Shown here piece by piece: positions 1-35,777 of a DNA stretch of 35,777 nucleotides (the stretch's first letter is position 1; each line of letters opens with the position of its first letter). The DNA is from a virus. The stretch lies in IMG/VR virus record IMGVR_UViG_3300036817_000152, positions 1-35,777 of that record; one strand, given 5' to 3'. The translations under genes and the position numbers were made by a program. Below the pieces are notes generated by a model. It saw nothing but the letters and a program-made list of their open reading frames with translations, made no database searches and was not told where the DNA came from.

Positions 1-205
1 TCTTGAGATCGGTAAACTGGCCGCAACGCTAGCCCCTTCGACCTCTCCTGAAACGAGCAGGCCCAAAGTATCGAGCGCCCCCAGGCCGCCATCCCCGCTT
101 CCGCACGGCACGGTTCGCACCGCCGACAACGTGTACGACGACGATACCGCCCGCGATTGGAAGCGATGGGTGAAAGCGCGGGAGGCGCAATTGAAGGGGA
201 AGTAA
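1..205 (+). CDS. Scaffolding protein, C-terminal part (5' truncated by window edge)
   Basis: An open frame enters from the left edge (codons start at base 2) and stops at TAA 203-205. It encodes about 67 residues: a Pro/Ser-rich linker, then a short acidic run (DNVYDDD) and a basic end (RDWKRWVKAREAQLKGK). P22-type scaffolds end in a small basic helix-turn-helix that binds coat subunits, and this tail fits. The N-terminus of such a protein lies at 35120-35777, so the two pieces are probably one gene cut by linearisation. Joining the window ends directly puts the frames out of register and soon gives a stop, so some bases are missing. The coat start follows the stop immediately. Confidence 0.7.
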   Translation, partial: LEIGKLAATLAPSTSPETSRPKVSSAPRPPSPLPHGTVRTADNVYDDDTARDWKRWVKAREAQLKGK

Positions 206-1420
206 TTGGCTACCAACACATTATTAACGTCTCAGGTCATAACGAACGAGCTCCTGCGACGTTTCAAAAACAACCTGGGATTCTCAGGCGCGGTCACCCA
301 TACCTGGGACGATAAATATGCGATTGAGGGCGCCAAGATCGGCGACACTTTGAGGCTCCGCGACCCGGTGATGTTCGTCGCGGCCGATGGTCCGGTAATG
401 ACGCCGCAGAATGTCGTCGAGACCAATAAAACTTTAAGCCTCAACAAACAGAAAGTGGTCGGTTTCGCGTTCACGTCGAAAGACCTGACGCTGTCGATCG
501 ACAACTTCGCCGCCCGCTACCTGGACAGCGCGGCTGTCGCTCTCGCCAATGTCGTGGACATCGACGGATTGACCATGGCGGATACCAATGTCGGCAACTA
601 CGTGGGCACGCCAGGCACGCCGCCGACCGATCTGACGCCGTTCTGGACCGCCGGTGAAATGCTCGACACCAATAGCGCGCCGATGGACGGGACGCGCACC
701 ATGTGCATTCCTCCCAAAATCCAGACTGTCGCCCTCAAGGCCGCGCAGGGACTGTTCCAGTCGTCCTCTCAGGTCAAGCAGCAGTACGAGCGCGGTCGTA
801 TGGGAATCATGGGCGGATTCGAGTGGGTCATGGATCAGAACTGCCGAGCCCATACCACCGGTCCGGAGGGTGGAACTCCCGTGGTAGGAGCCGCCAACCA
901 GACTGGATCAACCCTCGCAGTCACCGGGTTTACCGCGGCTGCGGCGCTGCGCTTAAATGCCGGGGATATTTTTACGATCACCAACGTCTACCGCACCAAC
1001 CGGGTCAGCGGAGACCTCAAGCAGGACCTGATGCAGTTTGTGGTCACCGGTCCGGTGAGTTCCGACGCTACCGGCGCCGCGACCATCCCGATCTATCCGC
1101 CGATTGTGACCACCATGCCCGGACAGACGGTGAGCGGCTCTCCGGCCGCCGGCGCCCCGCTCGCCCTCATCGGTACCGCCAATCAGGTCTATCCGACCGG
1201 CATCGCGTTCCACGCGGACGCATTCACGCTCGGCATGGCGCCGCTCGAGGTGCCCAAGAACGTCCAGTTCGGGTCGAACCAGCAGGACCCCGACACCGGA
1301 TGCGCCGTCCGCATGGTGAGCATGTACGACATCATCAACGACCTCTTTGTTACTCGGTGTGACGTCTTGTACGGCTGGGCCGCCACACGTCCGGAATGGG
1401 CCTGCAAGATTATGAGCTAA
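206..1420 (+). CDS. Major capsid (coat) protein, P22 gp5-like
   Basis: This 404-residue protein resembles the P22 coat family (430 aa in P22), which forms procapsids with scaffold. The N-terminus (MATNTLLTSQVITNELLRRF, then NNLGFSGAVTHTWDDKYA) and the segment GDTLRLRDPV followed by LSLNKQKVVGFAFTSKDLTLS are typical of the HK97-fold family found next to P22-type portals. The start is TTG at 206, directly after the scaffold stop, with an AAGGGGA ribosome site at about 194-200. Position between scaffold and gp4/gp10-like genes matches P22. The middle (about residues 215-330) is richer in Gly, Ala and Thr and may be an inserted surface domain. Confidence 0.9.
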   Translation: MATNTLLTSQVITNELLRRFKNNLGFSGAVTHTWDDKYAIEGAKIGDTLRLRDPVMFVAADGPVMTPQNVVETNKTLSLNKQKVVGFAFTSKDLTLSIDNFAARYLDSAAVALANVVDIDGLTMADTNVGNYVGTPGTPPTDLTPFWTAGEMLDTNSAPMDGTRTMCIPPKIQTVALKAAQGLFQSSSQVKQQYERGRMGIMGGFEWVMDQNCRAHTTGPEGGTPVVGAANQTGSTLAVTGFTAAAALRLNAGDIFTITNVYRTNRVSGDLKQDLMQFVVTGPVSSDATGAATIPIYPPIVTTMPGQTVSGSPAAGAPLALIGTANQVYPTGIAFHADAFTLGMAPLEVPKNVQFGSNQQDPDTGCAVRMVSMYDIINDLFVTRCDVLYGWAATRPEWACKIMS

Positions 1421-1431
1421 AGGAGAGTCCT

Positions 1432-1836
1432 ATGAGCCAATATCCGTATTATCCGCAGTCGACGCAACCCCAGCCCCAGCAGCAGCCGCCCGATGCGGCT
1501 CCCGAGCCGCAGACCGCGCCGCCTCCGAAAGAGCCTACGCCGCTCGATCCGCCGGTGGTCTACTACAACAAGAAATGGCGCACGCCGCCTCTGATAGTCG
1601 CTACACAGGAGGAGGCGGACGCGCTCGATCCCGCCGAGTGGACGACGAACCCCCCGTCGGCGAAAACCGCCGCTTCCGACTACCCGAAGCTCTTCTTCAA
1701 CGTCAACGTCCAGCCGAAGATTGTCGGCGATGCCGGTGAAGAGAAGACGCTGGGCGGGGACTGGCGGGAATTCGCTCTGCCGCAGGCTCTGGTCCAGGCT
1801 GCGCAAGCGAAGTTGGACGCGGCGCAGAACAAATGA
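1432..1836 (+). CDS. Small head-region protein with Pro/Gln-rich N-terminus and two copies of a W/E motif
   Basis: This is a 134-residue protein of unknown function. ATG 1432 is preferred over ATG 1396 because AGGAG lies at 1421-1425 and the 1396 start would overlap the coat gene. Residues 1-40 are a disordered Pro/Gln run. Two related blocks follow: one around YYNKKW...EEADALDPAEW and one around YPKLFFNV...EKTLGGDWREF. The next gene carries a third copy of the block. Position directly after the coat suggests a minor head or decoration role, but that is inference. It overlaps the next gene by ATGA. Confidence 0.75.
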   Translation: MSQYPYYPQSTQPQPQQQPPDAAPEPQTAPPPKEPTPLDPPVVYYNKKWRTPPLIVATQEEADALDPAEWTTNPPSAKTAASDYPKLFFNVNVQPKIVGDAGEEKTLGGDWREFALPQALVQAAQAKLDAAQNK

Positions 1837-2045
1837 CGCTGAATCCGGATTATCCGCGGATGATGTTTCATTCCACCAAAGATTGGGTGATCGTCAAATC
1901 CGCGGCCGAAGAAGAAGCCCTTGGGCCGGAATGGTCGCGCACCATTCCGGGAGGGCCACCTCAAGAGGAACCGAAACCGCCGCCTCCGAAGCAGACCAAG
2001 GCGAAACGGGACGCTAAGGGAAGATATGTCGATACAAGTCACTGA
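1833..2045 (+). CDS. Small conserved phage protein with YPxM...EEEALGPEW motif
   Basis: This 70-residue protein starts at ATG 1833, overlapping the previous stop. Its first half (YPRMMFHSTKDW, then VKSAAEEEALGPEWSRTI) is a pattern seen in many short phage proteins encoded near head genes. The second half is Pro- and Lys-rich and probably disordered. It matches the repeated block of the upstream gene, so the two probably arose by duplication. Function is unknown. Confidence 0.75.
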   Translation: MTLNPDYPRMMFHSTKDWVIVKSAAEEEALGPEWSRTIPGGPPQEEPKPPPPKQTKAKRDAKGRYVDTSH

Positions 2046-2703
2046 TCTGATCCACTCTTCGTTTCGTCTGATCGGCGCCATCGCTGCGGGCGAAACACTC
2101 GAGACCGCGGAACTGAACGATGCTTTCGTATCGCTCAATCAGATGCTTTCCTCCTGGAATACCGAGGGAGCATCACTGGTGGGCCGGCAACGGCAGATCG
2201 TATCGGTGGGGGGGACCAACGGACCGTTTGCGCTTTCGACACAGCCGGTCAGGATCGAGGCCGCAAGCTGTTCGATCAGCGGTGTGGACTCCGGTCTCGA
2301 GATCGTAGACGCGGCCGGCTGGGAAGCGATTCCGACTCCGGAAAAGCAGATGCAGTCCATCTTCATTCGCAAACTATATTGCGATTACCAGTTCCCCAAT
2401 TCCAGCGTCTACATCTGGCCGGTGCCACGGCTGTCGGGCCAGCTCGAACTGTGGACCTATGTAACGATCCCCCAATTCGTGACCGTGACCGATACCATCA
2501 ATCTTCCCCCGGGCTATGAAGCGGCTCTGCGCTATAACTTCGCTATTGCGATCCTGCCGGAATACCCGCGCTCGCAGGTCGATCCCACGCTGCCGGCGCA
2601 GGCCCAGAATTATAAGGCATCCATCGTGCAGTTGAACAACCAGAACCATGCACGAACGGCGGCGCCGGCCGCGGCCACGCTTGCGGCGCAAGGTCCCTCA
2701 TGA
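2026..2703 (+). CDS. Tail accessory / head-completion protein, P22 gp4-like (copy 1)
   Basis: This is a 225-residue protein. The start is ATG 2026 with AAGGGAAG just upstream; the open frame extends further back but that part is out-of-frame coding for the previous gene. The N-terminal helices (TDLIHSSFRLIGAIAAGETL, ELNDAFVSLNQMLSSWN) and the C-terminal block (INLPPGYEAALRYNFAIAIL...QVDPTLPAQAQNYKASI) are typical of the gp4 family. In P22 gp4 binds the portal after packaging and makes the platform for gp10 and the spike. A paralogue lies at 4820-5635. It overlaps the next gene by ATGA. Confidence 0.8.
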   Translation: MSIQVTDLIHSSFRLIGAIAAGETLETAELNDAFVSLNQMLSSWNTEGASLVGRQRQIVSVGGTNGPFALSTQPVRIEAASCSISGVDSGLEIVDAAGWEAIPTPEKQMQSIFIRKLYCDYQFPNSSVYIWPVPRLSGQLELWTYVTIPQFVTVTDTINLPPGYEAALRYNFAIAILPEYPRSQVDPTLPAQAQNYKASIVQLNNQNHARTAAPAAATLAAQGPS

Positions 2704-4820
2704 GCATATTTGGCATCGCGCCTTTCACTCCCGGCCACCGGACTAACGGAATCAGCGTCTCCCCGCGCTCCGCGCCTCCTCCGGCCCTCTATCCGGCTTC
2801 GCTCGCAACCAACGCGCGGCTCATGGTCGCGGTGGACCGCCTGCAGATCGCCCTGGCGCTGGCCCTTCCCTCCTCGGCCTTGCAGATGTCCGTCAGCGAC
2901 AGTTCTTTGATCGTGCCCAACGTGCTGCTTTCGATCGACAACGAAATCGTTCAGGTAACGAGCGTGACGGGAACCCTGATCGGGATCACGCGCGGATTCG
3001 ACGGCACCCTCGCGGCCGCTCATGCGGCCGGCGCCACGGTTTCCGGGTTGGTGGACGCCTGGCATCACAACGCGCTCGCGAGTGAAGTCGAGGCCATCGA
3101 GCAGGCGCTCGGAGTGGACCTTACCAATGTCAACTCGACGGCCATCGTTTCCGGCAGGTACATATTTCCCCCGCAGACTCCCGGCGGCTCGCTGATCGTG
3201 GGCAGCAACGTGATCACGATGTCACCGATGCCGGTGGGCGTCAACGGCAGCGACAGCGGGCACTATCTGTACGTCTCGGGCGGTACGGGTACCGCGGAGC
3301 CATGCCTGATCGTGGGCGGCAGCGGCCTGGCCGGACAGGCGAGCGGCCAGATTATCATCCAATGCGCCAATACCCATACGGGAGCATGGACCATCCAGAG
3401 CGCCACCGCGGGTATCAACGAAATGATCCAGGCCAATGGGGCCGGCACATCTATGTTGATCTCGCTCGGCACGTCGACCGTATATGCTCCGATCAATTTC
3501 TCCGGCCTCAACGGGATTACCCTGCGCGGTTTCGGCCAGGGTTCGACCGTGGTCAATCTGGCGCATCCCACGAATGATTTCCTGACCTATGGAGTCCAGA
3601 CGGACAACGTCACCATCAGCGACTTCACAATTACGTCATCTGGTCCGCGCACCGGAGGATGGGTCATCCATGGAACCGCGCCCTATAACCAGAGCGCCCT
3701 CCTGCGCTGGTCCGTGATCGCCAATATCACGGTCAGAAATCAGACGAATGGCTTCTGGCTCTCTCAATATGCCGGTGTGTTCGTGAATAACATCGTCATG
3801 GAAAACTTCCAGACCAATCCCAACGGAATCGGGCTCAAGATCGGACAGACCGCCGCCACCGATGTCAATCAGGGGTCGGAGATGCACATCACCAACGCGC
3901 AGATCTACGGCAATGCCCCGGGCGGACTGACGCCCGCGCTGGGCTACGGGATCTGGATGGAGGATTGCGATGCGGTGTTTCTCGGGCCGGGTGTGGGGAT
4001 CGGCTTGGTCACCCAGGGATGCCTACACATGATGGCTGGCGGCCACGGACTGCTGAACCATTTTTTCAACGGCCTGGTGTGCGACGGTGGCCCGTGTGCC
4101 CAGGGCGCAGGGACATTGATTACCGGCACGGGGACGATCAGCGACACCATGATCGACAACTCTTGGTTCTGTTCGAGCGGCGGGACCACCACGCTCAATG
4201 CGGCCGGCATCAAGATCGTTTGCGGCGCCATCGGCCGGCTGGATATTCGCGACAGCCGGTTCGAGAATAACCAGGGACCCGGGATCTACATTTCCGGTCC
4301 GACCAACACCGGCGGCGGCCCGATAAACATCCAGGGCAATACCTTCACGGGCAACGGGGCCGGCAACCAGACCGGGTATCTGGACGACGTGTATCTGGAT
4401 TTTCCGTTCGACCAGAATGCGCCTTTCGTTGCGGGAAACGTCCACACCGGCAGTCCCCACGGGTTCTCGATCCGCACTTCCGGCAATACCAACCTCCTGA
4501 CGCTGGGCAACAACCACTGGCAGAACGGATTCAGTTTCGGAGTTCCGCCGAAATCTGGGCTGACGCTGCCGGTCACCCCCACCAGCGTCGAGGTCGGCGG
4601 CAGTGCTATGGGTGCCGGGACCACCAGCCCGATAGTCAACACCACCATCACCGGAGCCCGGCCGGGCATGTCGGTTACGGTCACGCCCGGCACCAACATG
4701 GGAGGAGCATTCGTCCCAATTGCCTGGGTGTCGGCGAACGACACCGTGTCTTTTCAGTTGATCTCTATAAACGCCGCCACCCCTAACTTACAGAATTACT
4801 ATTTGCGGGTAGCGAACTAA
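2700..4820 (+). CDS. Tailspike-like protein with right-handed beta-helix
   Basis: This is a 706-residue protein. Residues about 1-140 form a head-binding or adaptor part with a segment (VLLSIDNEIVQVTSV, then GITRGFDGTLAAAHAAGATV) common at the N-termini of phage tail appendages. From about residue 160 there are many short Asn/Gly/Thr-rich rungs (ITLRGFGQGS, VTISDFTI, LDIRDSRFENNQGPGIYISG) as in right-handed parallel beta-helices of pectate-lyase fold. The C-terminus is a small beta domain. The likely role is host surface glycan binding or cleavage, but catalytic residues cannot be assigned by eye. It is flanked by two gp4-like genes and overlaps the second as TAATG. Confidence 0.8.
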   Translation: MSIFGIAPFTPGHRTNGISVSPRSAPPPALYPASLATNARLMVAVDRLQIALALALPSSALQMSVSDSSLIVPNVLLSIDNEIVQVTSVTGTLIGITRGFDGTLAAAHAAGATVSGLVDAWHHNALASEVEAIEQALGVDLTNVNSTAIVSGRYIFPPQTPGGSLIVGSNVITMSPMPVGVNGSDSGHYLYVSGGTGTAEPCLIVGGSGLAGQASGQIIIQCANTHTGAWTIQSATAGINEMIQANGAGTSMLISLGTSTVYAPINFSGLNGITLRGFGQGSTVVNLAHPTNDFLTYGVQTDNVTISDFTITSSGPRTGGWVIHGTAPYNQSALLRWSVIANITVRNQTNGFWLSQYAGVFVNNIVMENFQTNPNGIGLKIGQTAATDVNQGSEMHITNAQIYGNAPGGLTPALGYGIWMEDCDAVFLGPGVGIGLVTQGCLHMMAGGHGLLNHFFNGLVCDGGPCAQGAGTLITGTGTISDTMIDNSWFCSSGGTTTLNAAGIKIVCGAIGRLDIRDSRFENNQGPGIYISGPTNTGGGPINIQGNTFTGNGAGNQTGYLDDVYLDFPFDQNAPFVAGNVHTGSPHGFSIRTSGNTNLLTLGNNHWQNGFSFGVPPKSGLTLPVTPTSVEVGGSAMGAGTTSPIVNTTITGARPGMSVTVTPGTNMGGAFVPIAWVSANDTVSFQLISINAATPNLQNYYLRVAN

Positions 4821-5635
4821 TGCCTCTGTTCAATGCCGCCCTCTTTAATCAGGCGCTGTTTGGAGCAACCGGGATACCGGGCCCGGCCATCGAGGTCGGC
4901 GAGGGCCTGCTTTATCCGGCTCTGCGTAAGGCCGCGATTACGCTGGGTCCGCAGCGCACGCCGTCGCCGGCGCAGTTCGCCGACGCCATCGGAGAGTTGA
5001 CGAGGCTGACCGGTTCGTTGAATATCGACCGCCTTTTCATTTACTCCCGGTACACCATTACCGCGCCTTTAAACGGCGGCAAGACCTATACCATCGGCAT
5101 TTCGGACAACCCCTATGCAACCTCCGATTTCAATGTGCCGCGCCCCAACGGCATCGAGGCGGCCAATATCGTCAGCAACCAGACTCCGCCGTTTCGCTAT
5201 CCGCTGACGCTCGTGACCGACCAGCAATGGTCGAAAATTCGCGTGCAGGATATTCCGAACGCCATCCCGGAAGTGATGTACAACGATCGCGCCTTTCCTG
5301 TCGCGACGCTCTCTCTGTGGGGCCAGCCGATCGCCGGATATCTGCTCGAACTGTTCTGCTGGCAATCCGTCCCCACTTTTCAGGCGCTAACCGACGCGGT
5401 GATCCTCCCGGACGGATACCTGGACGCGCTGGTGCTCAATCTGGCGGTACGTCTGGTAACCCATTTCCCGCTGGCTCCCAACGTCCCGCGGCAAGTCGAT
5501 CCCAATTTATACCAGCAGGCACGCGAAGCTCTGATGCGCCTCGAATCGATTAATGCGCCGCAGCCGGTGGCCGACACCGGCGCTCTGGGCTCGTGCCGGA
5601 ACCGCTACAACATCTACAACGACACATGGCGATGA
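4820..5635 (+). CDS. Tail accessory protein, gp4-like paralogue (copy 2)
   Basis: This is a 271-residue protein. A short N-terminal stretch (MPLFNAALFNQALFG) is followed by a core starting ALRKAAITLGPQRTPSPAQFADAI. The C-terminal block (ILPDGYLDALVLNLAVRLV...QVDPNLYQQAREALMRL) aligns with that of the gene at 2026-2703, as does the region before it (LELFCWQSVPTF here, LELWTYVTIPQF there). I read it as a second gp4-type ring component of the neck. It could form a hetero-ring or a second layer, perhaps as adaptor for one of the two receptor-binding proteins. Start TAATG overlap at 4820. Confidence 0.75.
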   Translation: MPLFNAALFNQALFGATGIPGPAIEVGEGLLYPALRKAAITLGPQRTPSPAQFADAIGELTRLTGSLNIDRLFIYSRYTITAPLNGGKTYTIGISDNPYATSDFNVPRPNGIEAANIVSNQTPPFRYPLTLVTDQQWSKIRVQDIPNAIPEVMYNDRAFPVATLSLWGQPIAGYLLELFCWQSVPTFQALTDAVILPDGYLDALVLNLAVRLVTHFPLAPNVPRQVDPNLYQQAREALMRLESINAPQPVADTGALGSCRNRYNIYNDTWR

Positions 5636-5654
5636 AAATCTGGCGATGAAAATC
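5627..5654 (+). repeat. Perfect 14-bp tandem duplication at the gp10-like start
   Basis: The 14-mer tggcgatgaaaatc occurs at 5627-5640 and again at 5641-5654 with no gap. It spans the stop of the gp4-like gene and the start of the next gene. With a single copy, the next gene would start as ATGA over the stop. With two copies there is an extra ATG at 5632 that opens a five-codon frame closing at TGA 5647-5649, which overlaps the true ATG 5646. This looks like a recent slippage event that made a tiny leader cistron. Confidence 0.9.
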
Positions 5655-7346
5655 AGCCTGGCAGGCCCCTCCTATGTTTCGGACAGCGTAAACGCCGCGG
5701 CCCAGCGAACCATGAATCTGGTTCCGGAGGTCATCGAACCAGGCAACGAACCGGTGAAAATGGTGCTCTATGGCAGACCGGGGATCAAGCTGCTTACTAC
5801 GCTCTCGAATCCCACGATCCGCGCGCTATGGGCCGGTGGTGGCCGGCTGTTCGCGATTAACGGCCCCAAACAAACGGAAATTCATTCGGATGGCACCTTC
5901 ACCGACCAGCCCGGTACGCTGGCCGTGGGCACTGCTCCTCCCGATTGGGCGCAGGTGTTTTCGAACGGCCATCAACTGATGATCATTTCCGGCGGCTACG
6001 TCCACTACAACAACGGTGCCGGGGTGGTGGCGGCTCACTTTCAGATGTCCGGGACAGGCACGACAGTCGCCGCCAACAATACTCTCGTCTACGTGAGCGG
6101 GCCGGCGTTTCAATCGTCGTGGGCAGGCCTGCCGATCCTGATCGATGACGTCGATTATGTGATCGACTCCGTCGACCTGGTGAACAACTGGATCTATCTC
6201 AACACCGCGCAGCCGACGGTGAATGCTTCCAATGTGAATTGGTCGCTCGCGGGTGGTGCCGCGGTGGACGCCCGGACCGGTGGCTTTATCGACGGATACG
6301 GCGTGATCAGCCGGGTGCCCCGGCCGGATCTGCCTCAGACTCAGGACCCCGGCCGGCAGTTCAATATCAGCGGCCTGCTCGATTTTACGTACTGGGACCC
6401 GCTCATGTTCGGAGTAAAAGAAGGCCGCGGCGATTACATCAACTCGGTTCTCTGCGATCACGAGCAGCTCATCATCTTTGGCACGGAGAGCACAGAGATC
6501 TGGCAGAACGTAGGGGCTACGGCGGATAATCTCTTTCCGTTCCAGCGCATCCCGGGTGCGTATATCCAGGATGGCACCGTGGCGATTTATGCGCCTTGTT
6601 CGGTCGGGCCGACGTTCTGCTGGCTGGGTGGAGGCCCGGATGGTCAGACGCGCGCCTATCGCGCCGACGGGCTGCAGCCGACGAGGATCAGCACGCACGC
6701 CCAGGAGTGGGACTGGAACGCGCCCGGTTTCCGGGTGAATGACGCCTCGTCGTACTCGTACCAGAATGCCGGCCATCTGCACTGGGTGATTAATTTCTGG
6801 CAGCAGCAGCAGACCTGGGTTTACGACACCAATACCGGTTTGTGGCACGAGCGCGCGTTCTGGGATCCGGTCGGCTTGGACTTCCTGCGCTATAAGGGCT
6901 GGTTTCATGTTTTCATCCCGGAGTGGGGCGATGGCGGCACGCATATCGTAGCCAGTCCGGAAAGCGGAAAGATCTATGAGATGTCATCGAACCTATACGA
7001 TGACGATGGTACGGCGATCGAGTATGTACGCGCGTTTCCCCACTTGATCAATGAGAACGAGTACGCGTATCACCATCGCCTGGAGGTAATGGCAGAGATG
7101 GGTGCGCTCGGCCCAAGCGATCCGGTTCCACTGCTGGGCTTGGACTGGTCGGACGATCACGGCCACACGTTCCTTAGTGCACTTGGACGCCAGGTGAATA
7201 TGCCTGGTGCGGGCAACTATACCTGGCGCGCCGTTTTCCGGCGGTTAGGGAAAGCGCGCGACCGGGTTTACCGGGTGGGAATCACCGCCCATACCAAAGT
7301 GGCGCTGGTCGATACGTATTTGGAAGTGACGCAAGGCTTCGCGTAA
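5646..7346 (+). CDS. Packaged-DNA stabilisation / tail hub protein, P22 gp10-like
   Basis: This is a 566-residue protein starting MKISLAGPSYVSDSVNAAAQ, then RTMNLVPEV. In P22 gp10 (472 aa) caps the tail after gp4 and retains packaged DNA. Family-typical segments are YGRPGIKLL near residue 40, the DFTYWDPLMFGVKEG region, EQLIIFGTESTEIWQNVGA and the following FPFQRIPGAYIQDG, and the aromatic C-terminal domain ending in YRVGITAHTKVALVDTYLEV. The protein is a beta-propeller-like array of short strands. No clear ribosome site precedes ATG 5646, so it is probably translated by coupling. It is longer than P22 gp10, mainly at the C-terminus. Confidence 0.85.
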   Translation: MKISLAGPSYVSDSVNAAAQRTMNLVPEVIEPGNEPVKMVLYGRPGIKLLTTLSNPTIRALWAGGGRLFAINGPKQTEIHSDGTFTDQPGTLAVGTAPPDWAQVFSNGHQLMIISGGYVHYNNGAGVVAAHFQMSGTGTTVAANNTLVYVSGPAFQSSWAGLPILIDDVDYVIDSVDLVNNWIYLNTAQPTVNASNVNWSLAGGAAVDARTGGFIDGYGVISRVPRPDLPQTQDPGRQFNISGLLDFTYWDPLMFGVKEGRGDYINSVLCDHEQLIIFGTESTEIWQNVGATADNLFPFQRIPGAYIQDGTVAIYAPCSVGPTFCWLGGGPDGQTRAYRADGLQPTRISTHAQEWDWNAPGFRVNDASSYSYQNAGHLHWVINFWQQQQTWVYDTNTGLWHERAFWDPVGLDFLRYKGWFHVFIPEWGDGGTHIVASPESGKIYEMSSNLYDDDGTAIEYVRAFPHLINENEYAYHHRLEVMAEMGALGPSDPVPLLGLDWSDDHGHTFLSALGRQVNMPGAGNYTWRAVFRRLGKARDRVYRVGITAHTKVALVDTYLEVTQGFA

Positions 7347-9157
7347 TGGCACAAGATGTTCTGGTCATCCCTCCCATCCGCCAATCGATCGAAGACATAA
7401 AGAGCGCTCAGAATGGCGACACCCCGCCACTGACCGAGAAATCCTGGTATCTCTACTGGGACCAGTTGGGTAAGGCGGCCAACCGGCAGGGCTGGATGAT
7501 CACCTATGGCACGCATGCTGATCGCCCATCTCCCGATGTGATGCCGGATGGCGCAATTTATGTGGAGACGGACCGGGGCGCGATCTACCAGAAGATCAGC
7601 GGCTTCTGGGTGTACCTCGCCGGCACCATGTGGGCGACGGTCAATCCGGATCAGCGGCCGACGGATTTAGGACCACAGGACGCCAATTTCGAGTTCCGCG
7701 GAACGGATCAGGCGCGGCAATTTTTCTGGACGGGGTCGAAGTGGGTCGAGGCGACCCTGGTTCGTTACGGGACGCACGCCCAGCGGTTGGCGCTAACCCT
7801 GGCGAACGTCGGGGATAGCGAACTGTTTGTCGAGTGGGATCGCAAATACGTCATCTATCAGCTTCAGGGGGGCGTCTGGCACTATATCGCGGGCACCATG
7901 TGGGGCACGTATACCCCGGATCAGCGACCCACCGATCTCGGCGCCAACGACGCGGGATTTGATTTCCGGGGAACGGATGTCGTGCGGCAGTCTCTATGGT
8001 CCGGGACCGCATGGGTAGATCCCGGTACGCTCGGCGACCCAACTACCACCAAAGGCGACCTCATCGTGCGCTCCTCGACAGCGATCGATCGTCTCCCGGT
8101 GGGACCTGATACCGATGTCCTGACCGCGGATTCCACACAGCCGCTCGGCGTCAAATGGGCTCCGGCTCCGACGGGCGGCGGGGGCACCGGCGCGGTAACC
8201 AGTGTTTTCGGACGTACCGGAGCGGTGCTCGCGCAAGCCGGTGATTATGCGGCATACGAGGTGACTAATGCGGTTGATCAGAGTTCCAGTTATACGAATC
8301 CTGCCTGGATTCTCAGCTTGCCCTATTCGAAGATTACGGGTGCGCCGGCGACGACTGTAACGAGCTTCAAGACGCGAACCGGAGCCGTCGTCCCGGCGAC
8401 CGGCGATTACACCGCGGCTCAGGTCACCGGAGCCGTTTCCGGCGCAGGTACGCTCACCACTGTCGGCAGCATCCCCAAAGTGACGGCCGCGGGGGTCCTG
8501 GGGCCGAGTGTCATGACCGAAGCCACCGGCAACATCGGCATCGGAACGGCGGCGCCGAGTTTCCCGCTGTCTTTAGGGACTGGAGTCGGTAACAAGATTG
8601 CCCTGTATGACGGAACTGGTGTGGACTACGGATTTGGCATACAAAGCAACGTCTTACAGATCTTTACCCCTACCGTTAGTACCAGGGTAGGAATCGGCTA
8701 CGGCACTTCCACTGCTTTTACGGAAACGCTGAGCATTGCCGGCGGAGCGGTCGGCATCGGGATGACCAATCCGGCCTACGTGTTGCAATTAGCCGCGGAT
8801 TCCGCCGCAAAGCCTGGTACGTCCACCTGGACCGTGGCATCGGATGGCCGCCTGAAGCGCAACGTCAAGGACCTCGCCGGCGGCCTGGAGATAATCGAAC
8901 GGCTCCATCCCGTGGAAGGTGAATACAACGGCATGGACGGCACGCCGGAGGGACACCGTGTTGTCTCCTTCCTTGCTGAGGAGATCCGCGAAATTCTGCC
9001 GGGCTGTGTGTCCTCGCATCGGGGCAAACTGCGGGAGACCGACGCCGGAGAGACCGACATCCTCGACTTCAACATCCACGAGGTGCTGATGCATGTCGTG
9101 CTGGCCGTGCAGCAGTTGGCGCGCCAGGTTGCGCAATTAGAGACGCAGAAGACGTGA
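7346..9157 (+). CDS. Tail fibre with C-terminal S74 intramolecular chaperone
   Basis: This is a 603-residue protein. Residues about 1-50 are a helical attachment region. Two tandem modules follow at 54-136 and 141-225, both containing YGTHA, AGTMW, PDQRPTDLG, FRGTD and a WxG(S/T)xWV end. Two copies of an RTGAV...GDY...V(T)xAV fibre motif lie at about 284-310 and 338-364. The C-terminus, from about 499, is a peptidase S74 chaperone (SDGRLKRNVKDL), with Ser499 and Lys504 as the expected self-cleavage pair; this domain trimerises the fibre and is then cut off. It ends in a short coiled coil. Start overlaps the previous stop (TAATG). Confidence 0.85.
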   Translation: MAQDVLVIPPIRQSIEDIKSAQNGDTPPLTEKSWYLYWDQLGKAANRQGWMITYGTHADRPSPDVMPDGAIYVETDRGAIYQKISGFWVYLAGTMWATVNPDQRPTDLGPQDANFEFRGTDQARQFFWTGSKWVEATLVRYGTHAQRLALTLANVGDSELFVEWDRKYVIYQLQGGVWHYIAGTMWGTYTPDQRPTDLGANDAGFDFRGTDVVRQSLWSGTAWVDPGTLGDPTTTKGDLIVRSSTAIDRLPVGPDTDVLTADSTQPLGVKWAPAPTGGGGTGAVTSVFGRTGAVLAQAGDYAAYEVTNAVDQSSSYTNPAWILSLPYSKITGAPATTVTSFKTRTGAVVPATGDYTAAQVTGAVSGAGTLTTVGSIPKVTAAGVLGPSVMTEATGNIGIGTAAPSFPLSLGTGVGNKIALYDGTGVDYGFGIQSNVLQIFTPTVSTRVGIGYGTSTAFTETLSIAGGAVGIGMTNPAYVLQLAADSAAKPGTSTWTVASDGRLKRNVKDLAGGLEIIERLHPVEGEYNGMDGTPEGHRVVSFLAEEIREILPGCVSSHRGKLRETDAGETDILDFNIHEVLMHVVLAVQQLARQVAQLETQKT

Positions 9158-9672
9158 TTCACTTCGAGCGCTCCTTCGACTACGGCCTGATCCGGGAAAT
9201 CCTCACGCACCCCCAGGTTTATCCGCACATTTCAGACGACGGTTCGCCCGCGCCGGCCGAATTCCAGCCGCTTCAATCAGAGGCTGTCTGGTACATCGTG
9301 GTGCGCGATGAGGACGAGGTGCTGGGCTTGTGGATGCTGCATCCGCACAATTCGATCTGTTGGGAGTGTCATACGTGCTTTCTGCCCCATGCGTGGGGCA
9401 GCCGCGCATGTGTGGCGGGGCGGCTGCTGTCTCAATGGGTCTGGGAACACATTCCCTGTCGCCGGATTATTGGCAACGTTCCAGCCTGTAACCGGCTGGC
9501 TCTGGCTTACATGAAGCGGATCGGATTCGAGGAATTCGGGGTCAACCGGGCCAGTTTTCTGAATAACGGCCGGATCTATGACCAGATCTGCCTGGGGATC
9601 AGCCCGCCATCGCGTCCGGAAGCCCCCGGGTTGATCGAAGAGGAGGAAATGGTATGCCTTGGGCAGCCCTGA
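9154..9672 (+). CDS. GNAT-like acetyltransferase-fold protein in the P22 gp14 position
   Basis: This is a 172-residue protein starting at GTG 9154 (GTGA overlap with the fibre stop). It resembles phage GNAT-fold proteins: EVLGLWMLHPHNSICWECHTCF strands, a WGSRACVAGRLLSQWVWEH helix, IIGNVPACNRLALAYMKRIGF as the acetyl-CoA side, and a final ENR-type loop. In P22 the gene between the tail needle and gp7 is gp14, a head-assembly factor of a DUF family that I recall as acetyltransferase-like. Position therefore suggests a virion-assembly role rather than a metabolic one. It overlaps the next gene by 19 bp, and that gene's ribosome site lies inside its Glu-rich tail. Confidence 0.75.
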   Translation: MIHFERSFDYGLIREILTHPQVYPHISDDGSPAPAEFQPLQSEAVWYIVVRDEDEVLGLWMLHPHNSICWECHTCFLPHAWGSRACVAGRLLSQWVWEHIPCRRIIGNVPACNRLALAYMKRIGFEEFGVNRASFLNNGRIYDQICLGISPPSRPEAPGLIEEEEMVCLGQP

Positions 9673-10640
9673 TTCCCGCCGCAATAGGCGGCATCGGATC
9701 GCTTCTGGGCGGAGCCTTGGGCTCGAGCGCTGCCAGTGGCGCCAGCGCGGCCCAGATAGCTGCGGCGAAGCAGGCCGAAGCACTCATTACAAGCCTGCTC
9801 GGCCAGTACAATCCGCCCATCGGCGCGGCGGCGCAGCAGGCCGCAGATCTCTCGACCGGGGCCGGAGCCGGAGCTGTTCAGCAGATCCAGGACACGCTCG
9901 GCCAGAACCGCTTCAATGTATTGAGCGCGGCCGATCAGGCGAACATGCGGCTCGACCCGTATGCGGCGCTCGGCGGGCAAGCCGCGACCCAGTTGGCGGC
10001 AGGCACGGGACCGGGCGGAGACCTGACCCGGGCGTTCAACTTTTCCGACATTCAGAACCTCGATCCGGGCTATCAGTTCCGGATGGACCAGGCCAGCAAG
10101 GCCTTGCAGGCGTCGGCGGCCGCCAAGGGCGCCGCGCTCGGCGGCGGCACGTTGAGTTCGCTGATGAGCCTGAACCAGAATATGGCGTCAGCCGAGGCGC
10201 AGAACGCGTTCAGCCGCTTGACCCAGCAGCAGCAGCAACGCTTCAACATGCTGAACAGCCTGGTTGGAACCGGCTACCAAGCGGCCGGCCAGCAGGCCGG
10301 CAACATTACGGGCGCCAATCAGTTTCTGGCGAGCCAAGGGCTCACCGGGGCGCAGAATATCGGGCAGTGGATGATCCAGCCCGCGCAGTTCGCCGGAACC
10401 GCTCTGACGGGCGGCGCCGAAACCCAGGCGGCGAACGCCATGTCGGCGGGCAGCTCGATCGCCAACCTGATGGCTGGGGCAGGCAATGCCCAAGCCTCCG
10501 GGATCATGGGCTCGGCAAATGCCTGGTCTAACGCGCTCGGCGGGCTCGCCAATGCAGCCGGAGGCGTCGGCAAGTATTATCAGGACCAGACTTTGCTGCA
10601 ACAGCTCGGCTTGAGTAATCCGGCGGTTATCCCACATTAG
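9654..10640 (+). CDS. DNA ejection (internal virion) protein, P22 gp7-like
   Basis: This is a 328-residue Ala/Gly/Gln-rich protein. Residues 3-35 are hydrophobic and glycine-rich (ALIPAAIGGIGSLLGGALGS), like the N-termini of ejection proteins that insert in the host envelope. The middle has the family signature NLDPGYQFRMDQASKALQAS, then AAAKG. The rest is a long amphipathic, low-complexity helical region rich in Gln and Asn. P22 gp7 is ejected with DNA and helps build the trans-envelope channel. Start ATG 9654 has AGGAGGA at 9641-9647. Confidence 0.8.
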   Translation: MPWAALIPAAIGGIGSLLGGALGSSAASGASAAQIAAAKQAEALITSLLGQYNPPIGAAAQQAADLSTGAGAGAVQQIQDTLGQNRFNVLSAADQANMRLDPYAALGGQAATQLAAGTGPGGDLTRAFNFSDIQNLDPGYQFRMDQASKALQASAAAKGAALGGGTLSSLMSLNQNMASAEAQNAFSRLTQQQQQRFNMLNSLVGTGYQAAGQQAGNITGANQFLASQGLTGAQNIGQWMIQPAQFAGTALTGGAETQAANAMSAGSSIANLMAGAGNAQASGIMGSANAWSNALGGLANAAGGVGKYYQDQTLLQQLGLSNPAVIPH

Positions 10641-10651
10641 GAGAGGGGGCC

Positions 10652-10789
10652 ATGATTACGTTGCGGATGATTCTTTTACTGCTCGCGCTTATAACCTTGC
10701 TGCTGGCGAGCCTGCAGGTCCCGGCGCCGCGCGTGAACCTCACGGCGCTGGGCTTATTTTTCTTCGTCCTGGCCACCATCGCGGGCTGA
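10652..10789 (+). CDS. Small membrane protein, 45 aa
   Basis: This is a 45-residue protein with AGGAG at 10639-10643 ahead of ATG 10652. Two hydrophobic stretches are visible: LRMILLLLALITLLLASL and the C-terminal LTALGLFFFVLATIAG, separated by QVPAPRVN. Short proteins with a VNLxALGLFFxVL end occur in many phages between ejection genes. It could be a minor virion membrane peptide or holin-like, and its location among ejection proteins favours the former. Function is unknown. Confidence 0.75.
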   Translation: MITLRMILLLLALITLLLASLQVPAPRVNLTALGLFFFVLATIAG

Positions 10790-10792
10790 TCG

Positions 10793-11194
10793 ATGATCGA
10801 TCCTACGATCGCCCTCGGCTTTCGATCCCCGGCAGCCTCGGCCGATTCCAGTCAGACCAGTACGCTCGCAACCCTCAGTCAGTTGATGGGTTTGCGCCAA
10901 CTCCTCGGCCGGCTGCGCGGCGGGCAGAGCCTGGGCGGGTTCATGACGGGCGCCGCTCCGGACTACGCGCCGGCTCCCGCGGCGCCCGTCACGGCAGCGG
11001 GCGATGCGGTAGCCGTGCCGGGGCCATCGACGCCTCCGGCGACGCAACTTCCGACGACCGGGACCAGCGGCCTGATGACGGGTCTTAGCCGCTATGGAGA
11101 GAACGTGTATTCGCACGACGGCGGTAAGACGTGGTTCTCCGGCCAAACCGGCCAGCCGGTCACCGGGGACATCTGGGGGCAGACCACAATCTGA
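10793..11194 (+). CDS. Hypothetical protein, Pro/Ala-rich, between ejection genes
   Basis: This is a 133-residue protein starting MIDPTIALGFRSP, a motif repeated at the start of the next gene (GIDPSIALSYRPP). Residues 25-50 form a helix (LATLSQLMGLRQLLGRLRGG), residues 55-95 are a Pro/Ala linker, and the end is compact (YGENVYSHDGGKTWFSGQTG). The shared N-terminus suggests both proteins dock on the same partner, perhaps inside the capsid or portal. No known family recognised. Confidence 0.65.
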   Translation: MIDPTIALGFRSPAASADSSQTSTLATLSQLMGLRQLLGRLRGGQSLGGFMTGAAPDYAPAPAAPVTAAGDAVAVPGPSTPPATQLPTTGTSGLMTGLSRYGENVYSHDGGKTWFSGQTGQPVTGDIWGQTTI

Positions 11195-11206
11195 TGAGGC
11201 AACGAA

Positions 11207-13135
11207 ATGGCTGATGGCATTGATCCGTCGATCGCTCTATCCTACCGGCCGCCGAACCTGGCGACCATGCCCAACCTCCAGATTCAGACGCCGCTTGAAG
11301 GGCTGGCCCGGGTGGTCAGCCTGCGCAACCTCATGCAGGAAGGGCAGTTGAAGGGGTTGCAGCTGCAGCAATTGAAATTGCAAATCGAAGGTGCTCAGAA
11401 CTTAGCGAAGCTGTACGCCGGTATGGATCTGGACGGTGGCGCGGGAGGCGGAGCCCCGGCGTTGACCGGGCCTCTATCAGGTGAACCCACTTCGCCACAA
11501 CCGGCTACGGTACCCCTTTCGCCGGCAGCGCCTGCCGGTCCCACGGCCTACGGCATGCCAGTCACACCGTCCGGTCTCGGTGTGACGGCTGGTCTCGACC
11601 AATACCTCACGCCTCCGCCCGCTGCGCCAGTAACGACGGACGCGGGTCCAACTCCCGCCGCGATAACGCCCGCGGCGGCTCCCGGAGTTCTACCCGGCAC
11701 ACCGCCGGCCGGTCTATTTGCGCCGCCCCCTGAATCCCGGACACCCAACCTCGGCGCATTCGTCCGGGCCGATCCGCTCGGCGGCGTTGCGGCTTACGAG
11801 CAGATGATGAAGGCTCGTAAGGAGATGTACGACGAGGCCGATAAGCGGCTCACTCTGCGCAAAAGCGAGAGCGAGAACCTGGCCAATACCATCAACGGTG
11901 TTACTGATGAGGAATCGCTCCAGCGCAATCTGCCGCAAATGGTGCGATCGGGTGCGCTTTCGGGAGCCCAGGCGGATTACATCAAAAGACTCGGCTACGA
12001 CAGCCCCTGGGTTCAGAGATGGCTGAAGGAAAAGCAGATACAGTCAATCACTTATGACAAGACCGTAGATCTGGCCATCAAGCAGTTCGCGGAAAACCGC
12101 GCACAGGAATTACATCCGCTAACGAAAAGCAAAGCTATGACAGACGCAGAGGCGGGCGAGGCAAAAAGCTCTGCAGATTCGGTGGGTCTGCTCCAGGGCG
12201 AGTCGGAATTCCCGGCGTGGTACATGAAGCAGGGGCCTACTTCCCAAGCGAAGTATGGACCGATCATCCTGAACCCGAATCTCACGTTCGCGCAGAAAGT
12301 ACAGGCGATCCAGGGAGGCGCGGGCGCGACGGCACGAATCGCCGAAGTGGGGCCGACGAAAGAGGCCGAATATCAGGCGGGAATAGCGCCGTACCAGTCG
12401 CTTATCCAGGGAATTATGAGCAATCAGTACAAGCTACAGGATCAACCTGAGGATATTCAGAAAAAGATTACGCCGGAACTCACCCGCCTGGGATACGGCA
12501 AGGCAACACCAGGAGCGCCAGCAGGGGGGCAAACGGGCACGTTCGGGAAGCGGGCGAGCGATGCGGAACTGGAAAAGCTGTACTCCTTCGACCGGGCAAA
12601 CGCGATATTGGATGACACCAACGAAATCCTCGGGAAAAAAGAAAATCAGAACATGATGGGGCCGTTTGTCGGTCTCAACGCCCTGGCGAATCCTACTGCG
12701 ACCGACGCAAAAGGCTTGCGCGACCGGCTTATGATGCAACAGCAACAGATGAAAAAGTTCGCAACCGATAGCGCTCTCAGAGGATTGACTCCGGAAACGG
12801 TGGACAAGCTGTTCCCAACAATTCTCACCAATCCCAAAGAGGCCGCGGTCCAGATGCAGTCCTGGAGGGATCTGATCGCGAAAGAGAAGGCCGCCTATCG
12901 CCAGAACCTTATCGATTCCGGCAAGATCCTGCCGGAGACCCAGCAACCTGCGGCTGCTCCAAGTCCCACGCCTACCAAGACGCCGTCTCCCCAGACTGCG
13001 CCCAAACCATCGCCTGCGGGTCCGCCGGCCATCGCTCCGCCTAAAGCTGGAGATACTATTCCGGGTCCAGGTGGCAAGTTGTACCGGTTTAAAGGTGGCG
13101 ATATTCATGACAAAAAGAATTACCAACCGATCTGA
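11207..13135 (+). CDS. Large internal virion / ejection protein, probably P22 gp20-position
   Basis: This is a 642-residue protein. The N-terminus has the IDPSIALSYRPP motif and a long amphipathic helix (NLMQEGQLKGLQLQQLKLQI). Residues 80-190 are a Pro/Ala/Thr linker, residues about 195-540 are charged helical segments with no enzymatic motif, and the C-terminus is a Pro-rich linker ending in a small GGKLYRFKGGD block like those of phage virion proteins. It lies between gp7-like and transglycosylase genes, where P22 has gp20. It overlaps the next gene as TGATG at 13133-13137. Confidence 0.65.
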   Translation: MADGIDPSIALSYRPPNLATMPNLQIQTPLEGLARVVSLRNLMQEGQLKGLQLQQLKLQIEGAQNLAKLYAGMDLDGGAGGGAPALTGPLSGEPTSPQPATVPLSPAAPAGPTAYGMPVTPSGLGVTAGLDQYLTPPPAAPVTTDAGPTPAAITPAAAPGVLPGTPPAGLFAPPPESRTPNLGAFVRADPLGGVAAYEQMMKARKEMYDEADKRLTLRKSESENLANTINGVTDEESLQRNLPQMVRSGALSGAQADYIKRLGYDSPWVQRWLKEKQIQSITYDKTVDLAIKQFAENRAQELHPLTKSKAMTDAEAGEAKSSADSVGLLQGESEFPAWYMKQGPTSQAKYGPIILNPNLTFAQKVQAIQGGAGATARIAEVGPTKEAEYQAGIAPYQSLIQGIMSNQYKLQDQPEDIQKKITPELTRLGYGKATPGAPAGGQTGTFGKRASDAELEKLYSFDRANAILDDTNEILGKKENQNMMGPFVGLNALANPTATDAKGLRDRLMMQQQQMKKFATDSALRGLTPETVDKLFPTILTNPKEAAVQMQSWRDLIAKEKAAYRQNLIDSGKILPETQQPAAAPSPTPTKTPSPQTAPKPSPAGPPAIAPPKAGDTIPGPGGKLYRFKGGDIHDKKNYQPI

Positions 13136-15228
13136 TGGACACCGTTGACATCGGCCAAATTGTAGATAATGCCGCCAAGCACTACGGCGTAGATCCGAAC
13201 CTCGCAAACGCTGTAGTAACCATGGAGTCCCATGGCAACCCCAATGCGCATTCGCCGGCAGGGGCCATCGGGGTGATGCAACTGATGCCTGCCACGGCAG
13301 CATGGCTGGGCGTCAAGGATCCCTGGGATCCCGTCCAGAACATCAATGGCGGGATGAAGTATCTGGCGCAGTTGAGTGCGCGTTACAACGGCGATAAGAA
13401 GTCGATATTCGCTGCTTATAACGCCGGACCGGGTGCGGTCGATAAACACGGAGGTGTGCCACCCTACCCCGAGACCCAGAATTATGTCAGGACTGGCATG
13501 GGGATGCTGGGGTCCCGATTACTCCATCAGCCACCGCCATCGGCGCCGCAAGCGCCAACAACTCAAGCTGCGGCCCCTCCGGCAGCTGATATTCCGGAAC
13601 CATGGGAACGCCAGTATGCTTCTGCGCCTGCGGCTGCGGCTGCGGGACCTGCTACTCCGTCGGCTGACATCCCCGAGCCGTGGGAACGAAACTATGCGGC
13701 CCCGCCGCCGGAACCATCACCCTTGGAGAAAGCCGGTCAGGCGTTCTACCAGGGTATCGGCGGCCCCAAGTTGCTCGATATCGCCAAAGGAGTCTTGGGC
13801 GAAATCACCGGAGATCAGGCCGCCATCGAGGGCGGTAAGCAGGCTCTCGGAACTCTCGTTCAAGGTGCCGCTCAGGGTCTCGTGAACGAACCCGCGCGCG
13901 TGGGGGGCGAACTCCAGCAATTTGGCGAGTCGCTGGGGCAGGGCAACCTGCAGGAGGCCGCTCATCATGTGGTGGGCGCGGCCCCCCTGATCGGTCCGGG
14001 CTTGCAACAGGTCGGGCAGGATATCCAGCGCGGCGATCCCGCCGCTGCCTTCGGCCATGCCGGCGCGGTAGTCGCGCCGTTCCTGGCCGGGCCTGCTCTC
14101 AAGGCAGCCGGCACAGTCGCCGGGACTGCCGCTGAAACCACGGCGCGGGCAGCCGAGGCGACCAGCGCGGGCATCCGGGCGGCAGCGCCTGACGTGGTTA
14201 AAGGAGTGGCCAAAGCCGCTGCCGGTACTGCTGTTTCCGCGGCGCTCCCGCTTCCCAGCATCGGGAAATGGATCGTCGGGGGCACTCTGACCAGACCGGG
14301 CCTCGCCCAGATCATGCAAGGGTTGAAGACTGGCGTTGCCGCGGCGCGCGCTGCGGTCCCGGAGCGGCTGGCGGCGGAAGCAGCGGCAAAAGCTTCTGCG
14401 GATGCTGCCGCGCGCGCGGCAGCCGACGAGGCGATGCGGCAGCACGTAGGGACGTTCGAAGCCTTTGAGCGCATGACCCAGCCGCCTCCTCTGGCATTGC
14501 CACCGCCCGAATCCATCCCCATGCCGCCTGCGGGGACCTACGCCGAAGAGCAGCGCTTCCAGGCTCTGGGACCAGAACCCTCGACGCCCGCACCAGCAGA
14601 AGCCACGCCAGCCCCAGCACAGCCTGCTCCCGCGGCGCCCGCCGTCACGCTAGGTCAAGCCTACGCCGAAGCGCAAGGCTACGACTGGGCAAAGCTCCGC
14701 CCCGGCGACAAAGCCCTGATGGAGAACATCGCCAGGGCGCACGCGAACGTCGCCGCGCAGCCCGAACCTGTAACCTCGCCCGCCCCTGCCGCCGCTCCTC
14801 CGGCAGCGCCTGTCGCAGAACAGCCGTCGGCTGCCCCACTCGCGCCTCAGCAGATCGCGCAGAACCTGAAGGCGGAGATGGAGCGCTCGGGCACGGCGGC
14901 ACCTCCCGAGGCCGCGCCGCCGGCCGAGGCGCAGCCCACCTTCGCCGAAGCGGCGCGCGCCAGGAAAACCGACGCGCTATTCGACTTCATCACGCAGAAG
15001 AAAATCCCGATGTCATGGGTCGACGAGTTCGGAGACCCGGAGTGGAAGATGGTGTCCGGCGCCGCGGGCGTGAAGCCTCCGTCGGAAACCAGCATCGCCC
15101 AATTGAAGCAGCGGCTCGCCGATTATGAGAAAGCCCAGAGCATTCCGGTTAACCCCGCCATCACTCCGGCTGAAGCGCGGGCTGCGTTCGAACAGGCACG
15201 GGCCACACGCACTCAGCCTGCCAAATAG
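13135..15228 (+). CDS. Virion-associated lytic transglycosylase / ejection protein (gp16-like position)
   Basis: This is a 697-residue protein. Residues about 5-125 are a soluble lytic transglycosylase (SLT) domain: catalytic Glu31 in VVTMESHGNPNAHSPAGAIG, then VMQLMPATAAWLG, AAYNAGPGAV and a YPETQNYV end. It would cut peptidoglycan during DNA entry. Residues 130-195 are a linker with two copies of ADIPEPWER(Q/N)YA at 151-162 and 177-188. Residues about 195-430 are Ala-rich amphipathic and hydrophobic helices that could insert in membrane. A second Pro/Ala linker leads to a compact C-terminal block (DALFDFITQKKIPMSWVDEF). It ends the rightward late operon. Confidence 0.85.
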   Translation: MDTVDIGQIVDNAAKHYGVDPNLANAVVTMESHGNPNAHSPAGAIGVMQLMPATAAWLGVKDPWDPVQNINGGMKYLAQLSARYNGDKKSIFAAYNAGPGAVDKHGGVPPYPETQNYVRTGMGMLGSRLLHQPPPSAPQAPTTQAAAPPAADIPEPWERQYASAPAAAAAGPATPSADIPEPWERNYAAPPPEPSPLEKAGQAFYQGIGGPKLLDIAKGVLGEITGDQAAIEGGKQALGTLVQGAAQGLVNEPARVGGELQQFGESLGQGNLQEAAHHVVGAAPLIGPGLQQVGQDIQRGDPAAAFGHAGAVVAPFLAGPALKAAGTVAGTAAETTARAAEATSAGIRAAAPDVVKGVAKAAAGTAVSAALPLPSIGKWIVGGTLTRPGLAQIMQGLKTGVAAARAAVPERLAAEAAAKASADAAARAAADEAMRQHVGTFEAFERMTQPPPLALPPPESIPMPPAGTYAEEQRFQALGPEPSTPAPAEATPAPAQPAPAAPAVTLGQAYAEAQGYDWAKLRPGDKALMENIARAHANVAAQPEPVTSPAPAAAPPAAPVAEQPSAAPLAPQQIAQNLKAEMERSGTAAPPEAAPPAEAQPTFAEAARARKTDALFDFITQKKIPMSWVDEFGDPEWKMVSGAAGVKPPSETSIAQLKQRLADYEKAQSIPVNPAITPAEARAAFEQARATRTQPAK

Positions 15229-15257
15229 ATGCCAGCGACTCGGCGAACCGGAGGTAT

Positions 15258-15497
15258 TCATCTTTTCGCCTCGTTACGCTCGGCAATAATGGCAAAGATT
15301 ATACGCGCCTTATCTCGCACTTCCTGAACGAAGCGCACCGTGCGAACGAAGACAAACGCCGCGGTTGCCCAGACCAGAAACGAGACCCCGCCGAGCCAGG
15401 CATGAAACCAGAAATTCAGCCCTCCCATCACGATGCAACCGAGCCCAAGTATGACCAGCCCGACACGCGTACGCTTCAGATCATGGTCGTAATTCAT
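15258..15497 (-). CDS. Small two-helix membrane protein, holin candidate
   Basis: This 79-residue protein starts at ATG 15497 with AGGAGAA five bases upstream. Two membrane segments (GLVILGLGCIVMGGLNFWF and a WLGGVSFLVWATAAFVFV stretch) are followed by a charged tail (RFVQEVRDKARIIFAIIAERNEAKR). Size and topology fit a class II holin, but no endolysin is next to it. It is the last gene of the leftward cassette and converges with the transglycosylase gene. Confidence 0.65.
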   Translation of the reverse strand: MNYDHDLKRTRVGLVILGLGCIVMGGLNFWFHAWLGGVSFLVWATAAFVFVRTVRFVQEVRDKARIIFAIIAERNEAKR

Positions 15498-15572
15498 GCG
15501 GTTCTCCTGGGAGGCTGCCACCCCTATCGACTGGCATATCCGCCAGCGCGCGCCGTGTTTCATCGATCATTT

Positions 15573-16502
15573 CTAATCAGCCCGCTGGGCCAGCACGTAC
15601 AGATTGTCTCCGCGATTCTCCACTGAAGCGCCGGCTGCGCAGAGGATCCCGAGAAGTTGCGTCTTTTTGCGGTCCAGACGCAGAGAGCGGCCGGTATAGT
15701 CGCTCGACCAGATGTCCACTATGTCGTAATCGCAACGATCATGCGTCTCCGCCCGGACGATGCGGTAGCCATTGTGCTCGAGCAGGTTCACCATTTCCTC
15801 GAGCGTGTATTCCCGGTTATGCCTGCCATGCGGGCCATTGGTGGAATAGACATCGAAGAGATTGTAGCCGTCGAGCATCAAGGCTACATTGGTCAGGCGC
15901 ACCGCATTGGGCAGGGTGACTAGCAAGTGGCCGCCGGGACGCACAATGCGGCGGATTCTCGAGAAAGTCGCCAGCGGATCGACCACCAGATGCTCCAGAG
16001 TTTCGCAGAACAAAACCAGGTCGAAGGAATCCGCGGCATACGGATATTCCGGTACGGTCTCCAGATTGAACAGGATGCTCTTGAAGTCGTAGCTCTCATC
16101 GAATTCCGTACTCGAAATCCGCTGACTAAGCAGTCTTACGTCGGTCGAGAATATGTTGTGATCGAAAAAGTTCGAGCCGGCGATGATGCTTTCGGGGAAG
16201 AATTTCCGGAGCAGCAGCTGAAAAAAATAGGGGTTCGATCCGATTTCGAGGATGTGCCCGCCGAGCGGCAGGGGAACCAGCCCCAGTGTGCGGAGAAAAC
16301 GCGCCAGCGCATCATTCACGTATTGTTCCGTAAAGCCGGAGGGAGTCCCTTCCAGCTGGAAACTGAGCAGGTAGCGGCGGATCTTTTCCGCATGTGCCCA
16401 CAGGCCCTGCCGGAACGCTTCCCGCTCCCCGCCGCCGGCCAGGCGGGCAAGCTCTGCCAGGCACTCCCGCACCGGGGTAATCCATTCGATAGCTGGCGTC
16501 AT
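15573..16502 (-). CDS. Class I SAM-dependent methyltransferase
   Basis: This is a 309-residue protein. Motif I (HILEIGSNPYF, residues 83-93) binds SAM. FDLVLFCETLEHL at 160-172 and RIVRPGGHLLVTLPNA at 185-200 are the usual post-I and II/III segments of Methyltransf_11-type enzymes. There is no DNA target-recognition motif (no NPPY or PC). The substrate may be a sugar or small metabolite, for instance a surface glycan. ATG 16502 has GAAGGA upstream. Its place in a reverse accessory cassette next to membrane peptides is compatible with lysogenic conversion, which is inference. Confidence 0.8.
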   Translation of the reverse strand: MTPAIEWITPVRECLAELARLAGGGEREAFRQGLWAHAEKIRRYLLSFQLEGTPSGFTEQYVNDALARFLRTLGLVPLPLGGHILEIGSNPYFFQLLLRKFFPESIIAGSNFFDHNIFSTDVRLLSQRISSTEFDESYDFKSILFNLETVPEYPYAADSFDLVLFCETLEHLVVDPLATFSRIRRIVRPGGHLLVTLPNAVRLTNVALMLDGYNLFDVYSTNGPHGRHNREYTLEEMVNLLEHNGYRIVRAETHDRCDYDIVDIWSSDYTGRSLRLDRKKTQLLGILCAAGASVENRGDNLYVLAQRAD

Positions 16503-16518
16503 TCGGCTTTCTTCCTTC

Positions 16519-16683
16519 TCATCGCCACGCCTTTATCTCAACGGCTGTAAGCCGTTCCTCGATCCGGCCCAAGCGGGCCAGGATATCCTTCAGAAGCAGC
16601 TGCTCGCGAAACCATATGCCCAGGATCACCACGATCAGAGGCACGGTGCCATAGAAGACCTGCAGCGCTTGATTATTTGGCAT
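16519..16683 (-). CDS. Very small membrane protein with coiled-coil tail, 54 aa
   Basis: ATG 16683 follows GGAAGGA and the gene stops at TGA 16519-16521, overlapping the end of the upstream gene by 11 bp. The protein has one membrane segment (LQVFYGTVPLIVVILGIWF) and a short charged helix (ILARLGRIEERLTAVEIKAW) likely to self-associate. It resembles the other small membrane-plus-coil protein at 17341-17529. A holin, spanin-like or antiholin role is possible, but there is no direct evidence. Confidence 0.7.
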   Translation of the reverse strand: MPNNQALQVFYGTVPLIVVILGIWFREQLLLKDILARLGRIEERLTAVEIKAWR

Positions 16684-17122
16684 TCTTCCTTCCGTTGGTC
16701 AATTGCTCCGCGAGCAATTCGGTCTGCCTGCAGACATAGGCCAGATCGCGGTAAGTTTCCCACTCCGTGTTCATTCCGAGCCCGAGCCCCGGGCTTAAAT
16801 CCCAGACATGCCCGCAGTCGAATCCGAACCACCAGACATCGTCTGGTTCTCCGGGTTTCGGCGTATGGCAGATCGGCCCGGAACACAGCGCAGAGTAGGT
16901 CAGGCCGCCGTGCACTTCCACTTCAAGTTCCTCGTAGCTCTTTCCGTAGTGCGGGTGTCCCGGCGCCACCCCGGCATACCCGCACCAGAAGCCGAAGCGC
17001 GGATGGCGCCTGATGAAGCACGGAAGCCCTGCGTGCTCGAAGTCCACCCGATCGGGTTCCACCTGCCAGGGGCCGTCGCCCCAGGCGGACTTATCAACTA
17101 CCGTTGCTGTTTCGTGGTTCAT
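16673..17122 (-). CDS. Conserved phage/bacterial hypothetical protein (GxxGHPxxGK...HGGLTY motif)
   Basis: This 149-residue protein starts at ATG 17122 behind GAAGGAAGA. It has a widespread but uncharacterised pattern: CGYAGVAPGHPHYGKSYEEL, VEVHGGLTYS, GFDCGHVWDL and a helical end. The many conserved His, Cys, Asp and Glu residues suggest a metal or enzyme site, but I cannot name a reaction. ATGA overlap with the upstream basic protein places it firmly in the leftward operon. Confidence 0.75.
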   Translation of the reverse strand: MNHETATVVDKSAWGDGPWQVEPDRVDFEHAGLPCFIRRHPRFGFWCGYAGVAPGHPHYGKSYEELEVEVHGGLTYSALCSGPICHTPKPGEPDDVWWFGFDCGHVWDLSPGLGLGMNTEWETYRDLAYVCRQTELLAEQLTNGRKNAK

Positions 17123-17334
17123 TGCTTCTTCCTTCTCCGCTTGTCCGCTTGTCCGGCATCGTAAGCCGCGACCACTTCTTTGGCCATTGCCTTTACGTCG
17201 CCCCAGCGGGCCTCAGCCGCCTTGCGCGCGATCTCCCGGCGTTTCTTTTTACTGATGCGCGCGAAGCCCTTCGGCACTTTCTTCAACCCGCCCCGACGTC
17301 CCAACTCCACTGCTGCCGCGTTCTTTTTCGCCAT
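17119..17334 (-). CDS. Small Lys/Arg/Ala-rich basic protein
   Basis: This is a 71-residue protein: KKNAAAVELGRRGGLKKVPKGF followed by SKKKRREIARKAAEARWG and a basic tail. Such GRRGG/KAAEARW proteins recur in bacteria and phages and look like nucleic-acid-binding helical hairpins. Start ATG 17334 has only a weak upstream purine run. ATGA overlap with the next gene. Function is unknown; a DNA- or RNA-binding role is inferred from charge. Confidence 0.7.
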   Translation of the reverse strand: MAKKNAAAVELGRRGGLKKVPKGFARISKKKRREIARKAAEARWGDVKAMAKEVVAAYDAGQADKRRRKKQ

Positions 17335-17340
17335 AATCTT

Positions 17341-17529
17341 TTAACGCTTTCCCCTGTCTTCCAGCACACTCAGCCGTGTATCCACTTCAGCCACCTTGCC
17401 TGTCAAAATCTTTACATCCCCATCTAATCGATCAATCCTCCGGTCGAGCATCAAAAACATAAAACCGTTGAATAGCAAGTTCACGGCTATTGGTACCCCA
17501 ATTGCCAAATACAACTGCGCGTTCGTCAT
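17341..17529 (-). CDS. Small membrane protein with coiled-coil tail, 62 aa; first gene of the leftward cassette
   Basis: ATG 17529 has AGGA about five bases upstream. One membrane segment (LYLAIGVPIAVNLLFNGFMF) is followed by a heptad-like tail (RIDRLDGDVKILTGKVAEVD). It has the same architecture as the protein at 16519-16683. Both are holin or membrane-scaffold candidates. Confidence 0.7.
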   Translation of the reverse strand: MTNAQLYLAIGVPIAVNLLFNGFMFLMLDRRIDRLDGDVKILTGKVAEVDTRLSVLEDRGKR

Positions 17530-17683
17530 CTCAATCCTAAATGTACCATAAGCGGTTGCGGCCTCCGGGAGGCGGGTGTTTCACCCCAAGGGGGCGCATT
17601 ATTCGCACGCTCCCCATTGCGTCGTGTTAGCGCTTATGGCATTCTATGAATGTAGCCGCGAGGCTTTAAAGAGCAAAGGACAA
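17530..17683. promoter_or_regulatory. Divergent control region with two hairpins and a 9-bp inverted repeat
   Basis: This lies between the leftward cassette and the rightward accessory genes. It holds a tight palindrome GCCTCCGGGAGGC (17561-17573), an adjacent hairpin GGGTG-TTT-CACCC (17574-17586), and distant inverted copies ccataagcg (17546-17554) and cgcttatgg (17631-17639). The arms could be operators for divergent promoters. I do not see a convincing -35/-10 pair. Confidence 0.4.
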
Positions 17684-17896
17684 ATGACAGACACAATGGA
17701 TTACATCGATCGGGACGAGGGCCGCGAAGACGCTTCCCCCGCGGAAGAAATCGTGGCCGCGCACGCATTGTTGATGCGCCGGATTGCCGCACCTCGTACC
17801 TGCGTGAATTGCAAGCACGAGGCCGCCCGCCCCGCTTCCATCTATTGCTCGGACCGCTGCAAGAAGCAGTTTCTTTCCTTCGAGGAGGTTCAATAA
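17684..17896 (+). CDS. Small zinc-ribbon-like protein
   Basis: I place the start at ATG 17684 after AAAGGA. Earlier in-frame starts exist (GTG 17576, ATG 17636) but would run through the palindromic control region. The 70-residue product has an acidic N-terminus and a C-terminal CVNCKHEAARPASIYCSDRC, that is Cx2C...Cx3C, typical of small zinc-binding domains. Role unknown. It is the first gene of a short rightward operon. Confidence 0.6.
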   Translation: MTDTMDYIDRDEGREDASPAEEIVAAHALLMRRIAAPRTCVNCKHEAARPASIYCSDRCKKQFLSFEEVQ

Positions 17897-17897
17897 C

Positions 17898-18560
17898 ATG
17901 GCCGACGCTATCAAGTTCGAATTCGATCAACCCCTAGAGGTTGCCCTGAAGTTTACCGAGCCGAAGCTGGTTCCCTCCAATTTCGGCGACGATCGCGCCA
18001 TGTATTCGCTCACCGACGAGCGCGTCATGTTCGTCGATCAGTTGACCGCCGCGCGGATCAAAAGCCTCGCCGTCCAGCCGGGCGAGGCCTTCTTCATCTG
18101 CAAAACCAAGGCCGGCCGCCTGACCGAGTACCAGGTCTACCGCGAGAGCGATGAGCCCCAGCCGGCCGTGCCGGCGCGTGCCGGTGTGGTCGCCTTCGGA
18201 GGCCATAAGAAGACCTTCCCGCCGCTAAAGGCCGCGTTGCCCGAGCGCCTCTATCACGCACCGGAAGACACCACGCTCGAGGATCAGCTGCGGGCGTCTA
18301 TCGATATGGTCGAGCGCAAGAAGCTGACCGCCAGGCTCGACGAGCATCCCGCACCTGTCCCGGTGCCTGCTCCCGTCGAACGCAAACCGGCGCAGTGGGC
18401 ATCCACTCTGCTGGCCCAGACCAATCAGTTGGTCGACTGCTACGCCGCAGCACTCGAACACGCCGCCCAGCACGGCATCCAGGTTAAGGCGGAAGACGTG
18501 CGCAGTCTGCTGGTCACGAGCTTTATCCAACTGTCGCAGAACAAAGGGCGGGCCGCGTAA
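17898..18560 (+). CDS. Hypothetical protein, 220 aa
   Basis: ATG 17898 has AGGAGG just upstream. The first 90 residues look like a compact beta-rich domain (IKFEFDQPLEVALKFTEPKL, MYSLTDERVMFVDQL, EAFFICKTKAG) and may bind an oligomer or ligand. A Pro-rich linker follows, then a C-terminal helical domain (LLAQTNQLVDCYAAALEHAA, DVRSLLVTSFIQLSQN). No family recognised. The stop TAA (18558-18560) is followed with no gap by a hammerhead-type RNA element. Confidence 0.7.
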   Translation: MADAIKFEFDQPLEVALKFTEPKLVPSNFGDDRAMYSLTDERVMFVDQLTAARIKSLAVQPGEAFFICKTKAGRLTEYQVYRESDEPQPAVPARAGVVAFGGHKKTFPPLKAALPERLYHAPEDTTLEDQLRASIDMVERKKLTARLDEHPAPVPVPAPVERKPAQWASTLLAQTNQLVDCYAAALEHAAQHGIQVKAEDVRSLLVTSFIQLSQNKGRAA

Positions 18561-18622
18561 GTCGAAACCCGCTCGCAGCGGGTCTCGCGGAGCTGGCCTG
18601 CCGCGACTGAAGATGACAGGCC
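18561..18622 (+). ncRNA. Putative type II hammerhead ribozyme, copy A
   Basis: All core elements are in hammerhead order. GAA (18564-18566) leads into stem III ACCCGCT/AGCGGGT (18567-18583, CGC loop) with the expected A15.1-U16.1 closing pair. H17 is C18584, the predicted cleavage site. Stem I is TCGCGG/CCGCGA (18585-18606, 10-nt loop). CTGAAGA (18607-18613) matches CUGANGA. The open helix II would be GTC (18561-18563) with GAC (18615-18617), leaving one unpaired U. Loop I GGCCT (18595-18599) can pair with AGGCC (18618-18622), as in hammerheads with a stem I/II contact. It starts directly after a stop codon. The weak point is the 3-bp helix II. Confidence 0.85.
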
Positions 18623-18638
18623 GAAAAGGAACAACGAA

Positions 18639-18866
18639 ATGAAACGTATGCTGATTTTGGCCGCGCTTGCTGCGGCCCTGGCGCTTAGTTTGATGGCTCA
18701 GATTTATCCGGCTCCGTCACCGTGGCCGCAGCCGATGCCGCTTCCGCAACCGATGCCACTGCCGGCGCCGCCCCCCATACCGGCTCCCACGCCGCCGCCA
18801 ATGTGCCACGACCAGATGATCTGCACACCCGTGTACGGCTGCCGTTACGTCACCATCTGCAATTAG
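18639..18866 (+). CDS. Small secreted or lipoprotein-like Pro-rich protein between two ribozymes
   Basis: This is a 75-residue protein. A classic signal peptide (MKRMLILAALAAALALSLMA) is followed by a Pro-rich repeat stretch (repeated QPMPLP units) and a Cys-containing tail (CHDQMICTPVYGCRYVTIC, four Cys). Two disulphides would suit an extracytoplasmic location. The start ATG 18639 follows AAAAGGAAC, which is the 3' edge of ribozyme A. The stop TAG overlaps the first base of ribozyme B. If both ribozymes cut, this gene sits alone on a 307-nt RNA. Function unknown. Confidence 0.7.
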   Translation: MKRMLILAALAAALALSLMAQIYPAPSPWPQPMPLPQPMPLPAPPPIPAPTPPPMCHDQMICTPVYGCRYVTICN

Positions 18867-18930
18867 TCGAAACGGGGAGTCAGTCCCCGTCCGTCACGGC
18901 CGGCCGCGTGGCGCTGAAGATGACAGGCTG
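18866..18930 (+). ncRNA. Putative type II hammerhead ribozyme, copy B
   Basis: This has the same layout as copy A with different stem sequences. GAA is at 18869-18871; stem III is ACGGGGA/TCCCCGT (18872-18890, GTCAG loop), again with A15.1-U16.1. H17 is C18891, the predicted cleavage site. Stem I pairs 18892-18898 with 18907-18913 (7 bp, one G-U). CTGAAGA is at 18914-18920, then one U, and GAC (18922-18924) pairs GTC (18866-18868). Loop I GGCC (18902-18905) can pair GGCT (18926-18929). The stems differ from A yet stay paired, which is covariation in favour of a real RNA. It begins on the last base of the stop codon. Confidence 0.85.
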
Positions 18931-18939
18931 AAGGAACCA

Positions 18940-19104
18940 ATGGATATGGATCTAACGATGAGAATCCGGGATATGCTCCGGGCCAATGAAGACGAGGCCG
19001 ATCGCCTCGAGCGCGTCGCGCTGGCCTACCTGCTCGACTCAGCCAACGCGCGGCTGCGGGACCTCGAGGAGCGCGTCCGGCGGCTGGAGCGGCCAGCGGA
19101 TTAG
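18940..19104 (+). CDS. Small Arg/Leu/Glu-rich coiled-coil protein, 54 aa
   Basis: ATG 18940 follows AAGGAAC, the same leader that follows ribozyme A. The product is an amphipathic helix with repeated LRDLEERVRRLERP-like heptads and an acidic N-terminal half (NEDEADRLERVALAYLLDSA), so a short coiled coil is likely. It converges with the XRE repressor and overlaps its end by 4 bp. Function unknown. Confidence 0.6.
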   Translation: MDMDLTMRIRDMLRANEDEADRLERVALAYLLDSANARLRDLEERVRRLERPAD

Positions 19105-19361
19105 TGCGCTTTCAGTTTATAGTTCCGGTCGATGGCGCGCACCAACTGGTCCGGAGTCACTTTTAAAGCCCGGGCCAGACGCCACAAAGTGAAGATCCTG
19201 GGCTGGTGCTCCCCCCGTTCGAGGGCACCCCAGTAGCTGCGGTCCATGCCAATTTCCAGACCGAGCGCCTCCTGGCTCGATTGCGGTCTCCCCTTCTCGC
19301 GGAACTGCCGCACGGTTTCCGCCAGCGCCACCAGCAGAATCTTCAGATCGTCCTCAGGCAA
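19101..19361 (-). CDS. XRE-family HTH repressor-like protein
   Basis: This is an 86-residue single-domain Cro/cI-type HTH: SSQEALGLEIGMDRSYWGALERG is helix 2, turn and recognition helix, followed by PRIFTLWRLARALKVTPDQLV. The start must be TTG 19361 because TAA lies in frame just upstream. It faces the 15-bp repeats at 19403-19446, probable operators. It is the best candidate for the lysogeny repressor, with the opposite-facing PAS-RHH gene across the control region. Confidence 0.8.
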   Translation of the reverse strand: MPEDDLKILLVALAETVRQFREKGRPQSSQEALGLEIGMDRSYWGALERGEHQPRIFTLWRLARALKVTPDQLVRAIDRNYKLKAH

Positions 19362-19402
19362 AGTGCTTTAATCATGCGCCATGTGGGATAAAAAACTCTA
19401 CA

Positions 19403-19446
19403 AGACTTATCTTTCCTAGACTTATCTCTCCTAGACATATCTCCCA
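19403..19446. repeat. Three tandem 15-bp repeats (operator candidate)
   Basis: Copies are at 19403-19417 (agacttatctttcct), 19418-19432 (agacttatctctcct) and 19433-19446 (agacatatctccca, degenerate and one base shorter). They lie 42 bp ahead of the repressor start. Spacing of 15 bp fits repeated binding sites for a small HTH or ribbon-helix-helix protein; an iteron-like origin role is the alternative. Confidence 0.65.
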
Positions 19447-19483
19447 GTCGAACGTGGTGGACGGGGGATTTTTGTAAAACAAC

Positions 19484-19506
19484 CACGGTACCGTGATAAT
19501 TTTATC
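19484..19506. promoter_or_regulatory. Operator-like palindromes ahead of the PAS-RHH regulator
   Basis: A 12-bp palindrome CACGGTACCGTG (19484-19495) overlaps GATAATTTTATC (19495-19506), another inverted repeat. The shared string acggtaccgtgataat (19485-19500) matches 13 of 16 bases of acggtagcgtaacaat at 20406-20421, ahead of the related regulator. The same protein or two paralogues could bind both. The remaining part of 19507-19633 is AT-richer and shows no other element I can defend. Confidence 0.5.
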
Positions 19507-19633
19507 AATGCCAGGCACTCACTCATTACCAGCTATTACTTTCAGTAGTTCTGCTACGCCTATAGCCTCACTACTACCATAGCCTCGGAAGACAAGACGA
19601 AAGCTTCAACCGAAAGAAAGGGAGGGTTCGATC

Positions 19634-20371
19634 TTGAAAAGCAGGAAACCGAAAAAACTGAAAAGGATTCAGGGGCGTCCGAAGAGCCTCACAAGAAAAG
19701 CGGTGAACGTAACACTTCCGCAGATTCGGATCGACCAGGTACACGCGTTTCATGACATCCGGTGCAAGACAGACGAAGACCCCCCAAGACTTTGCACCAT
19801 TTGGCGCGAGCTTGTGGAGACAGGGATCGAATTCACAGACCCCAAAACCGGGCGCCGGAAGCCGACACTGACGATATCCCGTCAGCCAGGTTACTGGAAG
19901 TTCCTTCAGTTGTTCGACCGTTATGAGTTGGACGATGCCGATCTGATTCGGGCGATGAACGAGTCCTGGATGATGCTTTGGGCGGCTGGACCGGATAACG
20001 ACAACCTACATGCGAATCCGATACTGGAACTGTACACCGGCCGCGCCGCTGTTGAATTCCGGAACCTGAACTGGAGGGAGGTAATCCATCCCCAAGATCG
20101 CGAGAGGACCTTCGAGGCCGTGAAGGCGGGCTTCCGGACGCTCCAACCTTTCCGGTTGGTGTATCGCATGCGGCGGCGTGACGGGTTGTACGGCGGGATC
20201 ATCGACCATGCCCAGCCACGCTTCCGGCCGGACGGAAGCTTCGGCGGATACATCGGCACGGCATATGAGGTTGCCCTCCCGGGAATGACCGTGGAGGTCC
20301 TGATTTACGATCACATCAGCTGGACTTTCCTCGAACGCCTGATCGTCTCCGCTGGACCGCTCGGGGGTTAG
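19634..20371 (+). CDS. Regulator with ribbon-helix-helix-like N-terminus fused to a PAS domain
   Basis: This is a 245-residue protein starting at TTG 19634 with GGGAGGG seven bases upstream. Residues 1-23 are strongly basic. Residues 24-66 (AVNVTLPQIRIDQVHAF, then LCTIWRELVETGIEF) look like a beta strand and two helices of a RHH DNA-binding fold. Residues about 110-214 match a PAS_3 fold: NPILELYTGRAAVEFRNLNW, REVIHPQDRERTFEAVKAGF, FRLVYRMRRRDGLYGGIIDH, then PRFRPDGSFGGYIGTAYEV. PAS domains bind small ligands or cofactors, so this could couple a host signal to phage control. Ligand unknown. The RHH assignment is weaker than the PAS one. Confidence 0.7.
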   Translation: MKSRKPKKLKRIQGRPKSLTRKAVNVTLPQIRIDQVHAFHDIRCKTDEDPPRLCTIWRELVETGIEFTDPKTGRRKPTLTISRQPGYWKFLQLFDRYELDDADLIRAMNESWMMLWAAGPDNDNLHANPILELYTGRAAVEFRNLNWREVIHPQDRERTFEAVKAGFRTLQPFRLVYRMRRRDGLYGGIIDHAQPRFRPDGSFGGYIGTAYEVALPGMTVEVLIYDHISWTFLERLIVSAGPLGG

Positions 20372-20375
20372 TCCT

Positions 20376-20438
20376 CTACCGCAACAATATTTTCATAATA
20401 TTTCTACGGTAGCGTAACAATACGATAGCAATATTGCT
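20376..20438. promoter_or_regulatory. Inverted repeat and palindrome ahead of the second RHH-like gene
   Basis: Arms 20376-20391 (ctaccgcaacaatatt) and 20397-20412 (aatatttctacggtag) are inverted with 13 of 16 bases complementary and a 5-bp centre. A perfect 12-bp palindrome AGCAATATTGCT follows at 20427-20438. The right arm contains the string shared with the upstream regulator's control region. Likely operators close to the promoter at 20475. Confidence 0.6.
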
Positions 20439-20474
20439 GCAGTGGTAACTCCAATGGTGTCTATAAATTAGGGG

Positions 20475-20503
20475 TTGCAACTGCGATAAGACCGTGGTAT
20501 TCT
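20475..20503 (+). promoter_or_regulatory. Sigma-70-type promoter candidate
   Basis: TTGCAA (20475-20480), 17 bases, TATTCT (20498-20503); each box matches the consensus at four of six positions. A small hairpin made of two TCGCGA copies (20515-20520 and 20528-20533) lies in the predicted leader. It would drive the RHH-like gene and the Gp157/Bet operon behind it, and the inverted repeats just upstream would regulate it. Confidence 0.5.
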
Positions 20504-20587
20504 CCTCTGCGAAGTCGCGATGAGGAGTCGCGACACTCCCAGGTCCAATCCCAATTGAATTCCCAGCGAACGGGAGAGGAGTGTGTC

Positions 20588-20830
20588 TTGAGAACTAGGA
20601 AATCCAAACCAACGGCATATCAGCTCCTTCCGGGGATCATCCACGCCAATATCACAATCCCGGAAGCCTTACATCAGTCCATGAAGGTCATCCGGCAGGC
20701 GCGCCATGAGGCCGAAGGAGCCGACGTGAAGCTGTGCCGCATCTACCGCGAAGCGGTGGAGCAGTACCTCAACGGCAAAGCGCAGCAGCTTATCCTGCGG
20801 CAGAGAGCCGGTAATGGTAACGGCGCATGA
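20588..20830 (+). CDS. Ribbon-helix-helix-like small regulator, related to the PAS fusion N-terminus
   Basis: This is an 80-residue protein. TTG 20588 is chosen because GAGAGGAG lies six bases upstream, exactly as for the PAS-RHH gene; an earlier TTG at 20555 has no such site. Basic start (RTRKSKP), then HANITIPEALHQSMKVIRQ and KLCRIYREAVEQYLNG, parallel to VNVTLPQ... and RLCTIWRELVETGI in the PAS protein. It looks like a stand-alone RHH repressor or activator of the early operon. ATGA overlap with the next gene. Confidence 0.65.
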   Translation: MRTRKSKPTAYQLLPGIIHANITIPEALHQSMKVIRQARHEAEGADVKLCRIYREAVEQYLNGKAQQLILRQRAGNGNGA

Positions 20831-20994
20831 ACGTTTTCGAACTGGCCATCATCCGGGTGGCACGGCAGTACGAGGCAAAGCTCCGGAACCTCTCTGGAAG
20901 ATTAAGCGACACAGAGCGGCGCCAGGGCGAGCGGGTTTTGCGATGGGCACAGGCAATCCTCGAGAAGATCGAGCAACGAAGAAACCACCAATGA
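20827..20994 (+). CDS. Small helical protein, 55 aa
   Basis: ATG 20827 overlaps the regulator's stop and the gene ends TGA 20992-20994 over the next ATG. The product is basic and helical (FELAIIRVARQYEAKLRNL, RRQGERVLRWAQAILEKIEQ). No family recognised. The ATGA coupling on both sides supports translation. Confidence 0.6.
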   Translation: MNVFELAIIRVARQYEAKLRNLSGRLSDTERRQGERVLRWAQAILEKIEQRRNHQ

Positions 20995-21020
20995 ACGATC
21001 TGGAACCTCTCTGGAAGATT
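20885..21020 (+). repeat. 19-bp exact direct repeat in adjacent genes
   Basis: The string ggaacctctctggaagatt occurs at 20885-20903 and 21002-21020, 117 bp apart, in two adjacent genes and read in different frames (NLSGRL versus EPLWKI). It is therefore not conserved as protein and may mark a past local duplication or a protein-binding site. Confidence 0.7.
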
Positions 21021-21491
21021 GAGGAAGAGCTCCGCGCGCTCGTGGACTCAGTTGAAACCTGCCCAGAGGAGTTGCGGGCGGAACTCGAGGCGCGCATCGC
21101 CCGCTACGTGGGGGCCGAGATCGACAAGGTCGACCGCGTAGGGGCCGTGCTCTCCTCGCTGGACGGTGTAGCAGCGAACGCCCGAACCGAGATCGACCGG
21201 CTGCGTGCGCGGCAGCAGTCGGCCGAGCGCGCTCGCGCGCGTCTCGAGGATTACGTTCTGCGAGTGCTCCGCGAACGTGACGGCCAGCCGCTCAAAGGCC
21301 GCAACGTTACGCTTTCCGTGCGCCATAGCGAGGCGTTGATTGTCGACGATCCCGAAGCCGTGCCGGCGGAATGGAAACGCACCACGGTTGTGGTGGATGT
21401 CCCGAAAGATCCGCTGAAGAAGGCGATCAAGGCCGGGCAGGAGATCCCCGGCGCGCACATCGAACGCCGAGACAGCTTGCAAAGGAGATGA
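20991..21491 (+). CDS. Gp157-family protein (siphovirus Gp157-like)
   Basis: This is a 166-residue protein with start ATG 20991. Long coiled coil (WKIEEELRALVDSVETCPEE, then EIDRLRARQQSAERARARLE) and a conserved C-terminal unit: LRERDGQPLKGRNVTLSVRH, then VPAEWKRTTVVVDVPKDPLKKAIKAGQEIPGAHI. Members of this family lie next to phage recombination genes and have been linked to phage resistance in Streptococcus. Here it heads the Bet operon. Confidence 0.8.
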   Translation: MNDLEPLWKIEEELRALVDSVETCPEELRAELEARIARYVGAEIDKVDRVGAVLSSLDGVAANARTEIDRLRARQQSAERARARLEDYVLRVLRERDGQPLKGRNVTLSVRHSEALIVDDPEAVPAEWKRTTVVVDVPKDPLKKAIKAGQEIPGAHIERRDSLQRR

Positions 21492-21494
21492 GTT

Positions 21495-21737
21495 ATGACC
21501 GCCTATCTGGTTTTTGTGAAGGATACCAGCCGCTGGATTGATAGCCTGTGGCTGGCGTCGGCTTCCGCAGCCACTCGCGCAGGCCAGATCGAGCGCCTCG
21601 CGCAGTCCACGGCCACTGGAGTGAAGGCGTGGGTAGTTCCGATCGAGCTTGAGGATGGGCGCCTGGTGGAACCCGATGAGGGCAATCCGGCCTATGCGTC
21701 CCACCATGATGAGGTTCCCTCGGAGGCCACGCGATAA
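21495..21737 (+). CDS. Hypothetical protein, 80 aa
   Basis: ATG 21495 has AAAGGAGA upstream. The product begins MTAYLVFVKDTSRWIDSLWL, has an Ala-rich helix and a short strand (VKAWVVPIELEDGRLV), and ends in an acidic tail. No family recognised. It is in the same rightward operon as Gp157 and Bet. Confidence 0.6.
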   Translation: MTAYLVFVKDTSRWIDSLWLASASAATRAGQIERLAQSTATGVKAWVVPIELEDGRLVEPDEGNPAYASHHDEVPSEATR

Positions 21738-21753
21738 ATGCAGGAGGTAAGTC

Positions 21754-22023
21754 ATGGAAAGCATGCGCGAAATTCTGGGCGGCCAGAAGATGCAAATCAT
21801 CGAGCAACTCAACGAGGATCTGCGGCACGCCCACCGCATCATCGACGATCTGCTGCGCGCGGCCGGCCATCCGGGAGTTTGCTTTTCCTGCGCCCGGCCG
21901 GTCGTGCGCATGGGGAGCCTTGGATTGACGGAGAAGGTCTATAACTATAACGGCGAGCCGCACCACTGCCCACTCCTGGAATACGGAAGGCGCATAGAGC
22001 CGGGAGAGGTGCCGCATGAGTGA
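21754..22023 (+). CDS. Small protein with CxxC pair, 89 aa
   Basis: ATG 21754 follows AGGAGG. A helical N-terminus (GQKMQIIEQLNEDLRHAHRI, then IDDLL) leads to CFSCARPVV and a later single Cys (HHCPLLEYG), perhaps half a zinc site. It overlaps Bet by 8 bp. Function unknown. Confidence 0.65.
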   Translation: MESMREILGGQKMQIIEQLNEDLRHAHRIIDDLLRAAGHPGVCFSCARPVVRMGSLGLTEKVYNYNGEPHHCPLLEYGRRIEPGEVPHE

Positions 22024-22819
22024 CGGCGCAGTCGCCATCCCGCAGCCCGAATACAGCCGCGAACAGGTCGAACTGCTCAAGCGCACCGTGTGCAAGGGCG
22101 CGACCGATGACGAGCTGCGCCTGTTTATCAATACCTGCCGGCGTACCGGACTCGATCCGTTCGCCCGCCAGATCTACGCGATCAAGCGCTGGGACACGCG
22201 TGAAAAACGCGAGATCATCCAGGCCCAGACCTCCATCGACGGGTTTCGTCTCATCGCCGACCGCAGCGGCAAGTACCAGGGGCAGCTGGGTCCGTTCTGG
22301 TGCGGCTTCGACGGCGTCTGGCGCGACGTCTGGATCGATGACGAAGACCAGCCGGTCGCAGCCCGCGTAGGCGTTCTGAAAACCGGTTGCACCGAGCCGT
22401 TCTGGAGCGTCGCCAAGTATTCCGAATACGTGCAGGTCGACAGGGACGGCAACGCCATTGCCATGTGGCGCAAGATGCCGGCGAACCAACTCGCGAAATG
22501 TGCGGAATCGCTCAGCCTGCGCAAAGCGTTCCCGCAGGAGATGAGCGGCCTCTACACGGGCGATGAGTTGCCAGCGCCCGAACCCGCAGCGGAAAAACCG
22601 TGGCGCACATTCCGGGAGATGCTGGCCGTGTTCGCCGAAGCGAAGGCGCAGTTGGGTCCGGACCGCGAGAATGTCTATTACGGACACCTTCAGATGGCTG
22701 GCGTCAAGCACGCCAATGAATTCAAGGATTCGGCGAAAGCCCTGGCTTGCTATGGCCGATTGCAGGAGGCCATCGAAAATTTTCCGCAGGCAGTCGAGGA
22801 CAACCCGACGACGAGTTGA
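22016..22819 (+). CDS. bet: Single-strand annealing recombinase, Bet/RecT family
   Basis: This is a 267-residue protein. The N-terminal two thirds match the Bet/Red-beta branch of RecT: TVCKGATDDELRLFINTC, RRTGLDPFARQIYAIKRWD, IIQAQTSIDGFRLIADRSG, YQGQLGPFWCG, WRKMPANQLAKCAESLSLRK, AFPQEMSGLYTGDEL. It would anneal complementary strands in recombination and replication repair. No lambda Exo-type partner is next to it, but a VRR-NUC nuclease lies at 26434. The C-terminal 70 residues are variable. Confidence 0.9.
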   Translation: MSDGAVAIPQPEYSREQVELLKRTVCKGATDDELRLFINTCRRTGLDPFARQIYAIKRWDTREKREIIQAQTSIDGFRLIADRSGKYQGQLGPFWCGFDGVWRDVWIDDEDQPVAARVGVLKTGCTEPFWSVAKYSEYVQVDRDGNAIAMWRKMPANQLAKCAESLSLRKAFPQEMSGLYTGDELPAPEPAAEKPWRTFREMLAVFAEAKAQLGPDRENVYYGHLQMAGVKHANEFKDSAKALACYGRLQEAIENFPQAVEDNPTTS

Positions 22820-22968
22820 CCCTCGGCTGCGCAGTCTGCGGCTCATCGCATATCGAAGGGATGGATGATTGGGGACCGACCGGAGTGGTCGCCCCCGACG
22901 GGGGAGCCGAATACAGGTCCTGGACGGGCTACCGTTGTCTGGAGTGCGGAGTGATCGAGGAATTATGA
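22816..22968 (+). CDS. Small zinc-ribbon protein, 50 aa
   Basis: I set the start at TTG 22816, overlapping the Bet stop (TTGA), because the conserved part begins right after. The CAVC near the N-terminus and CLEC near the C-terminus make a Cx2C...Cx2C zinc ribbon. Stop at TGA 22966-22968 overlaps the next ATG. No clear ribosome site, so the exact start is uncertain. Confidence 0.55.
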   Translation: MTLGCAVCGSSHIEGMDDWGPTGVVAPDGGAEYRSWTGYRCLECGVIEEL

Positions 22969-23108
22969 TCGACTGGCTGATCCTTCTCGCAGGCGCCGCG
23001 ATTGCGGCAGTGCTGAGCTACCGGTGGCGGCTCATCCGGAGCCGGCGCCGCGCCCGTGGCCAGTTGCGGCATATCACAGGAGCCGAGCAATGGTGGGGAA
23101 AACGGTGA
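22965..23108 (+). CDS. Small single-pass membrane protein, 47 aa
   Basis: ATG 22965 overlaps the zinc-ribbon stop. One membrane helix (WLILLAGAAIAAVLSY) is followed by a very basic segment (RWRLIRSRRRARGQL), consistent with the N-terminus outside and the basic tail in the cytoplasm. Function unknown. Confidence 0.55.
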   Translation: MIDWLILLAGAAIAAVLSYRWRLIRSRRRARGQLRHITGAEQWWGKR

Positions 23109-23284
23109 TCCAGACTTGGCATGACCATGTCAGAGAGGCGGAACGCCTGCTGGCGCTAAGTCAGGCACCGAAAGGCGATCGAGCGAAGGCAATGTCACAT
23201 CTGTACGAAGCGATGGTCGAGATCACCCAGGCCTTGCAGAAGTTGGAGGCGGCCGGTGATTTCTGGAAGCGGCCCGGAGCGTGA
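23090..23284 (+). CDS. Small helical protein, 64 aa
   Basis: ATG 23090 has AGGAG seven bases upstream and overlaps the end of the previous gene. The product is a helical hairpin (HDHVREAERLLALSQ, KAMSHLYEAMVEITQALQKL). GTGA at its stop can start the next gene. No family recognised. Confidence 0.6.
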   Translation: MVGKTVIQTWHDHVREAERLLALSQAPKGDRAKAMSHLYEAMVEITQALQKLEAAGDFWKRPGA

Positions 23285-23988
23285 ACTCCGGGCCAACACA
23301 TCAACTGCTATATCAACCTGAGATCAATCAAATTATGCAACGGTTTTTAATCACACTGAAGGGCATCTCGCCCTTGCTGCAGAACGCCATGACCGAAAAC
23401 GATTTGGGATCGCTGCGCGACAAGACGAAAAAACAGTCGAAGAGCGCGGCCAAGCTCACGATGGAAGAAGAGGCCAAGCTCGGCATTCATTACAACCGGG
23501 CAGGCCAGGCTTGTATCCCGAACGACATGCTCATGGCCGCGCTGATCAACGCGGGAGTCTTCATCCGCCTAGACCAAAAGCGGCAACTTTCGACTAAGGA
23601 ATCTTCGCTGCTTCCAGGCCTGCTGTTTCTAGAGGACGACAACTGGCCCCTCCTTCTACCAGGAGACGGCGAAGAGGCCCGCTGGGGCTTTGCGCCGTGG
23701 CGCTATGCCACGCACCGGGGGCGCAACCCCAACGGAGGCGAAGCCGTGTGCATCGTGAGGCCCATGTTCGAGTTGTGGGCCATCACGCTCACGGCGCTGT
23801 TGGATATCGATGAACTGCCGGAAGATACGTTTCTGCGTTTGTTCACGCTGGCGGGCACGCGCATGGGCTTGGGAGACTTCCGGCCGCAGCGCAAAGGGCG
23901 GTTTGGGATGTTTGCGATTACGCGATGGGAAAAGACCGCCGGCCCGATCGATTTAATGCCGGCGCCCAAAATGATCACAGCGGCCTGA
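23281..23988 (+). CDS. Conserved phage protein with possible RAMP/Cas7-like fold
   Basis: GTG 23281 overlaps the previous stop; ATG 23335 is an alternative and the conserved part begins there (MQRFLITLKGISPLLQNAM). The pattern of an opening strand, CIPNDMLMAALINAGVF, a central beta region (VRPMFELWAITLTALLDIDE) and a late GTRMGLGDFRPQRKGRFGMF resembles a widespread phage family near recombination genes. The Gly-rich GLGDxRP block and strand order remind me of RAMP proteins such as Cas7. Together with Bet this suggests single-strand nucleic-acid binding. That is inference. Confidence 0.65.
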   Translation: MNSGPTHQLLYQPEINQIMQRFLITLKGISPLLQNAMTENDLGSLRDKTKKQSKSAAKLTMEEEAKLGIHYNRAGQACIPNDMLMAALINAGVFIRLDQKRQLSTKESSLLPGLLFLEDDNWPLLLPGDGEEARWGFAPWRYATHRGRNPNGGEAVCIVRPMFELWAITLTALLDIDELPEDTFLRLFTLAGTRMGLGDFRPQRKGRFGMFAITRWEKTAGPIDLMPAPKMITAA

Positions 23989-24258
23989 TGCCGTGACGTT
24001 GGGTCGGGTCCGGTTACGTGTGGCAAGGCAACGCACTGTCTGGTCGCGTGGGGTTTGGTTTCGTAGCGCGCAGTACGGTCTGGTCCGGTTCCGTGGCGTG
24101 CGACGGGGTCAGGTCCGGTCGAGTTAGGCTGGGTCCGGTAAGGCGGGGTATGGTCTCGTCGCCTAAGGTCTGGTATGGCGTGGCACGGTTAGGTCGCGTG
24201 GGGCCCTGTCCGGTGCGGTTCGGCTAGGCACCGTAACGTAAGGTGATGTCCAGCAGAG
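23989..24258 (+). repeat. 54-unit degenerate pentanucleotide array (YNNSG)
   Basis: From the base after the preceding stop, the sequence splits without slip into 54 five-base units. Position 1 is T (41) or C (13) in all 54; position 5 is G in 52; position 4 is G in 33 and C in 14; positions 2-3 are free. Typical units are tccgg, tctgg, taagg. No indel breaks the phase over 270 bp. The period of five is not a multiple of three, so it is not coding constraint. Nothing else lies between the RAMP-like gene and the ribosome site of the HTH gene. Confidence 0.9.
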
Positions 24259-24279
24259 AACAAGAAGGAGGAATCGTAA

Positions 24280-24528
24280 ATGATAACGCCTGCGACCGAG
24301 CAGCATTACACTACGCGGCAGGTGGCGGAGATGTGGGGCATCAGCGAGCAGACCGTGGTGCGGATCTTTCAGGATGAAGAAGGCGTGCTCAAGCTGTCGA
24401 TGCCGCGCGGCCTCACGGCGAAGCGCGCGGCGCGCGTTTCGCTACGCATCCCGGCGTCGGTGCTTAAGCGGGTCCACGAGCAGCGGTCGGCCGGCTGGAG
24501 CAGTAAAATCCAACTTCGCCACGGCTGA
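24280..24528 (+). CDS. HTH (excisionase / MerR-like) DNA-binding protein
   Basis: ATG 24280 has AAGGAGG at 24265-24271. The 82-residue protein has YTTRQVAEMWGISEQTVVRI (helix-turn-helix of the excisionase/HTH_17 class), a wing (EEGVLKLSMPRG) and a basic C-terminal helical part. It converges with the integrase and overlaps its last 87 bp, the usual partner position for a recombination directionality factor. Regulatory function alone is also possible. Confidence 0.7.
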   Translation: MITPATEQHYTTRQVAEMWGISEQTVVRIFQDEEGVLKLSMPRGLTAKRAARVSLRIPASVLKRVHEQRSAGWSSKIQLRHG

Positions 24529-25623
24529 ATCGAGGAGAGCTTGGTGGGCGGCAACAAAATGTGCGTAATGTTTTTCAGTCGTTTGGACGGACTTATGACC
24601 CAACAATTTCTGCACAGTCCGAATATCGGCCCCCTGGGTGAGCAACTCGACCGCGAAGGTATCACGGAAGCGGTGCGGGTGGAGATGCGCGACGCCCGCC
24701 CGCCGGCCCAGGCGCTCGATCGTGCGCCAGACCGTCTGGATGGCCCCGCGCGGGCTGCCGTTGCCCGACCAGAAAAAATACGTAGGGTTGCCGTCGGGCG
24801 CGGGCAGAGCTTCGAGCGCGCGGCGGGCGTCGGCATTCAGAAGCAGCTTGATGGGCACGCCGTTTTTCTGGATGCGCAAGGTGAGGTGGTCGCCTTGGAG
24901 CCGGTCGCGGCGCAAGGTCGCGACGTCGCTTACGCGCAAGCCGGTGTAGGTCAGTGTGAGCACCAGTGCGCGGGCGCGGCGGCGCGCTTCCGGCGTGAAG
25001 GTGTAGCGGTACTCGCGCGCGAGGTCGGTGGCCGCGAGAATGCGGTCGACTTCCTCGCGTGTGAGCGGCTGGGTCACCAGCTCTTCGATCCGCGGCAGGG
25101 GAATGGACTTGGCGGGGTTCGATTGGAGGCCCCATGTTTCCCTGTAGCGGAGAACCCAGGCGAAGAGCGTGCGCAGATGCTTCAACTCATTGCGGCGGGA
25201 GCCGGGGGAGATCGGGCGCTGGCTGATGTGGGCCTCGAGCGCCTCCCTGTCGATTCCGGCAAGCGGACGGGCGAGGAGCGTTTCGGGAAGGTTCTGGAAG
25301 GTCTGCTGGTAGGTGCGCTGGCTGGCCGGCTTGAGATTCAGGTCCTGGCGCGAGACCCGAAACTCGCAGACGGCCTGGGCGAACGTGACGGCCTTGACGC
25401 GGACGGCCTCGGGTGCGGCGACGAGCTGCTCGAGGCGGCGCAGGGCACGCGCCCAGTCGGAGGTGCCGAGCGAGCGGATGAGGCGGTGGCCGTTTATCAT
25501 GCCGTCCACCCAAATGGGGCAAAGGCAAAGCGTAAAATTGCGGCCCTTAGCGCGGTGGGGGCAGGCCTTGACGTGCCGCCGGCAGGGGAACAGTCCCTTG
25601 TTTCGGGGTGCGGAGTTGAGCAT
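24442..25623 (-). CDS. Tyrosine recombinase (phage integrase)
   Basis: This is a 393-residue protein. An N-terminal Cys/His-rich start (CRRHVKACPHRAKGR..CLCPIWV) resembles the arm or zinc-binding start seen in some soil-phage integrases. Residues about 78-165 are the SAM-like core-binding domain. The catalytic domain has Arg230 (TYTGLRVSDV), Lys253, His317-x-x-Arg320 (HPHRFRDTF), His343 (LLGHKS) and Tyr353 (TEKHYAH). It would integrate the phage DNA. ATG 25623 has no good ribosome site. Confidence 0.9.
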   Translation of the reverse strand: MLNSAPRNKGLFPCRRHVKACPHRAKGRNFTLCLCPIWVDGMINGHRLIRSLGTSDWARALRRLEQLVAAPEAVRVKAVTFAQAVCEFRVSRQDLNLKPASQRTYQQTFQNLPETLLARPLAGIDREALEAHISQRPISPGSRRNELKHLRTLFAWVLRYRETWGLQSNPAKSIPLPRIEELVTQPLTREEVDRILAATDLAREYRYTFTPEARRRARALVLTLTYTGLRVSDVATLRRDRLQGDHLTLRIQKNGVPIKLLLNADARRALEALPAPDGNPTYFFWSGNGSPRGAIQTVWRTIERLGRRAGVAHLHPHRFRDTFAVELLTQGADIRTVQKLLGHKSVQTTEKHYAHFVAAHQALLDSAVAKLDFTAPAGRPLLVDPLKHRRRDA

Positions 25624-25850
25624 ATATCAGGAATGGTAGCATTTTACGTAACGCGGATTGTCACGCAGCGCAAAGAGCTGCCACAACTTATTGATTATAA
25701 AGGTAAATTAGTTAGGGAGGAAAATCGTGGAGATGTAATCAGCCTCCTTTTTGACCTACAACTTATTGATCATACGCTCTCCCCTAGCCTCCTGAACTAC
25801 CCAAAAGAAGCGTTTTGTCACGCGTGTGACAAGGAAATTCGGAGGTTGCG
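25624..25850. promoter_or_regulatory. Integrase upstream / replication control region with direct and inverted repeats
   Basis: AT-richer DNA between the integrase and the replication genes. The 13-mer acaacttattgat occurs at 25683-25695 and 25758-25770 as a direct repeat. TTGTCAC-GCGT-GTGACAA (25815-25832) is an inverted repeat 19 bp before ATG 25851, and ATTGTCACG at about 25657-25665 is another half site. These could be the attachment-site arm sites, operators or origin elements. The TGTCAC motif recurs beyond the primase (28448-28567). I cannot identify an att core. Confidence 0.5.
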
Positions 25851-26183
25851 ATGATCTGCCCTGACTGCCGCAACCAGATCCCGCACAAAGATCTGCTGTG
25901 TCCCTCCTGCACCGAGCGCAGCTCGCAGAAGCTTTACCTCGAGCATCAGCGCGGCTTCCTGCCGGGCATCCTCGATGGTGTCTATAAGCTGACCCTCGCC
26001 AAGCCGGCCGCTGACCGCACCTGGCATATCCGGCTGGTAGGCGATGCCGGGCATGCCTGGTGCGGAGAGGAGATCAGCCCGCAGTGGAAACACCGCCGCT
26101 ACGTCCGGCTCACTGAGGATCGCGCGAATCTTTGCCCCCGCTGCACGGAAATCTTCGAGCGGATGGTGAAGGAGGTGGCGTAA
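25851..26183 (+). CDS. Zinc-ribbon protein, 110 aa
   Basis: ATG 25851 follows GGAGG. CPDC near residue 3 and CPSC at about 17-20 form a zinc ribbon; a second cluster (WCGEE, LCPRCTEI) lies near the C-terminus. The middle is a compact strand-rich part. Proteins of this type precede primases in many phage replication modules. Specific role unknown. Confidence 0.7.
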   Translation: MICPDCRNQIPHKDLLCPSCTERSSQKLYLEHQRGFLPGILDGVYKLTLAKPAADRTWHIRLVGDAGHAWCGEEISPQWKHRRYVRLTEDRANLCPRCTEIFERMVKEVA

Positions 26184-26434
26184 TGCGCGCTCTCAGCGTC
26201 CGCCAAGCGGCCCGCTGCGAAACCGCGTTTTTCGACAAATGCCACTGCCGCTGCGGCGGTAAGTTTCACGGTGCGCGCCGGGTGCTCGACGCGGACCGCG
26301 AGCGGTTCGAGCAATTGCCCGAAGACGATCCGCACCACGTGCGCTCGAAACCGGAGAAGAAGCAGCGCACGGGAATCGTTCGCGAGTGGGCCAAACAACT
26401 GGCGCAACGCCATCTCTGGGAGGAGCAGCCCTGA
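26183..26434 (+). CDS. Small Cys-rich protein upstream of the nuclease
   Basis: ATG 26183 overlaps the previous stop as TAATG. The 83-residue protein has CHCRCGGKFHG and EQLPEDDPHHV, a pattern seen in several phage replication modules. The Cys and His residues suggest metal binding. The C-terminus is a short basic helix (TGIVREWAKQLAQR). Function unknown. Confidence 0.7.
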   Translation: MRALSVRQAARCETAFFDKCHCRCGGKFHGARRVLDADRERFEQLPEDDPHHVRSKPEKKQRTGIVREWAKQLAQRHLWEEQP

Positions 26435-26814
26435 TGGACGACGAATTCCGCTTGCGTCCGCAGGAGTTCAAGCTCGCCGAGAGCGACGTGGTGCGCACAT
26501 CGCTTGAAATGCTGCGCTGGCACGGCTACTATCCGCTGCGTCTGCAGTGCGGCAAATTCATCCTACCCGACCGGGCGGTAGTGGAGGCCTGCCACCGGGT
26601 GCGGGTCCCCATCCGCTGGATGGAGGGCAATGTGGCCGGCACGCCCGATTATGCGCTGCCGCGTCTTTTTTTCGAATTCAAGCGCCCCGGGGGCAAGCTG
26701 CGCACAGCGCAGGAGGCGAAGATCGCCGAGCTGGCCGAGCGCTCGATCGAAACCCTGATCATCAGCGATCCGGACGAGTTGGCCCGGTGGCTCGCCCGCA
26801 ACCCGAGGCCTTGA
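26434..26814 (+). CDS. VRR-NUC domain nuclease
   Basis: The start is ATG 26434 (TGATG). The 126-residue protein is a stand-alone VRR-NUC of the PD-(D/E)xK superfamily: after a helix (RTSLEMLRWHGYYPLRL), GTPDYALPRLFFEFKRPGG holds the acidic Asp and the ExK pair, followed by RTAQEAKIAELAERSIET. It may process branched or recombination intermediates together with Bet. It overlaps the primase as TGATG. Confidence 0.85.
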   Translation: MDDEFRLRPQEFKLAESDVVRTSLEMLRWHGYYPLRLQCGKFILPDRAVVEACHRVRVPIRWMEGNVAGTPDYALPRLFFEFKRPGGKLRTAQEAKIAELAERSIETLIISDPDELARWLARNPRP

Positions 26815-28433
26815 TGAAATTGCAATACCTCGAGATTCCTGAGGAACTACGCGCCCTTGCCAATTGGATCGTATGGCGGATCGAGAAACGCGCCACCAAA
26901 AACGGCACGGTTCGCGAAACCAAAGTTCCGTACTGCGCCCGCTCGAACAGGATGGCGAAGTCCAATGAGCGCGACACATGGTCCGGCTTTGAGGATGCCG
27001 TGGCCGCTCTCAAGCGGGGCTATACGGGCCTGGGATTTTGCCTGACACCGCCCTACGTAGGCGTGGATCTCGACGGCTGCCGCGTCCAGGGCGGCGAGGA
27101 GCCATGGGCCGCGGAGATCATCCGCGAACTCGACAGCTATTCCGAACTCTCTCCGTCCGAAAAGGGCGTCCATGTGATCGCGAAAGGCATTCTCCCGGAT
27201 GGTCCGCGCCAGAAATCCCTCGAGGGCGAGCACCACGGAGTGGGATTGTATGATGCCGCGCGCGGCCGTTATCTGACCATGACCGGTTGCCGAATCCGCG
27301 GCGGTGGGATCATCCCCGAGCGCACCGCGGAATTGCAGCGCATCCACGCGCGGCTGTTCCCGCCGAAGGCGAAACCGCAGCCCAAGGCTAAGCCCAGCTT
27401 CGCAAACGATGACGAGTTAATCACACGCGCGCGCCAGGCCAACGACGGTGGCAAGTTCGGGCGGCTCTGGGACGGTCGCTGGGAAGGCGAATATACATCC
27501 CAAAGTGAAGCCGATCTCGCGTTGTGCATGAAACTCGTGTTCTGGACCGGGAGAGACGCCGGCCGCATCGATGCGCTGTTCCGCCGGTCGGGGTTGATGC
27601 GCGACAAGTGGGACCGCAGCGATTACCGCGAGGCCACTATCGCCAAGGCCCTCGACGAGGTCGCAGAAACCTGGAAACCACGCGGCCCCGATCAACGATC
27701 CTTTGCCGCGCCCGTACAGGTCGACCGAGTCACACCCACGCTCGAGTTACTCAACGCCTGTTTGGTGTTCGACGGACGCATCCAGTTCACAGCCGTGAGA
27801 AGGCGCGGTCCCATGATCATCGCTGAATTTGGCGACGGAGCCGAGGCCATCTGGCATTCGATGACGGATCTTATGAGTTTTGCCCGGTCACAAGCGATTC
27901 TCGCGGAAGCCACCCAGACGCTGATTCCCACACCGCCGCGGCGCTCTACCAAAGCCGTATGGGAGCCAGCCGTGCAATGGATCTTACGGCTGGCCGGCAA
28001 TGACCGGATCAACACGACGGATGCCCTGCGCGAAGAGTTCCGAACTATCATTTACTCGACCTGGAAGAAGGCCAAATGCCCGCATACGATGACCGACCAG
28101 GACAGGGAGTCCGATACGCTGTTCTTTCAATTCCTCCAGGAATGCCTGGAACACCGGCGCGATCCGTCAGCGACGCAGCCGCCACGTTGTTGCGTCTGGC
28201 ACGACGGGGAAAACTGCTATGTCCACCAGCCATCGCTCATCGATTGGCTGAGCACACCATCTGGACGCCACAAGCAGTACGACTGGGGTGACGTGCGCAA
28301 TGCGCTTCTCTTGCTCGATTTTGTGCCGGAGCAAGTACATCGTTCGATCAACAGGCAAAACGTGAACGTCCGGCTATGGCGTGGACCTCTGGATTTATTA
28401 GTGGATGACGAAGGCCAAGATAGTGGAATGTGA
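26814..28433 (+). CDS. Primase-polymerase, NrS-1-type (archaeo-eukaryotic primase superfamily)
   Basis: This is a 539-residue protein. ATG 26814 follows TGA of the nuclease. Residues 1-190 match the AEP fold: KVPYC, TWSGFEDAVAALKRGYTGLG, YVGVDLDGCR (Asp85, Asp87 metal ligands), ELSPSEKGVHVIAKG (His120) and YLTMTG. Residues about 196-290 form the helix-bundle domain of NrS-1 polymerases (SQSEADLALCMKLVFWTGRD, RIDALFRRSGLMRDKWDRSD, YREATIAKAL). The C-terminal 240 residues have no Walker box or helicase motif. It is probably the phage initiator polymerase/primase, with the host supplying the helicase. Confidence 0.85.
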   Translation: MKLQYLEIPEELRALANWIVWRIEKRATKNGTVRETKVPYCARSNRMAKSNERDTWSGFEDAVAALKRGYTGLGFCLTPPYVGVDLDGCRVQGGEEPWAAEIIRELDSYSELSPSEKGVHVIAKGILPDGPRQKSLEGEHHGVGLYDAARGRYLTMTGCRIRGGGIIPERTAELQRIHARLFPPKAKPQPKAKPSFANDDELITRARQANDGGKFGRLWDGRWEGEYTSQSEADLALCMKLVFWTGRDAGRIDALFRRSGLMRDKWDRSDYREATIAKALDEVAETWKPRGPDQRSFAAPVQVDRVTPTLELLNACLVFDGRIQFTAVRRRGPMIIAEFGDGAEAIWHSMTDLMSFARSQAILAEATQTLIPTPPRRSTKAVWEPAVQWILRLAGNDRINTTDALREEFRTIIYSTWKKAKCPHTMTDQDRESDTLFFQFLQECLEHRRDPSATQPPRCCVWHDGENCYVHQPSLIDWLSTPSGRHKQYDWGDVRNALLLLDFVPEQVHRSINRQNVNVRLWRGPLDLLVDDEGQDSGM

Positions 28434-28762
28434 TAGATACGAATTTTTGTCACGGATGTCACACCTGTTTCTACCAAAAGGCGGTTGCGCATATAACCCC
28501 CTTCTTACACAGGGGGGGATTTATGGGGACACGCCTTTTGGTCAGTTCAGGTGTGACAGGTGTGACAGGGCATTTAGAATCAACCATGAGTCTTGATGCA
28601 GGTGAAAATTTGTTGGTCCTGCGCGGCAAAGGAGGCGTTACACTACTTCTGACCGCAAAATTATTACGCGCGTTCAAATGGGATCGCGCTTCGTGGGCTC
28701 GGACACCACGTTAAACTCGAACTCCCAACTGCGTTTTTCTCCCCGTGCCTTCTCCTGCGAAT
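28434..28762. other. Intergenic region after the primase; long inverted repeat, no gene I can support
   Basis: Downstream of the primase stop this region begins with the inverted repeat at 28448-28567. After it a 42-codon frame from ATG 28586 has no ribosome site, so I do not call it. The rest (about 28568-28762) is not repetitive. It may act as origin, transcription boundary or both. Confidence 0.5.
28448..28567. repeat. Long imperfect inverted repeat, 36-nt arms, with TGTCAC(ACCTG) motifs
   Basis: Arm 28448-28483 matches the reverse complement of 28532-28567 at 28 of 36 bases, including an unbroken run over ACCAAAAGGCG and over TGTCACACCTG. The 48-nt centre holds its own CCCCC/GGGGG stem (28497-28501 with the G run 28512-28518). 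TGTCACACCTG-type units are repeated in tandem in the right arm. A related inverted site lies at 25815-25832 on the other side of the replication genes. Origin, terminator or operator are all possible. Confidence 0.75.
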
Positions 28763-29017
28763 ATGCTTCCTATTTACGGATGGGGCCGCGCACTGCTCGG
28801 CTACGTTTCGGTCTCTGCCGCCCAGCGCATGTTGCGTGACGGATCCGTGCTGCCCCGCGGCACGAAGCAGTGCATCCGCGGCCTGATCGCGATCCAAGAC
28901 AACCTGGATCTGATGCCCGCTGAACGGACCTGGAGGAATCAGCATGACTCCCACACGGGCGAAAGCAAAGACAACCCCAAAGGCGTATGGACCTTCAGAA
29001 AACTAAGCGCCCTGTAA
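28763..29017 (+). CDS. Hypothetical small protein before the terminase
   Basis: I set the start at ATG 28763; an in-frame GTG at 28745 is the alternative, and neither has a clear ribosome site. The 84-residue product contains SAAQRMLRDGSVLPRGTKQC and a helical stretch, with a polar C-terminus. It overlaps the terminase small subunit by 31 bp. Function not recognised; it could be a DNA-binding accessory. Confidence 0.5.
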   Translation: MLPIYGWGRALLGYVSVSAAQRMLRDGSVLPRGTKQCIRGLIAIQDNLDLMPAERTWRNQHDSHTGESKDNPKGVWTFRKLSAL

Positions 29018-29430
29018 ATGCGAACAAAGCGACTATTTTGAGCAATCGCGCGTATCGTGGCACTGAAGCCAAGCTGCGCATGGTTGTCGAACATTACGCC
29101 AAAAACGGGCGCCTCGTTCGCGCCTGCAACGCTGCCGGCATCGATCACGCTACGCACTACCGCCGAATGCAATCTGACCCGACATATCGCGCTGCTGTGG
29201 AAGAGGCAGAACAACAAGTGGCGCAGGAGGTCGAAGATAGCGTCTATGACATGGCTATCGGCGGCGAGATTCAGGCTGCTGCGTTATTGCTCAAGCGCTT
29301 CCGGCCGGAACTCTATCGCGAACGCGCATCGCTCGAAGTGTCGGGCTCGATCGATCTCGGGGACCGTCTGCGCGAGGCCCGCAATCGCGTGATCACACTA
29401 CGAAATGAACACCTCCCAACGGGCACTTGA
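28987..29430 (+). CDS. Terminase small subunit
   Basis: This is a 147-residue protein. The N-terminal HTH (LRMVVEHYAKNGRLVRACNAAG, then IDHATHYRRMQSDP) and the oligomerisation helices (YRAAVEEAEQQVAQEVEDSV, LLLKRFRPELY) match phBC6A51-type terminase small subunits. It would recognise the pac site and load the large subunit. It overlaps the large subunit by 26 bp. ATG 28987 has AAAGG very close, so the exact start is not firm. Confidence 0.75.
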   Translation: MDLQKTKRPVNANKATILSNRAYRGTEAKLRMVVEHYAKNGRLVRACNAAGIDHATHYRRMQSDPTYRAAVEEAEQQVAQEVEDSVYDMAIGGEIQAAALLLKRFRPELYRERASLEVSGSIDLGDRLREARNRVITLRNEHLPTGT

Positions 29431-30895
29431 GCAGGAACTCATCAACGACATCGCGCAGTACGTCAACGATCCGCTGGGATTCGTGTATTACGCCTATCCC
29501 TGGAAAGCGTCCGGACCGCTCGCAGACTACGACGGGCCGGACGTGTGGCAGCGCGAATTGCTCGAAGATATTGGCCGCGAAGCGCATCTACGGTGCTTCG
29601 ATGGGAATCACCCGGTCCTGCCCATCCGTGAAGCTGTGTCTAGCGGCCACGGGGTCGGGAAGTCAACCGTTGCGGGGTGGATTACAGACTGGATTCTCAG
29701 TACTCGACCGAATTCTATCGGCACAGTGACCGCGAATACGTTCCCGCAATTGGAGACAAAAACATGGCCGACCATCGTGAAGTGGACGCGTCTGCTGATT
29801 AACGCGCACTGGTTCGATATCGGAGCGAATAAGATTTCCGCTAAATCCGATCCGAATAACTGGTTTGTTACGGCGCAGACCTGTCGTAGGGAAAATTCGG
29901 AAGCATTCCACGGCCAGCATGCCGCGCAGTCGACCAGCTGGTATCTGTTCGATGAGGCCTCCGCAATCCCCGATGAAATCTGGGATGCCGCTGAAGGCGG
30001 ACTGACGGACGGCGAACCGATGATCTTCGCCTGGGGCAATCCCACGCGCAACCAGGGGAAGTTTCATCGCATCGTCTTCGGGAGCGACCGCGACCGTTGG
30101 AAGCAGCGCATCGTCGACTCGCGCACCTGCCGCTTCACCAACAAAACGCTGATCAATGAATGGATCGAGGACTGGGGCGAAGATTCGGACTTCGTCCGGG
30201 TGCGCGTCCGCGGCGTGGCGCCGCGCGCCGGCGATTTCCAGTTCATCGATCACGAACGCGTCTGGGAGGCGCAGCGTCGCGCGCCCGCCAGCTTTGCCGA
30301 TGATCCGCTGATCGCCGGATTCGATGTCAGTGGCGGCGGCGCGGCGTGGAACGTGATCGCTTTCCGCCGCGGATACGACGCACGCACGATCCCGGCTATC
30401 CGCATCCCCGGCGAGTTTGCCCGCAACGATCGCGGGCCCATGCTATCGAAGCTGGCCGAGATTCTGAGCGACCGCAGGGTGGGACATAAAGTCGCCATGC
30501 TGTTCGTCGACAGCGCTTACGGCGCGCCGTATGTCGAGCGGTTGAAGTCGATGGGCTTCTCGAACGTGCAGGAAGTGAACTTCGGCGCGAATTCGCCCGA
30601 CCGCCACCAAGCCAACATGCGCGCGTACATGTGGAACAAACTCCGCGACTGGCTGGAGCACGGCGCCATCGTGACGGACACCGTGCTCGAGAACGATCTC
30701 ACCGGGCCATGCGCGGACCGCAACCGCAGAGAGCAGTTGGTGCTCGAGTCGAAGCAGGACATGCTGAAACGCGGCATTGCATCGCCCGATAACGCGGATG
30801 CGCTGGCGTTGACGTTTGCGGCGCATGTCGCGCCGGTCGAGAAGGAAACCGAGGACCGCTTCGCCTTCGCCGGCGGCGGATCGTGGATGAGCTGA
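29405..30895 (+). CDS. Terminase large subunit (packaging ATPase and nuclease)
   Basis: This is a 496-residue protein. Walker A is SSGHGVGKST at 79-88; Walker B is WYLFDEAS with Asp183 and Glu184; the coupling segment WGNP is near 210. The nuclease domain shows AGFDVSGGG (Asp307), LFVDSAYG (Asp369) and SPDNADALAL (Asp462/Asp465), the RNase H-like acidic set. It cuts concatemers and pumps DNA into the head, in line with headful packaging and circular permutation of this genome. Start ATG 29405 lies inside the small subunit gene without a clear ribosome site. Confidence 0.9.
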   Translation: MNTSQRALEQELINDIAQYVNDPLGFVYYAYPWKASGPLADYDGPDVWQRELLEDIGREAHLRCFDGNHPVLPIREAVSSGHGVGKSTVAGWITDWILSTRPNSIGTVTANTFPQLETKTWPTIVKWTRLLINAHWFDIGANKISAKSDPNNWFVTAQTCRRENSEAFHGQHAAQSTSWYLFDEASAIPDEIWDAAEGGLTDGEPMIFAWGNPTRNQGKFHRIVFGSDRDRWKQRIVDSRTCRFTNKTLINEWIEDWGEDSDFVRVRVRGVAPRAGDFQFIDHERVWEAQRRAPASFADDPLIAGFDVSGGGAAWNVIAFRRGYDARTIPAIRIPGEFARNDRGPMLSKLAEILSDRRVGHKVAMLFVDSAYGAPYVERLKSMGFSNVQEVNFGANSPDRHQANMRAYMWNKLRDWLEHGAIVTDTVLENDLTGPCADRNRREQLVLESKQDMLKRGIASPDNADALALTFAAHVAPVEKETEDRFAFAGGGSWMS

Positions 30896-30901
30896 GTAAC
30901 G

Positions 30902-31252
30902 TTGCCCATAGTGATTCTTTGCAGCATGTTGTTCGGTTACCTAGCAGCGGAAATATGGCATCGGATCGAGACCAGAAAATACCAACACAGATGTAGACGC
31001 GAAGATCTGGTTACGGAATTTATCGATAAACAGATCTGGCAATTCCTCACATTGGAGGAATGGTTGGAGGCAAGCATGGCGAAAAACGGAAACGACAACG
31101 GAAACGACAAGGACATGAAAACCGGGCGGCCTTGCAACGACTCACAGATGAAGGCGCTGCAACAGGCCCACGGAACGGCGACGCGGCAAAGCGAACTGCC
31201 GCCTTACATCAGCAAGAAGGCGATGCCGCATGACGCGGACGAGACGGACTGA
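30902..31252 (+). CDS. Small protein, possible N-terminal membrane segment, 116 or 58 aa
   Basis: The long form starts at TTG 30902 (MPIVILCSMLFGYLAAEIWHR, a membrane-like start). A shorter form starts at ATG 31076 with GGAGG five bases upstream, the better ribosome site, and would give 58 residues (MAKNGNDNGNDKD...). The short form contains a repeated NGND unit from a 12-bp tandem repeat. Two products from one frame are possible. Stop overlaps the next ATG (TGATG). Confidence 0.55.
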   Translation: MPIVILCSMLFGYLAAEIWHRIETRKYQHRCRREDLVTEFIDKQIWQFLTLEEWLEASMAKNGNDNGNDKDMKTGRPCNDSQMKALQQAHGTATRQSELPPYISKKAMPHDADETD

Positions 31253-31440
31253 TGCCACTGAAAAAAGAGGACTATTGGCACGCAGCCGAGAAGGAACTTC
31301 TAAGTCAAGTTACACGAGCACCGTGGATCGGATCTAGGGACATGTTCAAAGATACCCGCTGGGTTGCCGTAAATCCCGCTCCATATACGTACCTCGAGTA
31401 CGAGCCGCTCGATGTCATGCCTGACGAGACGGACGACTGA
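31252..31440 (+). CDS. Small protein carrying a portal-like segment, 62 aa
   Basis: ATG 31252 overlaps the previous stop. Residues 23-56 (APWIGSRDMFKDTRWVAV, then PYTYLEYEPLDV) match the portal segment at about residues 350-385 (APWIGVKGAFKDKRWETANT, PWAYLEYEPIDI) at 19 of 34 positions. The gene is therefore a diverged fragment of the portal gene 1.4 kb downstream. Whether it makes a functional protein (for example a portal decoy or stoichiometry modulator) or is decaying cannot be told here. Confidence 0.65.
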   Translation: MPLKKEDYWHAAEKELLSQVTRAPWIGSRDMFKDTRWVAVNPAPYTYLEYEPLDVMPDETDD

Positions 31441-31443
31441 GTT

Positions 31444-31641
31444 ATGCCTTTGATCAAGGGCAAATCGCCTAAAAGCGTCAGTCAGAACATCCGCACCGAA
31501 ATCCAAGCCGGCAAACCGCAGAAGCAGGCGGTTGCCATCGCTCTCAACACTGCGCGCCAGGCCGGCGCGAAGATCCCCAAGCCCAGGGCTGCGCGCAAAC
31601 CCGTTACTAACAGCCTCAACCGGCTGATGAAAGGGAAATAA
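31444..31641 (+). CDS. Small basic conserved phage protein (MPLIKGKSxK family)
   Basis: This is a 65-residue protein. The opening MPLIKGKSPKSVSQNIRTEI, then QAGKPQKQAVAIALNTAR is a pattern found in many phages between terminase and portal. A basic linker and tail (PKPRAARKPVTNSLNRLMKGK) follow. Probable DNA-associated or virion protein; role unproven. Confidence 0.75.
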   Translation: MPLIKGKSPKSVSQNIRTEIQAGKPQKQAVAIALNTARQAGAKIPKPRAARKPVTNSLNRLMKGK

Positions 31642-31646
31642 CCGTT

Positions 31647-31850
31647 ATGGCTAAATTGACCACCAAAGGACGAGACAAACTGTCTGAGAACACGTTCGGG
31701 CTACCCGGATCGCGCCGCTTCCCGATGCCCGACAAGGCTCACGCCGCCAACGCCAAAGCCCGCGCTACCCAGATGGTCGACGCCGGCAAGTTGTCGCCGT
31801 CCTCGGCCTCCAAGATCAAAGCCAAAGCCAACCGCATTCTCGGCAAGTAA
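31647..31850 (+). CDS. Small basic conserved phage protein (MAKLTTKxR family)
   Basis: This is a 67-residue protein: MAKLTTKGRDKLSENTFGLP, then RRFPMPDKAHAANAKARATQ and a Lys-rich end (SASKIKAKANRILGK). Similar short proteins recur in phages, usually paired with the MPLIKGKS type as here. Function unknown; DNA or head association is likely from charge. Confidence 0.75.
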   Translation: MAKLTTKGRDKLSENTFGLPGSRRFPMPDKAHAANAKARATQMVDAGKLSPSSASKIKAKANRILGK

Positions 31851-31882
31851 AGACTTCGTGACTGCAGAAAAAGGAGAAAAAG

Positions 31883-32602
31883 ATGCAAGCTTACTTCATC
31901 ATTCCGGCGGGGCCGTCCTCGCCTGTAGACCCCGGCTACGGGCAGGGACAGCCGCTGCCGCCACATGTCGGCGGCGGGCCGATGCCCGGATGGCCCCCGC
32001 ACGTGGGGGGTGGGCCGATGCCGCCGCAAGCGCCGGTCGATCCCGGCTGGGGCGTGCCGGGGCCGCCTTATCCGCCCGGCTTCTGGGGCGGCGTGCCGCC
32101 GAATTACGTTGGCGGTGGACCGATGCCGGGGCGACCTCCGCATGTAGGGGGTGGGCCGATCTACAATCCTCCAGTCGATCCCGGCTGTGGCCAAGGAACG
32201 CCGCTGCCTCCCGGCTATGTATCGGGTCAGCCGCTGCCTCCCGGTTGGGCCGGAGGACCTCCTGCTTGGGGAATTCCCGGCCCGCCATATCCGCCGCACG
32301 TCGGCGGAGGTCCGATGCCGAATCCTCCCGGCTTTTGGGGTGGCGTCCCACCCGACTACGTCAGTGGCGGACCGATGCCACCGCCTCCGGGATCGCCGAC
32401 ACATCCCATCGTTTTGCCGCCTGGCGAGCCGCTGCCCCCGGGCACTCCATCGCAGCCGATCGCTGGCGGCTGGACGATTGCCTTCGTTCCCGGTAAAGGG
32501 TGGGTGCTCGCGCCGCCTCCGCAAGGTGCCGGCGGTAACGTTCCGCCGCATGTTTCGGGGCAACCTCCCGAGCAGCCCCCGGCTCCGCAGCCCAAGAAGT
32601 GA
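31883..32602 (+). CDS. Pro/Gly-rich repeat protein
   Basis: This is a 239-residue protein. After MQAYFIIPAGPSSPVDPGYG come many repeats of PPHVGGGPMP, PPGFWGGVPP and QPLPPG units. The non-repetitive C-terminus has GWTIAFVPGKGWVLAPPP, a short structured end found in similar proteins of other phages. ATG 31883 has AAAGGAG upstream. The repeats look disordered or polyproline-II-like. It may be a surface or head-attached fibre, but function is not known. Confidence 0.7.
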   Translation: MQAYFIIPAGPSSPVDPGYGQGQPLPPHVGGGPMPGWPPHVGGGPMPPQAPVDPGWGVPGPPYPPGFWGGVPPNYVGGGPMPGRPPHVGGGPIYNPPVDPGCGQGTPLPPGYVSGQPLPPGWAGGPPAWGIPGPPYPPHVGGGPMPNPPGFWGGVPPDYVSGGPMPPPPGSPTHPIVLPPGEPLPPGTPSQPIAGGWTIAFVPGKGWVLAPPPQGAGGNVPPHVSGQPPEQPPAPQPKK

Positions 32603-32615
32603 CTTGCACGGTTGT

Positions 32616-32657
32616 CCGGCCATCGTTTCGTCATCGGCGATGGCCGGGCCTTTTTTT
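32616..32657 (+). terminator. Rho-independent terminator
   Basis: Stem CCGGCCATCG (32616-32625) pairs with CGATGGCCGG (32638-32647) around a 12-nt loop, and is followed by GCC and seven T (32651-32657). It ends transcription of the small-gene block. The T run stops two bases before the first portal codon, so a fresh promoter, antitermination or read-through must serve the portal. Confidence 0.85.
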
Positions 32658-32659
32658 GA

Positions 32660-34792
32660 ATGCCCCGTAAATCTTCCGAAGAAGACATCTTGGCTACGGC
32701 GCGCGAGCGTTTCCGCCTGATCGAAAACGCGGAGCAGCAGATCCGGCAGGAGGCGCGCTTGGACCTGCGCTACGTCCGCGGCGAACAGTGGGATTCCCAG
32801 GACGTTCAGGCGCGCACCACGGGCAATGCGCGCCGTCCCTGTCTCACCTTCAACAAATTAACCGGGCCTCTCAACCAGGTGGCCAACGAGGCCCGCACCA
32901 ACCAACCGGGGATCGAAGTGCATCCCGTCGATTCCATCTCCGATCCCGATACCGCCGAAGTGCTCGAAGGCATGATCCGCCACATCGAATATGTGAGTAA
33001 GGCGGATGAAGTTTACGAGACCGCGATCGAGCAGTCGGCCGCCGGCTCGTTCGGGTACTTCAAAGTCACTGCGCAATACACCTGCGCCAACAGTTTCGAT
33101 CAGGAATTGCGCATCGAACGGATTCCCGATCCGTTCTGTGTGTATCTCGATCCGTTCGCACAGCAAGCCGACAAAAGCGATATGCGCTTCGCCTTCGAGA
33201 CGCAGTTCATCCCCAAGGACGACTACCAGCAACTCTATGGCGAGACTGTCGTATCGCAAATGAACTTCTATCAAGGCGCGATCAACCCTGCGCCGAACTG
33301 GATCAGCAAAGAAGGCGTGCTGATCGCGCGCTATTGGACGCGCGATCCGGTGGAGAAAACCTTAGTCGGCATCGAGTGGCCCGATGGCAAAGTCACCGGC
33401 GCATTCAGTGACGAACTGCCTGATCCGCTGCCCAAAGGGCTGAAATACGCGAACGGGCCGGACGGTAAGCCGCTGAAACGCGACACCCAGGTGCACGAGG
33501 TCAAGTGCTACACCATCAACGGCATCGAAATCCTGGACGAGTACGACTGGCGCGGCCAGTACATCCCGATCCTGTACGTGGGCGGGAAAGAGATGTACAT
33601 CGAGGGCCAGCGCTACCTGTTCTCGCTCGTCCGGTTCGCGCGCGACCCGCAGAAGCTCTATAACTTCTACCGCTCGAGCGAGGCTGAGACCGTCATGCTC
33701 GGGACGAAAGCCCCCTGGATCGGTGTGAAGGGCGCGTTCAAGGACAAGCGCTGGGAGACGGCCAACACGGTGCCGTGGGCCTATCTCGAATACGAGCCCA
33801 TCGATATCGCCGGCAACCCGGCGCAGCCTCCCTCGCGGAATGTCTTCGAACCGCCGATACAGGCGCTGACGCTCGGCGCGGCGCAGGCCTCTGACGATAT
33901 CAAGGCCACGACCAATATGTTCGATGCCGCGCTCGGCGCGCAGGGACCGGAATCGAGCGGAATCGCCATCCAGCGCCGGCAGTCGCAGTCCGGCATGTCC
34001 AACATGCATTTTCTGGACAACCTGCAGCGCGCCGTCCGGCATACTGGCGAGATCCTGGTCGATCTGATTCCCAAGATCTACGACGCGCCGCGCGAGGTCC
34101 GGATTCTGGGCGAGGACCGCACGCAGCAGATCGTAAAAGTCAACCAGCAGTACGTCGATGACAAGGGTAAGGACCGCTGCTATGACTTCTCGCTCGGCCA
34201 GTACGATGTCGCGCTGGCGGTAGGGCCGAGCTACCCCACGCAGCGCCTCGAGGCCTTCGACACCATGACGCGCATGGCGCAGGCCTATCCGCAGTTGCTG
34301 CAGATCGCGGGCGATCTGATCTTTGCCAACGGTGATTTCCCGGGTGCGGATAAGATCGCCGATCGTCTCAAGCGCACGCTGCCGCCCAATCTGCAGGATC
34401 AGCCTGATGGATCGCCGCCCTTGCCGCCCGTGGTCATGCAAAAGATGCAAAGCGATGCGCAGACGATCCAGCAGTTGACGCAGGCGTTACAGACTGCTAC
34501 GCAGCAGATCCAGATGAAGGCTGTGGAAGTCCAGAGCGCCGAGCGCATCGAAATAGCCAGGATCGAATCGGATGACCGGCAGGCTGCGGTCAAAGCGCAG
34601 GTGGATCTGCTGACCGCCGAGATGAAACTCAAATCGAGTGAAGACCTCGCGTTGATGAAGGCACAGCTGGCCCAGGTGGAGGCGCAGATTGCGCGCATGA
34701 GCGCGCCGCCGCCGGCTATGACGCCCTACGCACCGCAAGCGCCGGGCAACGCGCCCATGGCTATGAACGGGCAGGCGCCTGTGACGGGCTGA
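32660..34792 (+). CDS. Portal protein, P22 gp1-like
   Basis: This is a 710-residue protein, the size of P22 gp1 (725). Typical segments: LIENAEQQIRQEARLDLRYVRG near the N-terminus, RPCLTFNKLTGPLNQVANEA, RTNQPGIEVHPVD, an ERIPDPFCVYLDPFA core and a C-terminal long Gln/Ala-rich helix (QTIQQLTQALQTATQQIQMK), then the helical barrel tail. It forms the dodecameric DNA channel. ATG 32660 directly follows the terminator T-run without ribosome site; TTG 32690 is a possible later start. Confidence 0.9.
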   Translation: MPRKSSEEDILATARERFRLIENAEQQIRQEARLDLRYVRGEQWDSQDVQARTTGNARRPCLTFNKLTGPLNQVANEARTNQPGIEVHPVDSISDPDTAEVLEGMIRHIEYVSKADEVYETAIEQSAAGSFGYFKVTAQYTCANSFDQELRIERIPDPFCVYLDPFAQQADKSDMRFAFETQFIPKDDYQQLYGETVVSQMNFYQGAINPAPNWISKEGVLIARYWTRDPVEKTLVGIEWPDGKVTGAFSDELPDPLPKGLKYANGPDGKPLKRDTQVHEVKCYTINGIEILDEYDWRGQYIPILYVGGKEMYIEGQRYLFSLVRFARDPQKLYNFYRSSEAETVMLGTKAPWIGVKGAFKDKRWETANTVPWAYLEYEPIDIAGNPAQPPSRNVFEPPIQALTLGAAQASDDIKATTNMFDAALGAQGPESSGIAIQRRQSQSGMSNMHFLDNLQRAVRHTGEILVDLIPKIYDAPREVRILGEDRTQQIVKVNQQYVDDKGKDRCYDFSLGQYDVALAVGPSYPTQRLEAFDTMTRMAQAYPQLLQIAGDLIFANGDFPGADKIADRLKRTLPPNLQDQPDGSPPLPPVVMQKMQSDAQTIQQLTQALQTATQQIQMKAVEVQSAERIEIARIESDDRQAAVKAQVDLLTAEMKLKSSEDLALMKAQLAQVEAQIARMSAPPPAMTPYAPQAPGNAPMAMNGQAPVTG

Positions 34793-34800
34793 AACGATTT

Positions 34801-35070
34801 TTATGTCAAACGTTTGTACGGAATGCCCAGCGCCCGGTCGAGCGCGGATCGAAAGACCTGCGCCAAATCCGGCCGTTCACTCGCTTCGGCCGCCATCATG
34901 TAGGCATACCCCGCGCGCGCACCGGGAGCTATTACTCGACCGCTCTCGTAGTTGCGCAGCGCAGCCATACTCAATCCCAAAGATGTGGCCATGGCCTGCT
35001 GACTTCGGTGAAGGTGGGCGCGGAGTTCCCGCGCGGCCTGTTGGATTGTCACATCACACGGCTCAACCAT
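34801..35070 (-). CDS. XRE-family HTH protein inserted between portal and scaffold
   Basis: This 89-residue protein starts at ATG 35070 (TTG 35073 alternative). HTH segment: HLHRSQQAMATSLGLSMAAL, then RNYESGRVIAPGARAGYAYM. It is encoded against the structural operon, between portal and scaffold. P22 has no such gene there. It might be a regulator of late expression or a selfish insertion. Its own promoter would lie at 35071-35119. Confidence 0.7.
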   Translation of the reverse strand: MVEPCDVTIQQAARELRAHLHRSQQAMATSLGLSMAALRNYESGRVIAPGARAGYAYMMAAEASERPDLAQVFRSALDRALGIPYKRLT

Positions 35071-35119
35071 CAACCACAGAGTACCGCATTGCGCTACTGA
35101 CTAAAGCTACTCATTGACT

Positions 35120-35777
35120 ATGACAGAAGACAACACTCCCGCCATTGAGCAGGGGACCGGCACGCCGGTGGATCAGATTCCTACCGATTTCAAGGAGTAT
35201 GACCACTGGCGGCGCACGGGTGAACTGCCCAAGGCCGAGGAACAAAAACCGTCCGCGACCGCGCCCGCGAGCGCCCCACCCGTTGGGGAGCCGGAAGCGC
35301 CGGTCAAAACCGCCCCGGACTCGGAACCGGATTATTCCCAGGAGATGGAAGGGACAACGCCGCAGCGGCCCAGTTCGCGGCAGCGGCGCATCGACCGGCT
35401 GACCCGGGAAAACGCCGAACTGCAAAAGCGCCTGGAAGCGCTTGAGCAGAAAGCGGCGTCAACTGTGGCTCCGCCTGTCGAAACACCGGCTCCCGTCGGC
35501 CGCCCCGATCTCAAGGACTTCAAGACGCTGGAAGAGTATACCGAGGCAGTCACCGAGTACAAGCTCAACCAGCGGGCGGCGCAGTATCAAGCGGACCAGG
35601 AAAAACGGGCCGCCGAAACCGCTGTGCGCACCCTCCAGGACAGTTGGGCGGCCAAAGATGACGCCGCCGCCAAGGCTCATCCCGATTACCGCGAGCTGAT
35701 GGACTCGACCGAGATCCCTGTTGGTCCCGGGGTTTTGGCTGCTCGTCAGGCGCTACTCGAGGAAGACAATGGCGCGG
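35120..35777 (+). CDS. Scaffolding protein, N-terminal part (3' truncated by window edge)
   Basis: ATG 35120 starts 219 residues before the window ends. Acidic, Pro/Ala-rich N-terminus (MTEDNTPAIEQGTGTPVDQI, then PTDFKEYDHWRRTGELP), then a coiled coil (SRQRRIDRLTRENAELQKRL, then EALEQKAA) and another helix (FKTLEEYTEAVTEYKLNQRA). P22-like scaffolds are about 300 residues, and the missing end is at 1-205. Together they would make about 286 residues plus the unseen middle. Confidence 0.75.
   Translation, partial: MTEDNTPAIEQGTGTPVDQIPTDFKEYDHWRRTGELPKAEEQKPSATAPASAPPVGEPEAPVKTAPDSEPDYSQEMEGTTPQRPSSRQRRIDRLTRENAELQKRLEALEQKAASTVAPPVETPAPVGRPDLKDFKTLEEYTEAVTEYKLNQRAAQYQADQEKRAAETAVRTLQDSWAAKDDAAAKAHPDYRELMDSTEIPVGPGVLAARQALLEEDNGA

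Follow-up and report, generated by a model that had tools for sequence, protein, structure and literature searches.

Two type II hammerhead motifs between cistrons of a P22-like podovirus and their predicted role in transcript processing

Hammerhead clusters in phages and comparable systems

Hammerheads that flank single genes in prophages were described in the text of Perreault (2011; PMC3088659), where mRNA processing was proposed for these clusters and where similar tandem arrays were reported to cleave in vitro, one of them in E. coli. The same was stated for small ORFs of unknown function beside hammerheads (De la Pena, 2017). The role of phage hammerhead arrays has been a question since 2011.

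Two other systems invite comparison. RiboJ-type insulators share with the motifs reported here a ribozyme of the self-cleaving type upstream of a ribosome-binding site; RiboJ standardises the 5' leader, and the position of our motifs fits a similar effect on expression, which may apply here. RiboJ is engineered, has an added 23-nt hairpin and sits at the transcript start, whereas our motifs are natural type II elements with a pseudoknot and lie between cistrons. Hammerhead insulators cut ~85–94% of transcripts in E. coli, and uncleaved mRNA has been modelled as decaying faster (PMC7536230). In plant retrozymes, hammerheads stand at either end of a unit and unit-length RNA is released, a release that is predicted here. 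Theirs are type III and belong to retroelement repeats, whereas our two copies have different sequences and no repeat element is present.

The window analysed here is the whole 35,777-nucleotide stretch of an IMG/VR virus record (IMGVR_UViG_3300036817_000152), a P22-like podovirus with genes for portal, coat, transglycosylase, RecT and Gp157. It contains two hammerheads, HH1 and HH2, and no others; they flank one ORF (18639–18866), in agreement with the first-pass annotation, which had placed the motifs in a phage and around one gene. That annotation also regarded two hammerheads in tandem around one gene as unusual, a view that did not hold: the arrangement was described in 2011 and is common, and arrays of 10–11 were found in IMG/VR. 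RF02276 matches, on one strand in each array, number 11 in a 71.8-kb record (L142/L179, IMGVR_UViG_3300019889_000009) and 10 in a 34-kb record (L178, IMGVR_UViG_3300043313_000271). Like the prophage clusters of 2011, our locus has hammerheads on one strand, here two, on both sides of a single phage gene; compared with the text of that paper, nothing sets it apart except the genes and the sequence of this copy. It is a well-supported further example of an arrangement known in phages since 2011.

Structure, covariation and the inserted U

HH1 (18560–18625, plus strand) and HH2 (18865–18932, plus strand) are supported as type II hammerhead motifs, with self-cleavage predicted, by matches to RF02276, by a model built from relatives only and by covariation in those relatives that extends to the pseudoknot. 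The Rfam type II covariance search, which the first-pass annotation had named as a check, gave 41.8 bits for HH2, above the gathering score of 37, and 36.0 bits for HH1, 1 bit below it. Against model R1, built from relatives with the inserted U described below and with the window left out, HH1 scored 73.5 bits (E = 2e-18) and HH2 63.8 bits (E = 9.4e-16).

In HH1, helix II is formed by GTC (18561–18563) and GAC (18615–18617) and has 3 bp. The core GAA (18564–18566) is followed by stem III (18567–18573 with 18577–18583, 7/7 paired), C17 at 18584, stem I (18585–18590 with 18601–18606, 6/6 paired) and the core CTGAAGA (18607–18613). The A15.1-U16.1 pair is A18567-T18583, H17 is C18584, and the closing pair of helix II, G10.1-C11.1, is G18615-C18563. 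A U (T in the DNA) is inserted between A9 and G10.1 at 18614; the same insertion occurs in relatives and is almost always U. TGGCCT in loop I (18594–18599) pairs with AGGCCG in the tail (18618–18623), directly 5' of the ribosome-binding site AAAAGGA; this pseudoknot has 6 bp including one G-U, and a seventh pair would compete with helix II.

HH2 has the same layout: helix II from GTC (18866–18868) and GAC (18922–18924), 3 bp; core GAA (18869–18871); stem III (18872–18878 with 18884–18890, 7/7 paired); C17 at 18891; stem I (18892–18898 with 18907–18913, 7/7 paired with one G-T); core CTGAAGA (18914–18920); and an inserted U at 18921, again between A9 and G10.1. Here A15.1-U16.1 is A18872-T18890, H17 is C18891, and G10.1-C11.1 is G18922-C18868, after the inserted U. 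The pseudoknot joins CGGCC (18901–18905, loop I) to GGCTG (18926–18930, tail) with 5 bp, one of them G-U.

All elements named above lie on the plus strand. In both copies stems I and III are closed by hairpin loops and helix II is open (I/III/II = 6/7/3 bp in HH1 and 7/7/3 bp in HH2). The first-pass annotation had read the same core strings, the same stem pairing and a possible pseudoknot of loop I with helix II. The core strings and stems are confirmed, with CTGAAGA and GAAA present in both copies, and loop I can pair with the tail in a helix that covaries in relatives. CTGAAGA is an ordinary core, since position 7 is variable (consensus CUGANGA). The predicted cuts, 3' of C18584 and of C18891, fall where that annotation had placed them, and its observation that the stems differ between copies and remain paired stands, since both copies keep every pair and every core base and relatives covary strongly.

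Covariation was assessed in an alignment of 47 phage relatives from fetched loci that share the inserted base and are of similar length, the window being excluded; this alignment is the basis of the covariance model. The hammerhead structure was paired in 95.6% of cells (67.5% in shuffles), with 246 cells showing two-sided changes (71 in shuffles) and a covariation of 0.723 (0.182 in shuffles), figures that are partly built in because a descriptor requiring pairing in stems I and III and helix II had been used to select the relatives. Sliding the partners by 1–3 columns destroyed the covariation. The pseudoknot, which played no part in selecting the relatives, had 89% of its cells paired, and its three inner pairs showed 10, 19 and 15 two-sided changes. 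This result and a sample of relatives picked by core strings alone, in which stems I and III form in 127 of 153 as against 0 after shuffling, escape the selection bias because pairing there was not preselected. Among U-type relatives, 94% have C at the cleavage position; because the collection of relatives was seeded with window strings, such frequencies are not a census, and the contigs in IMG/VR are assemblies and in many cases fragments. As a search string, the 14-mer CTGAAGATGACAGG lacked specificity.

A chance fold was rejected on that same core-string sample and on two further counts. When only the interior was shuffled and the core strings stayed fixed, equally good stems arose in 2 of 20000 trials for HH1 and 3 of 20000 for HH2. 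A strict hammerhead descriptor matched 412 times in the 5.17 Mb of fetched loci and once when the same loci were reversed; these loci were selected by core-string patterns, so the 412 matches are not a density. Nearest-neighbour folding without pseudoknots favours other folds, with a best fold of -26.7 kcal/mol versus -20.9 for the hammerhead in HH1 and of -25.6 versus -24.0 kcal/mol in HH2, but free-energy folding is uninformative here because pseudoknots are not modelled. No other RNA family in the window exceeded its threshold; weak matches to the L25 leader, Guanidine-III and the like were treated as chance.

The first-pass annotation was right that helix II has 3 bp and an unpaired U in both copies, but wrong to see this as a defect. 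Compared across sequences, a 3-bp helix II with an inserted U is a recurrent hammerhead subtype. When bacterial and archaeal genomes were scanned with any or no base allowed at this position, the motifs whose stems passed comprised 19 without an insertion, 16 with U and 1 with A. Among all motifs collected, those with helix II starting U-C/G-A have U in 166 cases and nothing in 56, a ratio inflated by the seed pattern, and those starting G-C/G-C have nothing in 127 and U in 2 (2/129). The pair next to the closing pair of helix II covaries in the 47 relatives (39 U-A, 8 C-G), which fixes the register of helix II and leaves the inserted U unpaired. HH1 and HH2 share with RF02276 the core CUGANGA/GAAA, A15.1-U16.1, C at H17, closed stems I and III, an open helix II and the pseudoknot of loop I with the tail, a feature that many but not all members of this class have; they differ in the single U between A9 and G10.1, which the Rfam model treats as an insertion and which thus lowers their Rfam scores. 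Elements of this subtype, under-scored by the Rfam model, are therefore likely to be under-counted. The running text of Perreault (2011; PMC3088659), figures and alignments aside, makes no mention of the inserted base.

Placement between genes and occurrence in related phages

The placement of both motifs follows a rule that can be measured: each hammerhead fills the space between the stop codon of one gene and the ribosome-binding site of the next. The stop codon of the upstream gene (17898–18560, plus strand; 220 aa) ends at position 1 of HH1. The ORF between the ribozymes (18639–18866, plus strand) encodes 75 aa whose sequence has a predicted signal peptide, a proline-rich linker and a Cys-rich end; it matched no family in Pfam or PHROG, and tblastn against phage records gave no match. 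The downstream gene (18940–19104, plus strand) encodes a coiled-coil-like protein of 54 aa, and its start lies 26 nt beyond the first base of CTGAAGA in HH2. The upstream stop codon ends 3 nt (HH1) and 2 nt (HH2) before G12, the distance from C3 to the next start codon is 32 nt in HH1 and 26 nt in HH2, and the predicted cut falls 24–25 nt past the upstream stop and 54 nt (HH1) or 48 nt (HH2) before the next start.

Motifs collected elsewhere are placed in much the same way, with a median stop-to-cut distance of 27.5 nt and a median cut-to-start distance of 56 nt. An upstream stop lies no more than 8 nt from G12 in ~65% of ~390 motifs (~4% within 10 nt at random positions), and all copies are on one strand in 77 of 78 multi-copy loci. 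The flanked ORFs, with a median length of 93 aa, are small and diverse, 306 of them falling into 243 clusters; none of the Pfam or PHROG families among the matches listed occurred in more than one of the 110 flanked proteins.

Few of the phages related to the window carry the element. The hammerhead block has no DNA relatives in GenBank phages, and a 12-kb fragment with a 92% identical RecT (L235) has no hammerhead. One of 50 TerL-related records, mostly fragments, carries a hammerhead (G042), as does one of 50 RecT-related records (G067). Close relatives are mostly without the motif, which is thus not essential. A direct scan of viral contigs found no homologue of the upstream gene, and one was found through the TerL relatives: in G042 (L635), a gene related to 17898–18560 (29% identity over 217 aa) lies near the hammerhead and on the same strand. 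The G042 hammerhead is placed 34 nt (from C3) before a gene with a signal peptide like that of the 75-aa ORF (MKRLLTLFALLAILAVAGSAQ in G042, MKRMLILAALAAALALSLMAQ in the window). The element is thus patchy, and where it is present its place before the secreted-protein gene may be kept, judging from two phages. A view of the same region (L636, G042:C1:9000-18568) has the hammerhead directly 5' of a 124-aa signal-peptide gene, adjoined by a RecB/Cas4-like nuclease gene and the upstream-gene homologue.

Other features of the window concern the record itself. Positions 1–205 and 35114–35776 apparently carry the two parts of a single scaffolding-like gene, located between portal and coat. The contig may therefore be an almost entire genome that was opened within this gene; terminal repeats of 15 bases or more were not found in the window. 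A small helix-turn-helix repressor-like gene (19101–19361, minus strand) stands tail to tail with the hammerhead operon, and between it and a PAS-domain gene lies a short tandem repeat, AGACTTATCTCTCCT (19403–19443, 2.7 copies), a possible operator region.

Predicted processing and competing readings

We consider it probable that the two intercistronic type II hammerheads process a polycistronic phage transcript into single-gene mRNAs, with cleavage predicted from the sequence. HH1 and HH2 would fold during transcription and cut 3' of C18584 and C18891, leaving three complete single-gene mRNAs. Each upstream piece would terminate with the stem III hairpin and carry a 2',3'-cyclic phosphate, and each downstream piece would start with a 5'-OH and the hairpin of stem I and the pseudoknot. 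The middle product, as placed by the two cleavage sites, would be a 307-nt RNA (18585–18891, plus strand) that holds the whole 75-aa ORF and its own ribosome-binding site, an mRNA for a predicted secreted, proline-rich protein. A 5'-OH is a poor substrate for RNase E, which is stimulated by a 5'-monophosphate. Such ends should uncouple the translation and decay of neighbouring genes and standardise the 5' leader, as engineered RiboJ does. Besides the folding energies and the patchy occurrence given above, these points count against the processing reading: the 3-bp helix II with its inserted U, the 4 of 18 consensus-like hammerheads that were inactive according to the text of Perreault (2011; PMC3088659), and the tight fit between stop and start, which could reflect compact phage genomes alone.

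That tight fit also bears on an alternative in which translation controls the ribozyme. Since the stop codon abuts the ribozyme, a terminating ribosome would cover the core and stem III and block folding; cleavage would then occur mainly when upstream translation is low, and the ribozyme would sense translation rather than cut constitutively. The stop ends 2–3 nt short of G12 in each copy and is no further than 8 nt from it in ~65% of relatives, and the predicted cut lies 24–25 nt beyond the stop. These distances are consistent with such gating, but the same spacing follows from compact gene packing and hammerheads usually fold fast, and we consider this reading unlikely. The bolder proposal, that the stop is set against the core on purpose for ribosomes to gate cleavage and that the inserted-U subtype is a distinct translation-sensing uncoupler of phage cistrons, is at least as unlikely. 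That the motifs are instead decayed or neutral passengers, remnants of an element once mobile or useful and now inactive, has in its favour the patchy distribution (one hammerhead in 50 TerL-related records) and the HH1 score just under the Rfam cut-off; this is improbable given that the stems of HH1 and HH2 differ in sequence yet keep every pair and core base, that covariation in relatives is strong and that G042 retains the hammerhead before a secreted-protein gene.

The two cuts also raise the question of what becomes of the released RNA. Its ends, stem I and a core half of HH1 at one side of the ORF and a core half of HH2 at the other, might in a most doubtful scheme rebuild a hammerhead around the ORF; that they then ligate, or that a host ligase joins them, to give a circular mRNA is likewise very improbable. 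The helix II strands GUC/GAC are common to HH1 and HH2, the chemistry of the cut ends is right in principle, and retrozymes use flanking hammerheads in this way. Against this, circular or spliced products were sought and none found according to the text of Perreault (2011; PMC3088659), the 307-nt RNA, when folded freely, does not favour the required core, and among neighbouring copies that differ in helix II, 19 of 55 are able to pair across copies, with no sign of selection. Control by a ligand, as in a natural aptazyme-like switch, is extremely improbable, both copies being minimal, with short loops and no extra conserved domain. The proposed processing of cistrons by HH1 and HH2 can be examined with one short construct, since the locus is compact, with two ribozymes, one gene and defined predicted cuts.

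Two further observations come from other loci. A 7-kb locus (L484, IMGVR_UViG_3300017605_000570) has 11 pattern matches, and at 2817–6749 at least 11 type II hammerheads stand between small ORFs in less than 4 kb, among the longest arrays here. A contig with three type II hammerheads (L211) also carries a RAGATH-28 RNA (5674–5758, minus strand), a possible link to a little-known RNA class.
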